A stretch of 37,350 bases of DNA from a virus. The stretch spans positions 1-37,350 of the IMG/VR virus record IMGVR_UViG_3300010399_000060. The stretch is one strand, 5' to 3'. The notes beneath the pieces are model-generated. The model made no database searches. It was given only the letters and a program-made list of their open reading frames with translations, and was not told the origin of the DNA. Positions 1 to 37,350 of this stretch are shown here, piece after piece (position 1 is the stretch's first letter; each line of letters starts with the position of its first letter). The position numbers were made by a program, and so were the translations under genes.

Positions 1-190
1 ACCAGCGTCCTCGCCGACCCACCCGTCCGCCCGCCCAGCCGCCTGCTCCGCCCCACCAGCCGCCCACCCAGCGGCCCACCCACCGGCCCAACCAGCGGCC
101 CAACCCGCGGCCTCAGCGGCCCGACCAGCGGCCTCAGCGGCCCGACCAGCGGCCTCAGCGGCCCAACCAGCGGCCCGACCAGCGGCCTCA
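1..190. repeat. GC-rich coding minisatellite, left part
   Basis: Degenerate copies of a 12-nt unit (AAGW/AAGR on the minus strand) and a 21-nt unit (AAEAAG plus R or W). The copies nearest position 1 are more diverged (GG, GGAEQ, RADGWVGED) than those at 100-190. This is a slippage-prone array inside the terminal gene and the likely reason an assembler broke the circle here. Confidence 0.85.
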
Positions 191-567
191 TTATCGACGG
201 GCGCGAGCGACTCAAGCTTTCGCGCCTCGTCTTCCAGTCCAGCCGCGCGCAAACCAAACGGCGCGAACATGCGAATCGAGTAGTCCGCGACGATCCACAT
301 GCGGCGCAGCTCGGTGTTCAAGTCCGCACGCGTCCCGATCAAACGCTTGAGGTAGGGCTTGAGCATCTGGCGGTGCTCATCATTCATGCTGTCGTTCAGC
401 GTCCGCACGAACTGGGCGATCATCGGGCACACGCAGCCCGGACTATCTGAGTGGGGTTCGCCGGCCAGCCAGGCGACGACTTCCATCACGCACAGGCCGT
501 TCGAGCGGTCTGCGTGGGATCCGGATGCGAGCTGGATGGTCTCAAGGTCAGGTGTCTGGGCTGACAT
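1..567 (-). CDS. Repeat-tailed phage protein, 5' part (gene continues at 37350)
   Basis: Starts at ATG 567 behind GGAG with 8 nt spacing and is open to the window edge. The N-terminal 115 residues or so are a compact domain with conserved-looking NGLCVMEVVAWLAGEP and CVCPMI motifs and an RLIGTRAD segment. From memory this resembles a hypothetical-protein family seen in prophages of GC-rich bacteria, whose members often end in Ala-rich repeats. The tail here is AAGW, AAGR and AAEAAG units coded by near-identical 12- and 21-nt DNA repeats. The reading frame at position 1 matches that of the open frame at 37350-37129. If the ends join, the protein is about 262 residues. Function unknown. Confidence 0.8.
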   Translation of the reverse strand, partial: MSAQTPDLETIQLASGSHADRSNGLCVMEVVAWLAGEPHSDSPGCVCPMIAQFVRTLNDSMNDEHRQMLKPYLKRLIGTRADLNTELRRMWIVADYSIRMFAPFGLRAAGLEDEARKLESLAPVDNEAAGRAAGWAAEAAGRAAEAAGRAAEAAGWAAGWAGGWAAGWAAGGAEQAAGRADGWVGEDAG

Positions 568-657
568 GGGGGTGCTCCGAGAGAGTAATGATGGGACGAT
601 GAAGGGTACAGCGCAGTCTCAGCCATCCGGGCCGGGGCCGGGCATCAACCGCGTGGG

Positions 658-894
658 TCAATAGCTGCCGACCACGGTCCAATCGAGCAAGGCCAGAGGG
701 ACGAGCTGGCCATCGGGCGGCTCGATCAGACGATGCTCGATCACCACGCGATCCTGGCAACGCTCACAGCGGTAGCTGGTCACAATCGACTCGACCACTC
801 CCGCCGAGGTGAGTCGGCGATCGTGTTGGGAGTCGATCCAGTTGAGCCGGCCGGGGCAGCGGTAGGGGGATTTCAGGGCTTCGGCGTGCGTCAC
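658..894 (-). CDS. Small zinc-ribbon-like hypothetical protein
   Basis: 78 residues. GTG start at 894 overlaps the stop of the upstream gene as GTGA, which argues for this start and for translational coupling. The frame stays open upstream, but that would overlie the preceding gene. A single Cys at residue 10 (YRCPGRLNW) and a CERC pair at about 45-48 give a half-degenerate zinc-ribbon look, with an SQHDRR segment between. No family recognised. It is the sixth gene of the operon that begins at 3577 to have a stop/start overlap or tight spacing with a neighbour. Role unknown. Confidence 0.65.
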   Translation of the reverse strand: MTHAEALKSPYRCPGRLNWIDSQHDRRLTSAGVVESIVTSYRCERCQDRVVIEHRLIEPPDGQLVPLALLDWTVVGSY

Positions 895-1238
895 TGGGTA
901 TCGTCCTTTCGTGTGGCGAGACCGTAAACAACCACGGTGTGCGACTGGCTGACACGGTAGATCCGAGAGAGCGAGCCGCACTGGTAATCCCGATGATGCA
1001 CGATGGTGACCTCGGCGACCCGGCAAGTGAGCTCGCCGCGATCGACGAGCCGCGCGAAGACGGGATACCAGGTGCCACTGGAGAGCGTCTTTCCGGCAGC
1101 CAACTGGGCCGGCGTGATGATTCGCCCGGCGAGTCGGTGCAGGATTTCGGAGCGAGGCAGCTCCGTCGCGGCATCGCGCAGGATCGCGAGGATATGCTCC
1201 TCGCGCTGACGATGCTGGGTCAGGGTGGTGCGGCTCAT
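891..1238 (-). CDS. Winged-helix-like small protein
   Basis: 115 residues. ATG 1238 follows GGAGA and overlaps the upstream stop as ATGA, so I prefer it to an upstream Met at 1274. The first 70 residues (QREEHILAILRDA, then LPRSEILHRLAG, then TLSSGTWYPVFARLVDRGEL) read as the helix-helix-recognition helix-wing order of winged-helix DNA-binding proteins. The C-terminal part is beta-rich (SRIYRVSQSHTVVVYGL). A transcriptional or replication accessory role is inferred from the fold guess only. The gene sits mid-operon with 4-nt overlaps at both ends. Confidence 0.65.
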   Translation of the reverse strand: MSRTTLTQHRQREEHILAILRDAATELPRSEILHRLAGRIITPAQLAAGKTLSSGTWYPVFARLVDRGELTCRVAEVTIVHHRDYQCGSLSRIYRVSQSHTVVVYGLATRKDDTQ

Positions 1239-1465
1239 GGTGTGGGTTTCTCCGTGGAGACGATTGGGGTGCAACGGTCGAGGAGATAGCAGCCGCTGAT
1301 ACCTTCGAGGATGATGACCGGCAGTCCCTTGCCGCTGTCGAAGAGCCAGGCGTCGCTACGCGTCCGGCGCTCCTCGATCGATCCATCGTCGCGAGAGACG
1401 AGAACCCAGGACCCGACCGTCACGGCTCGGTTCCAGCGCTCGATACAGGATTCAGGCAGGTTCAT
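1235..1465 (-). CDS. Small hypothetical protein
   Basis: 76 residues. ATG 1465 overlaps the upstream stop (ATGA), and its own stop overlaps the next start (ATGA). Beta-rich composition with an SWVLVSRDDGSIEERRT turn and a central FDSGKGLPVIILEGISG segment. No Cys pairs or membrane segment. Not recognised. Supported mainly by the perfect overlap ladder with its neighbours. Confidence 0.6.
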   Translation of the reverse strand: MNLPESCIERWNRAVTVGSWVLVSRDDGSIEERRTRSDAWLFDSGKGLPVIILEGISGCYLLDRCTPIVSTEKPTP

Positions 1466-1698
1466 ACGATGCCTCCCGTCGATTGGAACCATTTGTCGGT
1501 GCAGTCCGGGCACAGATCGCGCTGGGGCGCCGGGGGCGTCCAGATCGCGGCCCAGCCGGCCTCCATCATGGCGAGCGAGATGGCCTCGCTGAGGTCCACC
1601 TTGCGGCGATTGGGCGCGATGGCGGCTGAGAGCGTCTCTCCGCTCAGGTGGAGCTCGGCCGAACAATCGGGGCCGTCGCAGTGCAGTTTCAGGGACAT
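1462..1698 (-). CDS. Small putative zinc-binding protein
   Basis: 78 residues. ATG 1698 lies 3 nt after the preceding stop. Cys pairs near both ends (CDGPDC at about 7-12 and CPDC at about 63-66) could form one zinc site. Between them is an amphipathic helix (LSEAISLAMMEAGWAAIW). Proteins of this build (two Cys pairs around a short helix) are common in phage early operons. Role unknown. Confidence 0.6.
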   Translation of the reverse strand: MSLKLHCDGPDCSAELHLSGETLSAAIAPNRRKVDLSEAISLAMMEAGWAAIWTPPAPQRDLCPDCTDKWFQSTGGIV

Positions 1699-1701
1699 GG
1701 G

Positions 1702-1914
1702 TCACTCCTCGGTATAGACGGGCAGACCACGGTAGCGATAGATCCGCAGCACACCGGCTCGCTGGGGGATGGCGGGGTTCGACTTCTGATATCGCTTGAG
1801 CTTCTCGGCGGCGAGCTCGGCGAGCTGGCGACTGATCTCCCGCAGTTCGGCCTCATCGGGCGTGTCGTCGGGGATGGAGAGCTCGGCCTGGTCGTAGAGG
1901 TGCAGTCGTGGCAT
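1702..1914 (-). CDS. Small charged hypothetical protein
   Basis: 70 residues from ATG 1914, the first Met in the gap after the Rad52-like gene. The N-terminal half is acidic (DDTPDEAELREISRQLAELA, likely helical). The C-terminal half is basic and Tyr-rich (RIYRYRGLPVYTEE). No family recognised. It is in operon orientation, with 50 nt upstream to the preceding stop and 3 nt to the next start. Confidence 0.55.
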   Translation of the reverse strand: MPRLHLYDQAELSIPDDTPDEAELREISRQLAELAAEKLKRYQKSNPAIPQRAGVLRIYRYRGLPVYTEE

Positions 1915-1964
1915 ACGAGTACTCCTGATGTTTCGGGGCCGTCCCTGGCCCCTGGTGAAGTCGG

Positions 1965-2753
1965 TCAGTCCTGCTGGTCGCCTGGGATGGACGCGATCTT
2001 GCGCAGCAGCTCGGCGTGACACTGTGCGACCTGCTCGCCGTCCCATTCGACCATCCGCCCTGGGAAATTCTGAAGCTTGGCCCAGTTGTTGGCGTAGCGG
2101 AGTAGTGCGAGCTCGTAGCGCTGCTCTTGTTCCTTGACCCACGCGAACAGAGCCTTGCCCGTTCGCGGTGGTCCAGACGCGCGCTCGGTAGTCGCCGTGC
2201 CGTTAGGCTTCCGGGCCGGGGCGTTGCTCGGGTCGCTCGCGCCGGGCCAGTCGTGCCGTTGCTTGCCGTTGCCGTTGACGTGGCCATTCGCGTGCCCGTT
2301 GGCGGGGGGCGCGGCCGGGACCGGGCGACGTTCGCGGTCCATCAGCTCGGCGACGGTGGCGGGCTCGGGACACGGCGGCGGTCCAAAGTAGGGCACTCCG
2401 TCGCGGTAGAGGTAGCGACCGACGCCGAACTTCACGGCCGCGCGCTTGAAGGCGTCGGAATAGCCGCTCTTGTCGTCGTCGCCAGAATCGGACATCCCGG
2501 CGTAGCCCCCGGCGTCACACTTGGTCAGTGTCGTCTCGTTCGGCAAGCGGATCGTCAGCCGGCAGAGCACGCTGTTCTCGCTGGGCACGTACTCATCCCA
2601 CCAGCTCTCGGGGCCGAGCACGTTATCCAGGCGGTTCATCACCGTGCGTGCGGTGACGTAGTGGAGCTGCCTTCCGCCTTGCGGCCGGTCTTTCACTTCC
2701 TCGGGTTCGAAGGGCGCGGCGAGGGCCGCGAAGAGTTCAGGATGCCTGGTCAT
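1965..2753 (-). CDS. Rad52/Rad22-type single-strand annealing protein
   Basis: 262 residues. Phage annealing proteins of this type pair complementary single strands during recombination-dependent replication and repair. ATG 2753 is chosen because GGAG lies 7 nt upstream; the Met at 2795 lacks a ribosome site. The Rad52-like core spans about residues 1-125: LHYVTARTVMNRLD, a GPESWWDEYVP segment, then DAGGYAGMSDSG leading into SDAFKRAAVKFGVGRYLY, the last being a hallmark of the Rad52/Rad22 family. A low-complexity linker with HANGHVNGN follows, then a C-terminal helical region. It overlaps the upstream small gene by 17 nt. No nuclease partner is evident. Confidence 0.88.
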   Translation of the reverse strand: MTRHPELFAALAAPFEPEEVKDRPQGGRQLHYVTARTVMNRLDNVLGPESWWDEYVPSENSVLCRLTIRLPNETTLTKCDAGGYAGMSDSGDDDKSGYSDAFKRAAVKFGVGRYLYRDGVPYFGPPPCPEPATVAELMDRERRPVPAAPPANGHANGHVNGNGKQRHDWPGASDPSNAPARKPNGTATTERASGPPRTGKALFAWVKEQEQRYELALLRYANNWAKLQNFPGRMVEWDGEQVAQCHAELLRKIASIPGDQQD

Positions 2754-2964
2754 GTCGATGCTCCATGTGAGATAGGGTCCGCGAATCCTGCTCATCCTCG
2801 ATAGCGTCGATCAGCCGGGCGACCCACATCCGGGTGGACTCCCAGCTCTCTTTGGTCTCGTCGTGGGGCCGCTCAGTGAGCATCGCGCGTTGCAGGTCGC
2901 GGTGCCAGCTCGCGAGCTTGCGATCGCTCGCGTTGCGGAGGGCCTTGCGGTTGATGCCATCCAT
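2737..2964 (-). CDS. Small helical hypothetical protein
   Basis: 75 residues from ATG 2964, which has GGAG 8 nt upstream. An upstream in-frame ATG at 2988 has no such site. Strongly helical and charged (KALRNASDRKLASWHRDLQR, then SWESTRMWVARLIDAIEDEQ). The 3' end overlaps the Rad52-like gene by 17 nt, suggesting coupled translation. Function unknown; it could be a partner of the annealing protein by position only. Confidence 0.6.
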   Translation of the reverse strand: MDGINRKALRNASDRKLASWHRDLQRAMLTERPHDETKESWESTRMWVARLIDAIEDEQDSRTLSHMEHRHDQAS

Positions 2965-3037
2965 CGCGGTCGCTCCGTCGTGAGACATGACCCCGGGCGC
3001 CTATCGCCTGGCGCCCGGGGCGGGGGAAGTGATCGGG

Positions 3038-3577
3038 TTAGAACTCGCACTCCATCGCGTAGTCGAGCTGGGCCATTTCCCAGGCGGCTTTCGACATCTC
3101 GAATTGGTGCAACGTGTCCGCGTGAAAGAAGTCGGCATCCTCGGCGACGTCGAGCAGCGCCCAAGCGATCAGCCGGGCGGCGGTACCCTCATGCAGGAGA
3201 TAGCCCTCGCACTCGCGGTCGAGGCCCTCGGCCATCCAGCTCATCGGCCGATCGTCGGGGGTCTCGATGTGGTCGAGGTTCACGCACTTGAACAGCGGCG
3301 AGACGGCGAGCAGCTCGGCCACGCTGCTGACGCGATGGAACCGGACCGAGCGAGCGATACGCTCGATCGCGCACGCGGCGAGCGTGCACACGTCATTGCC
3401 CTGGCTGCGGTACCAGCTCGACTGGGCGATGAGGTACTCGTCGAGGGGTAGGCCGGCATCGACCGAGCTGACGGACATCGGGGTCGCGGCGGTGAGGTCC
3501 ACCGATTCGAGCGCCTCGAGGTAGTCGGGCAGGTCGATCGACTGGACCAAGCGGGGAGGGTCGAGTAAGCTTGTCAT
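3038..3577 (-). CDS. Hypothetical protein, first gene of the left early operon
   Basis: 179 residues, acidic, soluble, with no motif I recognise. Helical segments IERIARSVRFHR and ARLIAWALLDVAED, and several Cys and Trp. ATG 3577 has GGAG 10 nt upstream, inside a small CC-TTTC-GG hairpin. It is the first gene after the minus-strand promoter candidate at 3676-3703, so it should be among the earliest leftward products. Role unknown. Confidence 0.7.
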   Translation of the reverse strand: MTSLLDPPRLVQSIDLPDYLEALESVDLTAATPMSVSSVDAGLPLDEYLIAQSSWYRSQGNDVCTLAACAIERIARSVRFHRVSSVAELLAVSPLFKCVNLDHIETPDDRPMSWMAEGLDRECEGYLLHEGTAARLIAWALLDVAEDADFFHADTLHQFEMSKAAWEMAQLDYAMECEF

Positions 3578-3601
3578 TGCGTGTCGGCTCCGAAAGGACC
3601 G

Positions 3602-3639
3602 GGCCTCGCGAGTGTTCCTAGCACTCGCGGGGCCTTTTT
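3602..3639. terminator. 13-bp hairpin with T5 (plus) in the divergent control region
   Basis: Arms at 3602-3614 and 3622-3634 pair over 13 bp with one G.T, with a 7-nt loop, followed by TTTTT at 3635-3639 on the plus strand. By sequence it is a rho-independent terminator for plus-strand reads leaving the early operon. On the minus strand the same stem lies in the leader of the 3577 gene, 25 nt before its ATG, where it could also act in RNA stability or attenuation. Confidence 0.7.
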
Positions 3640-3675
3640 GTTGCGCCGATCAAGCCAATCTCGATCGGCTGAAAC

Positions 3676-3703
3676 ATTGTAACAGTCCATCGTAAGACTG
3701 CAA
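3676..3703 (-). promoter_or_regulatory. Candidate early leftward promoter
   Basis: On the minus strand, TTGCAG (3703-3698), a 16-nt spacer and TACAAT (3681-3676). The -10 matches the sigma-70 consensus at 5 of 6 positions and the -35 at 3 of 6. It lies about 100 nt upstream of ATG 3577 with the hairpin between. Confidence 0.45.
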
Positions 3704-3727
3704 GAGTCTAGTGGCGGATTCTGTCAG

Positions 3728-3756
3728 TTGATAACGGATGATCGAAAGTATAGAAT
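3728..3756 (+). promoter_or_regulatory. Candidate rightward promoter
   Basis: TTGATA (3728-3733), a 17-nt spacer and TAGAAT (3751-3756), each hexamer 5 of 6 to the sigma-70 consensus. It lies about 50 nt before the ribosome site of the gene at 3807 and back-to-back with the leftward promoter candidate, the usual arrangement of a phage early switch. Confidence 0.55.
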
Positions 3757-3806
3757 TGCGGCTAGCGGCCGATGCGTTACATTGATTCGGTGTTTCGGGA
3801 GGCGAC

Positions 3807-4025
3807 ATGACTCAATTGGCAGCACCCATGGCCAAGAAGACAACCCCGGTGCGAATCCGGGACAAGGCGGAAGAGATCGCAAAGGCGGCGGCGGGGTTCA
3901 CCGGCGGCACTCCTGGCGACTGGATCAGCGATCTCATCGAGCTACACGGCCCCGATGAGGTCGAGAGGCTGCACAAGGAATGGCTCGCGAAGATGATGCC
4001 TCCGAAGAAAGGACAGAAATCGTGA
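3807..4025 (+). CDS. Ribbon-helix-helix-like small protein
   Basis: 72 residues. ATG 3807 follows GGGAGG with 4 nt spacing. A later Met at residue 8 (MAKKTTPVRIRD) is possible but has no ribosome site. The segment KTTPVRIRDKAEEIAKAAAG, then GDWISDLIELHG, reads as beta-strand, helix, helix, as in CopG/Arc-type DNA-binding proteins. As first gene downstream of the divergent promoters it may be a regulator of that switch. The stop overlaps the next GTG start (GTGA). Confidence 0.7.
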   Translation: MTQLAAPMAKKTTPVRIRDKAEEIAKAAAGFTGGTPGDWISDLIELHGPDEVERLHKEWLAKMMPPKKGQKS

Positions 4026-4249
4026 CCGTGCCTACGAACATGGATAACCGCATCGCACCATTGCGGCCTCTCTGCATTCCGCTCAAGAGGCTCCGTGCCG
4101 TCGAGGTTCTTTTCCCTGCCGACTTGTCCCCGGACGATTTCGACTTCGTGATCGAGGTCCTGAAACTGTGGAAGCCAAACATCACACAAGAGCAACGGCA
4201 TGACTCACTCGACCAAGGGCCACTGGCCGAAGGGCCGTCGTCGGAATGA
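4022..4249 (+). CDS. Small hypothetical protein coupled to the RHH gene
   Basis: 75 residues. GTG 4022 overlaps the preceding stop as GTGA. Core RPLCIPLKRLRAVEVLFPAD, then SPDDFDFVIEVLKLW: a basic beta-hairpin followed by an amphipathic helix. The small pair of RHH protein plus coupled partner recalls toxin-antitoxin order, but no toxin motif is visible and the second protein is too generic to name. Its 3' end overlaps the next gene by 50 nt. Confidence 0.55.
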   Translation: MTVPTNMDNRIAPLRPLCIPLKRLRAVEVLFPADLSPDDFDFVIEVLKLWKPNITQEQRHDSLDQGPLAEGPSSE

Positions 4250-4502
4250 GATCGACGCGCGGGTGTGGGCCGCACTACGCACTCGGCTCGTCGAGCTGCT
4301 CGACGAATACCCCGAGCGAAGCGTGCGCTCCCGCCGAGCGCTCGCGACCATCGTCGGCCGCGATGTCCGCACGGTGTGCCGTTGGCTCAGCGGCGAGGAC
4401 TTCCCGGACCGGCACTCGATGGCCAAGCTGAGAGCGTGGCATCAGCTCCATCGCGCCGCTGTCCGCGCGGCCCGACGTCGCCGAGCTGGTGACTCGGCTT
4501 GA
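4200..4502 (+). CDS. Cro-like helix-turn-helix protein
   Basis: 100 residues, basic. Residues about 41-75 (SVRSRRALATIVGRDVRTVC, then RWLSGEDFPD) fit a helix-turn-helix of the XRE/Cro type: 'ALATIVGRDVRTVCRWLSGE' aligns with the usual A-LG-S-T--RWL pattern. The C-terminus is Arg/Ala-rich. The start at 4200 has a weak ribosome site; a GTG near 4263 is an alternative that keeps the HTH. Probably a repressor or antirepressor of the nearby control regions; two operator-like dyads lie just downstream (4686-4748). Confidence 0.65.
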   Translation: MTHSTKGHWPKGRRRNEIDARVWAALRTRLVELLDEYPERSVRSRRALATIVGRDVRTVCRWLSGEDFPDRHSMAKLRAWHQLHRAAVRAARRRRAGDSA

Positions 4503-4606
4503 CCGAGCGAGCCCGATCGATAGACTACCTCGCGCGTCGGCCGTCACCGGCGCGACCCCGCTAACCCGGACCGGCACTGACACCGGTCGCACGCGATTCT
4601 CCCAGG

Positions 4607-4637
4607 CCCCGGTGGGCCAGAGACCCAGCCACCGGGG
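4607..4637 (+). terminator. Hairpin downstream of the Cro-like gene
   Basis: CCCCGGTGG and CCACCGGGG pair perfectly over 9 bp with a 13-nt loop. No clear T-tract follows (tcgtttgct), so the terminator role is tentative. Confidence 0.4.
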
Positions 4638-4685
4638 TCGTTTGCTGCGCTCGAGGTATGGTGAGCTACGCCGGTCGTAGTGATT

Positions 4686-4699
4686 ACACGGATCCGTGT
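4686..4699. promoter_or_regulatory. 14-bp perfect palindrome, operator-like
   Basis: ACACGGATCCGTGT reads the same on both strands. It lies 27 bp upstream of a second dyad in a gene-free stretch next to a Cro-like gene. Confidence 0.45.
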
Positions 4700-4725
4700 T
4701 CAGCCGTACCAAGCCTCATGCCGAT

Positions 4726-4748
4726 GATCCAAGGGATATCCTTGGATC
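4726..4748. promoter_or_regulatory. 9-5-9 dyad, operator-like
   Basis: GATCCAAGG, spacer gatat, CCTTGGATC: perfect arms. Size and symmetry suit a dimeric HTH repressor. The two dyads have different half-sites, so they may bind different proteins. Confidence 0.5.
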
Positions 4749-4815
4749 GAGGGCAGGGAGGCGCTGGGCTGTCTCCGGTAGCTCCTGCCTCGATCAGACA
4801 GCGAGGTACCTACCG

Positions 4816-5508
4816 ATGGTCATTCTCTTCCGGCCCCGACTTCGAGGGGCCGCACTGCTCGCGACACTGCTCGCGATATCACCGCCGTCGCACGCCGACG
4901 AGCCGATAGAGCCTCAGCCCGAGGGGCTTGCCACGACGTTCGAGCAGTTCACGCGGTTCGCGGCCGCGGCGGACCCCAAGTCGCCGTTCCAGCAGATCCA
5001 GCTCACTGCCGTACTCGATGAAGCGAAAGCGACTCCCGCCCTTCCGAGCAAGTCAGCTCCGGACAAGGTACCGCCGGCGGCCCAGGCCCCGGTGATGGAC
5101 GCTCCTCGGCCGATCGAGTACCACTACCACTACCACGCCCCCGCGATCAGCTCGCCGGCACAATCGCCGGTGATGGCAGCTCCGCAGCAGCAAGCGGCCG
5201 TGCAGCAGCCCGTGCTGGTCGCGGCCCCGACCGTCTTGCAGGCCGTGCAGACGACGCAGCAGCTCCCGGCCGTCGAGCATCACCCCGGCCCAATACGACG
5301 GATGGTGGGCAACGCCGCGTACGCGCTCTCGCACATCGACGACGTGCGGTACGTATCGCGCGTACCGCGCACCAGGCCGGCCGCGTCAACGTCGACTGGT
5401 ACCGCAGTCCACACCGTGACTACGACGACGACGCAGCCGGCCGTTGCCCCAGTGCAATCGCCAGTATTCGCGGCGCCTCCCGCGCCATTCGCCAGCGCGC
5501 AGCGCTGA
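4816..5508 (+). CDS. Secreted Pro/Ala/Gln-rich low-complexity protein
   Basis: 230 residues. ATG 4816 gives a textbook Sec signal peptide: basic FRPRLRG, hydrophobic AALLATLLAI, then a cleavage-like SHA at about 25-27 before DEP. The first 40 mature residues form a short helical domain (TTFEQFTRFAAAADPKSPFQ). The rest is disordered: Pro/Ala/Gln/Val-rich with a YHYHYH patch and Thr runs (TTTTT). No catalytic motif. Export of a host-surface or periplasmic protein by a temperate phage suggests lysogenic conversion or superinfection exclusion, but this is inference. The frame is open upstream to 4696, but that start would mask the signal peptide. Confidence 0.7.
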   Translation: MVILFRPRLRGAALLATLLAISPPSHADEPIEPQPEGLATTFEQFTRFAAAADPKSPFQQIQLTAVLDEAKATPALPSKSAPDKVPPAAQAPVMDAPRPIEYHYHYHAPAISSPAQSPVMAAPQQQAAVQQPVLVAAPTVLQAVQTTQQLPAVEHHPGPIRRMVGNAAYALSHIDDVRYVSRVPRTRPAASTSTGTAVHTVTTTTTQPAVAPVQSPVFAAPPAPFASAQR

Positions 5509-5587
5509 GCTACATCTGCCCCTCGGGCCGGCCACTGGGCGGCAATCCAATCCGCTAGCCCGAGGGTTGCCTTAGCGTAGAGCCTTG

Positions 5588-5606
5588 GCCGGACTTCGGG
5601 TCCGGC
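5588..5606 (+). terminator. Short perfect hairpin after the secreted-protein gene
   Basis: GCCGGAC-ttcgg-GTCCGGC, 7-bp perfect stem with a UUCG-containing loop, followed by ttgct. A further 9-bp pair (CCCTCGGGC near 5521 with GCCCGAGGG near 5558) lies just upstream. Plausible weak terminator or RNA-processing structure between the secreted-protein gene and the micro-gene cluster. Confidence 0.4.
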
Positions 5607-5618
5607 TTGCTCGATAGG

Positions 5619-5662
5619 TTCGCCCTCCGGTCGTATTGCTCTCTCATACGATCGGAGGGTTA
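5619..5662 (+). repeat. 44-bp hairpin leader, copy 1
   Basis: Identical over 44 bp to 5949-5992. CCCTCCGGTCGTAT pairs with ATACGATCGGAGGG over 14 bp with one G.T, loop TGCTCTCTC. It ends 29 nt before ATG 5691. Repetition of exactly this structure before two separate small genes points to a cis-acting RNA or DNA control element. Confidence 0.85.
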
Positions 5663-5690
5663 TTCTCTTTCATCTCAGGAGTTCCATGCC

Positions 5691-5945
5691 ATGCATTACC
5701 GGAATGGCCGAGAGGCCAAGAACGGCGACAAGATCGTGCAGTTCGGCGGCTACGGGAGTGGCGCTGATATCACGGCTGTAGGTGTGCTCTACGATGCGAC
5801 TCCCGGCAACGATCACTGCAATGGGCAGATCGCTCCGACACAGCACCCCGGTATTTCGGCCTGCCTGTGCGACTGCCTCCATGTCGACGACCTGGCCGAG
5901 CTGCTCAAGCAAGCCGGGCTCGACAAGCGCCCGCCGGGCAAGTGA
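5691..5945 (+). CDS. Small Cys-containing hypothetical protein
   Basis: 84 residues. ATG 5691 has AGGAG 9 nt upstream and follows the hairpin leader. Sequence MHYRNGREAKNGDKIVQ opens a beta-rich fold with a GVLYDATPGNDHCNGQIAP segment and a CLCDCLHVDDLAELL end. I recall similar small proteins from phages and environmental bacteria, all of unknown function. Three Cys in CLCDC could bind metal or form disulfides. Confidence 0.7.
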   Translation: MHYRNGREAKNGDKIVQFGGYGSGADITAVGVLYDATPGNDHCNGQIAPTQHPGISACLCDCLHVDDLAELLKQAGLDKRPPGK

Positions 5946-5948
5946 TCT

Positions 5949-5992
5949 TTCGCCCTCCGGTCGTATTGCTCTCTCATACGATCGGAGGGTTA
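5949..5992 (+). repeat. 44-bp hairpin leader, copy 2
   Basis: Exact copy of 5619-5662. It begins 4 nt after the stop of the gene at 5691-5945 and ends 17 nt before ATG 6010, with AAGGAG in between. Confidence 0.85.
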
Positions 5993-6009
5993 CTCCAAAG
6001 GAGACGTTT

Positions 6010-6078
6010 ATGTATTGGCGCGTCTACTGCTCTTGCGGTTACTATTACTATTACTATGTGTGCGTGAGCAACTCGTAA
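6010..6078 (+). CDS. 22-residue Tyr/Cys-rich micropeptide
   Basis: MYWRVYCSCG, six Tyr in a row, then VCVSNS. AAGGAG sits at an ideal 6 nt before ATG, and the transcript leader is the duplicated 44-bp hairpin. A perfect ribosome site plus a dedicated leader make translation likely. Three Cys and eight Tyr in 22 residues is extreme; the peptide may be membrane-active or a regulatory leader peptide whose Tyr codons (TAT/TAC) sense tRNA-Tyr charging. It stops 1 nt before the next ATG. Confidence 0.6.
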   Translation: MYWRVYCSCGYYYYYYVCVSNS

Positions 6079-6079
6079 T

Positions 6080-6232
6080 ATGAACGCAATCGCGAACGTT
6101 TGTACGTTGCAATGTCTGATCAAGTCTCTCGCATGGGACCTGATAGTCCCGTTTCTCGCCTCGATTGCGGTCATCTCATTCGTCGAATCGAGACGTTATC
6201 GCAATCGCAAGTATAGAAGTGAGAAGCGCTAA
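6080..6232 (+). CDS. 50-residue single-span membrane peptide
   Basis: ATG 6080 lies 1 nt after the stop of the Tyr-rich micropeptide, so translation is probably coupled. A hydrophobic stretch at about 19-36 (WDLIVPFLASIAVISFV) is followed by a very basic tail (SRRYRNRKYRSEKR), predicting N-out, C-in topology. Lower GC than its neighbours. Size and build resemble phage membrane peptides (holin, antiholin or exclusion types), but no family is recognised. Confidence 0.6.
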   Translation: MNAIANVCTLQCLIKSLAWDLIVPFLASIAVISFVESRRYRNRKYRSEKR

Positions 6233-6374
6233 TACGGCACGTCGAAATCCCGCCCATTTTCACGCCAAGTCTCATTCACGCCAACGACTTAGATCGCGTC
6301 CAAGCGATCAATGAGGCTGTGACAATACATGGTGTCACTCGCCTCGGACCCCCTCTCTCAGAATTCGTTAAGAC
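6233..6374. other. Short gap: recombinase-side dyad, otherwise nothing seen
   Basis: Between the membrane peptide (plus) and the second recombinase (minus). The only structure seen is the dyad at 6313-6345. No gene and no clear T-tailed terminator. Confidence 0.5.
6313..6345. promoter_or_regulatory. Dyad flanking the second recombinase, 3' side
   Basis: GTGACA and TGTCAC arms with an 8-nt spacer, extended outward by GAGGC and GCCTC. The 12-mer ggctgtgacaat (6315-6326) recurs at 7389-7400 on the far side of the gene. A 6-8-6 core with extended arms is of the size of a tyrosine recombinase crossover site; a repressor operator is the alternative. Confidence 0.45.
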
Positions 6375-7361
6375 TCATTCCTCGGCCAGAATCTTACGTA
6401 CTTTGCTTGCTTTGTCTTCAAGGTTGTCAATATAGACTTGGGTAGTCGTGGCGGAACGGTGCCGCGCATGAGCCTGAGTTGCGAACACGTCGCCTGCGCT
6501 CAGCTCCGCAAAGTGTGTGATCGACTGGTGACGGATTCCGTGGGGAGTGGGTAGCTTGCCTTTGATCCCCGCGGCGCGACCGATCGACTTCACCAGCTCG
6601 TAGATCGCGTTGCCGCTGAGTCGAGCCACTTCATCGGCCGCATGATCGCATCGGATGAAGAGCGGCCCGGGTTCCCGGCCGCGGACCTCGAGCCACGCTT
6701 CAAGCGCAGCACACGTCGGCGCTCCGACCACGTCGAGCAGCTCGCGATCGCCGCGGCCCTTGCCCATGATCGAAAGCCGCGCGGTCTCCGGATCCCAATG
6801 CGACACGTCGAGCTCGACAACCTCGGCGCGGCGCAAGCCCAGGTCGTAGAGCAACCGCAGAATGGCATAGTCACGCCGGCCCTGGTCTGTTCGAGCTGAC
6901 ACCTTGCGCGCGGCGGCTTCCATTCGCAACCAGCCCGACCGGCCCGGCCCGCGCGTATCACGATAGCTCTGTCCTTTCACGCTCTCGACTTCGATCAGCC
7001 AATCAATCACACCCATACGACGAGCCAGCTTCACAAGTCGGCCGAGCGTCGAGAGCTTTCGGTTGATCGTCGCTGGTGCCTGCCTGCGCTGTAGCATCTC
7101 GGCCTTGTAGCGCGTCACCCACGCGTTGCACTGACCGCTGCCGTCACCGAGCAGGGCGACCACGGCCGCGGCCGGCTCGGTGAAATTCATGCTCCTGGCC
7201 AGGTCGCGAATGTCGCTGATGCGACCTCGGCGGGTCGTTGGCTTCGTGGCGTCGGCCAGGAGCGCGGCGTACATATCCCAGAGCGACACTTTGGGAAAGC
7301 TGCTAACAGCGGGGATATCAGCAGAATCGGAGCGAGATAGGGGAATCAGGTCGTTGCTCAC
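6375..7361 (-). CDS. Tyrosine recombinase, second copy (Xer/integrase family)
   Basis: 328 residues from GTG 7361, chosen for GGAG 10 nt upstream and a promoter behind it; an ATG at 7448 would add 29 residues reaching over the promoter. The N-terminal half is a SAM-like core-binding region (PATINRKLSTLGRLVKLARR). The catalytic half shows Arg in GLRRAE (about 177), Lys in MGKGR (about 202), HGIR (274-277), the third-box HARHRS (298-302) and Tyr 310 in TTTQVYID, followed by a short tail, as in Xer-like enzymes. It shares no close stretch with the recombinase at 33668-34591. Roles could be excision, dimer resolution or inversion at the flanking dyads. Confidence 0.88.
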   Translation of the reverse strand: MSNDLIPLSRSDSADIPAVSSFPKVSLWDMYAALLADATKPTTRRGRISDIRDLARSMNFTEPAAAVVALLGDGSGQCNAWVTRYKAEMLQRRQAPATINRKLSTLGRLVKLARRMGVIDWLIEVESVKGQSYRDTRGPGRSGWLRMEAAARKVSARTDQGRRDYAILRLLYDLGLRRAEVVELDVSHWDPETARLSIMGKGRGDRELLDVVGAPTCAALEAWLEVRGREPGPLFIRCDHAADEVARLSGNAIYELVKSIGRAAGIKGKLPTPHGIRHQSITHFAELSAGDVFATQAHARHRSATTTQVYIDNLEDKASKVRKILAEE

Positions 7362-7388
7362 GATAGTGTGTCTCCGTATATTGGGTGG

Positions 7389-7416
7389 GGCTGTGACAAT
7401 GTTGATTATCACAGCC
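7389..7416. promoter_or_regulatory. 12-4-12 dyad over the recombinase promoter
   Basis: ggctgtgacaat-gttg-attatcacagcc: arms pair at 11 of 12 positions. The dyad covers the candidate -10 of the recombinase promoter, so a bound dimer would block it. The left arm is the same 12-mer as at 6315-6326. Confidence 0.6.
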
Positions 7417-7433
7417 AGGAGTCGAGCCGACAA
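7405..7433 (-). promoter_or_regulatory. Candidate promoter of the second recombinase
   Basis: Minus strand: TTGTCG (7433-7428), 17-nt spacer, GATAAT (7410-7405) preceded by TGT, about 45 nt upstream of GTG 7361. Confidence 0.55.
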
Positions 7434-7474
7434 CCGGCCCGGCGTCACTTCTTACGATCCTGTCAAAATGGATT

Positions 7475-7484
7475 GGTTATAACC
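7475..7484. promoter_or_regulatory. 10-bp palindrome between recombinase and sigma gene
   Basis: GGTTATAACC in the AT-rich part of the divergent gap (7460-7515). Nearby TTGACA (minus, 7466-7461) has no partner -10. The gap 7362-7552 holds the promoters of two divergent genes and no other gene that I can see. Confidence 0.35.
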
Positions 7485-7552
7485 GATGTGGCAAATTGGG
7501 ATATTAAGTAGATACATCGCGAGCAAGCACCTTCGAACATCGGGGTACGATC

Positions 7553-8104
7553 ATGACGGGCGTGCGCGGTTTGACGAACGAGCAGCGCGCGCTGGCCGAA
7601 CGGTATATCCCGCTCGCGCTCAAGCTCGCCTCACGCTTCGAGGGACGCTCCACATCGATCGACCCGGAGGACTTGCAGCAGGTCGCACTCACCGCGCTCT
7701 GTGAGGCCGCGGCCCGGTTCAGTCCCGAACGGGGCACATCACCGGCTCAGTTCTTTGGACCAGCGATCAAGGGGGCTCTCTCTGATTATGTGAGAGCTTC
7801 ATTCACTGACCGGATCCGGCTCTCGGACCGGCTGAGCGTGCTCGTCGAAAGCCCGTGCAACAACGTCGACGCCGTGGACTCTGCTGACGCGTTCGCCGCT
7901 CTCATCGAATCGGCCCCTCCTAAATATCAAGACTTGCTCTGGCTCGTCTTCGCTGTCGGCCTGACGCAAGCCGAGGTCGCCGGCAGGTTCGGGGTCACTC
8001 AACCTTACATCGCCAAGCTCTTACGTGAAGCGCTCATGTGTCTCGCGGGCGAGGCCGTTGTGCGTTATCACCCTGGATTCTTCCAACGCGCCAAGCATGC
8101 CTAG
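7553..8104 (+). CDS. Phage-encoded sigma-70-family RNA polymerase sigma factor
   Basis: 183 residues. Region 2 (about 8-85) is clear: ALAERYIPLALKLASRFEG, DPEDLQQVALTALCEAAARF, SPERG, FGPAIKGALSDYVRA, the -10 recognition and core-binding helices. Region 4 (about 120-175) has a helix-turn-helix in GLTQAEVAGRFGVTQPYIAK. There is no region 1.1 and region 3 is short, so it is a small alternative sigma. Placed at the head of the rightward block that runs into the structural genes, it probably directs host polymerase to late promoters. Start at ATG 7553 has a weak ribosome site. The 3' end overlaps the next gene by 8 nt. Confidence 0.88.
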   Translation: MTGVRGLTNEQRALAERYIPLALKLASRFEGRSTSIDPEDLQQVALTALCEAAARFSPERGTSPAQFFGPAIKGALSDYVRASFTDRIRLSDRLSVLVESPCNNVDAVDSADAFAALIESAPPKYQDLLWLVFAVGLTQAEVAGRFGVTQPYIAKLLREALMCLAGEAVVRYHPGFFQRAKHA

Positions 8105-8282
8105 GAAGTCGAACGTTTATGTGTCGCTCTACGGAGGGACACGCCGCATGGCCTGCAAAGAAGCCTGGGCGGCGAAGTTTGCTTACTTCGCATGGGCAGG
8201 ACAGACGTTCTTTTGCCTGGGCAATGGCGACTCTGACGACGATTGGTTCGAGTGTGGCCCTGATACCAAGGATCTTGCATGA
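8097..8282 (+). CDS. Small hypothetical protein between sigma factor and protease
   Basis: 61 residues from ATG 8097, overlapping the sigma stop by 8 nt; ATG 8148 behind GGAGG is an alternative giving 44 residues. Aromatic-rich centre (AAKFAYFAWAGQTFFCLGNG) and acidic end. Overlaps the protease start as ATGA. No family recognised. Position suggests a partner or inhibitor of the protease, but nothing in the sequence proves it. Confidence 0.55.
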   Translation: MPRKSNVYVSLYGGTRRMACKEAWAAKFAYFAWAGQTFFCLGNGDSDDDWFECGPDTKDLA

Positions 8283-8806
8283 CCGGAGTTTGGCCGATCC
8301 GCGACTTCACCGTGCAGCTCGACACGACGGGGCTCGTCGCCTCGGACATCGCGGCCATCGACGGGCCGCTCAATCGCGTGTTCGCGGCCTGGTCGGGAGT
8401 ATGCGGCGTCAGCTTCAGACCGCCGGCAGATCCCGCATGGTCACCAACTAATCTGGTGATTCGCTTCGTCACTGATCTCCGCAGTGACCCCACTGTCGCC
8501 AATGCCGACGCCCAGGCCGGCGCATGGCTCAATGGTTACGAGCTGGGCCTGACCGACGAGCCGCTCAATGTCGGGCCGGATTCCACGCTCGTCATGCGGC
8601 TTAACACGAGCCCTGTCGGCGGGTACACCGATGAGAAGCTCTATCAGGTCATCCTGCACGAGCTCGGCCACTTCCTCGGCCTCGATCACTGCGACACCGA
8701 TGAGCCGAGCTGCATGAGCGCCACGCTCGACGAGCGCGTCACGGCTCCGCAGCCGTGGGAGATCGTGCAGGTTCAGACGGCCTATGGCCCTCCGAGGAGC
8801 GAATGA
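8279..8806 (+). CDS. Matrixin-like zinc metalloprotease (metzincin)
   Basis: 175 residues. HELGHFLGLDH at about 127-137 is the complete metzincin HExxHxxGxxH zinc motif, and SCMSATL at 144-150 gives the Met-turn (Met 146), so the active site is intact and of the matrixin/M10-like type. No signal peptide, prodomain or Cys-switch is visible; the N-terminal part starts directly with beta-rich RDFTVQLDTTG. It is coupled by ATGA overlaps on both sides in a cassette after the sigma factor. In a phage it could act on virion maturation, on host surface protein during entry, or in lysis. No canonical endolysin is seen elsewhere. Confidence 0.85.
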   Translation: MTGVWPIRDFTVQLDTTGLVASDIAAIDGPLNRVFAAWSGVCGVSFRPPADPAWSPTNLVIRFVTDLRSDPTVANADAQAGAWLNGYELGLTDEPLNVGPDSTLVMRLNTSPVGGYTDEKLYQVILHELGHFLGLDHCDTDEPSCMSATLDERVTAPQPWEIVQVQTAYGPPRSE

Positions 8807-9075
8807 AGAGACACCTTGAGCTGCCCCCGTCTCAGCGGCCGTATGCGAGGCCGATCCTTCCGGACGACGTCAACGACAAGCCTCGTCCCACCGTGTCCAA
8901 GCCCGCCGGTCTGAGGACAGTGGCGGTGGACTCGACGTTCCAGCTCTGCCCCGTCGCGGGCACGCTGGCCTCAACGACGCATTGGCAGGCCCCGGAACCG
9001 GGGCTTTACCTGGTGACTGTGACGGTCACCAAACTACCGACGACAGAGACGCCCAACGAAAGGCCCTCAGCGTGA
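8803..9075 (+). CDS. Small Pro-rich hypothetical protein
   Basis: 90 residues. ATG 8803 overlaps the protease stop (ATGA). The N-terminal half is Pro/Arg-rich (PPSQRPYARPILPDDV). The C-terminal half is a predicted beta-sandwich-like strand set (VDSTFQLCPVAG, then HWQAPEPGLYLVTVTVTKL). Possibly a structural or immunoglobulin-like small domain. No family recognised. Confidence 0.6.
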   Translation: MKRHLELPPSQRPYARPILPDDVNDKPRPTVSKPAGLRTVAVDSTFQLCPVAGTLASTTHWQAPEPGLYLVTVTVTKLPTTETPNERPSA

Positions 9076-9275
9076 ACGCTCTGCTCTTGATCGCCGTCCC
9101 GTTGTTGCATGCCGAGCTGTCGACCGGAGCGCCCGGAGACGTTGCCGTGAAGGCCGTGCTGAATCAGCTCGAAGGGCGGATCAAGCATCCGCTCGTGAAG
9201 ACGATCGTGACCGAAGTGCTCAATGGCATCGTCGCCGCGGAAGAGAAGCTCGTCGACGCGCTCCCGGGCGTCTAA
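9072..9275 (+). CDS. Small protein with hydrophobic N-terminus
   Basis: 67 residues. GTG 9072 overlaps the previous stop (GTGA). The first 15 residues (NALLLIAVPLLHAELS) are a short signal-like or anchor segment. The rest is an amphipathic helix region (DVAVKAVLNQLEGRIKHPLV, then ILNGIVAAEEKLVDALPGV-like helices). It could be exported or membrane-peripheral. It sits between the protease cassette and the two-span membrane protein; a lysis-related role is only a contextual guess. Confidence 0.5.
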   Translation: MNALLLIAVPLLHAELSTGAPGDVAVKAVLNQLEGRIKHPLVKTIVTEVLNGIVAAEEKLVDALPGV

Positions 9276-9292
9276 CCCGAACAGCCGCAACC

Positions 9293-9658
9293 ATGCGCGA
9301 GGAACCGACTCTCATCGAGTTCCCGAAGCAAAGCCTTGATCAAAGCATCAGGGCCGTGGGATCGCGATCCATGCACAACTTTGATTCCGGTCTCTTCGGG
9401 GGGTCTGTGGCCAGTGCCATGTGCGGACTGTTCGCCGAGGTTTCCGGTGCGCCCCCGCAAGTGACGTGGGCATTCGTCGTGCTCAGCGGGATCGGCGGGA
9501 TGACCGTCGCCGCGCGGATCGTCGGCGCGGTCGCGCTGAAGTGGCTGGACGTCGAGCTGTCCCGGTTCGAGGTCGCCAAGCATCGCGGGGAGAATCAGGC
9601 GCTCAAGGCCGAGCTCGAAACGCTCCGCTCGGTGCGCTTCAGTCAGAGCCAGAATTGA
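9293..9658 (+). CDS. Holin-like membrane protein with C-terminal coiled coil
   Basis: 121 residues. Two hydrophobic stretches: about 35-50 (GGSVASAMCGLFAEVSG) and 57-85 (VTWAFVVLSGIGGMTVAARI and on to VGAVALKWL). A charged helix follows (RFEVAKHRGENQALKAELET), likely a short coiled coil. Size and two-span build fit many holins, but holins share little sequence, so this is a context call. The neighbouring zinc protease and the absence of an endolysin elsewhere make the cassette a lysis candidate. Confidence 0.6.
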   Translation: MREEPTLIEFPKQSLDQSIRAVGSRSMHNFDSGLFGGSVASAMCGLFAEVSGAPPQVTWAFVVLSGIGGMTVAARIVGAVALKWLDVELSRFEVAKHRGENQALKAELETLRSVRFSQSQN

Positions 9659-9666
9659 GGGTGTGA

Positions 9667-10158
9667 ATGTCGGGTTCGTCGCTGGTGATGGAGCAATATG
9701 ACCGCATCGAAAAGGCCCTGGTCGCTTCGAACGGGGTCATGACCGATGAGGTGATGGAGCTCGTCCGGGAGGTCGACCTGGTCGCCGGCATCAAGGCCGA
9801 CGGCCTGGTCGCGCTGATGAAGACGGCCGAGGACGAAGCGCAGCGCTGGAAGCGCGAAGCGGCTGAGTATACGGCCCTGCAACGGGCTGCCGAGGCTCGG
9901 GCCGAGTCGATTAAGGCCGCGCTCAAGCAACGGATGGAGGCCGAGCAGCTCGACAAGATCGAGGGGCCGCGATACGGCGTGTCGCTCTGCGATAGCCCCG
10001 TGTCGATCAAGTGGCCGGGCAAGCCCGACGAGCTGCCGATGTACATGCAACGCATGAAAGTCGAGCTCGACACGGCCCTGGCCAGGTCGCTCTACAACGC
10101 GGGCAAGCTCCCCAGTGGTTTCACCGTCGAGCGCGGTAAGCATCTCAGGATCATGTGA
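9667..10158 (+). CDS. Siphovirus Gp157-like protein
   Basis: 163 residues. Matches what I know of the Gp157 family: a long helical first part (DEAQRWKREAAEYTALQRAA, EARAESIKAALKQRMEAEQL), then the conserved-looking KIEGPRYGVSLCDSPVSI and a C-terminal VERGKHLRIM. The family is named from Streptococcus siphoviruses. A role in phage resistance or replication has been suggested, but it is not well established. Here it stands just before the packaging genes, 8 nt after the membrane-protein stop. Confidence 0.8.
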   Translation: MSGSSLVMEQYDRIEKALVASNGVMTDEVMELVREVDLVAGIKADGLVALMKTAEDEAQRWKREAAEYTALQRAAEARAESIKAALKQRMEAEQLDKIEGPRYGVSLCDSPVSIKWPGKPDELPMYMQRMKVELDTALARSLYNAGKLPSGFTVERGKHLRIM

Positions 10159-10167
10159 TGAGCTGCC

Positions 10168-10626
10168 ATGAAGTGGAATCCGTTCCGGCGGGAAGAGCCG
10201 AAGCCGGCGCCTCCCCCGGAGCCAACGCCGGCGCCTCCAGCCGAAGAGCCGGGAAAGCGGAAGCCGCCCCCCCAGCTCGCGAAGTGGTGCTTCCGGCCTG
10301 GCCAATCGGGCAACCCCAGCGGCCGGCCCAAGGGTCGCACGATCACCTCCGAGCTGGCCGAGCTCCTCGACCAGGTCGACGACCAGGGCGAGACCGTCCG
10401 GGCGCTGCTGGCCAAGCAGCTCGTGACGCTGAGCTTCCGCGATTTGAAGGCACTGAAGCTCCTGCTCGATCGAACTTACGGCCGCGTTCCCGCGGCTGAC
10501 ACGCACGACAACCGAGGAACCCTGGCCGAGGCGATCGCCGAGGCCGAGGCCGCACTGAGAGAGACCGAGGATCCGACACCGCAATGCGACGATTCAGCTT
10601 CCGACGGTGCCTTGCTACAGCCCTAA
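10168..10626 (+). CDS. DUF5681-type protein, candidate terminase small subunit
   Basis: 152 residues. The N-terminus is a Pro-rich linker (PAPPPEPTPAPPAEEPGKRK) followed at about 43-57 by FRPGQSGNPSGRPKG, the signature of DUF5681. A helical domain follows (SELAELLDQVDD, ETVRALLAKQLVTLSFRDLK, LKLLLDRTYGRVP). DUF5681 proteins lie immediately before the large terminase gene in many phages and are thought to serve as small terminase or DNA-recognition subunit. Order here (this gene, then the ATPase) fits. Confidence 0.75.
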   Translation: MKWNPFRREEPKPAPPPEPTPAPPAEEPGKRKPPPQLAKWCFRPGQSGNPSGRPKGRTITSELAELLDQVDDQGETVRALLAKQLVTLSFRDLKALKLLLDRTYGRVPAADTHDNRGTLAEAIAEAEAALRETEDPTPQCDDSASDGALLQP

Positions 10627-10673
10627 TCGCGACCGGCCTGGTCTTGCTGGCCGAGGTCGTTTTCGGTGCATCC

Positions 10674-12053
10674 ATGCCCAGCGAAAATGAGCGGCTACAG
10701 TCGCTATGGCAGTCGTGCCGCAACGATCACGACAAGTTCAACTCGGTCATCCTGGGCCGGGGGAAGTATTGGGCGAGGCAGCGCGAGATTTGTGAGTCGG
10801 TGCGGAAGTATCCGACGACTCTGGTACCGGCCGGGAACATGGTCGGCAAGAGCTTCGTCGGCGCAGGCCTCGTTCATTCGTTCCTTTACTCCAATCCGGG
10901 AGCGATGGTCCTATGCACGGCCCCCAGTCAGACTCAGCTCGAGGAAGTGCTATGGAAGGAAGTGGAGCGAGCGTTCAAGGGGAGTCGCATTCCCCTGGGC
11001 GGCCGGATGCTCAAGGATCCGCTCAAGATCGACCTGGGCGGCGGCTGGGAAGCGCTGGCGTATAGCACGACGCGTACCGAGCGGCTTTCGGGTCACCACC
11101 GCGGAGAAATGCTGGCCGTCATTGATGAGGCATCCGGCGTTGAGGCCCCGATCTTCGAGGCCATCGACAGTTGCGACCCGTCCCGCCAGCTCTTGCCAGG
11201 AAACCCCTTACGCCCTGATGGCGTGTTCTACGAGCGCTGTCTTGCGGCCCCCGAGAATCCGCTCTCGAACCTGATTCGTATCAGCTCGCTCGAATCGCCG
11301 GATATCCATCTCGAGCGCTCGCCCCGTGGCCTGGCCAATAAGGGTTGGCTGGAGAAGAACCGCAACGACTACGGTGAGAACTCCATTTGGTGGCTGAGTC
11401 ACGTCCTGGCCGAGTTCCCCGACTCCGCGAGTGATACCGTCCTGCCATGGAGCTGGCTTGAGCTGGCATCGCAGGCGATCCATGTGCCGTGCGGGCCCAA
11501 CCGAATGGCGATCGACCTGGCCGAGGGCAACGCGGGCGCGAAGAGCGTGATTGCCGTGGGCGATGACAACGGTCTCCGCTCGCTCAAGTGGTCGAACATG
11601 TGGAACTTCGAGGCGACTGCCACGCAAGCGGCCCTGATGGTCCAGCGCTGGAACATCGAACACTTCCGCGTGAGCTGGGACGTCGCCGGCATCGGTGCGG
11701 ACTTCGGCAATCGGCTCGAAACGGCCGGCATCATTGGAGCTCGCCCCTACCGCGGGGGTCATGAGGGCGGCAAGAAGTTCGGCAATCTCCGCTCAGCAGC
11801 CGCTTGGCGATTCCGGCAGCGCCTCGACCCTCAGCGTCAAGTGCTCTCTGCCGGCGGTGTCTGGATACCGCAAGCTCCGTACGCGATTCGCGCCGACTGG
11901 TTAGCCATCATGCGGCGCGAGCTTCAGGGCCTGCGATACGAGCAAGACAAGTTCGGGCGAATCTGCCTCGAGGAGAAGGAGAAGTTCTCGGAACGGCTTA
12001 AACATTCACCTGACTTTGCAGACACGATGGGTCAATTGTTCGCCTACGCATGA
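10674..12053 (+). CDS. Terminase large subunit
   Basis: 459 residues from ATG 10674. An in-frame ATG at 10584 would add a hydrophobic 30-residue leader that overlaps the previous gene and is out of character for terminases. ATPase domain: Walker A GNMVGKS at about 54-60, Walker B MLAVIDEASG with Asp-Glu at about 151-152. The C-terminal RNase H-like nuclease has acidic positions in RMAIDLAEGN, VSWDVAGIGADF and HSPDFADTM. It pumps DNA into the prohead and cuts the concatemer. No strong ribosome site at either start, so the start is the uncertain part. Confidence 0.92.
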   Translation: MPSENERLQSLWQSCRNDHDKFNSVILGRGKYWARQREICESVRKYPTTLVPAGNMVGKSFVGAGLVHSFLYSNPGAMVLCTAPSQTQLEEVLWKEVERAFKGSRIPLGGRMLKDPLKIDLGGGWEALAYSTTRTERLSGHHRGEMLAVIDEASGVEAPIFEAIDSCDPSRQLLPGNPLRPDGVFYERCLAAPENPLSNLIRISSLESPDIHLERSPRGLANKGWLEKNRNDYGENSIWWLSHVLAEFPDSASDTVLPWSWLELASQAIHVPCGPNRMAIDLAEGNAGAKSVIAVGDDNGLRSLKWSNMWNFEATATQAALMVQRWNIEHFRVSWDVAGIGADFGNRLETAGIIGARPYRGGHEGGKKFGNLRSAAAWRFRQRLDPQRQVLSAGGVWIPQAPYAIRADWLAIMRRELQGLRYEQDKFGRICLEEKEKFSERLKHSPDFADTMGQLFAYA

Positions 12054-12104
12054 GTAGGTCGCCGGGTGTCAGCGGTTCGATTAACCACCTTTAGCGAGGC
12101 AATC

Positions 12105-12137
12105 ATGGCCAAGAAGAAAAAGAAGGGCTGCAAGTGA
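12105..12137 (+). CDS. 10-residue Lys-rich leader peptide (candidate)
   Basis: MAKKKKKGCK, preceded by GAGG at 4 nt spacing. Its TGA overlaps the GTG start of the coiled-coil gene (GTGA), so translating it would deliver ribosomes onto that start. A run of Lys codons (AAG AAG AAA AAG AAG) is also a potential pause or slippage site. Either a genuine micropeptide or a coupling device; only position and ribosome site support it. Confidence 0.45.
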   Translation: MAKKKKKGCK

Positions 12138-12679
12138 TCAATCTCGAACGAAAGCAAGGGCTCTACTCCTACTCTCTCGACGTTGGTCGGGATGTGGAGT
12201 CGTTCGTCTTGCTTACGTCGCCGTCCGCCGAGGCCATCGAGTTCGTCTGTGGCCTTGGTGACGAACTGGGCAAGCTCGAAGAGAGCAACGCCCACTTGCA
12301 GAAGGTTGTCGCGGAGCTCCGAGGCTTTAGTCGGGACAAAGACCGGCATGAAGCGGCTCTCGAAGCTGCCGTCAAGCGGATCAGTGAAGACGTCCGCAAC
12401 CGGCAGGAGCGGATCGAGGCGCTGGAACGCGATAACGCGCGGCTTCAGATCGACAACGATGGTCTGCGGATCCGGGTCAAGGGCCTGGCCAGCAACGAAG
12501 AGCTAAGGAGCCAGCTCAGCGAATGCAAAAAGCAGCTTTGCATCACGGGAGAGCGAGCAAAGCTCTATCTCCGCGAGCGCGATGAGGCCAGCGAGAAACT
12601 GGACTGCATCCGCGGCCGGCTCAACGACGTGCGTGAGGCCCGCAAAGCGCTGAGAGAAGCGATCGAGGACGACGAGTAA
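12134..12679 (+). CDS. Long coiled-coil protein between terminase and portal
   Basis: 181 residues. GTG 12134 overlaps the micropeptide stop. The first 45 residues are globular (YSYSLDVGRDVESFVLLTSP). From about 50 on, nearly continuous charged heptads (LEESNAHLQKVVAELRG, RQERIEALERDNARLQID, LREAIEDDE) predict a coiled coil of about 120 residues. Terminase and portal genes are usually adjacent, so an inserted coiled-coil protein is unusual. It could assist packaging or be internal to the head. No family recognised. Confidence 0.7.
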   Translation: MINLERKQGLYSYSLDVGRDVESFVLLTSPSAEAIEFVCGLGDELGKLEESNAHLQKVVAELRGFSRDKDRHEAALEAAVKRISEDVRNRQERIEALERDNARLQIDNDGLRIRVKGLASNEELRSQLSECKKQLCITGERAKLYLRERDEASEKLDCIRGRLNDVREARKALREAIEDDE

Positions 12680-12682
12680 CCC

Positions 12683-14242
12683 ATGGCGGAAGTCCCCATC
12701 AGACTCATTGAAGACGAGATCAAGTCCGGGCTCAGGAATGAGCGCGACCGGCTTGATGACGCGCTCTTCAACCGTGAGTTCTACAAGGTGGACTTTTCCA
12801 GGTTCCCACCTCGAGCGCCCGGCACGTCATACGACGAAGCCAGGCTCACACGCACGACTCCGTTCATGAACCGGGTCGTCAAGCTGTTGACGGGCAACCT
12901 CTACCGCAGCGGCCCTCAGCGGATCCTGACAGACCACCCCGAAGCGTCGGAGTGGCTCACGGCGATGTACAAGGCCAACGCGATGGACGCGCTCTGGCAA
13001 TCGGCCGATCGTTGGGCCTGCATCGGTGACACGGCGCTTTTGCAAGTGGTACCGACAGCGGACGCGGACAGGCCCGTCAAGGTGCAGCTCTGGGACCGTT
13101 CCCAGTTCTGTGTGTGGACGGATCCGGATGACCCACGCATTCCCGTCGCGGTGGCGATTCTCGACGTCTATAACGAGCAACGGCGGCTCCGTCTGTGGAC
13201 TGACGACCGGATCCAGACATGGATGACCGACACATGGAACAAGGGCGAGCCCAACGCGCCGACGGCGTATTACTTCGTTGGTGAGAAACCCAACGTGCTG
13301 GGCTGCATGCCGTTCGCGTCGGTTCACTTCGAGTTCCCCGACAGCGAGTTTGAGACGGAAGGCCCAGGGACGAATTTCCGGGCCGCGAACGACTGCATGA
13401 ACTTCGCCCTGACCGAGGGGTTTGATTGTGTCCGCTACAACATGCGGGCCGTGCTGGTATTGAAGAACGTCCGAGCCGGGTGGCGACCTCCGAGTCCCAT
13501 CAAGCCGGGTGATATCTGGGACCTCCCCGCGCAGGGTGACGCAGCCGAGGACGACCCCAAGCAAGAGGCCGAGTACCTCCAATCCGACGTAGCCTTTGTC
13601 GCGGCCGGATGGGATGACATCAGCTCGTTTGTCGATCTGACGCTACAAATGGTCGGTGTGCCGCCGGGCACGATCCGGATGGACGCCTCGGCGGTCGCGT
13701 CGGGTATCGCACGCGTGGCTGAGCACATCCCGCTCATTCAGTGGGCCGAGGGGCGACAACGGGCGTTCGGTTACTACGAAGACAGCCTGGCCAAGCTGGT
13801 GCTCAAGATCGGCGCGGCCCACTTGCTCCGCAACGCCGGCCGGATGCAGGGCCTGAGCGTTACGGCCAAGCAGCTCGACGCCGCGGCCCGCGACTTCGGC
13901 ATGCGGCTGCGCTGGCCGGACATGTACCCCGACCTCCCCGGTGAGGACAGGGACCGCTCCGACCAGTGGCGGCTCGACAACCGACTGGGCTCGAAGACCT
14001 CGATCCTCATGCGTCGTGAAAAGCTGACGCGGGAGGAAGCCGAGGCCGCACTCGAAGAGATCGCGCAGGACCTCGAGCGCGAGCAAAAGCTGTTCGCGGG
14101 TCTCGACCAGGCCGCGCTCGAATTGCAGACCAAGGCCGCGGCGGCTGCCGGCGGTGGCAATGATCAGACCCTCGACGCCGATGGCAGCGGTGGCGAAGAG
14201 GAAGATGACGACCGCTCCAACGATGAGGACGAAAACGAGTGA
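12683..14242 (+). CDS. Portal protein
   Basis: 519 residues. Size and position (after terminase, before scaffold and capsid) fit, as does sequence texture: N-terminal helices with MNRVVKLLTGNLYRSGPQ, a central beta-rich wing with QLWDRSQFCVWTDPDD, the helical stem region around DLTLQMVGVPPGTIRMD, and a long acidic C-terminal tail (GGEEEDDDRSNDEDENE). It forms the dodecameric ring through which DNA enters. The acidic tail is a common feature of portal C-termini. The stop overlaps the next GTG start (GTGA). Confidence 0.85.
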   Translation: MAEVPIRLIEDEIKSGLRNERDRLDDALFNREFYKVDFSRFPPRAPGTSYDEARLTRTTPFMNRVVKLLTGNLYRSGPQRILTDHPEASEWLTAMYKANAMDALWQSADRWACIGDTALLQVVPTADADRPVKVQLWDRSQFCVWTDPDDPRIPVAVAILDVYNEQRRLRLWTDDRIQTWMTDTWNKGEPNAPTAYYFVGEKPNVLGCMPFASVHFEFPDSEFETEGPGTNFRAANDCMNFALTEGFDCVRYNMRAVLVLKNVRAGWRPPSPIKPGDIWDLPAQGDAAEDDPKQEAEYLQSDVAFVAAGWDDISSFVDLTLQMVGVPPGTIRMDASAVASGIARVAEHIPLIQWAEGRQRAFGYYEDSLAKLVLKIGAAHLLRNAGRMQGLSVTAKQLDAAARDFGMRLRWPDMYPDLPGEDRDRSDQWRLDNRLGSKTSILMRREKLTREEAEAALEEIAQDLEREQKLFAGLDQAALELQTKAAAAAGGGNDQTLDADGSGGEEEDDDRSNDEDENE

Positions 14243-14625
14243 CCACGGAACCGCAGATCGACAGCAGCCAGGTGCTGAACGCCCTGGCCGGCGCAGCCAA
14301 GAGGCACCGGCCCCTGGACGTGATCCAGGAGGACCTGGACGAAGCCAAGGCAGAGCATCGCAAGCTCATGCCCCTGGTCGAGTCCGAGCGGCACAAGGAA
14401 GCCCGGCAGAAGGAGCGGATTCAGCGGGCCGAGCTGAAATGGAAAGTCGAGAATCCCGACGATCCGTTTGACGCCGACGCGTTCAGCCCTCCGCTCAGGC
14501 CCTACAAGCCTGACCAGGACCTCTACCGTCGCTTCCACGCAATCCACTACACCATCGCGGACCGTGAGCGTGAGCTGGCGGACGCACAGAAGGCGCGAGC
14601 GCTGGGAGTGAGCTCCAATGAGTGA
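14239..14625 (+). CDS. Helical hypothetical protein between portal and scaffold
   Basis: 128 residues. GTG 14239 overlaps the portal stop. Highly charged and helical (VIQEDLDEAKAEHRKLMPLV, ESERHKEARQKERIQRAELK), with a Pro-rich middle (DADAFSPPLRPYKPDQ). The 3' end overlaps the scaffold start by 8 nt. Probably a head-assembly accessory by position. No motif. Confidence 0.65.
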   Translation: MTTEPQIDSSQVLNALAGAAKRHRPLDVIQEDLDEAKAEHRKLMPLVESERHKEARQKERIQRAELKWKVENPDDPFDADAFSPPLRPYKPDQDLYRRFHAIHYTIADRERELADAQKARALGVSSNE

Positions 14626-15271
14626 CGCCGCACTCGCCGCACAATCCAAGCGGATCGAGGAGCTGACGGCCGAGCTGTCGACCGTCCGTTCCGAGGCGAA
14701 GACTCGCCGGGTCGCGAACAAGAAGCTCGCCGAGGAAATCGCGACCCTCAAGGGATCGGTCGCGAACCTTACGAAGGAACGCGACGAATTCAAGGGGAAG
14801 GCCGAGAGTAATCCCACCGAGCTGCAAGCGAAGCTCGACGCGGCACTGGGGCAGATCCGCGACCGGACGCACCGGGACGCGATCCAGGGCCTGTACGACG
14901 ACTCAGAATTAGACCTCAGCAAGAGTGTGCCGATCGACACCCTCTTGAAGCTGATCGACTACAAGGCCGAGGGCGATGCTCCCGACTTGAAGGCGATCAA
15001 GGCCAAGGTAACGGCGGCCCAGGCGGCGAATCCGTTCCTCAAAGGCCAGCACGGGACCGGTTCCCAAGAAGCCGCGGGAGCGGCACAGAACGGCAAGCCT
15101 CGGCTCGATACGGGCCTCGGCGATGCCGGCAGTCGTGGAGGCCACGACACGACGGCGCGAGTGATGAGGGTCCGACGCAGCGAAATGCAGGACCCCGATT
15201 TCATGCGCCGCAACACGAAGGCGATCGCTGAAGCGTCCGCCGCGGGCAACTTCACCATCGTTGATGGTTGA
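14618..15271 (+). CDS. Scaffolding protein (candidate)
   Basis: 217 residues. An N-terminal coiled coil (about 5-70: SKRIEELTAELSTVRSEAK, VANKKLAEEIATLKGSVANL) is followed by a helix-rich charged middle and a Gly/Ala/Gln-rich flexible stretch, as in phage scaffold proteins placed directly before the capsid gene. It would guide prohead assembly and then be lost. No protease domain is seen in it. Confidence 0.75.
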   Translation: MSDAALAAQSKRIEELTAELSTVRSEAKTRRVANKKLAEEIATLKGSVANLTKERDEFKGKAESNPTELQAKLDAALGQIRDRTHRDAIQGLYDDSELDLSKSVPIDTLLKLIDYKAEGDAPDLKAIKAKVTAAQAANPFLKGQHGTGSQEAAGAAQNGKPRLDTGLGDAGSRGGHDTTARVMRVRRSEMQDPDFMRRNTKAIAEASAAGNFTIVDG

Positions 15272-15299
15272 CGCTTGCCACGGCTGCCGAGCGTAGCCA

Positions 15300-16232
15300 A
15301 TGGCCAATTCCGTAACCAGTTTTTATCAGACGGTCGTCACCGCGGCGACCGAGGCAGCTCAGCTCCTCGCGCCTTCCCACAAGGCCGCGGAGTCGATCTA
15401 CCTGAACTACAAGAGCGAGCCCGCCACCATCGGGCAGACGCTCAACGTCGCCATCCCCCAGGACCCGACGAATTCCGTCGCAGACCAGGGCGCGGGCGAT
15501 GTCACCGTGACCGACGTCGGGTGGAATACCACGCCGATCGTCTTCAACAAACACCCGAGCTTCTCGTTCGTCATCCGCGACTTCGAGCAGTTCAATTCAC
15601 CCGTTGAGATCCGTAATTTGTTCATGGATGCTGCGATGAAGGGCATCAAGAACAACATCAACGGCGCGATCACCAGCCTGTTCACGACGGGCAATTTCAC
15701 GACCAACAGCGCGATCAGCACGACAAACCACATCATCACCACCACTCAATTCCTGAGCGGGATGGCGATCCTGTCGGACGCGTACGTTCCGGTCACTCAG
15801 ACCGAGAACATGACGCTGCTGCTGCCGTCGACGCCCTACACGGCCGTGATCGGTGACGCGAACTGGACCCAGGCCCAGATCGCGGGCATGCGAACCGCCG
15901 AGACCGTGCGCGCGACCGGCGAGATGCCGACTGCGTACGGCTGCACCGTGAAGCTCGATCAGCAGATGCCGACAACCGGCAGCTCGCCGAGCCGCACCTT
16001 CACCGCGGCCTACTTCCACCGTTGGGCGGTGGCTGCCGTTTCCCGGCCGCTCCCCAAGCCCGATGGGCGCGTCGTGGACTTCACCTATATCGACTTCGCC
16101 GGATTCAGCGTCCGCGTGCAGGTCGGTTACAACCAGTACCCCAAGCAGGGCTACATCGTTACGGTCGACGCGGGCTACGGCCTCAAAGTCGTGCGTGACA
16201 ACATGTGCCAGCTCTACTCCGTCGCGGAATAA
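15300..16232 (+). CDS. Major capsid protein (P22-coat-like)
   Basis: 310 residues. Starts MANSVTSFYQTVVTAATEAA, beta-rich throughout, with GQTLNVAIPQDPTNSVADQG, ESIYLNYKSEPATIG and a C-terminal strand set around FAGFSVRVQVGYNQYPKQGY. The order (scaffold, then this) and length suit an HK97-fold major capsid protein of the P22 coat type. No delta-domain or protease is evident. It should be the most abundant virion protein. Confidence 0.82.
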   Translation: MANSVTSFYQTVVTAATEAAQLLAPSHKAAESIYLNYKSEPATIGQTLNVAIPQDPTNSVADQGAGDVTVTDVGWNTTPIVFNKHPSFSFVIRDFEQFNSPVEIRNLFMDAAMKGIKNNINGAITSLFTTGNFTTNSAISTTNHIITTTQFLSGMAILSDAYVPVTQTENMTLLLPSTPYTAVIGDANWTQAQIAGMRTAETVRATGEMPTAYGCTVKLDQQMPTTGSSPSRTFTAAYFHRWAVAAVSRPLPKPDGRVVDFTYIDFAGFSVRVQVGYNQYPKQGYIVTVDAGYGLKVVRDNMCQLYSVAE

Positions 16233-16244
16233 AGGAGGTGCCAG

Positions 16245-16775
16245 ATGGCGAATGAACACCTGGGCCACCTCATCCCGTTGATGGGGGGCTCGAGCAGCGC
16301 GGGAAGCCCGTCCGGAGGGGTCGGCGACCCCTTCGGCACGGTGCAGGTCGGCAATCTTCGGGGCATCGGCTTCCGGCCCAAGGTAGTGGGATCGGTGTAC
16401 TACGCCGTCCGGCTGCCAACGGCCGTCGCGGTCGGTACGGGCCTGAGCTTCCAGCTCTTGCTCGCCGACGATCCCAACAACGCAAGCGCGGGGAAGGTTT
16501 GCAAGTTCGGCGTGACGGTCTCCCCGCTCACGTCGGACACGTCCACGCTCGACGATACGACGCTCGCATCCTCCACCGAGGATAGCGCGTCGATCACCAT
16601 GCCCAGCACAGCCAACGCGGTTCACGTCGCGACCATCACCCAGGTCGTCGCGCATGAGAATTCGCTCGCCGCGGGCAACTGGGCACTCGTCCGCATCCGA
16701 CGCCTCGGCACCAACAGCGCCGAGACGCACACCGGAACCGTCGTGTTGCTGGGCGTTCACGCCTACAACACGTAA
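16245..16775 (+). CDS. Putative capsid decoration protein
   Basis: 176 residues with the strongest ribosome site in the late block (AAAGGAGGTG, 5-7 nt before ATG), consistent with high expression next to the capsid gene. N-terminal Gly/Ser-rich arm (GGSSSAGSPSGGVGDPFG), then a beta-rich domain with VYYAVRLPTAVAVGTGLSFQ. Likely a head-decorating or spike protein. No family recognised. Confidence 0.65.
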   Translation: MANEHLGHLIPLMGGSSSAGSPSGGVGDPFGTVQVGNLRGIGFRPKVVGSVYYAVRLPTAVAVGTGLSFQLLLADDPNNASAGKVCKFGVTVSPLTSDTSTLDDTTLASSTEDSASITMPSTANAVHVATITQVVAHENSLAAGNWALVRIRRLGTNSAETHTGTVVLLGVHAYNT

Positions 16776-16790
16776 GCGAAGGGTTAACCC

Positions 16791-17324
16791 TTGAAGACTC
16801 GAACCAAGGCCCCAGTGATCGCACTGGGGCTCATCCTCGCCCTGGCCACCGCCACGTATGCCGCGACGTGGGCCTGGGACGGCAACAACAACCTGCAAGT
16901 GACCCTGATGGATTCATCGGGGCACGCCTCGCCGGCCGGCGACACACCGGCGCGGGCGATCTATCACGTGCAGGGCCTACCGGGCACAGTCGTCCAGGGC
17001 ACATCGACCGGGGCAGCGCAGGCGAATAGCCCGACGCTGCCGGCGGTGAGCGCCAAGACGAATTACGTCTCAGGCTTCACGATTACGGGCGGCGGCGCAA
17101 CGGCAGCCTCGGCGATCACTTGCACATTGAGCGATGGCACAACCACGTTCAACTTCATGCTGGAGATCCCGGGCGCCGCGACCACGGCGATCACGCCGCT
17201 CGTCGTCACGTTTCCGCAGCCGATCCCGGCCGCGGCCGTCAACACGGCGTGGACGCTCACGGTCCCCAGCTTTGGCAGCGGCAACACAGCCGCCAGCGCC
17301 AACATCTGGGGCTACTTGAAGTAA
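16791..17324 (+). CDS. Beta-rich structural-region protein with signal peptide
   Basis: 177 residues. TTG start at 16791 with GAAGGG 7 nt upstream gives KTRTKAPVIALGLILALATA, then TYA before ATWAWDG: a convincing Sec signal peptide with cleavage near residue 24. The remainder is Thr/Ala/Gly-rich beta-sheet (NYVSGFTITGGGATAASAIT). An exported protein inside the head-gene run is unusual. It may coat the cell surface, be displayed or bind phage after release, or the N-terminal helix may be retained as a membrane-interacting arm. Confidence 0.65.
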   Translation: MKTRTKAPVIALGLILALATATYAATWAWDGNNNLQVTLMDSSGHASPAGDTPARAIYHVQGLPGTVVQGTSTGAAQANSPTLPAVSAKTNYVSGFTITGGGATAASAITCTLSDGTTTFNFMLEIPGAATTAITPLVVTFPQPIPAAAVNTAWTLTVPSFGSGNTAASANIWGYLK

Positions 17325-17337
17325 CGGGGGTGCGTCC

Positions 17338-17772
17338 ATGTCGATGGTTTGCCCTCATGAGGGTGAGATCCAGCTTCAGACTGACCTCGTCACCGGGGGC
17401 AGTCTGGAGAACTGGACGCTCAAGCTCTACAAGTCCAACACCACGCCGGCCGAGGGTGACACCGCGGTCACGTACACCGAGGCCGATTTCACCGGGTACT
17501 CGGCCAAGACGCTCACGCGATCGACGGGCAGTACAACCTGGTCGACGCCGGCGGGCTCAGGCTCCGTGCTCGAATCGGGCTGTTCGATCAGTACCTATCA
17601 CAGCGGTACTCCGCAGTCGTGGAGCGCCACCAGCGCTCAGACGATCTATGGGTACTTCATCATAGGCGCGACGTCGGGCAAGGTGATCTTCGCCGAGAAG
17701 TTCGCCAGCGCAGTCAGTCTCATCAACCCCAGCACGATCACGGTCCAACCGTCGTTCGAGTTGGCCACATGA
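17338..17772 (+). CDS. Beta-rich putative structural protein
   Basis: 144 residues. ATG 17338 follows a GGGGG stretch. Ser/Thr/Gly-rich: TGGSLENWTLKLYKSNTTPA, SGSVLESGCSISTYHSG, IYGYFIIGATSGKVIFAEKF, with features I associate with phage decoration or fibre-head proteins. No family recognised. The stop overlaps the next ATG (ATGA). Confidence 0.65.
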   Translation: MSMVCPHEGEIQLQTDLVTGGSLENWTLKLYKSNTTPAEGDTAVTYTEADFTGYSAKTLTRSTGSTTWSTPAGSGSVLESGCSISTYHSGTPQSWSATSAQTIYGYFIIGATSGKVIFAEKFASAVSLINPSTITVQPSFELAT

Positions 17773-18113
17773 TAGCGCGGCGGGCAGGGCTCACGCTCTG
17801 CTCGCCACACTTTACGGACTCATACATGAGAAATGGCAAGTGGGTCACGGTCGCCAACAGTATTCCCGGCGCGCACGTGATCGGAGGAAACCGCTCGCTC
17901 GGTATCTACCAGCGCGCGGGCAAAGATGCGCAGGGCAACACGACGCCCGAACACGTGGCCATCGTCCGGACCGACGGCACGAATCTCACGCGGCTCTCGG
18001 ACGACGGCAACCGGGTCGAGAACGTCGACCTCAGCCTGGCCCAGTGCCAGGACCTGCAACCGCTCGACGATCTCTCGCACGTGCCCCGGCCGGGTTCGCA
18101 TCGACCAGCGTGA
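17769..18113 (+). CDS. Hypothetical protein in the structural run
   Basis: 114 residues. ATG 17769 overlaps the previous stop (ATGA). Mixed sequence (MIARRAGLTLCSPHFTDSYM, GAHVIGGNRSLGIYQRAGKD, VENVDLSLAQCQDLQPLDDL), soluble and polar. No family recognised. Probably part of the head or connector set by position. Confidence 0.6.
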   Translation: MIARRAGLTLCSPHFTDSYMRNGKWVTVANSIPGAHVIGGNRSLGIYQRAGKDAQGNTTPEHVAIVRTDGTNLTRLSDDGNRVENVDLSLAQCQDLQPLDDLSHVPRPGSHRPA

Positions 18114-18130
18114 GGTAGAGGTAATCGACC

Positions 18131-18700
18131 GTGCCAACCGCCGGCGGATCCAGTGCGAACGTGGTCAGCGGCTCAGGCACCAACGGCCTGCCCTGGACAA
18201 ATCCAGCGAACGCCGAGGGTGCCGTTGACGGCATCTCCGCGAACAACAACGCATCGGCGCCGAACGGGACATGGAGCGATTACCTCGCGTCCAACGACAC
18301 CGTCGTGAGCATCCCTTCGGGATCGACGATCACTGATATCGAAGTAAGCTTCTACACGCGGGACCCGACGGGGACGACCGAGGTCGCAGACTGGAATGCG
18401 TCACTCGCCGACGGGACACACACCTGGACCTATACGGGCAGCGGCGGCTCGGCTCTGCCAGCCTCATATACCACGTTTTCCGTGGGTGGCGCTGCCGGGA
18501 CCGGTGGCCTCCCAGCGTCGATGATCACGGCGTCAGGAACGCTGACCATTCAGGGTTCGTTCGCGGTCCAGGCTATCGGCGGAAGTGGATATAACGCCGA
18601 CGTCGACTCCGTCTCATGGTCAATCACGTATACACCACCGGGCGGCGCGCAGCAGTGCATCGTGATCGGTCAGGCCGTTAACCGAGCATCGAGGTTCTAA
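18131..18700 (+). CDS. Beta-sandwich-like putative structural protein
   Basis: 189 residues. GTG 18131 with GAGG upstream. Gly/Ser/Thr-rich with alternating strand pattern: PSGSTITDIEVSFYTRDPTG, WTYTGSGGSALPAS, ASGTLTIQGSFAVQAIGG, VSWSITYTPPGG. Reads like a carbohydrate-binding or fibre-type jelly roll; that is a texture call only. Candidate host-surface-binding decoration. Confidence 0.65.
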   Translation: MPTAGGSSANVVSGSGTNGLPWTNPANAEGAVDGISANNNASAPNGTWSDYLASNDTVVSIPSGSTITDIEVSFYTRDPTGTTEVADWNASLADGTHTWTYTGSGGSALPASYTTFSVGGAAGTGGLPASMITASGTLTIQGSFAVQAIGGSGYNADVDSVSWSITYTPPGGAQQCIVIGQAVNRASRF

Positions 18701-18703
18701 TCA

Positions 18704-19207
18704 ATGATTTATCTCATCGGCAATGGCCCGATGCCGACCACCGCGGCCTTTGCCGCGGTCACCACCGGGACATCGATCAAGACGCTCTTGCAGCTCAAGC
18801 CCCTGGTCACATGCCGCGTGGTCGAGTGGGGCATCTCGTTCGACGGCAGTGCAGCCGCGACGCCGGGCAAGATCGAGCTCATTGAAACCGACGTGGCGGC
18901 AACCGTCACCGCGTCGGTCGCGGCGGACATCACGGGCGTCGACGGCGAGGCGGTCCACTTCGGCGACCCGACGAGCAATTTCATCTCCGTGGGCACCAGC
19001 GCAACGGGCTACACGAGCACCGTCGAGGGAACGATCACATCGGTGCGGAACCTCGATGGACCGCAGTTCATCGCGCCCACAACGCAGTTCATCAAACAGT
19101 TTCCGCTCGGCCAGGAACCCATCATTCGAGCCGCGAAGTTCGGCCGGATCCGGGTGACGTTTGGGGCGGCGGTGAACGCTTACTGCTATCTGAAGCTGGC
19201 ATTCTGA
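18704..19207 (+). CDS. Beta-rich putative structural protein
   Basis: 167 residues. ATG 18704 is 3 nt after the previous stop. MIYLIGNGPMPTTAAFAAVT, LVTCRVVEWGISFDGSAAAT, then FIKQFPLGQEPIIRAAKFGR near the end. The QFPLGxE..(R/V) ending is a pattern I associate with small virion proteins of head or tail decoration. It precedes the glycine-repeat gene by 3 nt and may work with it. Confidence 0.65.
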   Translation: MIYLIGNGPMPTTAAFAAVTTGTSIKTLLQLKPLVTCRVVEWGISFDGSAAATPGKIELIETDVAATVTASVAADITGVDGEAVHFGDPTSNFISVGTSATGYTSTVEGTITSVRNLDGPQFIAPTTQFIKQFPLGQEPIIRAAKFGRIRVTFGAAVNAYCYLKLAF

Positions 19208-19210
19208 ATC

Positions 19211-20878
19211 ATGGCACGACTCGGGCGATCACAACCGTTCCTGCCGAAGATCCTGGGGCCTGCCCTGGTGATCTACGGGATTCCCAGCAATGACAAGATC
19301 ATGCTGGGCGGGATCGCGGTCGGTGGTACCTCGGCCATGACGGTCTCGTTCGGCCCCGTCGCTCCACTCGGCGGTGTGCAGGTCGGTGGGGACGTGGAGC
19401 CTACAGCCGAATGGGACATGACCCCGTCCGGCGGTGTGCAGGTCGGGGGGATCGCGGCCTACCAGCAGATCTTTACCCCTCCCATGACGGGTGGGATACA
19501 GGTCGGTGGCAGCAATCCCAGCGGCACCATCTATCTCGTGACGGGCTCGGGTGGGATCGAGGTCGGGGGTACCAGCGGCGACCCAGGACTTACGCTCAGC
19601 CCGGTACCGGCCGGCGGTGTCGCGGTCGGTGGACACGTCGCGCCAACGGCGAGCTGGGCGCTCACTCCGAGCGGCGGTGTCGCGGTCGGTGGTACCAGCT
19701 CCTACGCGGCCGGCTATTCTCTCACGACGGCGGGTGGGATCGCGGTCGGTGGGACATCGGTCTTTGGCCGCACATTCGTCATCACTTCATCGGGTGGGAT
19801 CGCGGTCGGTGGACACGTCGCGCCGACAGCGGCGTTCACCACGACGCTAGGCGGCGGTGGGATCGCGGTCGGTGGGACGAACGGTACCAGTGCCTCATAC
19901 GCCTACAGCAGCTCCGGCGGCTTGGAAGTGGGCGGTACCTCGAGCGCAACGCAGACGGTCGCCCTGAGCACGCTGGGCGGGCTCCGCACCGGGGGCAGCT
20001 CGGCACTCAACATCACGTTCGTACCCACGCTCAGCGGCGGGGGAATTCTCGTCGGTGGCACCTCGGCCGACACCGGGCCTTACCCGAGCTGGTCATTCAC
20101 GGCGAGCGGCGGGATCGACGTCGGTGGTACCAGCTCGGTCGGACGCACGTTCAGCCCCACACCCCTCGGCGGGATCGACGTCGGTGGTACCAGCTCGGTC
20201 GGACGCACGTTTGGGTTGCTCGCCAACGGCGGTGTGCAGGTCGGGGGGACGAACAGCCCCGGACTCACGCTCAGCCCGGTACCGGCCGGCGGCATTGAAA
20301 CAGGTGGAACCAACGCCCCCACGCCCGTTTTCTCGCCCGCTCCGGCCGGCGGAATCAAGGTGGGGGGCGTCTCTTCGCTCAGTTGGTCACAGTCGCTCGG
20401 GGCGAGTGGGGGAATCCGCGTTGGCGGTTCCTCCCCCCCGGGCGCGAGCTGGGCGCTCACTCCGAGCGGCGGCGCGCAGGTCGGGGGCTCGAACGGCGCG
20501 TCGGTCGTCTTCGCGACGATCCACGCTTCGGGCGGTGTCGCGGTCGGCGGTACCAGCTCGGCGACGGCGACCTGGTCAACCAGCACGGCCGGCGGGCTCC
20601 GCACCGGGGGCAGCTCGGCGATCGCGGCGGCGTACACGACCACGCTGGGCGGGGGAGGGATCGAGGTCGGTGGTACCAGCATCGTCGCACAGCCCCGGCT
20701 CAAGGCCGGCGGTGAGATCACCGTGCTGCTCACGTCCGACGTGTGGGGCCAGCTCAGGCCGGCGACACTGCCGGTCGTCAACGACGTGTTCGGCCATGCG
20801 GCCGGGCTCAAGACCGTCTCACTCACAGCCGACACGTTCGGTCAGCTCCGGGCCGTGCCCGTCGAGGTGGTGCAATGA
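19211..20878 (+). CDS. Giant glycine-repeat protein: about 23 copies of a 20-residue GGhxVGG unit
   Basis: 555 residues. After a 30-residue start (RLGRSQPFLPKILGPALVIY), almost the whole chain is a near-perfect 20-residue periodicity: GG[IVL]x[VT]GG[TSN]S, about 6 variable residues, an aromatic or aliphatic residue, then 5-6 Ser/Thr/Pro-rich residues. I count about 23 units, ending with a short unique tail (EITVLLTSDVWGQLRP, repeated as VSLTADTFGQLRA). A periodicity this regular suggests a stacked beta-solenoid or fibre. Placed between decoration-like genes and the connector, it is probably a virion fibre or head-surface appendage. The stop overlaps the next start (ATGA). Confidence 0.75.
   Translation: MARLGRSQPFLPKILGPALVIYGIPSNDKIMLGGIAVGGTSAMTVSFGPVAPLGGVQVGGDVEPTAEWDMTPSGGVQVGGIAAYQQIFTPPMTGGIQVGGSNPSGTIYLVTGSGGIEVGGTSGDPGLTLSPVPAGGVAVGGHVAPTASWALTPSGGVAVGGTSSYAAGYSLTTAGGIAVGGTSVFGRTFVITSSGGIAVGGHVAPTAAFTTTLGGGGIAVGGTNGTSASYAYSSSGGLEVGGTSSATQTVALSTLGGLRTGGSSALNITFVPTLSGGGILVGGTSADTGPYPSWSFTASGGIDVGGTSSVGRTFSPTPLGGIDVGGTSSVGRTFGLLANGGVQVGGTNSPGLTLSPVPAGGIETGGTNAPTPVFSPAPAGGIKVGGVSSLSWSQSLGASGGIRVGGSSPPGASWALTPSGGAQVGGSNGASVVFATIHASGGVAVGGTSSATATWSTSTAGGLRTGGSSAIAAAYTTTLGGGGIEVGGTSIVAQPRLKAGGEITVLLTSDVWGQLRPATLPVVNDVFGHAAGLKTVSLTADTFGQLRAVPVEVVQ
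20107..20211. repeat. 45-bp tandem identity inside the glycine-repeat gene
   Basis: 20107-20151 and 20167-20211 are identical over 45 bp at a 60-bp period, coding GGIDVGGTSSVGRTF twice. This is a very recent unit duplication, showing the array expands by recombination or slippage at 60-bp steps. Confidence 0.9.
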
Positions 20879-21696
20879 GCGAGCTGACGATCGTGCAGGG
20901 GACCGATCAGAGCTATCCCCAGCAAATCACCATCGACGGCTCGACGCCGTCGACACAGTTTCTCAACACCGACACGCTCAGCGGCCGCGTGTGGCCCGGC
21001 GGTGGTCAGGCCACGCTGTTTACCCCGACCGTCACATGGATCGATGCGAGCACGGCCCAGTTTCTCATCACCATCACGGCCGCACAGAGCACGACGCTCG
21101 GCCCCGGCAAGTATTCGCTGCAAGCGCTGGCGACCCGTAGCGGCGTATCGATCGCGATCTTCGACGGCTCGCTCAAGGTCACCAGCGCACCGGGCTCGAC
21201 GGCCGCACTGCCGGTCTACACGAGCTACGACGACCTCGTGCAGTACGCCGATTGGCTCGAGGACCTGCAAACCGAGCGTGACGGGTACGGCTTCCAGCGC
21301 GAGCAGGGCCGGGCACGGAGCTGGTTTGATGACATGCTGGTCGAGCGCTGGAAGTGGAATAGCTACGCCCCAATGACGGGCACACCCGGCTATGGCAGCT
21401 ATTCACTCTACGGCGGTCGCGACCCGTTCCCATCGAAGTGGCTGAGAGACACGCTGGCCCTGAACACGCTCATCGTCCGTGACCAGGTCCGTGAGTGCCT
21501 GGCAAAGAAAGCGATCTCTTATATCTGCGCACGGCAGATCGGGAAGGGTGACAGCGCGCGCGACTACGGCCGGTTGGCGCGCTACTTCGCACGTGAGGCG
21601 GAAGAGATCGCCAAGACGCTGCGTGCGGAAATCGACATCAACGGCGACGAGTACGCGGACCTGGTCATCAACCTGGGAGCGAGCGACCTCCGATGA
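20875..21696 (+). CDS. Head-tail connector-region protein with N-terminal beta domain
   Basis: 273 residues. ATG 20875 overlaps the previous stop (ATGA). Residues about 1-105 are a beta-domain (LTIVQGTDQSYPQQITIDGS, ATLFTPTVTWIDASTAQFLI), similar in texture to BppU-like or Ig-like domains. Residues about 110-273 are helical (YDDLVQYADWLEDLQTERD, GRARSWFDDMLVERWKW) as in small head-tail adaptors that bind under the portal. The fusion of adaptor helices with a beta domain is unusual. Its stop overlaps the next ATG. Confidence 0.6.
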   Translation: MSELTIVQGTDQSYPQQITIDGSTPSTQFLNTDTLSGRVWPGGGQATLFTPTVTWIDASTAQFLITITAAQSTTLGPGKYSLQALATRSGVSIAIFDGSLKVTSAPGSTAALPVYTSYDDLVQYADWLEDLQTERDGYGFQREQGRARSWFDDMLVERWKWNSYAPMTGTPGYGSYSLYGGRDPFPSKWLRDTLALNTLIVRDQVRECLAKKAISYICARQIGKGDSARDYGRLARYFAREAEEIAKTLRAEIDINGDEYADLVINLGASDLR

Positions 21697-22193
21697 TCAA
21701 GGGCCTCAATCTCCCCGACTCCCCGCGTACGGCCGTGTTCATTCTCCTCGCCGAGGTGATCCGCAACGACCCGCTCATCCGGAGCGTGTGCAAGGAAACC
21801 TCGCTCCGGTTCCTCGATGGAGATCCGCGCGAGAAGAACGAGCTCGGACTCGACCAGGCCCCCGCGATGCGATTCACGGTCAGCACGGGCCCCGATGAAT
21901 GGTGGCAGCCCGAGAGCTTCAAGGGGCCGCTCGTCATCAACGTCGAGATGCTGGTGAAGGGCTTCAATCAGCTCGACGTGCAAAATCTGTGGTGGGCACT
22001 GGTGCGGGCAATCTACCCGAAAGACCAGGCCACCAAGCTCGCGATCCAGAAGCGTCTCGTGTCCGCCGGCGCAGAGACGGGGCAGTGTCGATTCACGCAG
22101 CCGGCATACGACCCGCAACAACTCCCCGCGTCGGGCGGCTTCCACGCCATGGGCCAGATCACACTGATGATCCGGCTGCCGCTCAATACGTAA
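21693..22193 (+). CDS. Tail-terminator/minor-tail-like protein
   Basis: 166 residues. Overlaps the previous gene as ATGA. N-terminal helix LPDSPRTAVFILLAEVIRND, then beta strands (PLVINVEMLVKGFNQLDVQN) and a closing strand GQITLMIRLPLN. Size, mixed alpha/beta order and position just before the tail-tube gene fit the tail terminator that caps the tube. No family signature is certain. Confidence 0.6.
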   Translation: MIKGLNLPDSPRTAVFILLAEVIRNDPLIRSVCKETSLRFLDGDPREKNELGLDQAPAMRFTVSTGPDEWWQPESFKGPLVINVEMLVKGFNQLDVQNLWWALVRAIYPKDQATKLAIQKRLVSAGAETGQCRFTQPAYDPQQLPASGGFHAMGQITLMIRLPLNT

Positions 22194-22203
22194 CCACACT
22201 CCC

Positions 22204-23196
22204 ATGTCCAACGCTTCAGGCGTTCGCGAGTTCCTCCAGATCACGGAAGAGAACGCTTACAAGACTTTCAACGGAGCCGTCTCCCGCGGTACCAATCAGA
22301 TCGCCATTGCCCTGCAAGAGGGCAACGCGTTCACGATGAGGCCGCGGCCGGTCAAGATCAACATCCCCTATGGCGGCGGACTCGCGGTCCGCAAGGCCAC
22401 GGTCTCGGATAAAACCGAGCTCAAGGGCAAGCTCCGTACGCTGCTCACCTACAGCCAGGCGAGCCTGCTCCTGGGCGCTGGCTTGACCCGTATCAACGGC
22501 GCCCAGACGGCCCCCTGGACGACGACGGAGCCGATCGGCGACCTGGCCAGCTTCACCATCGATCACGGCATCTATCGCGACGACACTGGCGATTACAAGC
22601 GCACGCGGTACCTGGGCTGCAAGATCACGGGGGGATCGATCGAGGTGTCCGAGGATTCCGAGACCACCGTGCTCGATCTCGATATCGTCGGCAGCACGCC
22701 CCAGGGCAACACATTCGATTCGAGCTCGGACCCCGGCAGTTCGCCATTCCCGATCCCGGCCGACTCGGACTATGCGACCGATTACGTGCTGTTCAGCCAT
22801 TCCGGCGGCAACCTCACGCTCAACAACGCCGCGTTCGCGGAGTACACGCGGCTGAAAGTGTCGTGGGAGAACGTGATCGACGCGAAGTACTTCGCGAACC
22901 GCTTCGTGCAAAAGGTGCGCTGCTACGGCCGCAAGCTGATGCTCGACAGCGATATCGTGCTGAGGGCCTCGCCCAACTTCCGCAGCTCGTATTACGAGCT
23001 CACGACAGCCCTGGACGAGACGAACCTGGTCTTCAACAACGGCACGCACAACATCACGCTCGACTTCTATACAAATGCGTTGATTGATTCGTTGGAAGAC
23101 GACACTTCGCTCGAAAAGCTCTATGGCCGCAAGCTCCAACTGATCAGCGGCTACGACACCGGAAACACGGCCGACTTCGCGTTCAGCTACTCGTGA
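22204..23196 (+). CDS. Major tail tube protein
   Basis: 330 residues. Beta-rich with the pattern of siphovirus tube proteins: NIPYGGGLAVRKATVSDKTE, GSIEVSEDSETTVLDLDIVG, TRLKVSWENVIDAKYFANRF and a final QLISGYDTGNTADFAFSYS. It stands between the putative tail terminator and the genes leading to the tape measure, which is the standard place. Longer than the common 150-250 residues, suggesting an added domain. No ribosome site is obvious before ATG 22204. Confidence 0.75.
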   Translation: MSNASGVREFLQITEENAYKTFNGAVSRGTNQIAIALQEGNAFTMRPRPVKINIPYGGGLAVRKATVSDKTELKGKLRTLLTYSQASLLLGAGLTRINGAQTAPWTTTEPIGDLASFTIDHGIYRDDTGDYKRTRYLGCKITGGSIEVSEDSETTVLDLDIVGSTPQGNTFDSSSDPGSSPFPIPADSDYATDYVLFSHSGGNLTLNNAAFAEYTRLKVSWENVIDAKYFANRFVQKVRCYGRKLMLDSDIVLRASPNFRSSYYELTTALDETNLVFNNGTHNITLDFYTNALIDSLEDDTSLEKLYGRKLQLISGYDTGNTADFAFSYS

Positions 23197-23205
23197 GGTT
23201 GAACC

Positions 23206-24606
23206 GTGGTCAGTGTCTACCAGTGGCGCGTCGATGGTATCGAGCCCGCCGAGGTGCGCTCCGCACCTCTGGCGGCTCGTCGCGCGTACTGGCAGACGGT
23301 TGTGGCGCTCGTCATGGAGGTCAAGGATCGCGAGCTCGCCGCGGGCCTTGATCGCCGCGGCCGGCCCATGCGTCAGATCAGCGTGAAGACGGCACTCGCC
23401 CGGCACCTCGATGTCAACCCTGTCACCGGCCAGCATCCCTATTCACCGATGGGGCGCGCTGAGACGACCGCTCCTCCATTGCAATCGACCGGCGCCCGGT
23501 CGCGTACACGGACGCTCTTGCGTGGCAAGGTCGATGGTAACGGCGCGGTGTTTTGGTGGGACGTGGACTCGCACACCGGCCAGGACTGGGGCCGGATCCT
23601 GGCACGCCATGCGCACGGCTTTCACCAGCGGTTCCAGGGCGGCATCGCCTATGTCCCTCCCCGCGACGTGTTTGGGATCTCACATTGGGGCCTGGCCGAG
23701 GTCAAGAAACGCGCGGCTGAGTGGTGGACCAACCTCGGCGCAGGTCTCGCCCGGCACGCACCACCGCCGACGGCGCGGAAAACGGCCAGCACTGTAGTCG
23801 GATACCACATTGAGGAGTACAAGCCGCACCACCTCGACTACCGCGTCCGAGAGACGAAGGCTACCGATGTCGCGCATCCGGGGGACTTCACGACGGGATG
23901 GAGGAAGGTCACACGCACGGCGACGACACCGGCACCGATTCCGCTCGCGACTCCGCAGCCGAAGCCTGCGCCCAAACCCAAACCCAAGCCAAAGCCCGCG
24001 CCGAAGACAAAGAAGCCAAAGACACCGCCTCCAATCCCGGCCCCGGTCGCACCGTCCGCGTCGAAGCTTCCGACGCAATTCACGGTCGCACCGAAAACGA
24101 AAGCGGAAGCGATCCAGCGGGCCGTCGAGTTCGCGGCAACGCACAAGGTGAAGATCGTGAGCGACGGTCATGCCGAGCTGGCCAAGGGCTATTCGCCGGC
24201 TCAGCTCGCACGCATACCGGCGGTCTATCGCGGGGGCGAGGAGACGATTTACCTCAACGAACGATCCGCATACTGGAACGATCCGGCGGCGCTCGTCGCG
24301 CGTAACCGGCAAGGGCCAAAGCCGTGGTGGTCAAGCGACAATCCGCATTCCGTGATCATCCACGAAGTCGGACACGCCTTGCATCACCGCGCGCTTGGGA
24401 CCGCCTATGCGACCGATCCAGCGCTGCGTCGTCCCAGCGCACTGACGCGGACGGAAAAGCAGCTCATCATCGCGGAAGTCGGTGAATACGCCTCGACCAA
24501 GCCCGTCGAACTGGTGGCGGAAGTGTATAATGCCATGATGGCAGGACGTCAGTTCTCGAAGGCGATTATGGATCTCTACGCGAAATTCGGAGGGCCGCTC
24601 CCATGA
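23206..24606 (+). CDS. Tail-region protein fused to a zincin metallopeptidase domain
   Basis: 466 residues from GTG 23206. Residues about 1-240: a virion-assembly-like domain with AAGLDRRGRPM at 45-55, a motif shared with the protein at 24791-25345. Residues about 249-283: a Pro/Lys linker (KPAPKPKPKPKPAPK). Residues about 290-466: a compact zincin domain with HEVGHALHH (386-394) and a distal VELVAEVYNAM (Glu 435/439 as possible third ligand), ending FGGPLP. This C-terminal build resembles metallopeptidase domains attached to phage minor capsid (MuF-type) polyvalent proteins. It may be injected with DNA or act on the host on entry. Confidence 0.78.
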   Translation: MVSVYQWRVDGIEPAEVRSAPLAARRAYWQTVVALVMEVKDRELAAGLDRRGRPMRQISVKTALARHLDVNPVTGQHPYSPMGRAETTAPPLQSTGARSRTRTLLRGKVDGNGAVFWWDVDSHTGQDWGRILARHAHGFHQRFQGGIAYVPPRDVFGISHWGLAEVKKRAAEWWTNLGAGLARHAPPPTARKTASTVVGYHIEEYKPHHLDYRVRETKATDVAHPGDFTTGWRKVTRTATTPAPIPLATPQPKPAPKPKPKPKPAPKTKKPKTPPPIPAPVAPSASKLPTQFTVAPKTKAEAIQRAVEFAATHKVKIVSDGHAELAKGYSPAQLARIPAVYRGGEETIYLNERSAYWNDPAALVARNRQGPKPWWSSDNPHSVIIHEVGHALHHRALGTAYATDPALRRPSALTRTEKQLIIAEVGEYASTKPVELVAEVYNAMMAGRQFSKAIMDLYAKFGGPLP

Positions 24607-24824
24607 TCGTCGCTCAATGTGCTGACTGCAAACACCGCACTCCCGGCCAGGTCAACTCCCTGGAAGAGCTTGCGTGCGATGCCTTCCCGGACGGCATCCC
24701 GCAAGCGATCCTTGAGCTCGAACACGATCACACGCAACCCTACACCGGAGATCACGGTATCCGGTACGAGCCAAGGGACGGGATCGACGTTTGGGACAAT
24801 TCAGCTTCGCGCTCGGCAAGCTAA
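24603..24824 (+). CDS. Small Cys protein adjoining the zincin fusion
   Basis: 73 residues. Overlaps the zincin gene as ATGA. CADC at 6-9 and another Cys at about 25, then FPDGIPQAILELEHDHTQPY and GDHGIRYEP. I recall small phage proteins with a Cys pair followed by a GIP...DH..P..GD.GI pattern, often beside minor capsid or toxin-bearing genes, of unknown function. The coupled translation with the metallopeptidase gene suggests a partner, for example an inhibitor or chaperone (inference). Overlaps the next gene by 34 nt. Confidence 0.7.
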   Translation: MIVAQCADCKHRTPGQVNSLEELACDAFPDGIPQAILELEHDHTQPYTGDHGIRYEPRDGIDVWDNSASRSAS

Positions 24825-25345
24825 CGCGCGTTCGCGACCGCCTTGAGCGCCTCAAGAATCTCGACTTCTCACCCCTCATGTTGGAGTGGGAAGCGATCAT
24901 GGAAGAGGACAACCGAACCGGCATCCTCGCCGGCCTCGATAAGGACGGCCGGCCGATGCTGCCGGTCACGTATCGGCCGACGAAGAAACCCCTCTTGCCG
25001 AACAAGCGTCAGACCAACAACGGCAACACGAGCGTCATGGGGTTCGGCCCCTCGTCTGCCGGGCTCAATAACAACCTCACCTATCGCGAGTATCGCCGGC
25101 TCGCCGGGCCTCCACTCGCGCCGCGGGGGGCCAGCTCGCGAGTCGTCACCAACCATGTGACGCGCTCGGGCCGACGCTCGGGCCGATGGTTTGCCGAGGC
25201 TGGGTGGGCCGACATCGTCGACACGCGGGGCAAGCCGTTTCTGAAGTATCTCCTCGAAGACCGCGACATCGCGGGCGTGCGTCCGACCGGCCGGCAGCTC
25301 GCGTGGGACGCACTTCACACATTCATCTGGCAGGTTTGGGACTGA
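24791..25345 (+). CDS. Virion-assembly-like protein, paralogue of the zincin fusion N-terminus
   Basis: 184 residues from TTG 24791 (GQFSFALGKLTRVRDRLERL); TTG is the first usable start and the ribosome site is poor, so the start is uncertain. ILAGLDKDGRPMLPVTYRP at about 46-63 matches LAAGLDRRGRPM of the 23206 gene at the same distance from the N-terminus, and both are flanked by basic, Gly-rich sequence (VVTNHVTRSGRRSGRWFAEA). This indicates a domain family used twice. Position suggests a tail-completion or virion-morphogenesis protein. Confidence 0.65.
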   Translation: MGQFSFALGKLTRVRDRLERLKNLDFSPLMLEWEAIMEEDNRTGILAGLDKDGRPMLPVTYRPTKKPLLPNKRQTNNGNTSVMGFGPSSAGLNNNLTYREYRRLAGPPLAPRGASSRVVTNHVTRSGRRSGRWFAEAGWADIVDTRGKPFLKYLLEDRDIAGVRPTGRQLAWDALHTFIWQVWD

Positions 25346-25349
25346 AGCT

Positions 25350-27437
25350 ATGGCCGACGAAGACGTTTATTCCCTTGTGCTCGACGTGAACGCGGCTCCG
25401 GTCGAGGCGGCAACCGCCAAGGTCGAACAGGCCGAGGCCGGAATCTACAAGTTCGCCAAGTCGGTTCAAACCTCGACCGACCAGGTCGGCGAATCCTTCA
25501 AGGATGCCGCGCGCGACGTCTATAAATTCGGCGACTCCGAGCAATTCCTCGATACGGTGCTCAGCGAGATCGAGACCTCGGCCAAGAGCACGACGGGCGC
25601 GATCAACAGCCTTGCGAGCGCTCAGCGTGGCGCGGCAAGCGCGACAACCGAAGCCTCAAAGGGCATGAAGAACGTCGGCCGGGCCGCTCTCGAAGCGTCG
25701 CGCGGCATCGAAGACTTGCAATATGGTTTTGGGGGCGTGGTCAACAATATCCCAAGTCTCGTCATGGCGTTCGGCGGCGGCGCGGGACTCACCGCTGTGA
25801 TCTCACTCGCGGCGATCGGCGTAAACCAGCTCATCAACCATTGGGATGACCTTGCATCGCTCTGGGAGACACGGAACCCCGTACCCGAAGCGGCCGACAA
25901 GCTTGAGAATCTCAAGGACGCGATCGACTCCAATAACAAACAGCTCGACACGCTCAAAAAGAAGACATCCCTCTCCAACGCCGAGCTTGCGACGTTCAAC
26001 GGGCTGGTCGCGGAGAATATCAAGCTCGAAAAAGAGCAGGACGAGGAACGCGCCAAACGCCAGCGGATCAAGCAAGCGCTTGACCAGCAGGGGCAGGAAG
26101 AAGGCGACCGCGGCAAGGATTTCCGGGAAGCCCTTGACGGAAGGGGCAAGGAGGTCCTGAACGCAATCGAGCAGGAATTTCGCCGGCAGGCCGAATCCTC
26201 GATCAAACGTGAACGCAGAGCGACCGATGAGCGAGTCAACAAACACGCGCTCTCCGGCGCTTCGACCGACGAACAGGCGGAGTTCGCCGAAGAGCAGGAG
26301 AGGAACTTCGCCGCATTCGTAAAGCAGGCGCGCGGCGATTGGAAGTCCGTCGCCGATGATCTGTTCGACCGCGCGCTACGGGGCGAGGAGACCGCCGCGA
26401 GACAGGTTCAACGAATGACCGAAGGTACGAATTCCCACGAATTCGCTCAGTTCGGCCAGCGCTTCGCGAAGCAAGTCGACGAACGCCGCAAGCGGCTTGC
26501 GGACGCAGCGGACAAGAAGCTTACCGATGAGCTCAACCGACAGGGCAAAGAGACCGAACAGGAAGCACTCGCCGCGCTGGCGCGACAGCATGGCCTCGAA
26601 CGCACGCCCAAGACGGTTGAGGAATTCAACCGCGCCATGGAGGCAAAAGAGAAGAAGGCGGAAAAGGACTCGGAGAATGCGGCGAAGGACGAAAAGCACC
26701 GACAGGCTCAGCAGGAAAAACTAGAGCTCGAAGCACAGCGCCGAAAGATTGGCCGTGAGAATAACGCGGAGAATGCGGCGATCCAATCCAGCGGCGTCGA
26801 CAAGATGGCCGAGGCGATGCTCGGACAGATCGGCGCGCAGGGTGGAATCCAGGACAACCAGGGCCGCGTTCGGCGCATGAATGAGGATCAGCAATTTGAT
26901 TTCGTCCAGCGTCAGGTCGATCGCTGGCTGCATCGCCAAACCGGCGAAGATCAGTTCGGCCGAGCCGTGCACGCCAACGCCGGAATGGGGCCGGAGCAGA
27001 CGATGGACCTGGCCATGCGCATCACGGCGCTGGCGAGGCTTCAGCTCGAACAGGACATGATCGGACAGAGCGGCCAGGGACTCACTCAGCAGCAAGCGGC
27101 GGCGAATGCGGTCAATCGCCCGGCCGCTCGGAAGCCGGCCCCAAAGAAAGCTGCCAATCACGGATTCCGCTCGGTGGCACCGGAAGCGCCTGAGATGACC
27201 GCGGCCAATCCTGCGGCCTCTGTCCCGGCCCGGCGCGAGCCCGAAGATCCCGCGCTCAACGTCGCCCGTCAGAACCTGGGCGGCCAGCAGCAGCTCGCCC
27301 AGCTCGCGACCCAGCACGACGCCGAGCTGGCCCGGCTCACACGACAGCAAGCAGTGCAGGCCCGGCAGATCCAATCCCTGAGATCCAGCAGCGCGCAACG
27401 CCAGCGGACCAACCTCAATAGCGGACCTATCCAGTGA
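25350..27437 (+). CDS. Tape measure protein
   Basis: 695 residues. N-terminal VYSLVLDVNAAPVEAATAKV is the usual opening of tail tape measures. Central Gly/Ala-rich hydrophobic stretch at about 126-165 (GFGGVVNNIPSLVMAFGGGA) suits membrane insertion at DNA injection. The rest is long charged helices with EKEQDEERAKRQRIKQALDQ and ENAAKDEKHRQAQQEKLELE. From the length of about 700 residues, a rough tail length near 100 nm would follow from the usual 1.5 A per residue rule. Stop overlaps the next GTG (GTGA). Confidence 0.88.
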   Translation: MADEDVYSLVLDVNAAPVEAATAKVEQAEAGIYKFAKSVQTSTDQVGESFKDAARDVYKFGDSEQFLDTVLSEIETSAKSTTGAINSLASAQRGAASATTEASKGMKNVGRAALEASRGIEDLQYGFGGVVNNIPSLVMAFGGGAGLTAVISLAAIGVNQLINHWDDLASLWETRNPVPEAADKLENLKDAIDSNNKQLDTLKKKTSLSNAELATFNGLVAENIKLEKEQDEERAKRQRIKQALDQQGQEEGDRGKDFREALDGRGKEVLNAIEQEFRRQAESSIKRERRATDERVNKHALSGASTDEQAEFAEEQERNFAAFVKQARGDWKSVADDLFDRALRGEETAARQVQRMTEGTNSHEFAQFGQRFAKQVDERRKRLADAADKKLTDELNRQGKETEQEALAALARQHGLERTPKTVEEFNRAMEAKEKKAEKDSENAAKDEKHRQAQQEKLELEAQRRKIGRENNAENAAIQSSGVDKMAEAMLGQIGAQGGIQDNQGRVRRMNEDQQFDFVQRQVDRWLHRQTGEDQFGRAVHANAGMGPEQTMDLAMRITALARLQLEQDMIGQSGQGLTQQQAAANAVNRPAARKPAPKKAANHGFRSVAPEAPEMTAANPAASVPARREPEDPALNVARQNLGGQQQLAQLATQHDAELARLTRQQAVQARQIQSLRSSSAQRQRTNLNSGPIQ

Positions 27438-30223
27438 GCCAGGGCACCTACAACCTCTACATCGACGGCACGCTCATCGATCGCGCCGCGACCAATTGCG
27501 AGCTGCTGAGCGCGACCCTCTACAGCCGCGGCGGAATCCCCTCGCTCAGCTTTCGGCGCAAGGGCTACGTGCTCGTCTCTCAGCCCGACCCCTGGGACGC
27601 TCAGCCCGTCCGGCTCACGCGCGTCGACCCGGATACCCTGGTCGAGACCACGATCTTCTCAGGCGACACCTGCACCGGCCGGCTCCAGTACTCGCCCGCG
27701 TCGAGCTGGGTCCGCACCTGGCAATGCCTGGGCCTGCGCAACCGGGCCGACTGGATCCCCGTCACCGACTCCAACACTCAGACCGACATTTCGCTCTGGA
27801 ATCTTCCCGGCGACGATCCCCTGGTGATCCCCTCGAGGGAAGGCCGGACCGTGGGGCAGATCGTCGCCGACGTGCTCGAACAACCGGCGAACAAGGCCGC
27901 ACTGATCAGCTACGGCATCGGTAACTACACGAGCCCCAGCGGTTCCGGAGCCGAGGCCACGGTCACGATCAGCGGCGGCGCGATCACCGCAGTCACGATC
28001 GACAACGGCGGCTCAGGCTACGCCGCGGCCCCGACGATCTTCGTCGCCGGCGGCGGTGGCAGTGGGGCCGTGCTCACGCCCACGATCAGCGGCGGCGCGA
28101 TCACGGCGATTGCGATCACCAACGGCGGCTCAGGCTACATCACGACACCGACGATCGTATTCTCGACGCTCCCGGCCGTGACGATCGCGGACCTCGATAC
28201 TCTGTTCTTGATCCCACCCTATCGCATCACCATCGCGGGGGAACGACTCCTACAGGCGATCGACTCGACGGTCAGCAATGCGCATCCGAATCACGTGATG
28301 CACATCGACCCAGCGGGCAACATCCGGTTCCTCGATCAGCGCACGTTCGCCGCGACGACGCTGCAAATGGACGGCACAGACCCGCGTGTCGGCCAGTGCG
28401 AGCTGTCGATCGACTGGAATGATTGCTATTCCCAGGTCGAGATTCGCGGTACCACCATGACGCGCGGGGTCAACGTCGGCGTAGTGCCGGCCCCCGGCTC
28501 GAACCGCACCGACAACGGCCTGGCCGAGGACTTCGCGCACGATGGCCTCACCAACGCCCAGGCCATCGCGCTCTGGCTTCCGGCTGATTTCTCCGCACCG
28601 AATCAGCCGAGCGGCGGCGCAACCGCTATCGCGAACACGGCCGGCGGCAAGGTGGTCTCGCTGACGATCACCAACGGCGGCTATGGCTACTCGGCTCCCC
28701 CCGCCGTGCTCATCAGCGGCGGAAGCGGATCGGGAGCGACCGCAACCGCGACGGTGACGGGCGGAGCGGTCACCAACCTCAATGTCACGGGCCAGGGCAG
28801 CGGCTACACCTCGATTCCCAAGGTCACGATCGCCACGCCGGGCGGCTCAGGACAGACCGACGTTGGCACCTGCACCTGCACCGACACGACACACATCGTC
28901 GTGACGAGCTCCAACGGCGCAGTGAGCTGGGCAGCCGACTACTGGGATCAGACCGACAACGGCCGGCATGGGATGCTCATCCTCAGCTCGGACACCTTCA
29001 CCGACATCGACCAGTTTTTCCAGGCGCGCGTGATCGCCAACACATCGTTGAGTGCGGGCGGAACGTGCACGCTCACGCTCGATACGCCGCTCCCGAACCT
29101 CACCTACAACAGCTACCAGCTCTTCGGCCTCGGCGGTGGGGCGAGCGTGGTCTGGCGGCGGTACAAGGTCACCAACGCGACGTATGCGGCAACGCTTCAA
29201 AGCCAGTTCCCTTATCCGTTCGCGATGAAAAATTCGGACGGCACGAGCGCCACCCTCACCAGCACGCCCACCGCGAATATCTACTATCAGGGCCAGTCCG
29301 CACCGATGGGGTTTGCGGTCGATCCCGACGCGGGCACGATTACCTTGTACAAGCCCGCCGCGCTGGTCTTCGGCGGCGGTACCATCGCGACCCCGCCGGA
29401 CGACGTGCAAGCCTTCCTCGCCGTTGCTGTGGGCGTACTACAAGCCTTCGCGCCGAGCAGCTCGACGTATTCCGGAACGGCACATTCCACGTATGGGATC
29501 CAGCGGCGCAAGACGATCACGCTCCGCGATTGGTCCGACTACAGCAATCAGAGCAACATGAACCTCTATGCGTCCGAGTATCTGGACGCGATCAAGGATG
29601 TGTTTATCGAGGGCACGGTTCCCTACTACGGAGAATTGTCCTGGGCGCTCACGTTCGGCGCGAGTCTCAACCTCACCGGCAACGGCTACACAACCGGCTT
29701 TGAGACGATGGCCGTGCCGATCGTGCAGCTCGACATGGAGTTCCACGAAGACGCCGAGGGGGCCACGTCGTTCACGAGCACGCTGCACATCTCGAACCGC
29801 CGGTCTCCCTACTCGGCCGATCTCTTCCTGAGACCCAACATCCCCATTGGCGGCTCGATGATCGGCCAGGAAGACTTCGTCGGCAACGACGCGTTTAGCG
29901 CGATGGGCACCGGCTACGGGGCCACGATGGGCGCGCTCGAGGGTATCCAGGCGGCCGCCCAATCGGGCTCACTCCCAGGCGACCCGTCGACGATCCCGAC
30001 CAATCCGGGCGCCTACCTCCCGAGCCAGGCCGACTTCGAGAGCCTGGGAATCGACGTGACGGGCGGATACGGAGGCGGGCAGACTCCCGCCGCGGCGCCG
30101 AGGCAGACCGCGGCCCCGGATCCCGGCCTCAACCGACTGCTCGACGATCCCGCGATGCTCGCGACCGGAGACATTGCAGGCGAGCACATGAAGCAAATCC
30201 TCGCAGACATCGGGGGAGACTGA
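27434..30223 (+). CDS. Large tail hub/tail-tip protein with GGSGY repeats
   Basis: 929 residues from GTG 27434, coupled to the tape measure. The N-terminal 160 residues (YNLYIDGTLIDRAATNCELL, PQPVRLTRVD-like strand set, TIFSGDTCTGRLQYSP) have the pattern of tail hub (gp27-like) domains. Two blocks of beta repeats are inserted: about 170-243 and 400-474, each built of TISGGAITAVTIDNGGSGY-like units found in many phage tail proteins. A large beta region follows (about 500-840), with an Ala/Gln/Pro-rich tail. It is the largest gene and probably the host-contact baseplate component. Confidence 0.75.
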   Translation: MSQGTYNLYIDGTLIDRAATNCELLSATLYSRGGIPSLSFRRKGYVLVSQPDPWDAQPVRLTRVDPDTLVETTIFSGDTCTGRLQYSPASSWVRTWQCLGLRNRADWIPVTDSNTQTDISLWNLPGDDPLVIPSREGRTVGQIVADVLEQPANKAALISYGIGNYTSPSGSGAEATVTISGGAITAVTIDNGGSGYAAAPTIFVAGGGGSGAVLTPTISGGAITAIAITNGGSGYITTPTIVFSTLPAVTIADLDTLFLIPPYRITIAGERLLQAIDSTVSNAHPNHVMHIDPAGNIRFLDQRTFAATTLQMDGTDPRVGQCELSIDWNDCYSQVEIRGTTMTRGVNVGVVPAPGSNRTDNGLAEDFAHDGLTNAQAIALWLPADFSAPNQPSGGATAIANTAGGKVVSLTITNGGYGYSAPPAVLISGGSGSGATATATVTGGAVTNLNVTGQGSGYTSIPKVTIATPGGSGQTDVGTCTCTDTTHIVVTSSNGAVSWAADYWDQTDNGRHGMLILSSDTFTDIDQFFQARVIANTSLSAGGTCTLTLDTPLPNLTYNSYQLFGLGGGASVVWRRYKVTNATYAATLQSQFPYPFAMKNSDGTSATLTSTPTANIYYQGQSAPMGFAVDPDAGTITLYKPAALVFGGGTIATPPDDVQAFLAVAVGVLQAFAPSSSTYSGTAHSTYGIQRRKTITLRDWSDYSNQSNMNLYASEYLDAIKDVFIEGTVPYYGELSWALTFGASLNLTGNGYTTGFETMAVPIVQLDMEFHEDAEGATSFTSTLHISNRRSPYSADLFLRPNIPIGGSMIGQEDFVGNDAFSAMGTGYGATMGALEGIQAAAQSGSLPGDPSTIPTNPGAYLPSQADFESLGIDVTGGYGGGQTPAAAPRQTAAPDPGLNRLLDDPAMLATGDIAGEHMKQILADIGGD

Positions 30224-30226
30224 TCG

Positions 30227-30358
30227 ATGGACCCACTACAGCCGAGGCTGGAAGGTTGCGAACGACGCGCGGAGATGATCCTGCTCTACATCAAGCAGCT
30301 CCGCGACTACATCCGGTCGCTTGAGGAGCAGCTTCGCCGCGCCCAAGGGGGCACGTGA
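30227..30358 (+). CDS. 43-residue helical micro-gene in the tail run
   Basis: MDPLQPRLEGCERRAEMILL, then YIKQLRDYIRSLEEQLRRAQ: one charged amphipathic helix with heptads. A GGGGGAGA-like ribosome site lies before ATG 30227. Its TGA overlaps the next ATG (TGATG). Short coiled-coil peptides beside fibre genes can be trimerisation or assembly helpers; no family recognised. Confidence 0.6.
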   Translation: MDPLQPRLEGCERRAEMILLYIKQLRDYIRSLEEQLRRAQGGT

Positions 30359-30942
30359 TGCTCAGCGAGCGGAGAATCGCGGGAGTGGAACGCCGGCTCG
30401 AGCTCGCGCTTGAGCAGCTGCGCGATCTGCAAGTGTATGCCATCGGCGTGAGGCAGGGGGTGGGGCACGTCTGGGGCTATGGCGACGGGCCAGGCCCACC
30501 GGGACCGGGATCCGGGCTGAGTGATCTGTTCATCGCCTACACCTGGGCACAATCGCAGAAAGACCTGGACAGCAATACGAAGTTCCTGGGCGAGACGGTG
30601 GGCTATGGCTACAACGGCGCCCACCCCTATCTCAATTGGAGCGGCGATGACACCGGGACCGGCGGCACCGAATGGGTGCGGGTGCTCCTCAACAAATCCT
30701 GGCTCGACGGCCAGTGGAGCGACCATGTGCAGGTTACCGGCGGGGCGGACTGGTATACGCCTTCGCACGGATCCGGGCCGGCGGTGATGACGATCGCCAC
30801 CGAGGATGTCACCACCGGCGCCGTGCACGTGCTCTTCACACTCGATATCAATCCGGGCCAGGAAATCACGGGCTCCACGTCGACCGCCGCGACGATCGAC
30901 ATCACGTTCGTCGATGGCGTGATGGGCGTCACGCTGGAATGA
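30358..30942 (+). CDS. Fibre-like tail protein with collagen-like hinge
   Basis: 194 residues from ATG 30358 (TGATG overlap). An N-terminal helix with heptads (RRIAGVERRLELALEQLRDL) is followed by a Gly/Pro hinge (GYGDGPGPPGPGSG) with collagen-like triplets, then a beta domain (AYTWAQSQKDLDSNTKFLGE, NPGQEITGSTSTAATIDITF). Helix, hinge, beta head is the layout of trimeric tail fibres. It is the last gene of the rightward block and a candidate receptor-binding protein. Confidence 0.65.
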   Translation: MLSERRIAGVERRLELALEQLRDLQVYAIGVRQGVGHVWGYGDGPGPPGPGSGLSDLFIAYTWAQSQKDLDSNTKFLGETVGYGYNGAHPYLNWSGDDTGTGGTEWVRVLLNKSWLDGQWSDHVQVTGGADWYTPSHGSGPAVMTIATEDVTTGAVHVLFTLDINPGQEITGSTSTAATIDITFVDGVMGVTLE

Positions 30943-31069
30943 CCCTCATTCACGGCTTGATTAGCGGATACCCCGGCTTGACCCGCCGGATCAAATCTCG
31001 ATCGTCCATCACCTCAACCGGGGTCGCACCTTGCGGATCCCATCGCAATATCGTGCTCTGACTGCGAGC
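30943..31069. other. Short convergent gap
   Basis: Lies between the end of the rightward block and the leftward membrane-protein gene. I see no gene and no clear T-tailed hairpin; transcripts from both sides would meet here. Confidence 0.4.
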
Positions 31070-31318
31070 TCATCGACCGATCGGCATACGCGCCTGTCGC
31101 GCAGCCGCATCCTGGAAGTCCTTGGGATCGTACGGCACACCCCACCGCACCTCGGGACCCTTGACCTCGATCGTCCCCCACGGGGCCAGCCCAGAGATCC
31201 AGGCCATCGCGAGCTGGATCCAGAAACCGGCCGCACTCAGGTACAACACGCACGTGAGCAGGAAGGCTATCCAGCGTCTGAGCTGAGAGGACTGTCGACC
31301 GATACCCGTGGAAACCAT
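31070..31318 (-). CDS. Small single-span membrane protein
   Basis: 82 residues. ATG 31318 has GAGG 8 nt upstream. After a basic start (GIGRQSSQLRR), residues about 16-44 form one long hydrophobic span (WIAFLLTCVLYLSAAGFWIQ) and the C-terminal 35 residues are polar and outside or periplasmic. Probable membrane protein of lysis, exclusion or secretion type; no family recognised. It is separated from the fibre gene and read in the opposite direction, so it belongs to a different transcript. Confidence 0.6.
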   Translation of the reverse strand: MVSTGIGRQSSQLRRWIAFLLTCVLYLSAAGFWIQLAMAWISGLAPWGTIEVKGPEVRWGVPYDPKDFQDAAARQARMPIGR

Positions 31319-31464
31319 TGAGTGACCCTCACGATTGTAGAAAATAGGTAAGTCTGATACGGTGACATCACTGGGGCCGGATCAGGGACGAGGCTTCCGG
31401 ACCGAGCGACGTCGTCGGCAGGGTTATGCATGGCCCCGCCGGCGGCGTTTCTGCGCGCGGTCAG
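31319..31464 (-). promoter_or_regulatory. Gap with a possible leftward -10
   Basis: Contains TACAAT (minus, about 31340-31335) 17-22 nt before ATG 31318, without a clear -35. Otherwise I see nothing in it. Confidence 0.3.
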
Positions 31465-31767
31465 TCAGTGGCCGAGCTGCCTCACCGCACGCACGGCGAG
31501 ACGGCCCAGCTCGGTCAGCCGGTAGGTCCCCGACTTCGAATAGCTCTCGACCAGGTCGACGCTGGCGAACTCGGCGAGGCACATCACCACCTCGCGTTCA
31601 GTGAGGTCCGACTCGAGCGCGCAGATCTCCCGCGCGCTCGAGGGTCGGACGGCTACCCGACGTAGCACCTTGAGCGCTTCGGGGCAGGCCAGGGCGGATA
31701 GCACACTGGCGGTTTGCCAGAGCTGCTCGTCCTGCTCGGGGGGTGGGTCGGTTCGTTGCAGAGACAC
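31465..31767 (-). CDS. ArsR-like winged-helix regulator
   Basis: 100 residues. GTG 31767 with AGGAGG at ideal 6-nt spacing. Residues about 20-90 read as a winged helix: SVLSALACPEALKVLRRVA, SSAREICALESDLTEREVVM, CLAEFASVDLVESYSKSGTY, RLTELGRLA, the order of helices and wing seen in ArsR/MarR-type proteins. No metal-binding Cys pair. A likely regulator in the lysogeny-control region. Confidence 0.72.
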   Translation of the reverse strand: MSLQRTDPPPEQDEQLWQTASVLSALACPEALKVLRRVAVRPSSAREICALESDLTEREVVMCLAEFASVDLVESYSKSGTYRLTELGRLAVRAVRQLGH

Positions 31768-31786
31768 AGTGCACCTCCTGGCCGCG

Positions 31787-32818
31787 TTAAACGGCCTGTG
31801 AGCGTTTGGCGGATTTCGGGGTCCGTTCCTTCGACGGCGACCCTTCCGGCTCGTCCTGGGGCACGTCAGGCCCCCGGTCGGGCCGTCCCGGCGGCTCGAT
31901 CACTTCGACGGGGGGCGGGGCGACTTCAGCCCGAGCCGATGGCGTGAACATCAACGCCGGGCTCGTCCGGGCCAGCTCGGCGGTCAGGGGCACCGGTTTA
32001 AGCTTGGTACCGCGGGGGTACTGCGTCCGGAGATACTCGAGCGCGTCCTTTTCGGAGTCGGCGCAAAGCACATAGGGCGGCGTCAGGACACGCGGGGCCA
32101 CGATCGCGAAGACGGGCCGGGACCCATAGAACGCCGTGCTCTTGCCATTGGCTCCGAGCCATTGGAGATCGGCGACGGACGGGAAAGCCCGCTTGGGCGC
32201 TCGAGGTGGCTTGGCTGGGGGATGCAGCTTGCGGTAGCTGCCGAGTGCCGCTCGGATTGCCGTCACTTCCTCGGCCGAGAATTCGAGCGGGGTGAAATCG
32301 TCGATAGCGCTCAGCTCGCCGACTGTCATGATTTCGCAGTCGAGCACAAACTTGAGCGTCTGGTCGGGCAAGCCGTGCTCGATCAGTCTCGACACCGGGG
32401 CCGTCCAGGGGTCCCGATCGTCGGGCACGGCCGGCTTGACCAGCGTGTCCGGTCGCTTGGGCTTGCGTGGCTTTGCAGGGGGGTCGACATGACCGTTGCC
32501 GTGACCATTAGCCTCGATCGCCGCGATGAGCGGCTGCCGACGCTCCCAGCTCGTCACATCCTCGCCCAGCACGATCGGGATTTCCCCGCTCAGCACCTTG
32601 GCCCGGATCTTCGACAGGGCCGACGCGTCCGACACAATCCCGTTGTGCACGTCCCTCAGTGCAGCATGATCGAAGTGCGCAGCCAGCGCCTCCAGTCGGG
32701 TCGCGATCCGGCAGACGTCGAGATACAGCGCTTCGAGCAAAGCGCCGGCGCGTCGCTGGGTCATCATCACGGGCCCCGGCTCGTCTTCGGGGCCGTTCGG
32801 GGGTTTGGTGGGCTTCAT
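31787..32818 (-). CDS. Protein with a segment resembling the RNA polymerase alpha CTD
   Basis: 343 residues. ATG 32818 overlaps the upstream stop (ATGA) and has GGGAGG 7 nt away; the frame is open further upstream but would cover the neighbouring genes. N-terminal helical part (RRAGALLEALYLDVCRIATR), then a PAKPRKPKRP linker, and at about 150-200 VSRLIEHGLPDQTLKFVLDC, EIMTVGELSAIDDFTPLEFS, a helix-hairpin-helix layout like alpha CTD. The C-terminal third is Pro-rich and acidic. It may contact host polymerase or DNA near promoters; a name would be premature. Confidence 0.6.
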   Translation of the reverse strand: MKPTKPPNGPEDEPGPVMMTQRRAGALLEALYLDVCRIATRLEALAAHFDHAALRDVHNGIVSDASALSKIRAKVLSGEIPIVLGEDVTSWERRQPLIAAIEANGHGNGHVDPPAKPRKPKRPDTLVKPAVPDDRDPWTAPVSRLIEHGLPDQTLKFVLDCEIMTVGELSAIDDFTPLEFSAEEVTAIRAALGSYRKLHPPAKPPRAPKRAFPSVADLQWLGANGKSTAFYGSRPVFAIVAPRVLTPPYVLCADSEKDALEYLRTQYPRGTKLKPVPLTAELARTSPALMFTPSARAEVAPPPVEVIEPPGRPDRGPDVPQDEPEGSPSKERTPKSAKRSQAV

Positions 32819-33066
32819 GCTCTCACCTCCCGTCCGAGGTAGTCGCCAACGCGCCGATAGACCAGCTCGGCCTCGGTCCGGTTGAGACCCTTTCGCAAGA
32901 GGCTGCGCGCGGGCTCGTACTGGCCATGGCGGAACGTGCGGGCAATGTCGGCGATAGTCTCGAACCCGAGCCCTCTCAGTTTGATCGCCAGCTCCGAGTC
33001 GAGATTCAACGCTCCGAGGTCGGCCTGAGATACCCCCAGTCCGGCCGGTAGTGATGTGCTGCGCAT
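32815..33066 (-). CDS. Small HhH/alpha-CTD-like protein
   Basis: 83 residues. ATG 33066 with GGAG 8 nt upstream. LNLDSELAIKLRGLGFETIA, then DIARTFRHGQ, then GLNRTEAELVYRRVGDYLG matches the pattern of alpha CTD and similar helix-hairpin-helix domains (L..L.L....L...G..T..DL). It is translationally coupled to the larger neighbour, which carries a related segment. Two such proteins side by side suggest a regulatory pair acting on host RNA polymerase. Confidence 0.65.
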   Translation of the reverse strand: MRSTSLPAGLGVSQADLGALNLDSELAIKLRGLGFETIADIARTFRHGQYEPARSLLRKGLNRTEAELVYRRVGDYLGREVRA

Positions 33067-33146
33067 GGGTGTCGCTCCAAGGGTGTGATGGTCGATAGGT
33101 GATGTGGAGTTGAGAGGGAAACACACTGACAGCGAAGGAGCGTGTC

Positions 33147-33557
33147 ATGAGCGATCCGGATGGGAGGAGACCGAGGCGAGTAAGGACTGAGGCGAGCGAG
33201 ACACAAGAGCCCCCTGCCCTCAGCGATCCGTCTCCGGATGGGACTGAGACACTGGCGGTCGATCCCACGGAGACTCAGGCGAACGAGATGAGGAAGCGGC
33301 CAAGGGCCAAGAAGCCAGAGCTTCCGACCGTCCAGGCGAAGGTGGGAGCGAAGATGAAGGTGTCGGTGTGGCTGCCGGCCAAGGTCGTATGGCAGCTCAG
33401 ACACCACATGGCCGATCAACCCGGTGTCACGGAAGGACAGGTGATCGCGCCCTTGCTCGAACAATACCTCGGTGGGTTCGACTATCCGAAGCGGCCGGAT
33501 TGGTTGCTGGCGATCCTGAAAGGTGAGAACCCCGTACAAGATACATCGGCAGCTTAG
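33147..33557 (+). CDS. RHH-type DNA-binding protein with a long charged arm
   Basis: 136 residues, read opposite to its neighbours. ATG 33147 with AAGGAG at 6 nt. A disordered, Pro/Glu/Thr-rich arm at 1-55 (ASETQEPPALSDPSPDGTET) is followed by a ribbon-helix-helix-like core at about 69-110 (MKVSVWLPAKVVWQLRHHMA, DQPGVTEGQVIAPLLEQYLG). Long-armed RHH proteins include ParG-like partition and CopG-like repressors. Near attP and the palindrome, a regulator or centromere binder is plausible (inference). Confidence 0.68.
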   Translation: MSDPDGRRPRRVRTEASETQEPPALSDPSPDGTETLAVDPTETQANEMRKRPRAKKPELPTVQAKVGAKMKVSVWLPAKVVWQLRHHMADQPGVTEGQVIAPLLEQYLGGFDYPKRPDWLLAILKGENPVQDTSAA

Positions 33558-33627
33558 GGGCTCTGGGTTGAGTAGTTGGTTGAAACTTTTCCAGTCACGT
33601 AAACTATTCACCCCTCTCGATATGTGT

Positions 33628-33654
33628 CCCCTGCCCCGGTGATCGGGGCAGGGG
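33628..33654. terminator. 11-bp perfect hairpin between convergent genes
   Basis: CCCCTGCCCCG (33628-33638), loop gtgat, CGGGGCAGGGG (33644-33654). It lies between the 3' ends of the RHH gene (plus) and the integrase (minus), the usual site for a bidirectional terminator. There is no T-tract on either strand, so its efficiency is unclear. Confidence 0.6.
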
Positions 33655-33667
33655 AGGGGAGAGAGCG

Positions 33668-34591
33668 TCAGGCTCGCGGTTCGAACCCGACCCCCTGAAT
33701 CAGCTCGCGGACACGAGCCGGGCGGCCGGCATGCAGATAGCCCTCTGTCGTCCGCAGGCTGGCGTGTCCCATGACTTGCTGCACGACCCAAGAGGGTAGA
33801 TTCCACTCCGTCAGCGCGAAGGTGCCGAACGCATGCCGCAAGCTGTGGAACGTGACATGCTCGATCCCCACTTCGCGGGCCGCAGCCTGTAGCCGTCCGA
33901 GCGGCCTCCCGGCGTGCGAACCTCCATCCCACGGCCCGACGCGCTTGATGCCGGGAAAGAGCCACGTCGGCCCGGCGAGCGGCCTCCAATCGCGGAGCAC
34001 GGCCGAGAGTACGGCGGGCAGCGGAATGACTCTCGCGGACCCCAGCGTCTTGGTCCGCTTCCGCTTCTGACGCAGCGGATCTACCGCGAACGTCTCGCAT
34101 GGCTCGTCGAGGTCGCTCAGATGGGCGTAGGTTGCCTCTCTGAGCCTCGGCCCGACGTACGTCGCGAGCCATGCCAGGGCGCTCAGTCGTCGCCCCTCCC
34201 AGTCCGTCTTCGCGGCCAGGTGGGCGAGCAGCTCCGCGGCCTGGTCGTACGTCGGCGGGACGTTCTTCCGCATCGGGGTCGCCGGCAGCCGGACGCGACG
34301 CCAGGACGGATGGCGCTCGAGGTACCCCTCCTCTATCGCGTAGGTGCAGATGGCCTGGGCGGCAGATAGATAGCCGTTGATCGTGTTGTGATTCGTCGTG
34401 ACGTTGACCTTCAACCAGGTCACGTAATCGGTCATCAGACCGGTCGTCAGATCGGCCGTCGACTTGCAGCCGAGTCCCCCGAGCTGGCGGAGCACCATCG
34501 TCACCCGGTTGAGGGTGGCGGGTGAATATCGGTAGCCTGAGTAGATCTTGACGACTGACGGCACAAACTTCGCGTAAGGCACGGGCTTCAT
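33668..34591 (-). CDS. int: Phage integrase (tyrosine recombinase)
   Basis: 307 residues. ATG 34591 has AAGGAG at 8 nt; an upstream Met at 34621 lacks it. A SAM-like core-binding domain at about 5-100 (PATLNRVTMVLRQLGGLGC, TINGYLSAAQAICTYAIEEG) is followed by the catalytic domain: Arg 149 in VGPRLREA, Arg/Lys basic turn KRKRTKTLG, HSLRH at 249-253, GHAS (His 276), Tyr 285 in TTEGYLHA. The active-site set is complete. It would insert the phage at the tRNA-Ala attP core lying 116 bp upstream of the gene (34707-34748). The C-terminal tail reads GVGFEPRA. Confidence 0.92.
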   Translation of the reverse strand: MKPVPYAKFVPSVVKIYSGYRYSPATLNRVTMVLRQLGGLGCKSTADLTTGLMTDYVTWLKVNVTTNHNTINGYLSAAQAICTYAIEEGYLERHPSWRRVRLPATPMRKNVPPTYDQAAELLAHLAAKTDWEGRRLSALAWLATYVGPRLREATYAHLSDLDEPCETFAVDPLRQKRKRTKTLGSARVIPLPAVLSAVLRDWRPLAGPTWLFPGIKRVGPWDGGSHAGRPLGRLQAAAREVGIEHVTFHSLRHAFGTFALTEWNLPSWVVQQVMGHASLRTTEGYLHAGRPARVRELIQGVGFEPRA

Positions 34592-34634
34592 ATCCAAGTC
34601 TCCTTGTGGAAAGCGTACCACTGGGGGGACTTGA

Positions 34635-34664
34635 ATTATGAGACTCAGACGACGAAACTATGAA
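34635..34664 (-). promoter_or_regulatory. Candidate integrase promoter
   Basis: Minus strand: TTCATA (34664-34659), 18-nt spacer, CATAAT (34640-34635), 44 nt before ATG 34591. A palindrome abuts the -35. Confidence 0.45.
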
Positions 34665-34680
34665 TAACGTAAGTACGTTA
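34665..34680. promoter_or_regulatory. 7-2-7 palindrome beside the integrase promoter
   Basis: TAACGTA-ag-TACGTTA, perfect. Immediately upstream of the candidate -35 and 27 bp from the attP core, so it may be a repressor operator or an arm-type recombinase or accessory site. Confidence 0.5.
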
Positions 34681-34706
34681 CGACCCATCAACCTTGAATC
34701 AGATGA

Positions 34707-34748
34707 TTCGCAATGCTGAGGTTGAGGGTTCGATCCCCTTCCGCTCCA
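34707..34748 (+). other. attP: attP core: 3' half of tRNA-Ala(CGC)
   Basis: Reading 5' to 3' this is anticodon loop TTCGCAA (anticodon CGC), stem half TGCTG, variable AGGTT, T-arm GAGGG-TTCGATC-CCCTT (pairs), acceptor half CCGCTCC, discriminator A. T at position 70 fits the G3-U70 identity pair of tRNA-Ala. The 5' half is missing: upstream sequence does not give the CAGCA complement of TGCTG, so identity starts in the anticodon loop. This is the classic layout for an integrase that restores the 3' end of the target tRNA gene. CCA is not encoded here. Confidence 0.85.
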
Positions 34749-34750
34749 AT

Positions 34751-34768
34751 GCGGGGTTAAGGCCCCGC
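34751..34768 (+). other. Short hairpin just after the attP core
   Basis: GCGGGG-ttaagg-CCCCGC. No T-tract. Probably part of the recombination site context; could be a weak terminator after the phage-borne tRNA half. Confidence 0.3.
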
Positions 34769-34837
34769 TAATCGCCTTGCGTGGCCCCCTCGCTGACTGT
34801 ACCTTGGTATATGGAGCGGGTTGGTCGGGCATGGCGG

Positions 34838-34882
34838 TCCTTTCTGGATTCACCGGCCTTCGGGGGAACTTGACCGGGACCC
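34838..34882 (-). promoter_or_regulatory. Leader element copy A (upstream of the integrase region)
   Basis: Minus strand: GGGTCCCGGTCAAGTTCCC, 13 variable nt, AATCCAGAAAGGA. The same 45-bp arrangement occurs at 37042-37086. AGAAAGGA is a ribosome site, 5 nt before an ATG at 34832. The conserved 19-mer sits mostly in the loop of a hairpin with perfect 12-bp arms (34852-34863 with 34881-34892). Confidence 0.75.
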
Positions 34883-34899
34883 GAAGGCCGGTCTTTTTT
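34852..34899 (+). terminator. 12-bp hairpin with T6 (plus)
   Basis: ACCGGCCTTCGG pairs with CCGAAGGCCGGT over 12 bp, 17-nt loop, then cTTTTTT at 34893-34899. A strong rho-independent terminator by sequence for plus-strand transcripts leaving attP, while its minus strand is the leader element copy A. Confidence 0.7.
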
Positions 34900-34900
34900 C

Positions 34901-35166
34901 GCGCGCACGCATTCGGCTCAGAGCGCGCACGCATTCTTCGAAAAAAGGTCGAATTCGTGCGCTCGAAAGCGTTGTGACGAAAGGGGTTAACAGCGCGCAC
35001 GAATTCCAAAGTTGGCCACGCGCCCGCGTGCGTGCGCCCGCACGCGTAGCAAAGTGGCGAATTCGTGCGCGCTGTTAAAGTCATGTCCCGTAAGGGGTTC
35101 GAGCGCACGAATTCGCCGTATTTTCGGAGAATGCGTGCGCGCTCCGCAAAGTCGCCCGTGCGCGTC
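34901..35166. repeat. Nested palindrome of seven iteron-like motifs (candidate origin)
   Basis: Motif GCGCGCACG[AC]ATTC (or GAGCGCACGAATTC) occurs at 34901, 34923, 34951(-), 34993, 35059(-), 35101 and 35129(-), each 14 bp. Three longer pairs are mirror images about one centre (35032.5): 34921-34937 with 35128-35144, 34950-34967 with 35098-35115, 34987-35006 with 35059-35078, all perfect. A degenerate eighth motif lies near 35156. It abuts the RepA-like gene. Best reading: replication origin or partition site; arm sites for the nearby integrase are an alternative. Confidence 0.85.
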
Positions 35167-35209
35167 GCAACGTGCATAAGCGGCAAGGATTTGCGGATCG
35201 ACATGACCA

Positions 35210-36529
35210 TTACTCGTCTCCCTCCGCGTGCGCGCTCTGCGCATCATAAATTCCCAGGTCGGGACGGAGACGCAGTTGCTTCGTGTGGCCGTCGCCCGTG
35301 TCGCGCATCTGGATCGACCCGTTCATGCGTTTGAGGACGCGGTGAACGGTCCCACGGGACGCCTTGTACTCATCCTTGGCTTCCGACTCGATGTCGGGGA
35401 GATCGACCCAGATACCCCCCTCCAGGCGTGCTTCGATCATTCGCCTCACCCTGGCGCCCTTGTCGTCCTTGGGTCCCGGTTTCCCGTCCCCCTCGGTGAG
35501 GAGCTTGAACAGCCGCCGGTTCACCTCCTCGGCACTCATGGGCACCGGTTCCGGGTCCCAGCAAAGTCGCCCGCCGGTGTAGCCGACTGCGAGGCCGGTC
35601 ATGACCGCGTCATCGGGGTTCTTCTTGATCAGGCTCATGAGGCGGCGCCTGGGGTCGCGTGGGTCCGGAGAGAAGAACCAAACCATGCGCGACTTGTTCA
35701 CGAAAGCGGCGGCGCCCTGAATCCTGGCTTGAATGCTGGCGCTCATCTGTTTGGTCAGGTGAGCCACCATCACGATCGCGAGCTCCAGTTCGTCGGCCAG
35801 CTTCACCAACGGCGTGAGCAGACGTTGCACTTCGTCGTCTTTGTGGGAATCGGCCCCATGGAGATAGGCTCCGATGGGGTCGATCATCACAAGCCGGACG
35901 TCGCCGAGCTCGCGTACGAAGTCGGTCAGAACGGGGATGTCTCGAGCGAGCGAGAATTGCTCCTCAACGTCCGGACCGGCATCGATCGCGTCCAGGATGT
36001 GCACCATCCGCGTGTCGGCGCCGAAGCGGTCATAGCGCGGCCGGATGTCAGTGGCGGCGTTCTCCTCGGCACTGAGGATCACGACACGTCCCGTCTCCAC
36101 TGGCTCATCGGGGCGGTCGGGCCAGCATCCGCCCGTCGTGACGGTGGCGGCGAGCATGCCCGTCAGAGTTGACTTGCCCGCGCCTCCATCGCCGGCAATC
36201 AGGGAGATTGTCCGCAACGGGATTCGGCCTTGCCAAAGCCATTCGTATTCCTCGGATTCGACATCGGCCAGGCAGCGCGACTTGACCCGGCGTTTATACC
36301 GGGCCTCCTCTCGAATCCGCTCTTCCGCAGCGCGTGTCGGGTTGCCCTGAACGGGCGGGTTCGGCTTGCGTTGGCGCTTCGACTGAGGGGGCTCCTCGTC
36401 GCGAAGGATGCCGGCCTCCATCAGCTTCACTCGGATCTGCATCCGGTAAAGCGCGGTGCCTTGCTTGTGCTCCAGGTCGTAGAGCAGCGCGGCGATTTCG
36501 TCTCTTGTCAGCTCGGGAGAATGGCTCAA
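35210..36529 (-). CDS. RepA-like replication ATPase/helicase
   Basis: 439 residues. TTG start 36529 overlaps the upstream stop (TTGA). RecA-fold ATPase core: Walker A GDGGAGKST at about 113-121, ILSAEENAATDIRPRYDRFG, Walker B-like VRLVMIDPIGAYLHG (Asp 217), and a VMVAHLTKQ motif, the set seen in plasmid RepA and phage replicative helicases. The C-terminal region (about 355-430) looks like a small winged helix (GTVHRVLKRMNGS). The gene ends 45 bp from the palindromic motif array. No primase or polymerase is visible, so host enzymes are presumably recruited. Confidence 0.85.
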   Translation of the reverse strand: MSHSPELTRDEIAALLYDLEHKQGTALYRMQIRVKLMEAGILRDEEPPQSKRQRKPNPPVQGNPTRAAEERIREEARYKRRVKSRCLADVESEEYEWLWQGRIPLRTISLIAGDGGAGKSTLTGMLAATVTTGGCWPDRPDEPVETGRVVILSAEENAATDIRPRYDRFGADTRMVHILDAIDAGPDVEEQFSLARDIPVLTDFVRELGDVRLVMIDPIGAYLHGADSHKDDEVQRLLTPLVKLADELELAIVMVAHLTKQMSASIQARIQGAAAFVNKSRMVWFFSPDPRDPRRRLMSLIKKNPDDAVMTGLAVGYTGGRLCWDPEPVPMSAEEVNRRLFKLLTEGDGKPGPKDDKGARVRRMIEARLEGGIWVDLPDIESEAKDEYKASRGTVHRVLKRMNGSIQMRDTGDGHTKQLRLRPDLGIYDAQSAHAEGDE

Positions 36530-36825
36530 CGGTCACCCCCCCCCAGCGTGATCTGGATCGAAACGCCGTCGGTCCACTCGAACCGGCTGAAATATCCGCC
36601 GGCCCAGAGGGCGCCGAGAGCGAGACGAAGGGAGCGTCGCGTGAGCTCCAGTGCGTTGGCGAGGTCTTCCTCGGCCATGATGACCACGCCGTCCTCATCG
36701 GCCAGGCCGACGAGCATCGCGGCGATCACCGCCTTTTCGGTGGAGTCGAGTCGTCGGTCTTTCATGATCCGTTTCAACGTGGTGATGGGAAGCGGTCGGG
36801 CCTCCGCGCGTGCCTTGGCGATCAA
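36526..36825 (-). CDS. Helix-turn-helix replication-operon protein
   Basis: 99 residues. TTG start 36825 with AAGGAGG at 6 nt, overlapping the previous stop (TTGA). Residues about 25-80: LDSTEKAVIAAMLVGLADED, AEEDLANALELTRRSLRLAL, GALWAGGYF reads as a winged-helix DNA-binding domain. Coupled translation with the ATPase suggests an initiator that recognises the motif array and loads the helicase. This is an inference; no named family is identified. Confidence 0.7.
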   Translation of the reverse strand: MIAKARAEARPLPITTLKRIMKDRRLDSTEKAVIAAMLVGLADEDGVVIMAEEDLANALELTRRSLRLALGALWAGGYFSRFEWTDGVSIQITLGGGDR

Positions 36826-37034
36826 CGGGCACCTCCTTCTCGGCGCTCGAAGTCGGGCAGCTCGCGGGACGGGACGTAGCGGTACTGATCGGTCCAGGCC
36901 GGCCAGTGAACGGCGGGGCACTCGGGAGGCAGGGTGTTGAGTTGAGTGCCGGTGTTGGGGTAGGATGTGCGTCGCGATTGCTGGCTGCGCGCACGCGGGC
37001 TCGCCGGCCCGCCAGGGGCGTGTTTCACGGACAT
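36822..37034 (-). CDS. Small basic Pro-rich protein, first of the replication operon
   Basis: 70 residues. ATG 37034 with AAAGGA at 7 nt, directly behind leader element copy B. MSVKHAPGGPASPRARSQQS, then PPECPAVHWPAWTDQYRYVP. Probably mostly disordered. No family recognised. It may be a short leader protein whose translation sets the level of the coupled downstream genes. Confidence 0.55.
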   Translation of the reverse strand: MSVKHAPGGPASPRARSQQSRRTSYPNTGTQLNTLPPECPAVHWPAWTDQYRYVPSRELPDFERREGGAR

Positions 37035-37041
37035 CGGAAGT

Positions 37042-37086
37042 TCCTTTCTGGATTGGCCGATCGGTGCGGGAACTTGACCGGGACCC
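37042..37086 (-). promoter_or_regulatory. Leader element copy B (replication operon)
   Basis: Minus strand: GGGTCCCGGTCAAGTTCCC, 13 variable nt, AATCCAGAAAGGA, then ATG 37034 8 nt on. Same order and spacing as copy A. The flanks pair as a hairpin with a bulge (CGGG with CCCG, then TCGG with CCGA), different in sequence from copy A but still pairing. Confidence 0.7.
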
Positions 37087-37128
37087 GCCGACAGGCATTT
37101 CCAAGGGGCAAGTCTAGCGGTTAAGCGG

Positions 37129-37350
37129 TCATCTCACAACGGCATCGATCTGGGTCCCTCCATCACCGCCGGATCCCTCCGAGCCGACAGCCAACATCGC
37201 GTCCAGGCAGTCGAGCGCGAGCTTCCAACCAGCGGCCTCAGCGGCCCAACCAGCGGCCCAACCAGCGGCCTCAGCGGCCCGACCAGCGGCCCGACCAGCG
37301 GCCTCAGCGGCCCAACCAGCGGCCCAACCAGCGGCCTCAGCGGCCCAACC
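37129..37350 (-). CDS. Repeat-tailed phage protein, 3' part (gene begins at 567)
   Basis: This open frame enters at the right edge on the minus strand and ends at TGA 37131-37129. It continues the AAGW/AAEAAG repeat seen at the left edge, then leaves the repeat into a short unique tail (WKLALDCLDAMLAVGS...). Window length is divisible by 3, so a direct end-to-start join keeps the frame. Overlapping the 3-nt 'acc' shared by both ends would also keep it. The gene is therefore one continuous reading frame on a circular or circularly permuted molecule. True repeat number at the junction is uncertain. Confidence 0.75.
   Translation of the reverse strand, partial: GWAAEAAGWAAGWAAEAAGRAAGRAAEAAGWAAGWAAEAAGWKLALDCLDAMLAVGSEGSGGDGGTQIDAVVR
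37227..37350. repeat. GC-rich coding minisatellite, right part
   Basis: Same 12-nt and 21-nt units as at 1-190, in the same orientation and frame, with very little divergence between copies. Near identity points to recent expansion or to uncertain copy number in assembly. Confidence 0.85.

What the first reader, a model, noticed from the sequence alone, without database searches (positions are those of the whole stretch)
34901..35166. A 224-bp nested palindrome built from seven iteron-like motifs sharing one centre
Three separate perfect inverted pairs (17, 18 and 20 bp) have exactly the same centre at 35032.5 (sums of mirrored coordinates are all 70065), and each arm carries a copy of a 14-bp motif GCGCGCACG[AC]ATTC. 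Seven copies are seen in alternating orientation. The stretches between motifs are not conserved, so selection is on motifs and symmetry. It lies 45 bp from the end of a RepA-like ATPase gene and 150 bp from attP. This is far more ordered than an ordinary iteron array and suggests an origin that can be extruded as a cruciform, or a site bound by a symmetric nucleoprotein complex.
Basis: partly seen in the sequence, partly recalled or inferred. Interest (0 to 1): 0.85.

Follow-up and report, generated by a model that had tools for sequence, protein, structure and literature searches.

The report
Mirror-symmetric iteron array, likely phage origin
Just behind a predicted replication ATPase gene of an uncultured temperate phage lie seven copies of a 12-letter DNA word, six of them in three exactly mirrored pairs; similar two-way repeat clusters sit in the same spot in some other phages and plasmids, so it is probably where the phage starts copying its DNA.

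Summary
The mirrored array is real and far beyond chance: three perfect inverted pairs (20, 18, 17 bp) share centre 35032.5, scoring 55 paired bases against at most 24 in 200 shuffles. Two corrections: only the 12-bp core GCGCACG[AC]ATTC is in all seven sites, and the DNA between motifs is also partly conserved between the arms, so this is an old inverted duplication whose motifs stayed perfect. The motif array is confined to this spot and absent from the relatives tested. Function is inferred from position. The array lies 66 bp 3' of an AAA_25 replication-type ATPase gene. Unrelated inverted-iteron arrays lie 3' of replication ATPase genes in a related phage (G006), in Corynebacterium plasmid pCG2, and in a Streptomyces plasmid plus three viral contigs; in these six loci the best exact mirror centre falls 89-184 bp past the gene (177 bp here). 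A Streptomyces relative keeps its array though it is about 4.7 kb from the gene. About as many AAA_25 loci lack such an array. Best reading: a SaPI-like replication origin bound by the Rep ATPase, or by the winged-helix protein before it, as two opposed assemblies (about 0.75). Integrase arm sites and a centromere fit worse. It is a new variant of a known kind, notable for exact concentricity.

The parts
34921..35144 (.). concentric inverted duplication (two 112-bp arms, centre 35032.5)
34903..34914 (+). iteron R0 GCGCACGCATTC, outside the symmetric block, 22 bp before A
34925..34936 (+). iteron A (pairs with A')
34951..34962 (-). iteron B (pairs with B')
34995..35006 (+). iteron C (pairs with C')
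35007..35058 (.). GC-rich centre; holds a degenerate copy 35026-35037 (2 mismatches); itself partly palindromic
35059..35070 (-). iteron C'
35103..35114 (+). iteron B'
35129..35140 (-). iteron A'
35210..36529 (-). replication-type ATPase (RecA/KaiC-fold AAA_25; C-terminal end aligns with other AAA_25 Rep C-termini and shows a weak winged-helix match)
36526..37104 (-). upstream ORF with a C-terminal winged-helix domain (residues about 107-190; moderate-confidence model); possible second initiator, true start probably internal
34852..34898 (+). intrinsic-terminator-like hairpin with T run between attachment core and array
34704..34754 (+). attachment core: 3' end of a tRNA gene, shared with relative G009
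33668..34621 (-). tyrosine integrase of XerC/D length

Best explanation
The array is the phage's replication origin. The AAA_25 ATPase (35210-36529), probably through its C-terminal winged-helix region, or the winged-helix protein encoded just before it, binds the asymmetric 12-14 bp iterons; because sites come in mirrored pairs, two opposed assemblies (perhaps two hexamers) form about 35032 and load helicase for bidirectional replication of the excised circle. Shown: array, symmetry, duplication with motif retention, gene neighbours, recurrence of inverted iteron arrays 3' of replication ATPases. Inferred: binding, which protein binds, hexamer loading, bidirectionality.
For: Adjacent AAA_25 protein matches phage primase/helicase and DNA helicase families and plasmid AAA ATPases, including one on 6.8-kb pCG2. 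Inverted iteron arrays of other sequence lie 3' of the replication ATPase in G006, pCG2, a Streptomyces plasmid and three viral contigs; in all six the best exact mirror centre of the locus is 89-184 bp past the stop codon. Iteron offsets from the stop codon are nearly the same in L039-L041, and S. chartreusis plasmid CP108844 keeps the same iterons although displaced about 4.7 kb from a Rep 85% identical to that of the Streptomyces plasmid. No motif at other promoters of the window. SaPI Rep helicases bind an iteron origin directly downstream of their gene through a C-terminal domain, apparently as two hexamers (PMC7581432).
Against: No binding or replication data. Other AAA_25 loci examined show no such array directly 3' of the gene (L033, L034, L037, L038, L044, L045, L046); two of the positive loci were noticed by their repeats. 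No clear AT-rich opening element: the centre is 80% GC. No close relative of the Rep was found, so conservation of this very array could not be tested. The Rep model was of low confidence.
Confidence: 0.75

Rival explanations
1. Operator or centromere: a dimeric DNA-binding protein, such as the ribbon-helix-helix-like product of 33147-33557 or the regulator at 31465-31767, binds the array to control lysogeny or partition.
For: Centromere arrays also use mirrored short sites; a TGCATGCAGT array lies near parA in a Streptomyces plasmid. 33147-33557 looks ribbon-helix-helix-like by eye.
Against: No ParA among the proteins scanned; no motif near those genes' own starts; the array sits behind, not before, the rep gene.
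Confidence: 0.12
2. Arm-type or accessory sites of the integrase/excisionase at attP.
For: The array lies about 150 bp from the tRNA-type attachment core, beside int.
Against: Sites only on one side of the core; int aligns end to end with XerC/D and has only about 30 residues before its core-binding region; G009 shares attachment core and a 47%-identical integrase but no motif.
Confidence: 0.06
3. No function of the symmetry: chance inverted duplication, a mobile palindromic repeat, or a structured RNA.
For: Arms are paralogous; the strand folds strongly.
Against: Motifs 36/36 paired while spacers fell to 55-63%; no copy elsewhere in window, plasmids or phages; no Rfam family.
Confidence: 0.07

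Closest known systems
SaPI-type origin (Rep initiator helicase with downstream iterons)
   Same: Iterons in two opposed sets directly 3' of the gene of a replication ATPase with a probable C-terminal DNA-binding domain
   Different: ATPase is AAA_25, not DUF927 or D5/Primase_Cterm; motif unrelated; centre GC-rich; pairs exactly concentric
pCG2 / Streptomyces NEAU-sy36-type AAA_25 plasmid replicons
   Same: AAA_25 ATPase followed within 200 bp by inverted iterons
   Different: Those ATPases are larger, with an extra N-terminal part; iterons unrelated; centres only nearly concentric; origins there also untested here
IncQ (RSF1010) replicon
   Same: RecA-fold ring ATPase as replication protein (own knowledge of RSF1010 RepA)
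   Different: IncQ uses a separate RepC on direct iterons; here sites are inverted
lambda O-type origin
   Same: Phage initiator with iterons beside or in its gene; relative G001 has 3 x 24-bp repeats inside its winged-helix-type gene
   Different: Here iterons are outside the gene and inverted

Membership tests
SaPI-type origin | iterons directly downstream of the rep gene | tested here: met
   array 66 bp past the gene end
SaPI-type origin | oppositely oriented iteron sets | tested here: met
SaPI-type origin | AT-rich stretch between the iteron sets (own knowledge of SaPI origins) | tested here: not met
   centre 80% GC
SaPI-type origin | Rep helicase of DUF927 or D5/Primase_Cterm family | tested here: not met
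   AAA_25; families as given
SaPI-type origin | Rep binds iterons and drives replication | not testable with these tools
   needs gel shift and replication assay
iteron plasmid origin (direct repeats, Rep_3 type) | tandem direct iterons | tested here: not met
   orientation + + - + - + -
AAA_25 rep plus 3' inverted iterons | AAA_25 protein | tested here: met
   9.4e-32
AAA_25 rep plus 3' inverted iterons | mirror centre within 200 bp past the stop codon | tested here: met
   177 bp; AAA_25 loci L035, L036, L039-L041 89-184 bp
integrase arm-type sites | sites on both sides of the core and an arm-binding domain | tested here: not met
ParABS-type centromere | ParA nearby | tested here: inconclusive
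   none among about 28 proteins scanned; record may be incomplete

The most novel reading that the evidence does not exclude
An origin in which iterons are arranged as exactly concentric mirror pairs, made by inverted duplication, so that two opposed Rep assemblies are set at fixed distances from one dyad; a stricter design than known SaPI-like or AAA_25 plasmid origins, in a GC-rich setting.
Probability: 0.35. Interest if true: 0.55.

Novelty: new variant of a known kind. Interest (0 to 1): 0.42.

Why it matters
It gives a concrete candidate origin for a group of uncultured temperate phages and points to a recurring but little-described replicon layout: an AAA_25 or DUF3987 replication ATPase followed by an inverted iteron array. 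Exact concentricity would make two-sided helicase loading directly testable.

Tried and rejected
Motif-pair scan of viral contigs: none; of genome contigs: three hits, each a lone motif pair without an array, at spacings unlike the window's, read as chance. Rep and integrase as single queries in viral contigs found nothing. Phage and plasmid BLAST with the array: none. ARAGORN's tmRNA call over the region is not backed by Rfam and is taken as spurious. G009's repeats at the same place are about 99-bp direct units with terminator-like ends, not inverted iterons. The k-mer measure separated arrays from background poorly; the mirror-centre scan was better. The Rep model was too poor for a fold search. 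L044 and L045 have mirror centres elsewhere (inside the gene; 1.6 kb away), not followed.

Full report
OBSERVATION. The window holds three perfect inverted pairs of 20, 18 and 17 bp about one centre, 35032.5. The 12-mer GCGCACG[AC]ATTC occurs exactly seven times in the window, all here; the 14-mer is exact at five. In a scan of every possible centre the real sequence gives 55 paired bases in runs of at least 7 and 86 of 120 paired positions; 200 dinucleotide shuffles give at most 24 and 60. No other centre in the window comes near.

ANATOMY. Motif centres are 22, 26, 44, 64, 44 and 26 bp apart (R0-A-B-C-C'-B'-A'). Partners share their variant letter and their flanks: 13-14 of 20 flanking bases against 2-7 for non-partners among the six mirrored sites. 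Motif positions pair 36/36, other positions 48/76; away from motifs 23/42. So the arms come from an inverted duplication whose spacers drifted while motifs were kept. The strand can fold strongly (-96.4 kcal/mol, z -15), as any such palindrome would; this is no evidence of extrusion in the cell.

SURROUNDINGS. On the minus strand: winged-helix ORF (36526-37104), AAA_25 ATPase (35210-36529), array, terminator-like hairpin, tRNA-type attachment core, integrase (33668-34621). The record is a phage with terminase, portal-like and tail tube matches. Terminase relatives share the order rad52 - replication gene - [att] - integrase where their contigs allow it: G009 and G001, G006 up to its contig end. 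G009 shares the attachment core and a 47%-identical integrase but has another replication gene and other repeats; G001 has three 24-bp repeats inside its winged-helix-type gene. The replication cassette is thus exchanged as a unit and the array is not part of the integration module. The shared layout also argues that the DNA right of the attachment core is phage, not host.

RECURRENCE. G006 has a DnaB_N/DUF3987 gene followed by 9-bp iterons (TGGCGCAAA) in both orientations. pCG2 and a Streptomyces plasmid, found as AAA_25 relatives, have inverted iterons 3' of that gene. Three viral contigs related to the latter show the same iterons at nearly the same offsets. In these six loci the best exact mirror centre lies 89-184 bp past the stop codon; here it is 177 bp. 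In CP108844 the same iterons sit at 14279-14475, about 4.7 kb from the rep gene. Denominator: seven other AAA_25 loci show no array directly 3' of the gene; some are lytic phages or truncated, non-replicon contexts. Two positives were noticed by eye before the scan, so the association is suggestive, not a blind test.

MECHANISM. Asymmetric 12-14 bp sites fit a winged-helix monomer; mirrored pairs fit two opposed assemblies. SaPI Rep helicases act so on iterons directly downstream of their gene, apparently as two hexamers (PMC7581432). Here the ATPase is of another family and the centre is GC-rich, so it works like, but is not a member of, that type. Which protein binds is open: the C-terminal region of the ATPase aligns with that of other AAA_25 Reps and has a weak GntR-type match; its structure model was poor.

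VERDICT. Real, strongly non-random, most likely a phage replication origin (0.75), a new variant of a known kind, with exact concentricity as its unusual trait.

Noticed in passing
window 6375-7448 (-): Second tyrosine recombinase gene, XerC/D-like, far from the attachment core.
   Followed up: partly
window 7553-8104 (+): Sigma-70 family (ECF-like) factor in a phage record.
   Followed up: no
window 37192-37350: GC-rich short tandem repeats at the contig end (GWAAEAAGWAAG when read as protein); may be where assembly stopped.
   Followed up: no
L024 14662-14920 (G009): Three about 99-bp direct repeats with terminator-like hairpins at the place of the array.
   Followed up: partly
window 1965-2795 (-): Rad52-type recombinase, conserved beside the replication module in several relatives.
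   Followed up: partly
L035 about 7500-8000: TGCATGCAGT array near a parA gene of a Streptomyces plasmid, a likely centromere.
   Followed up: no
L045 5583-6680: Strong symmetric repeat cluster in a gap 1.4-1.6 kb 3' of an AAA_25 gene on a Campylobacter coli plasmid.
   Followed up: no
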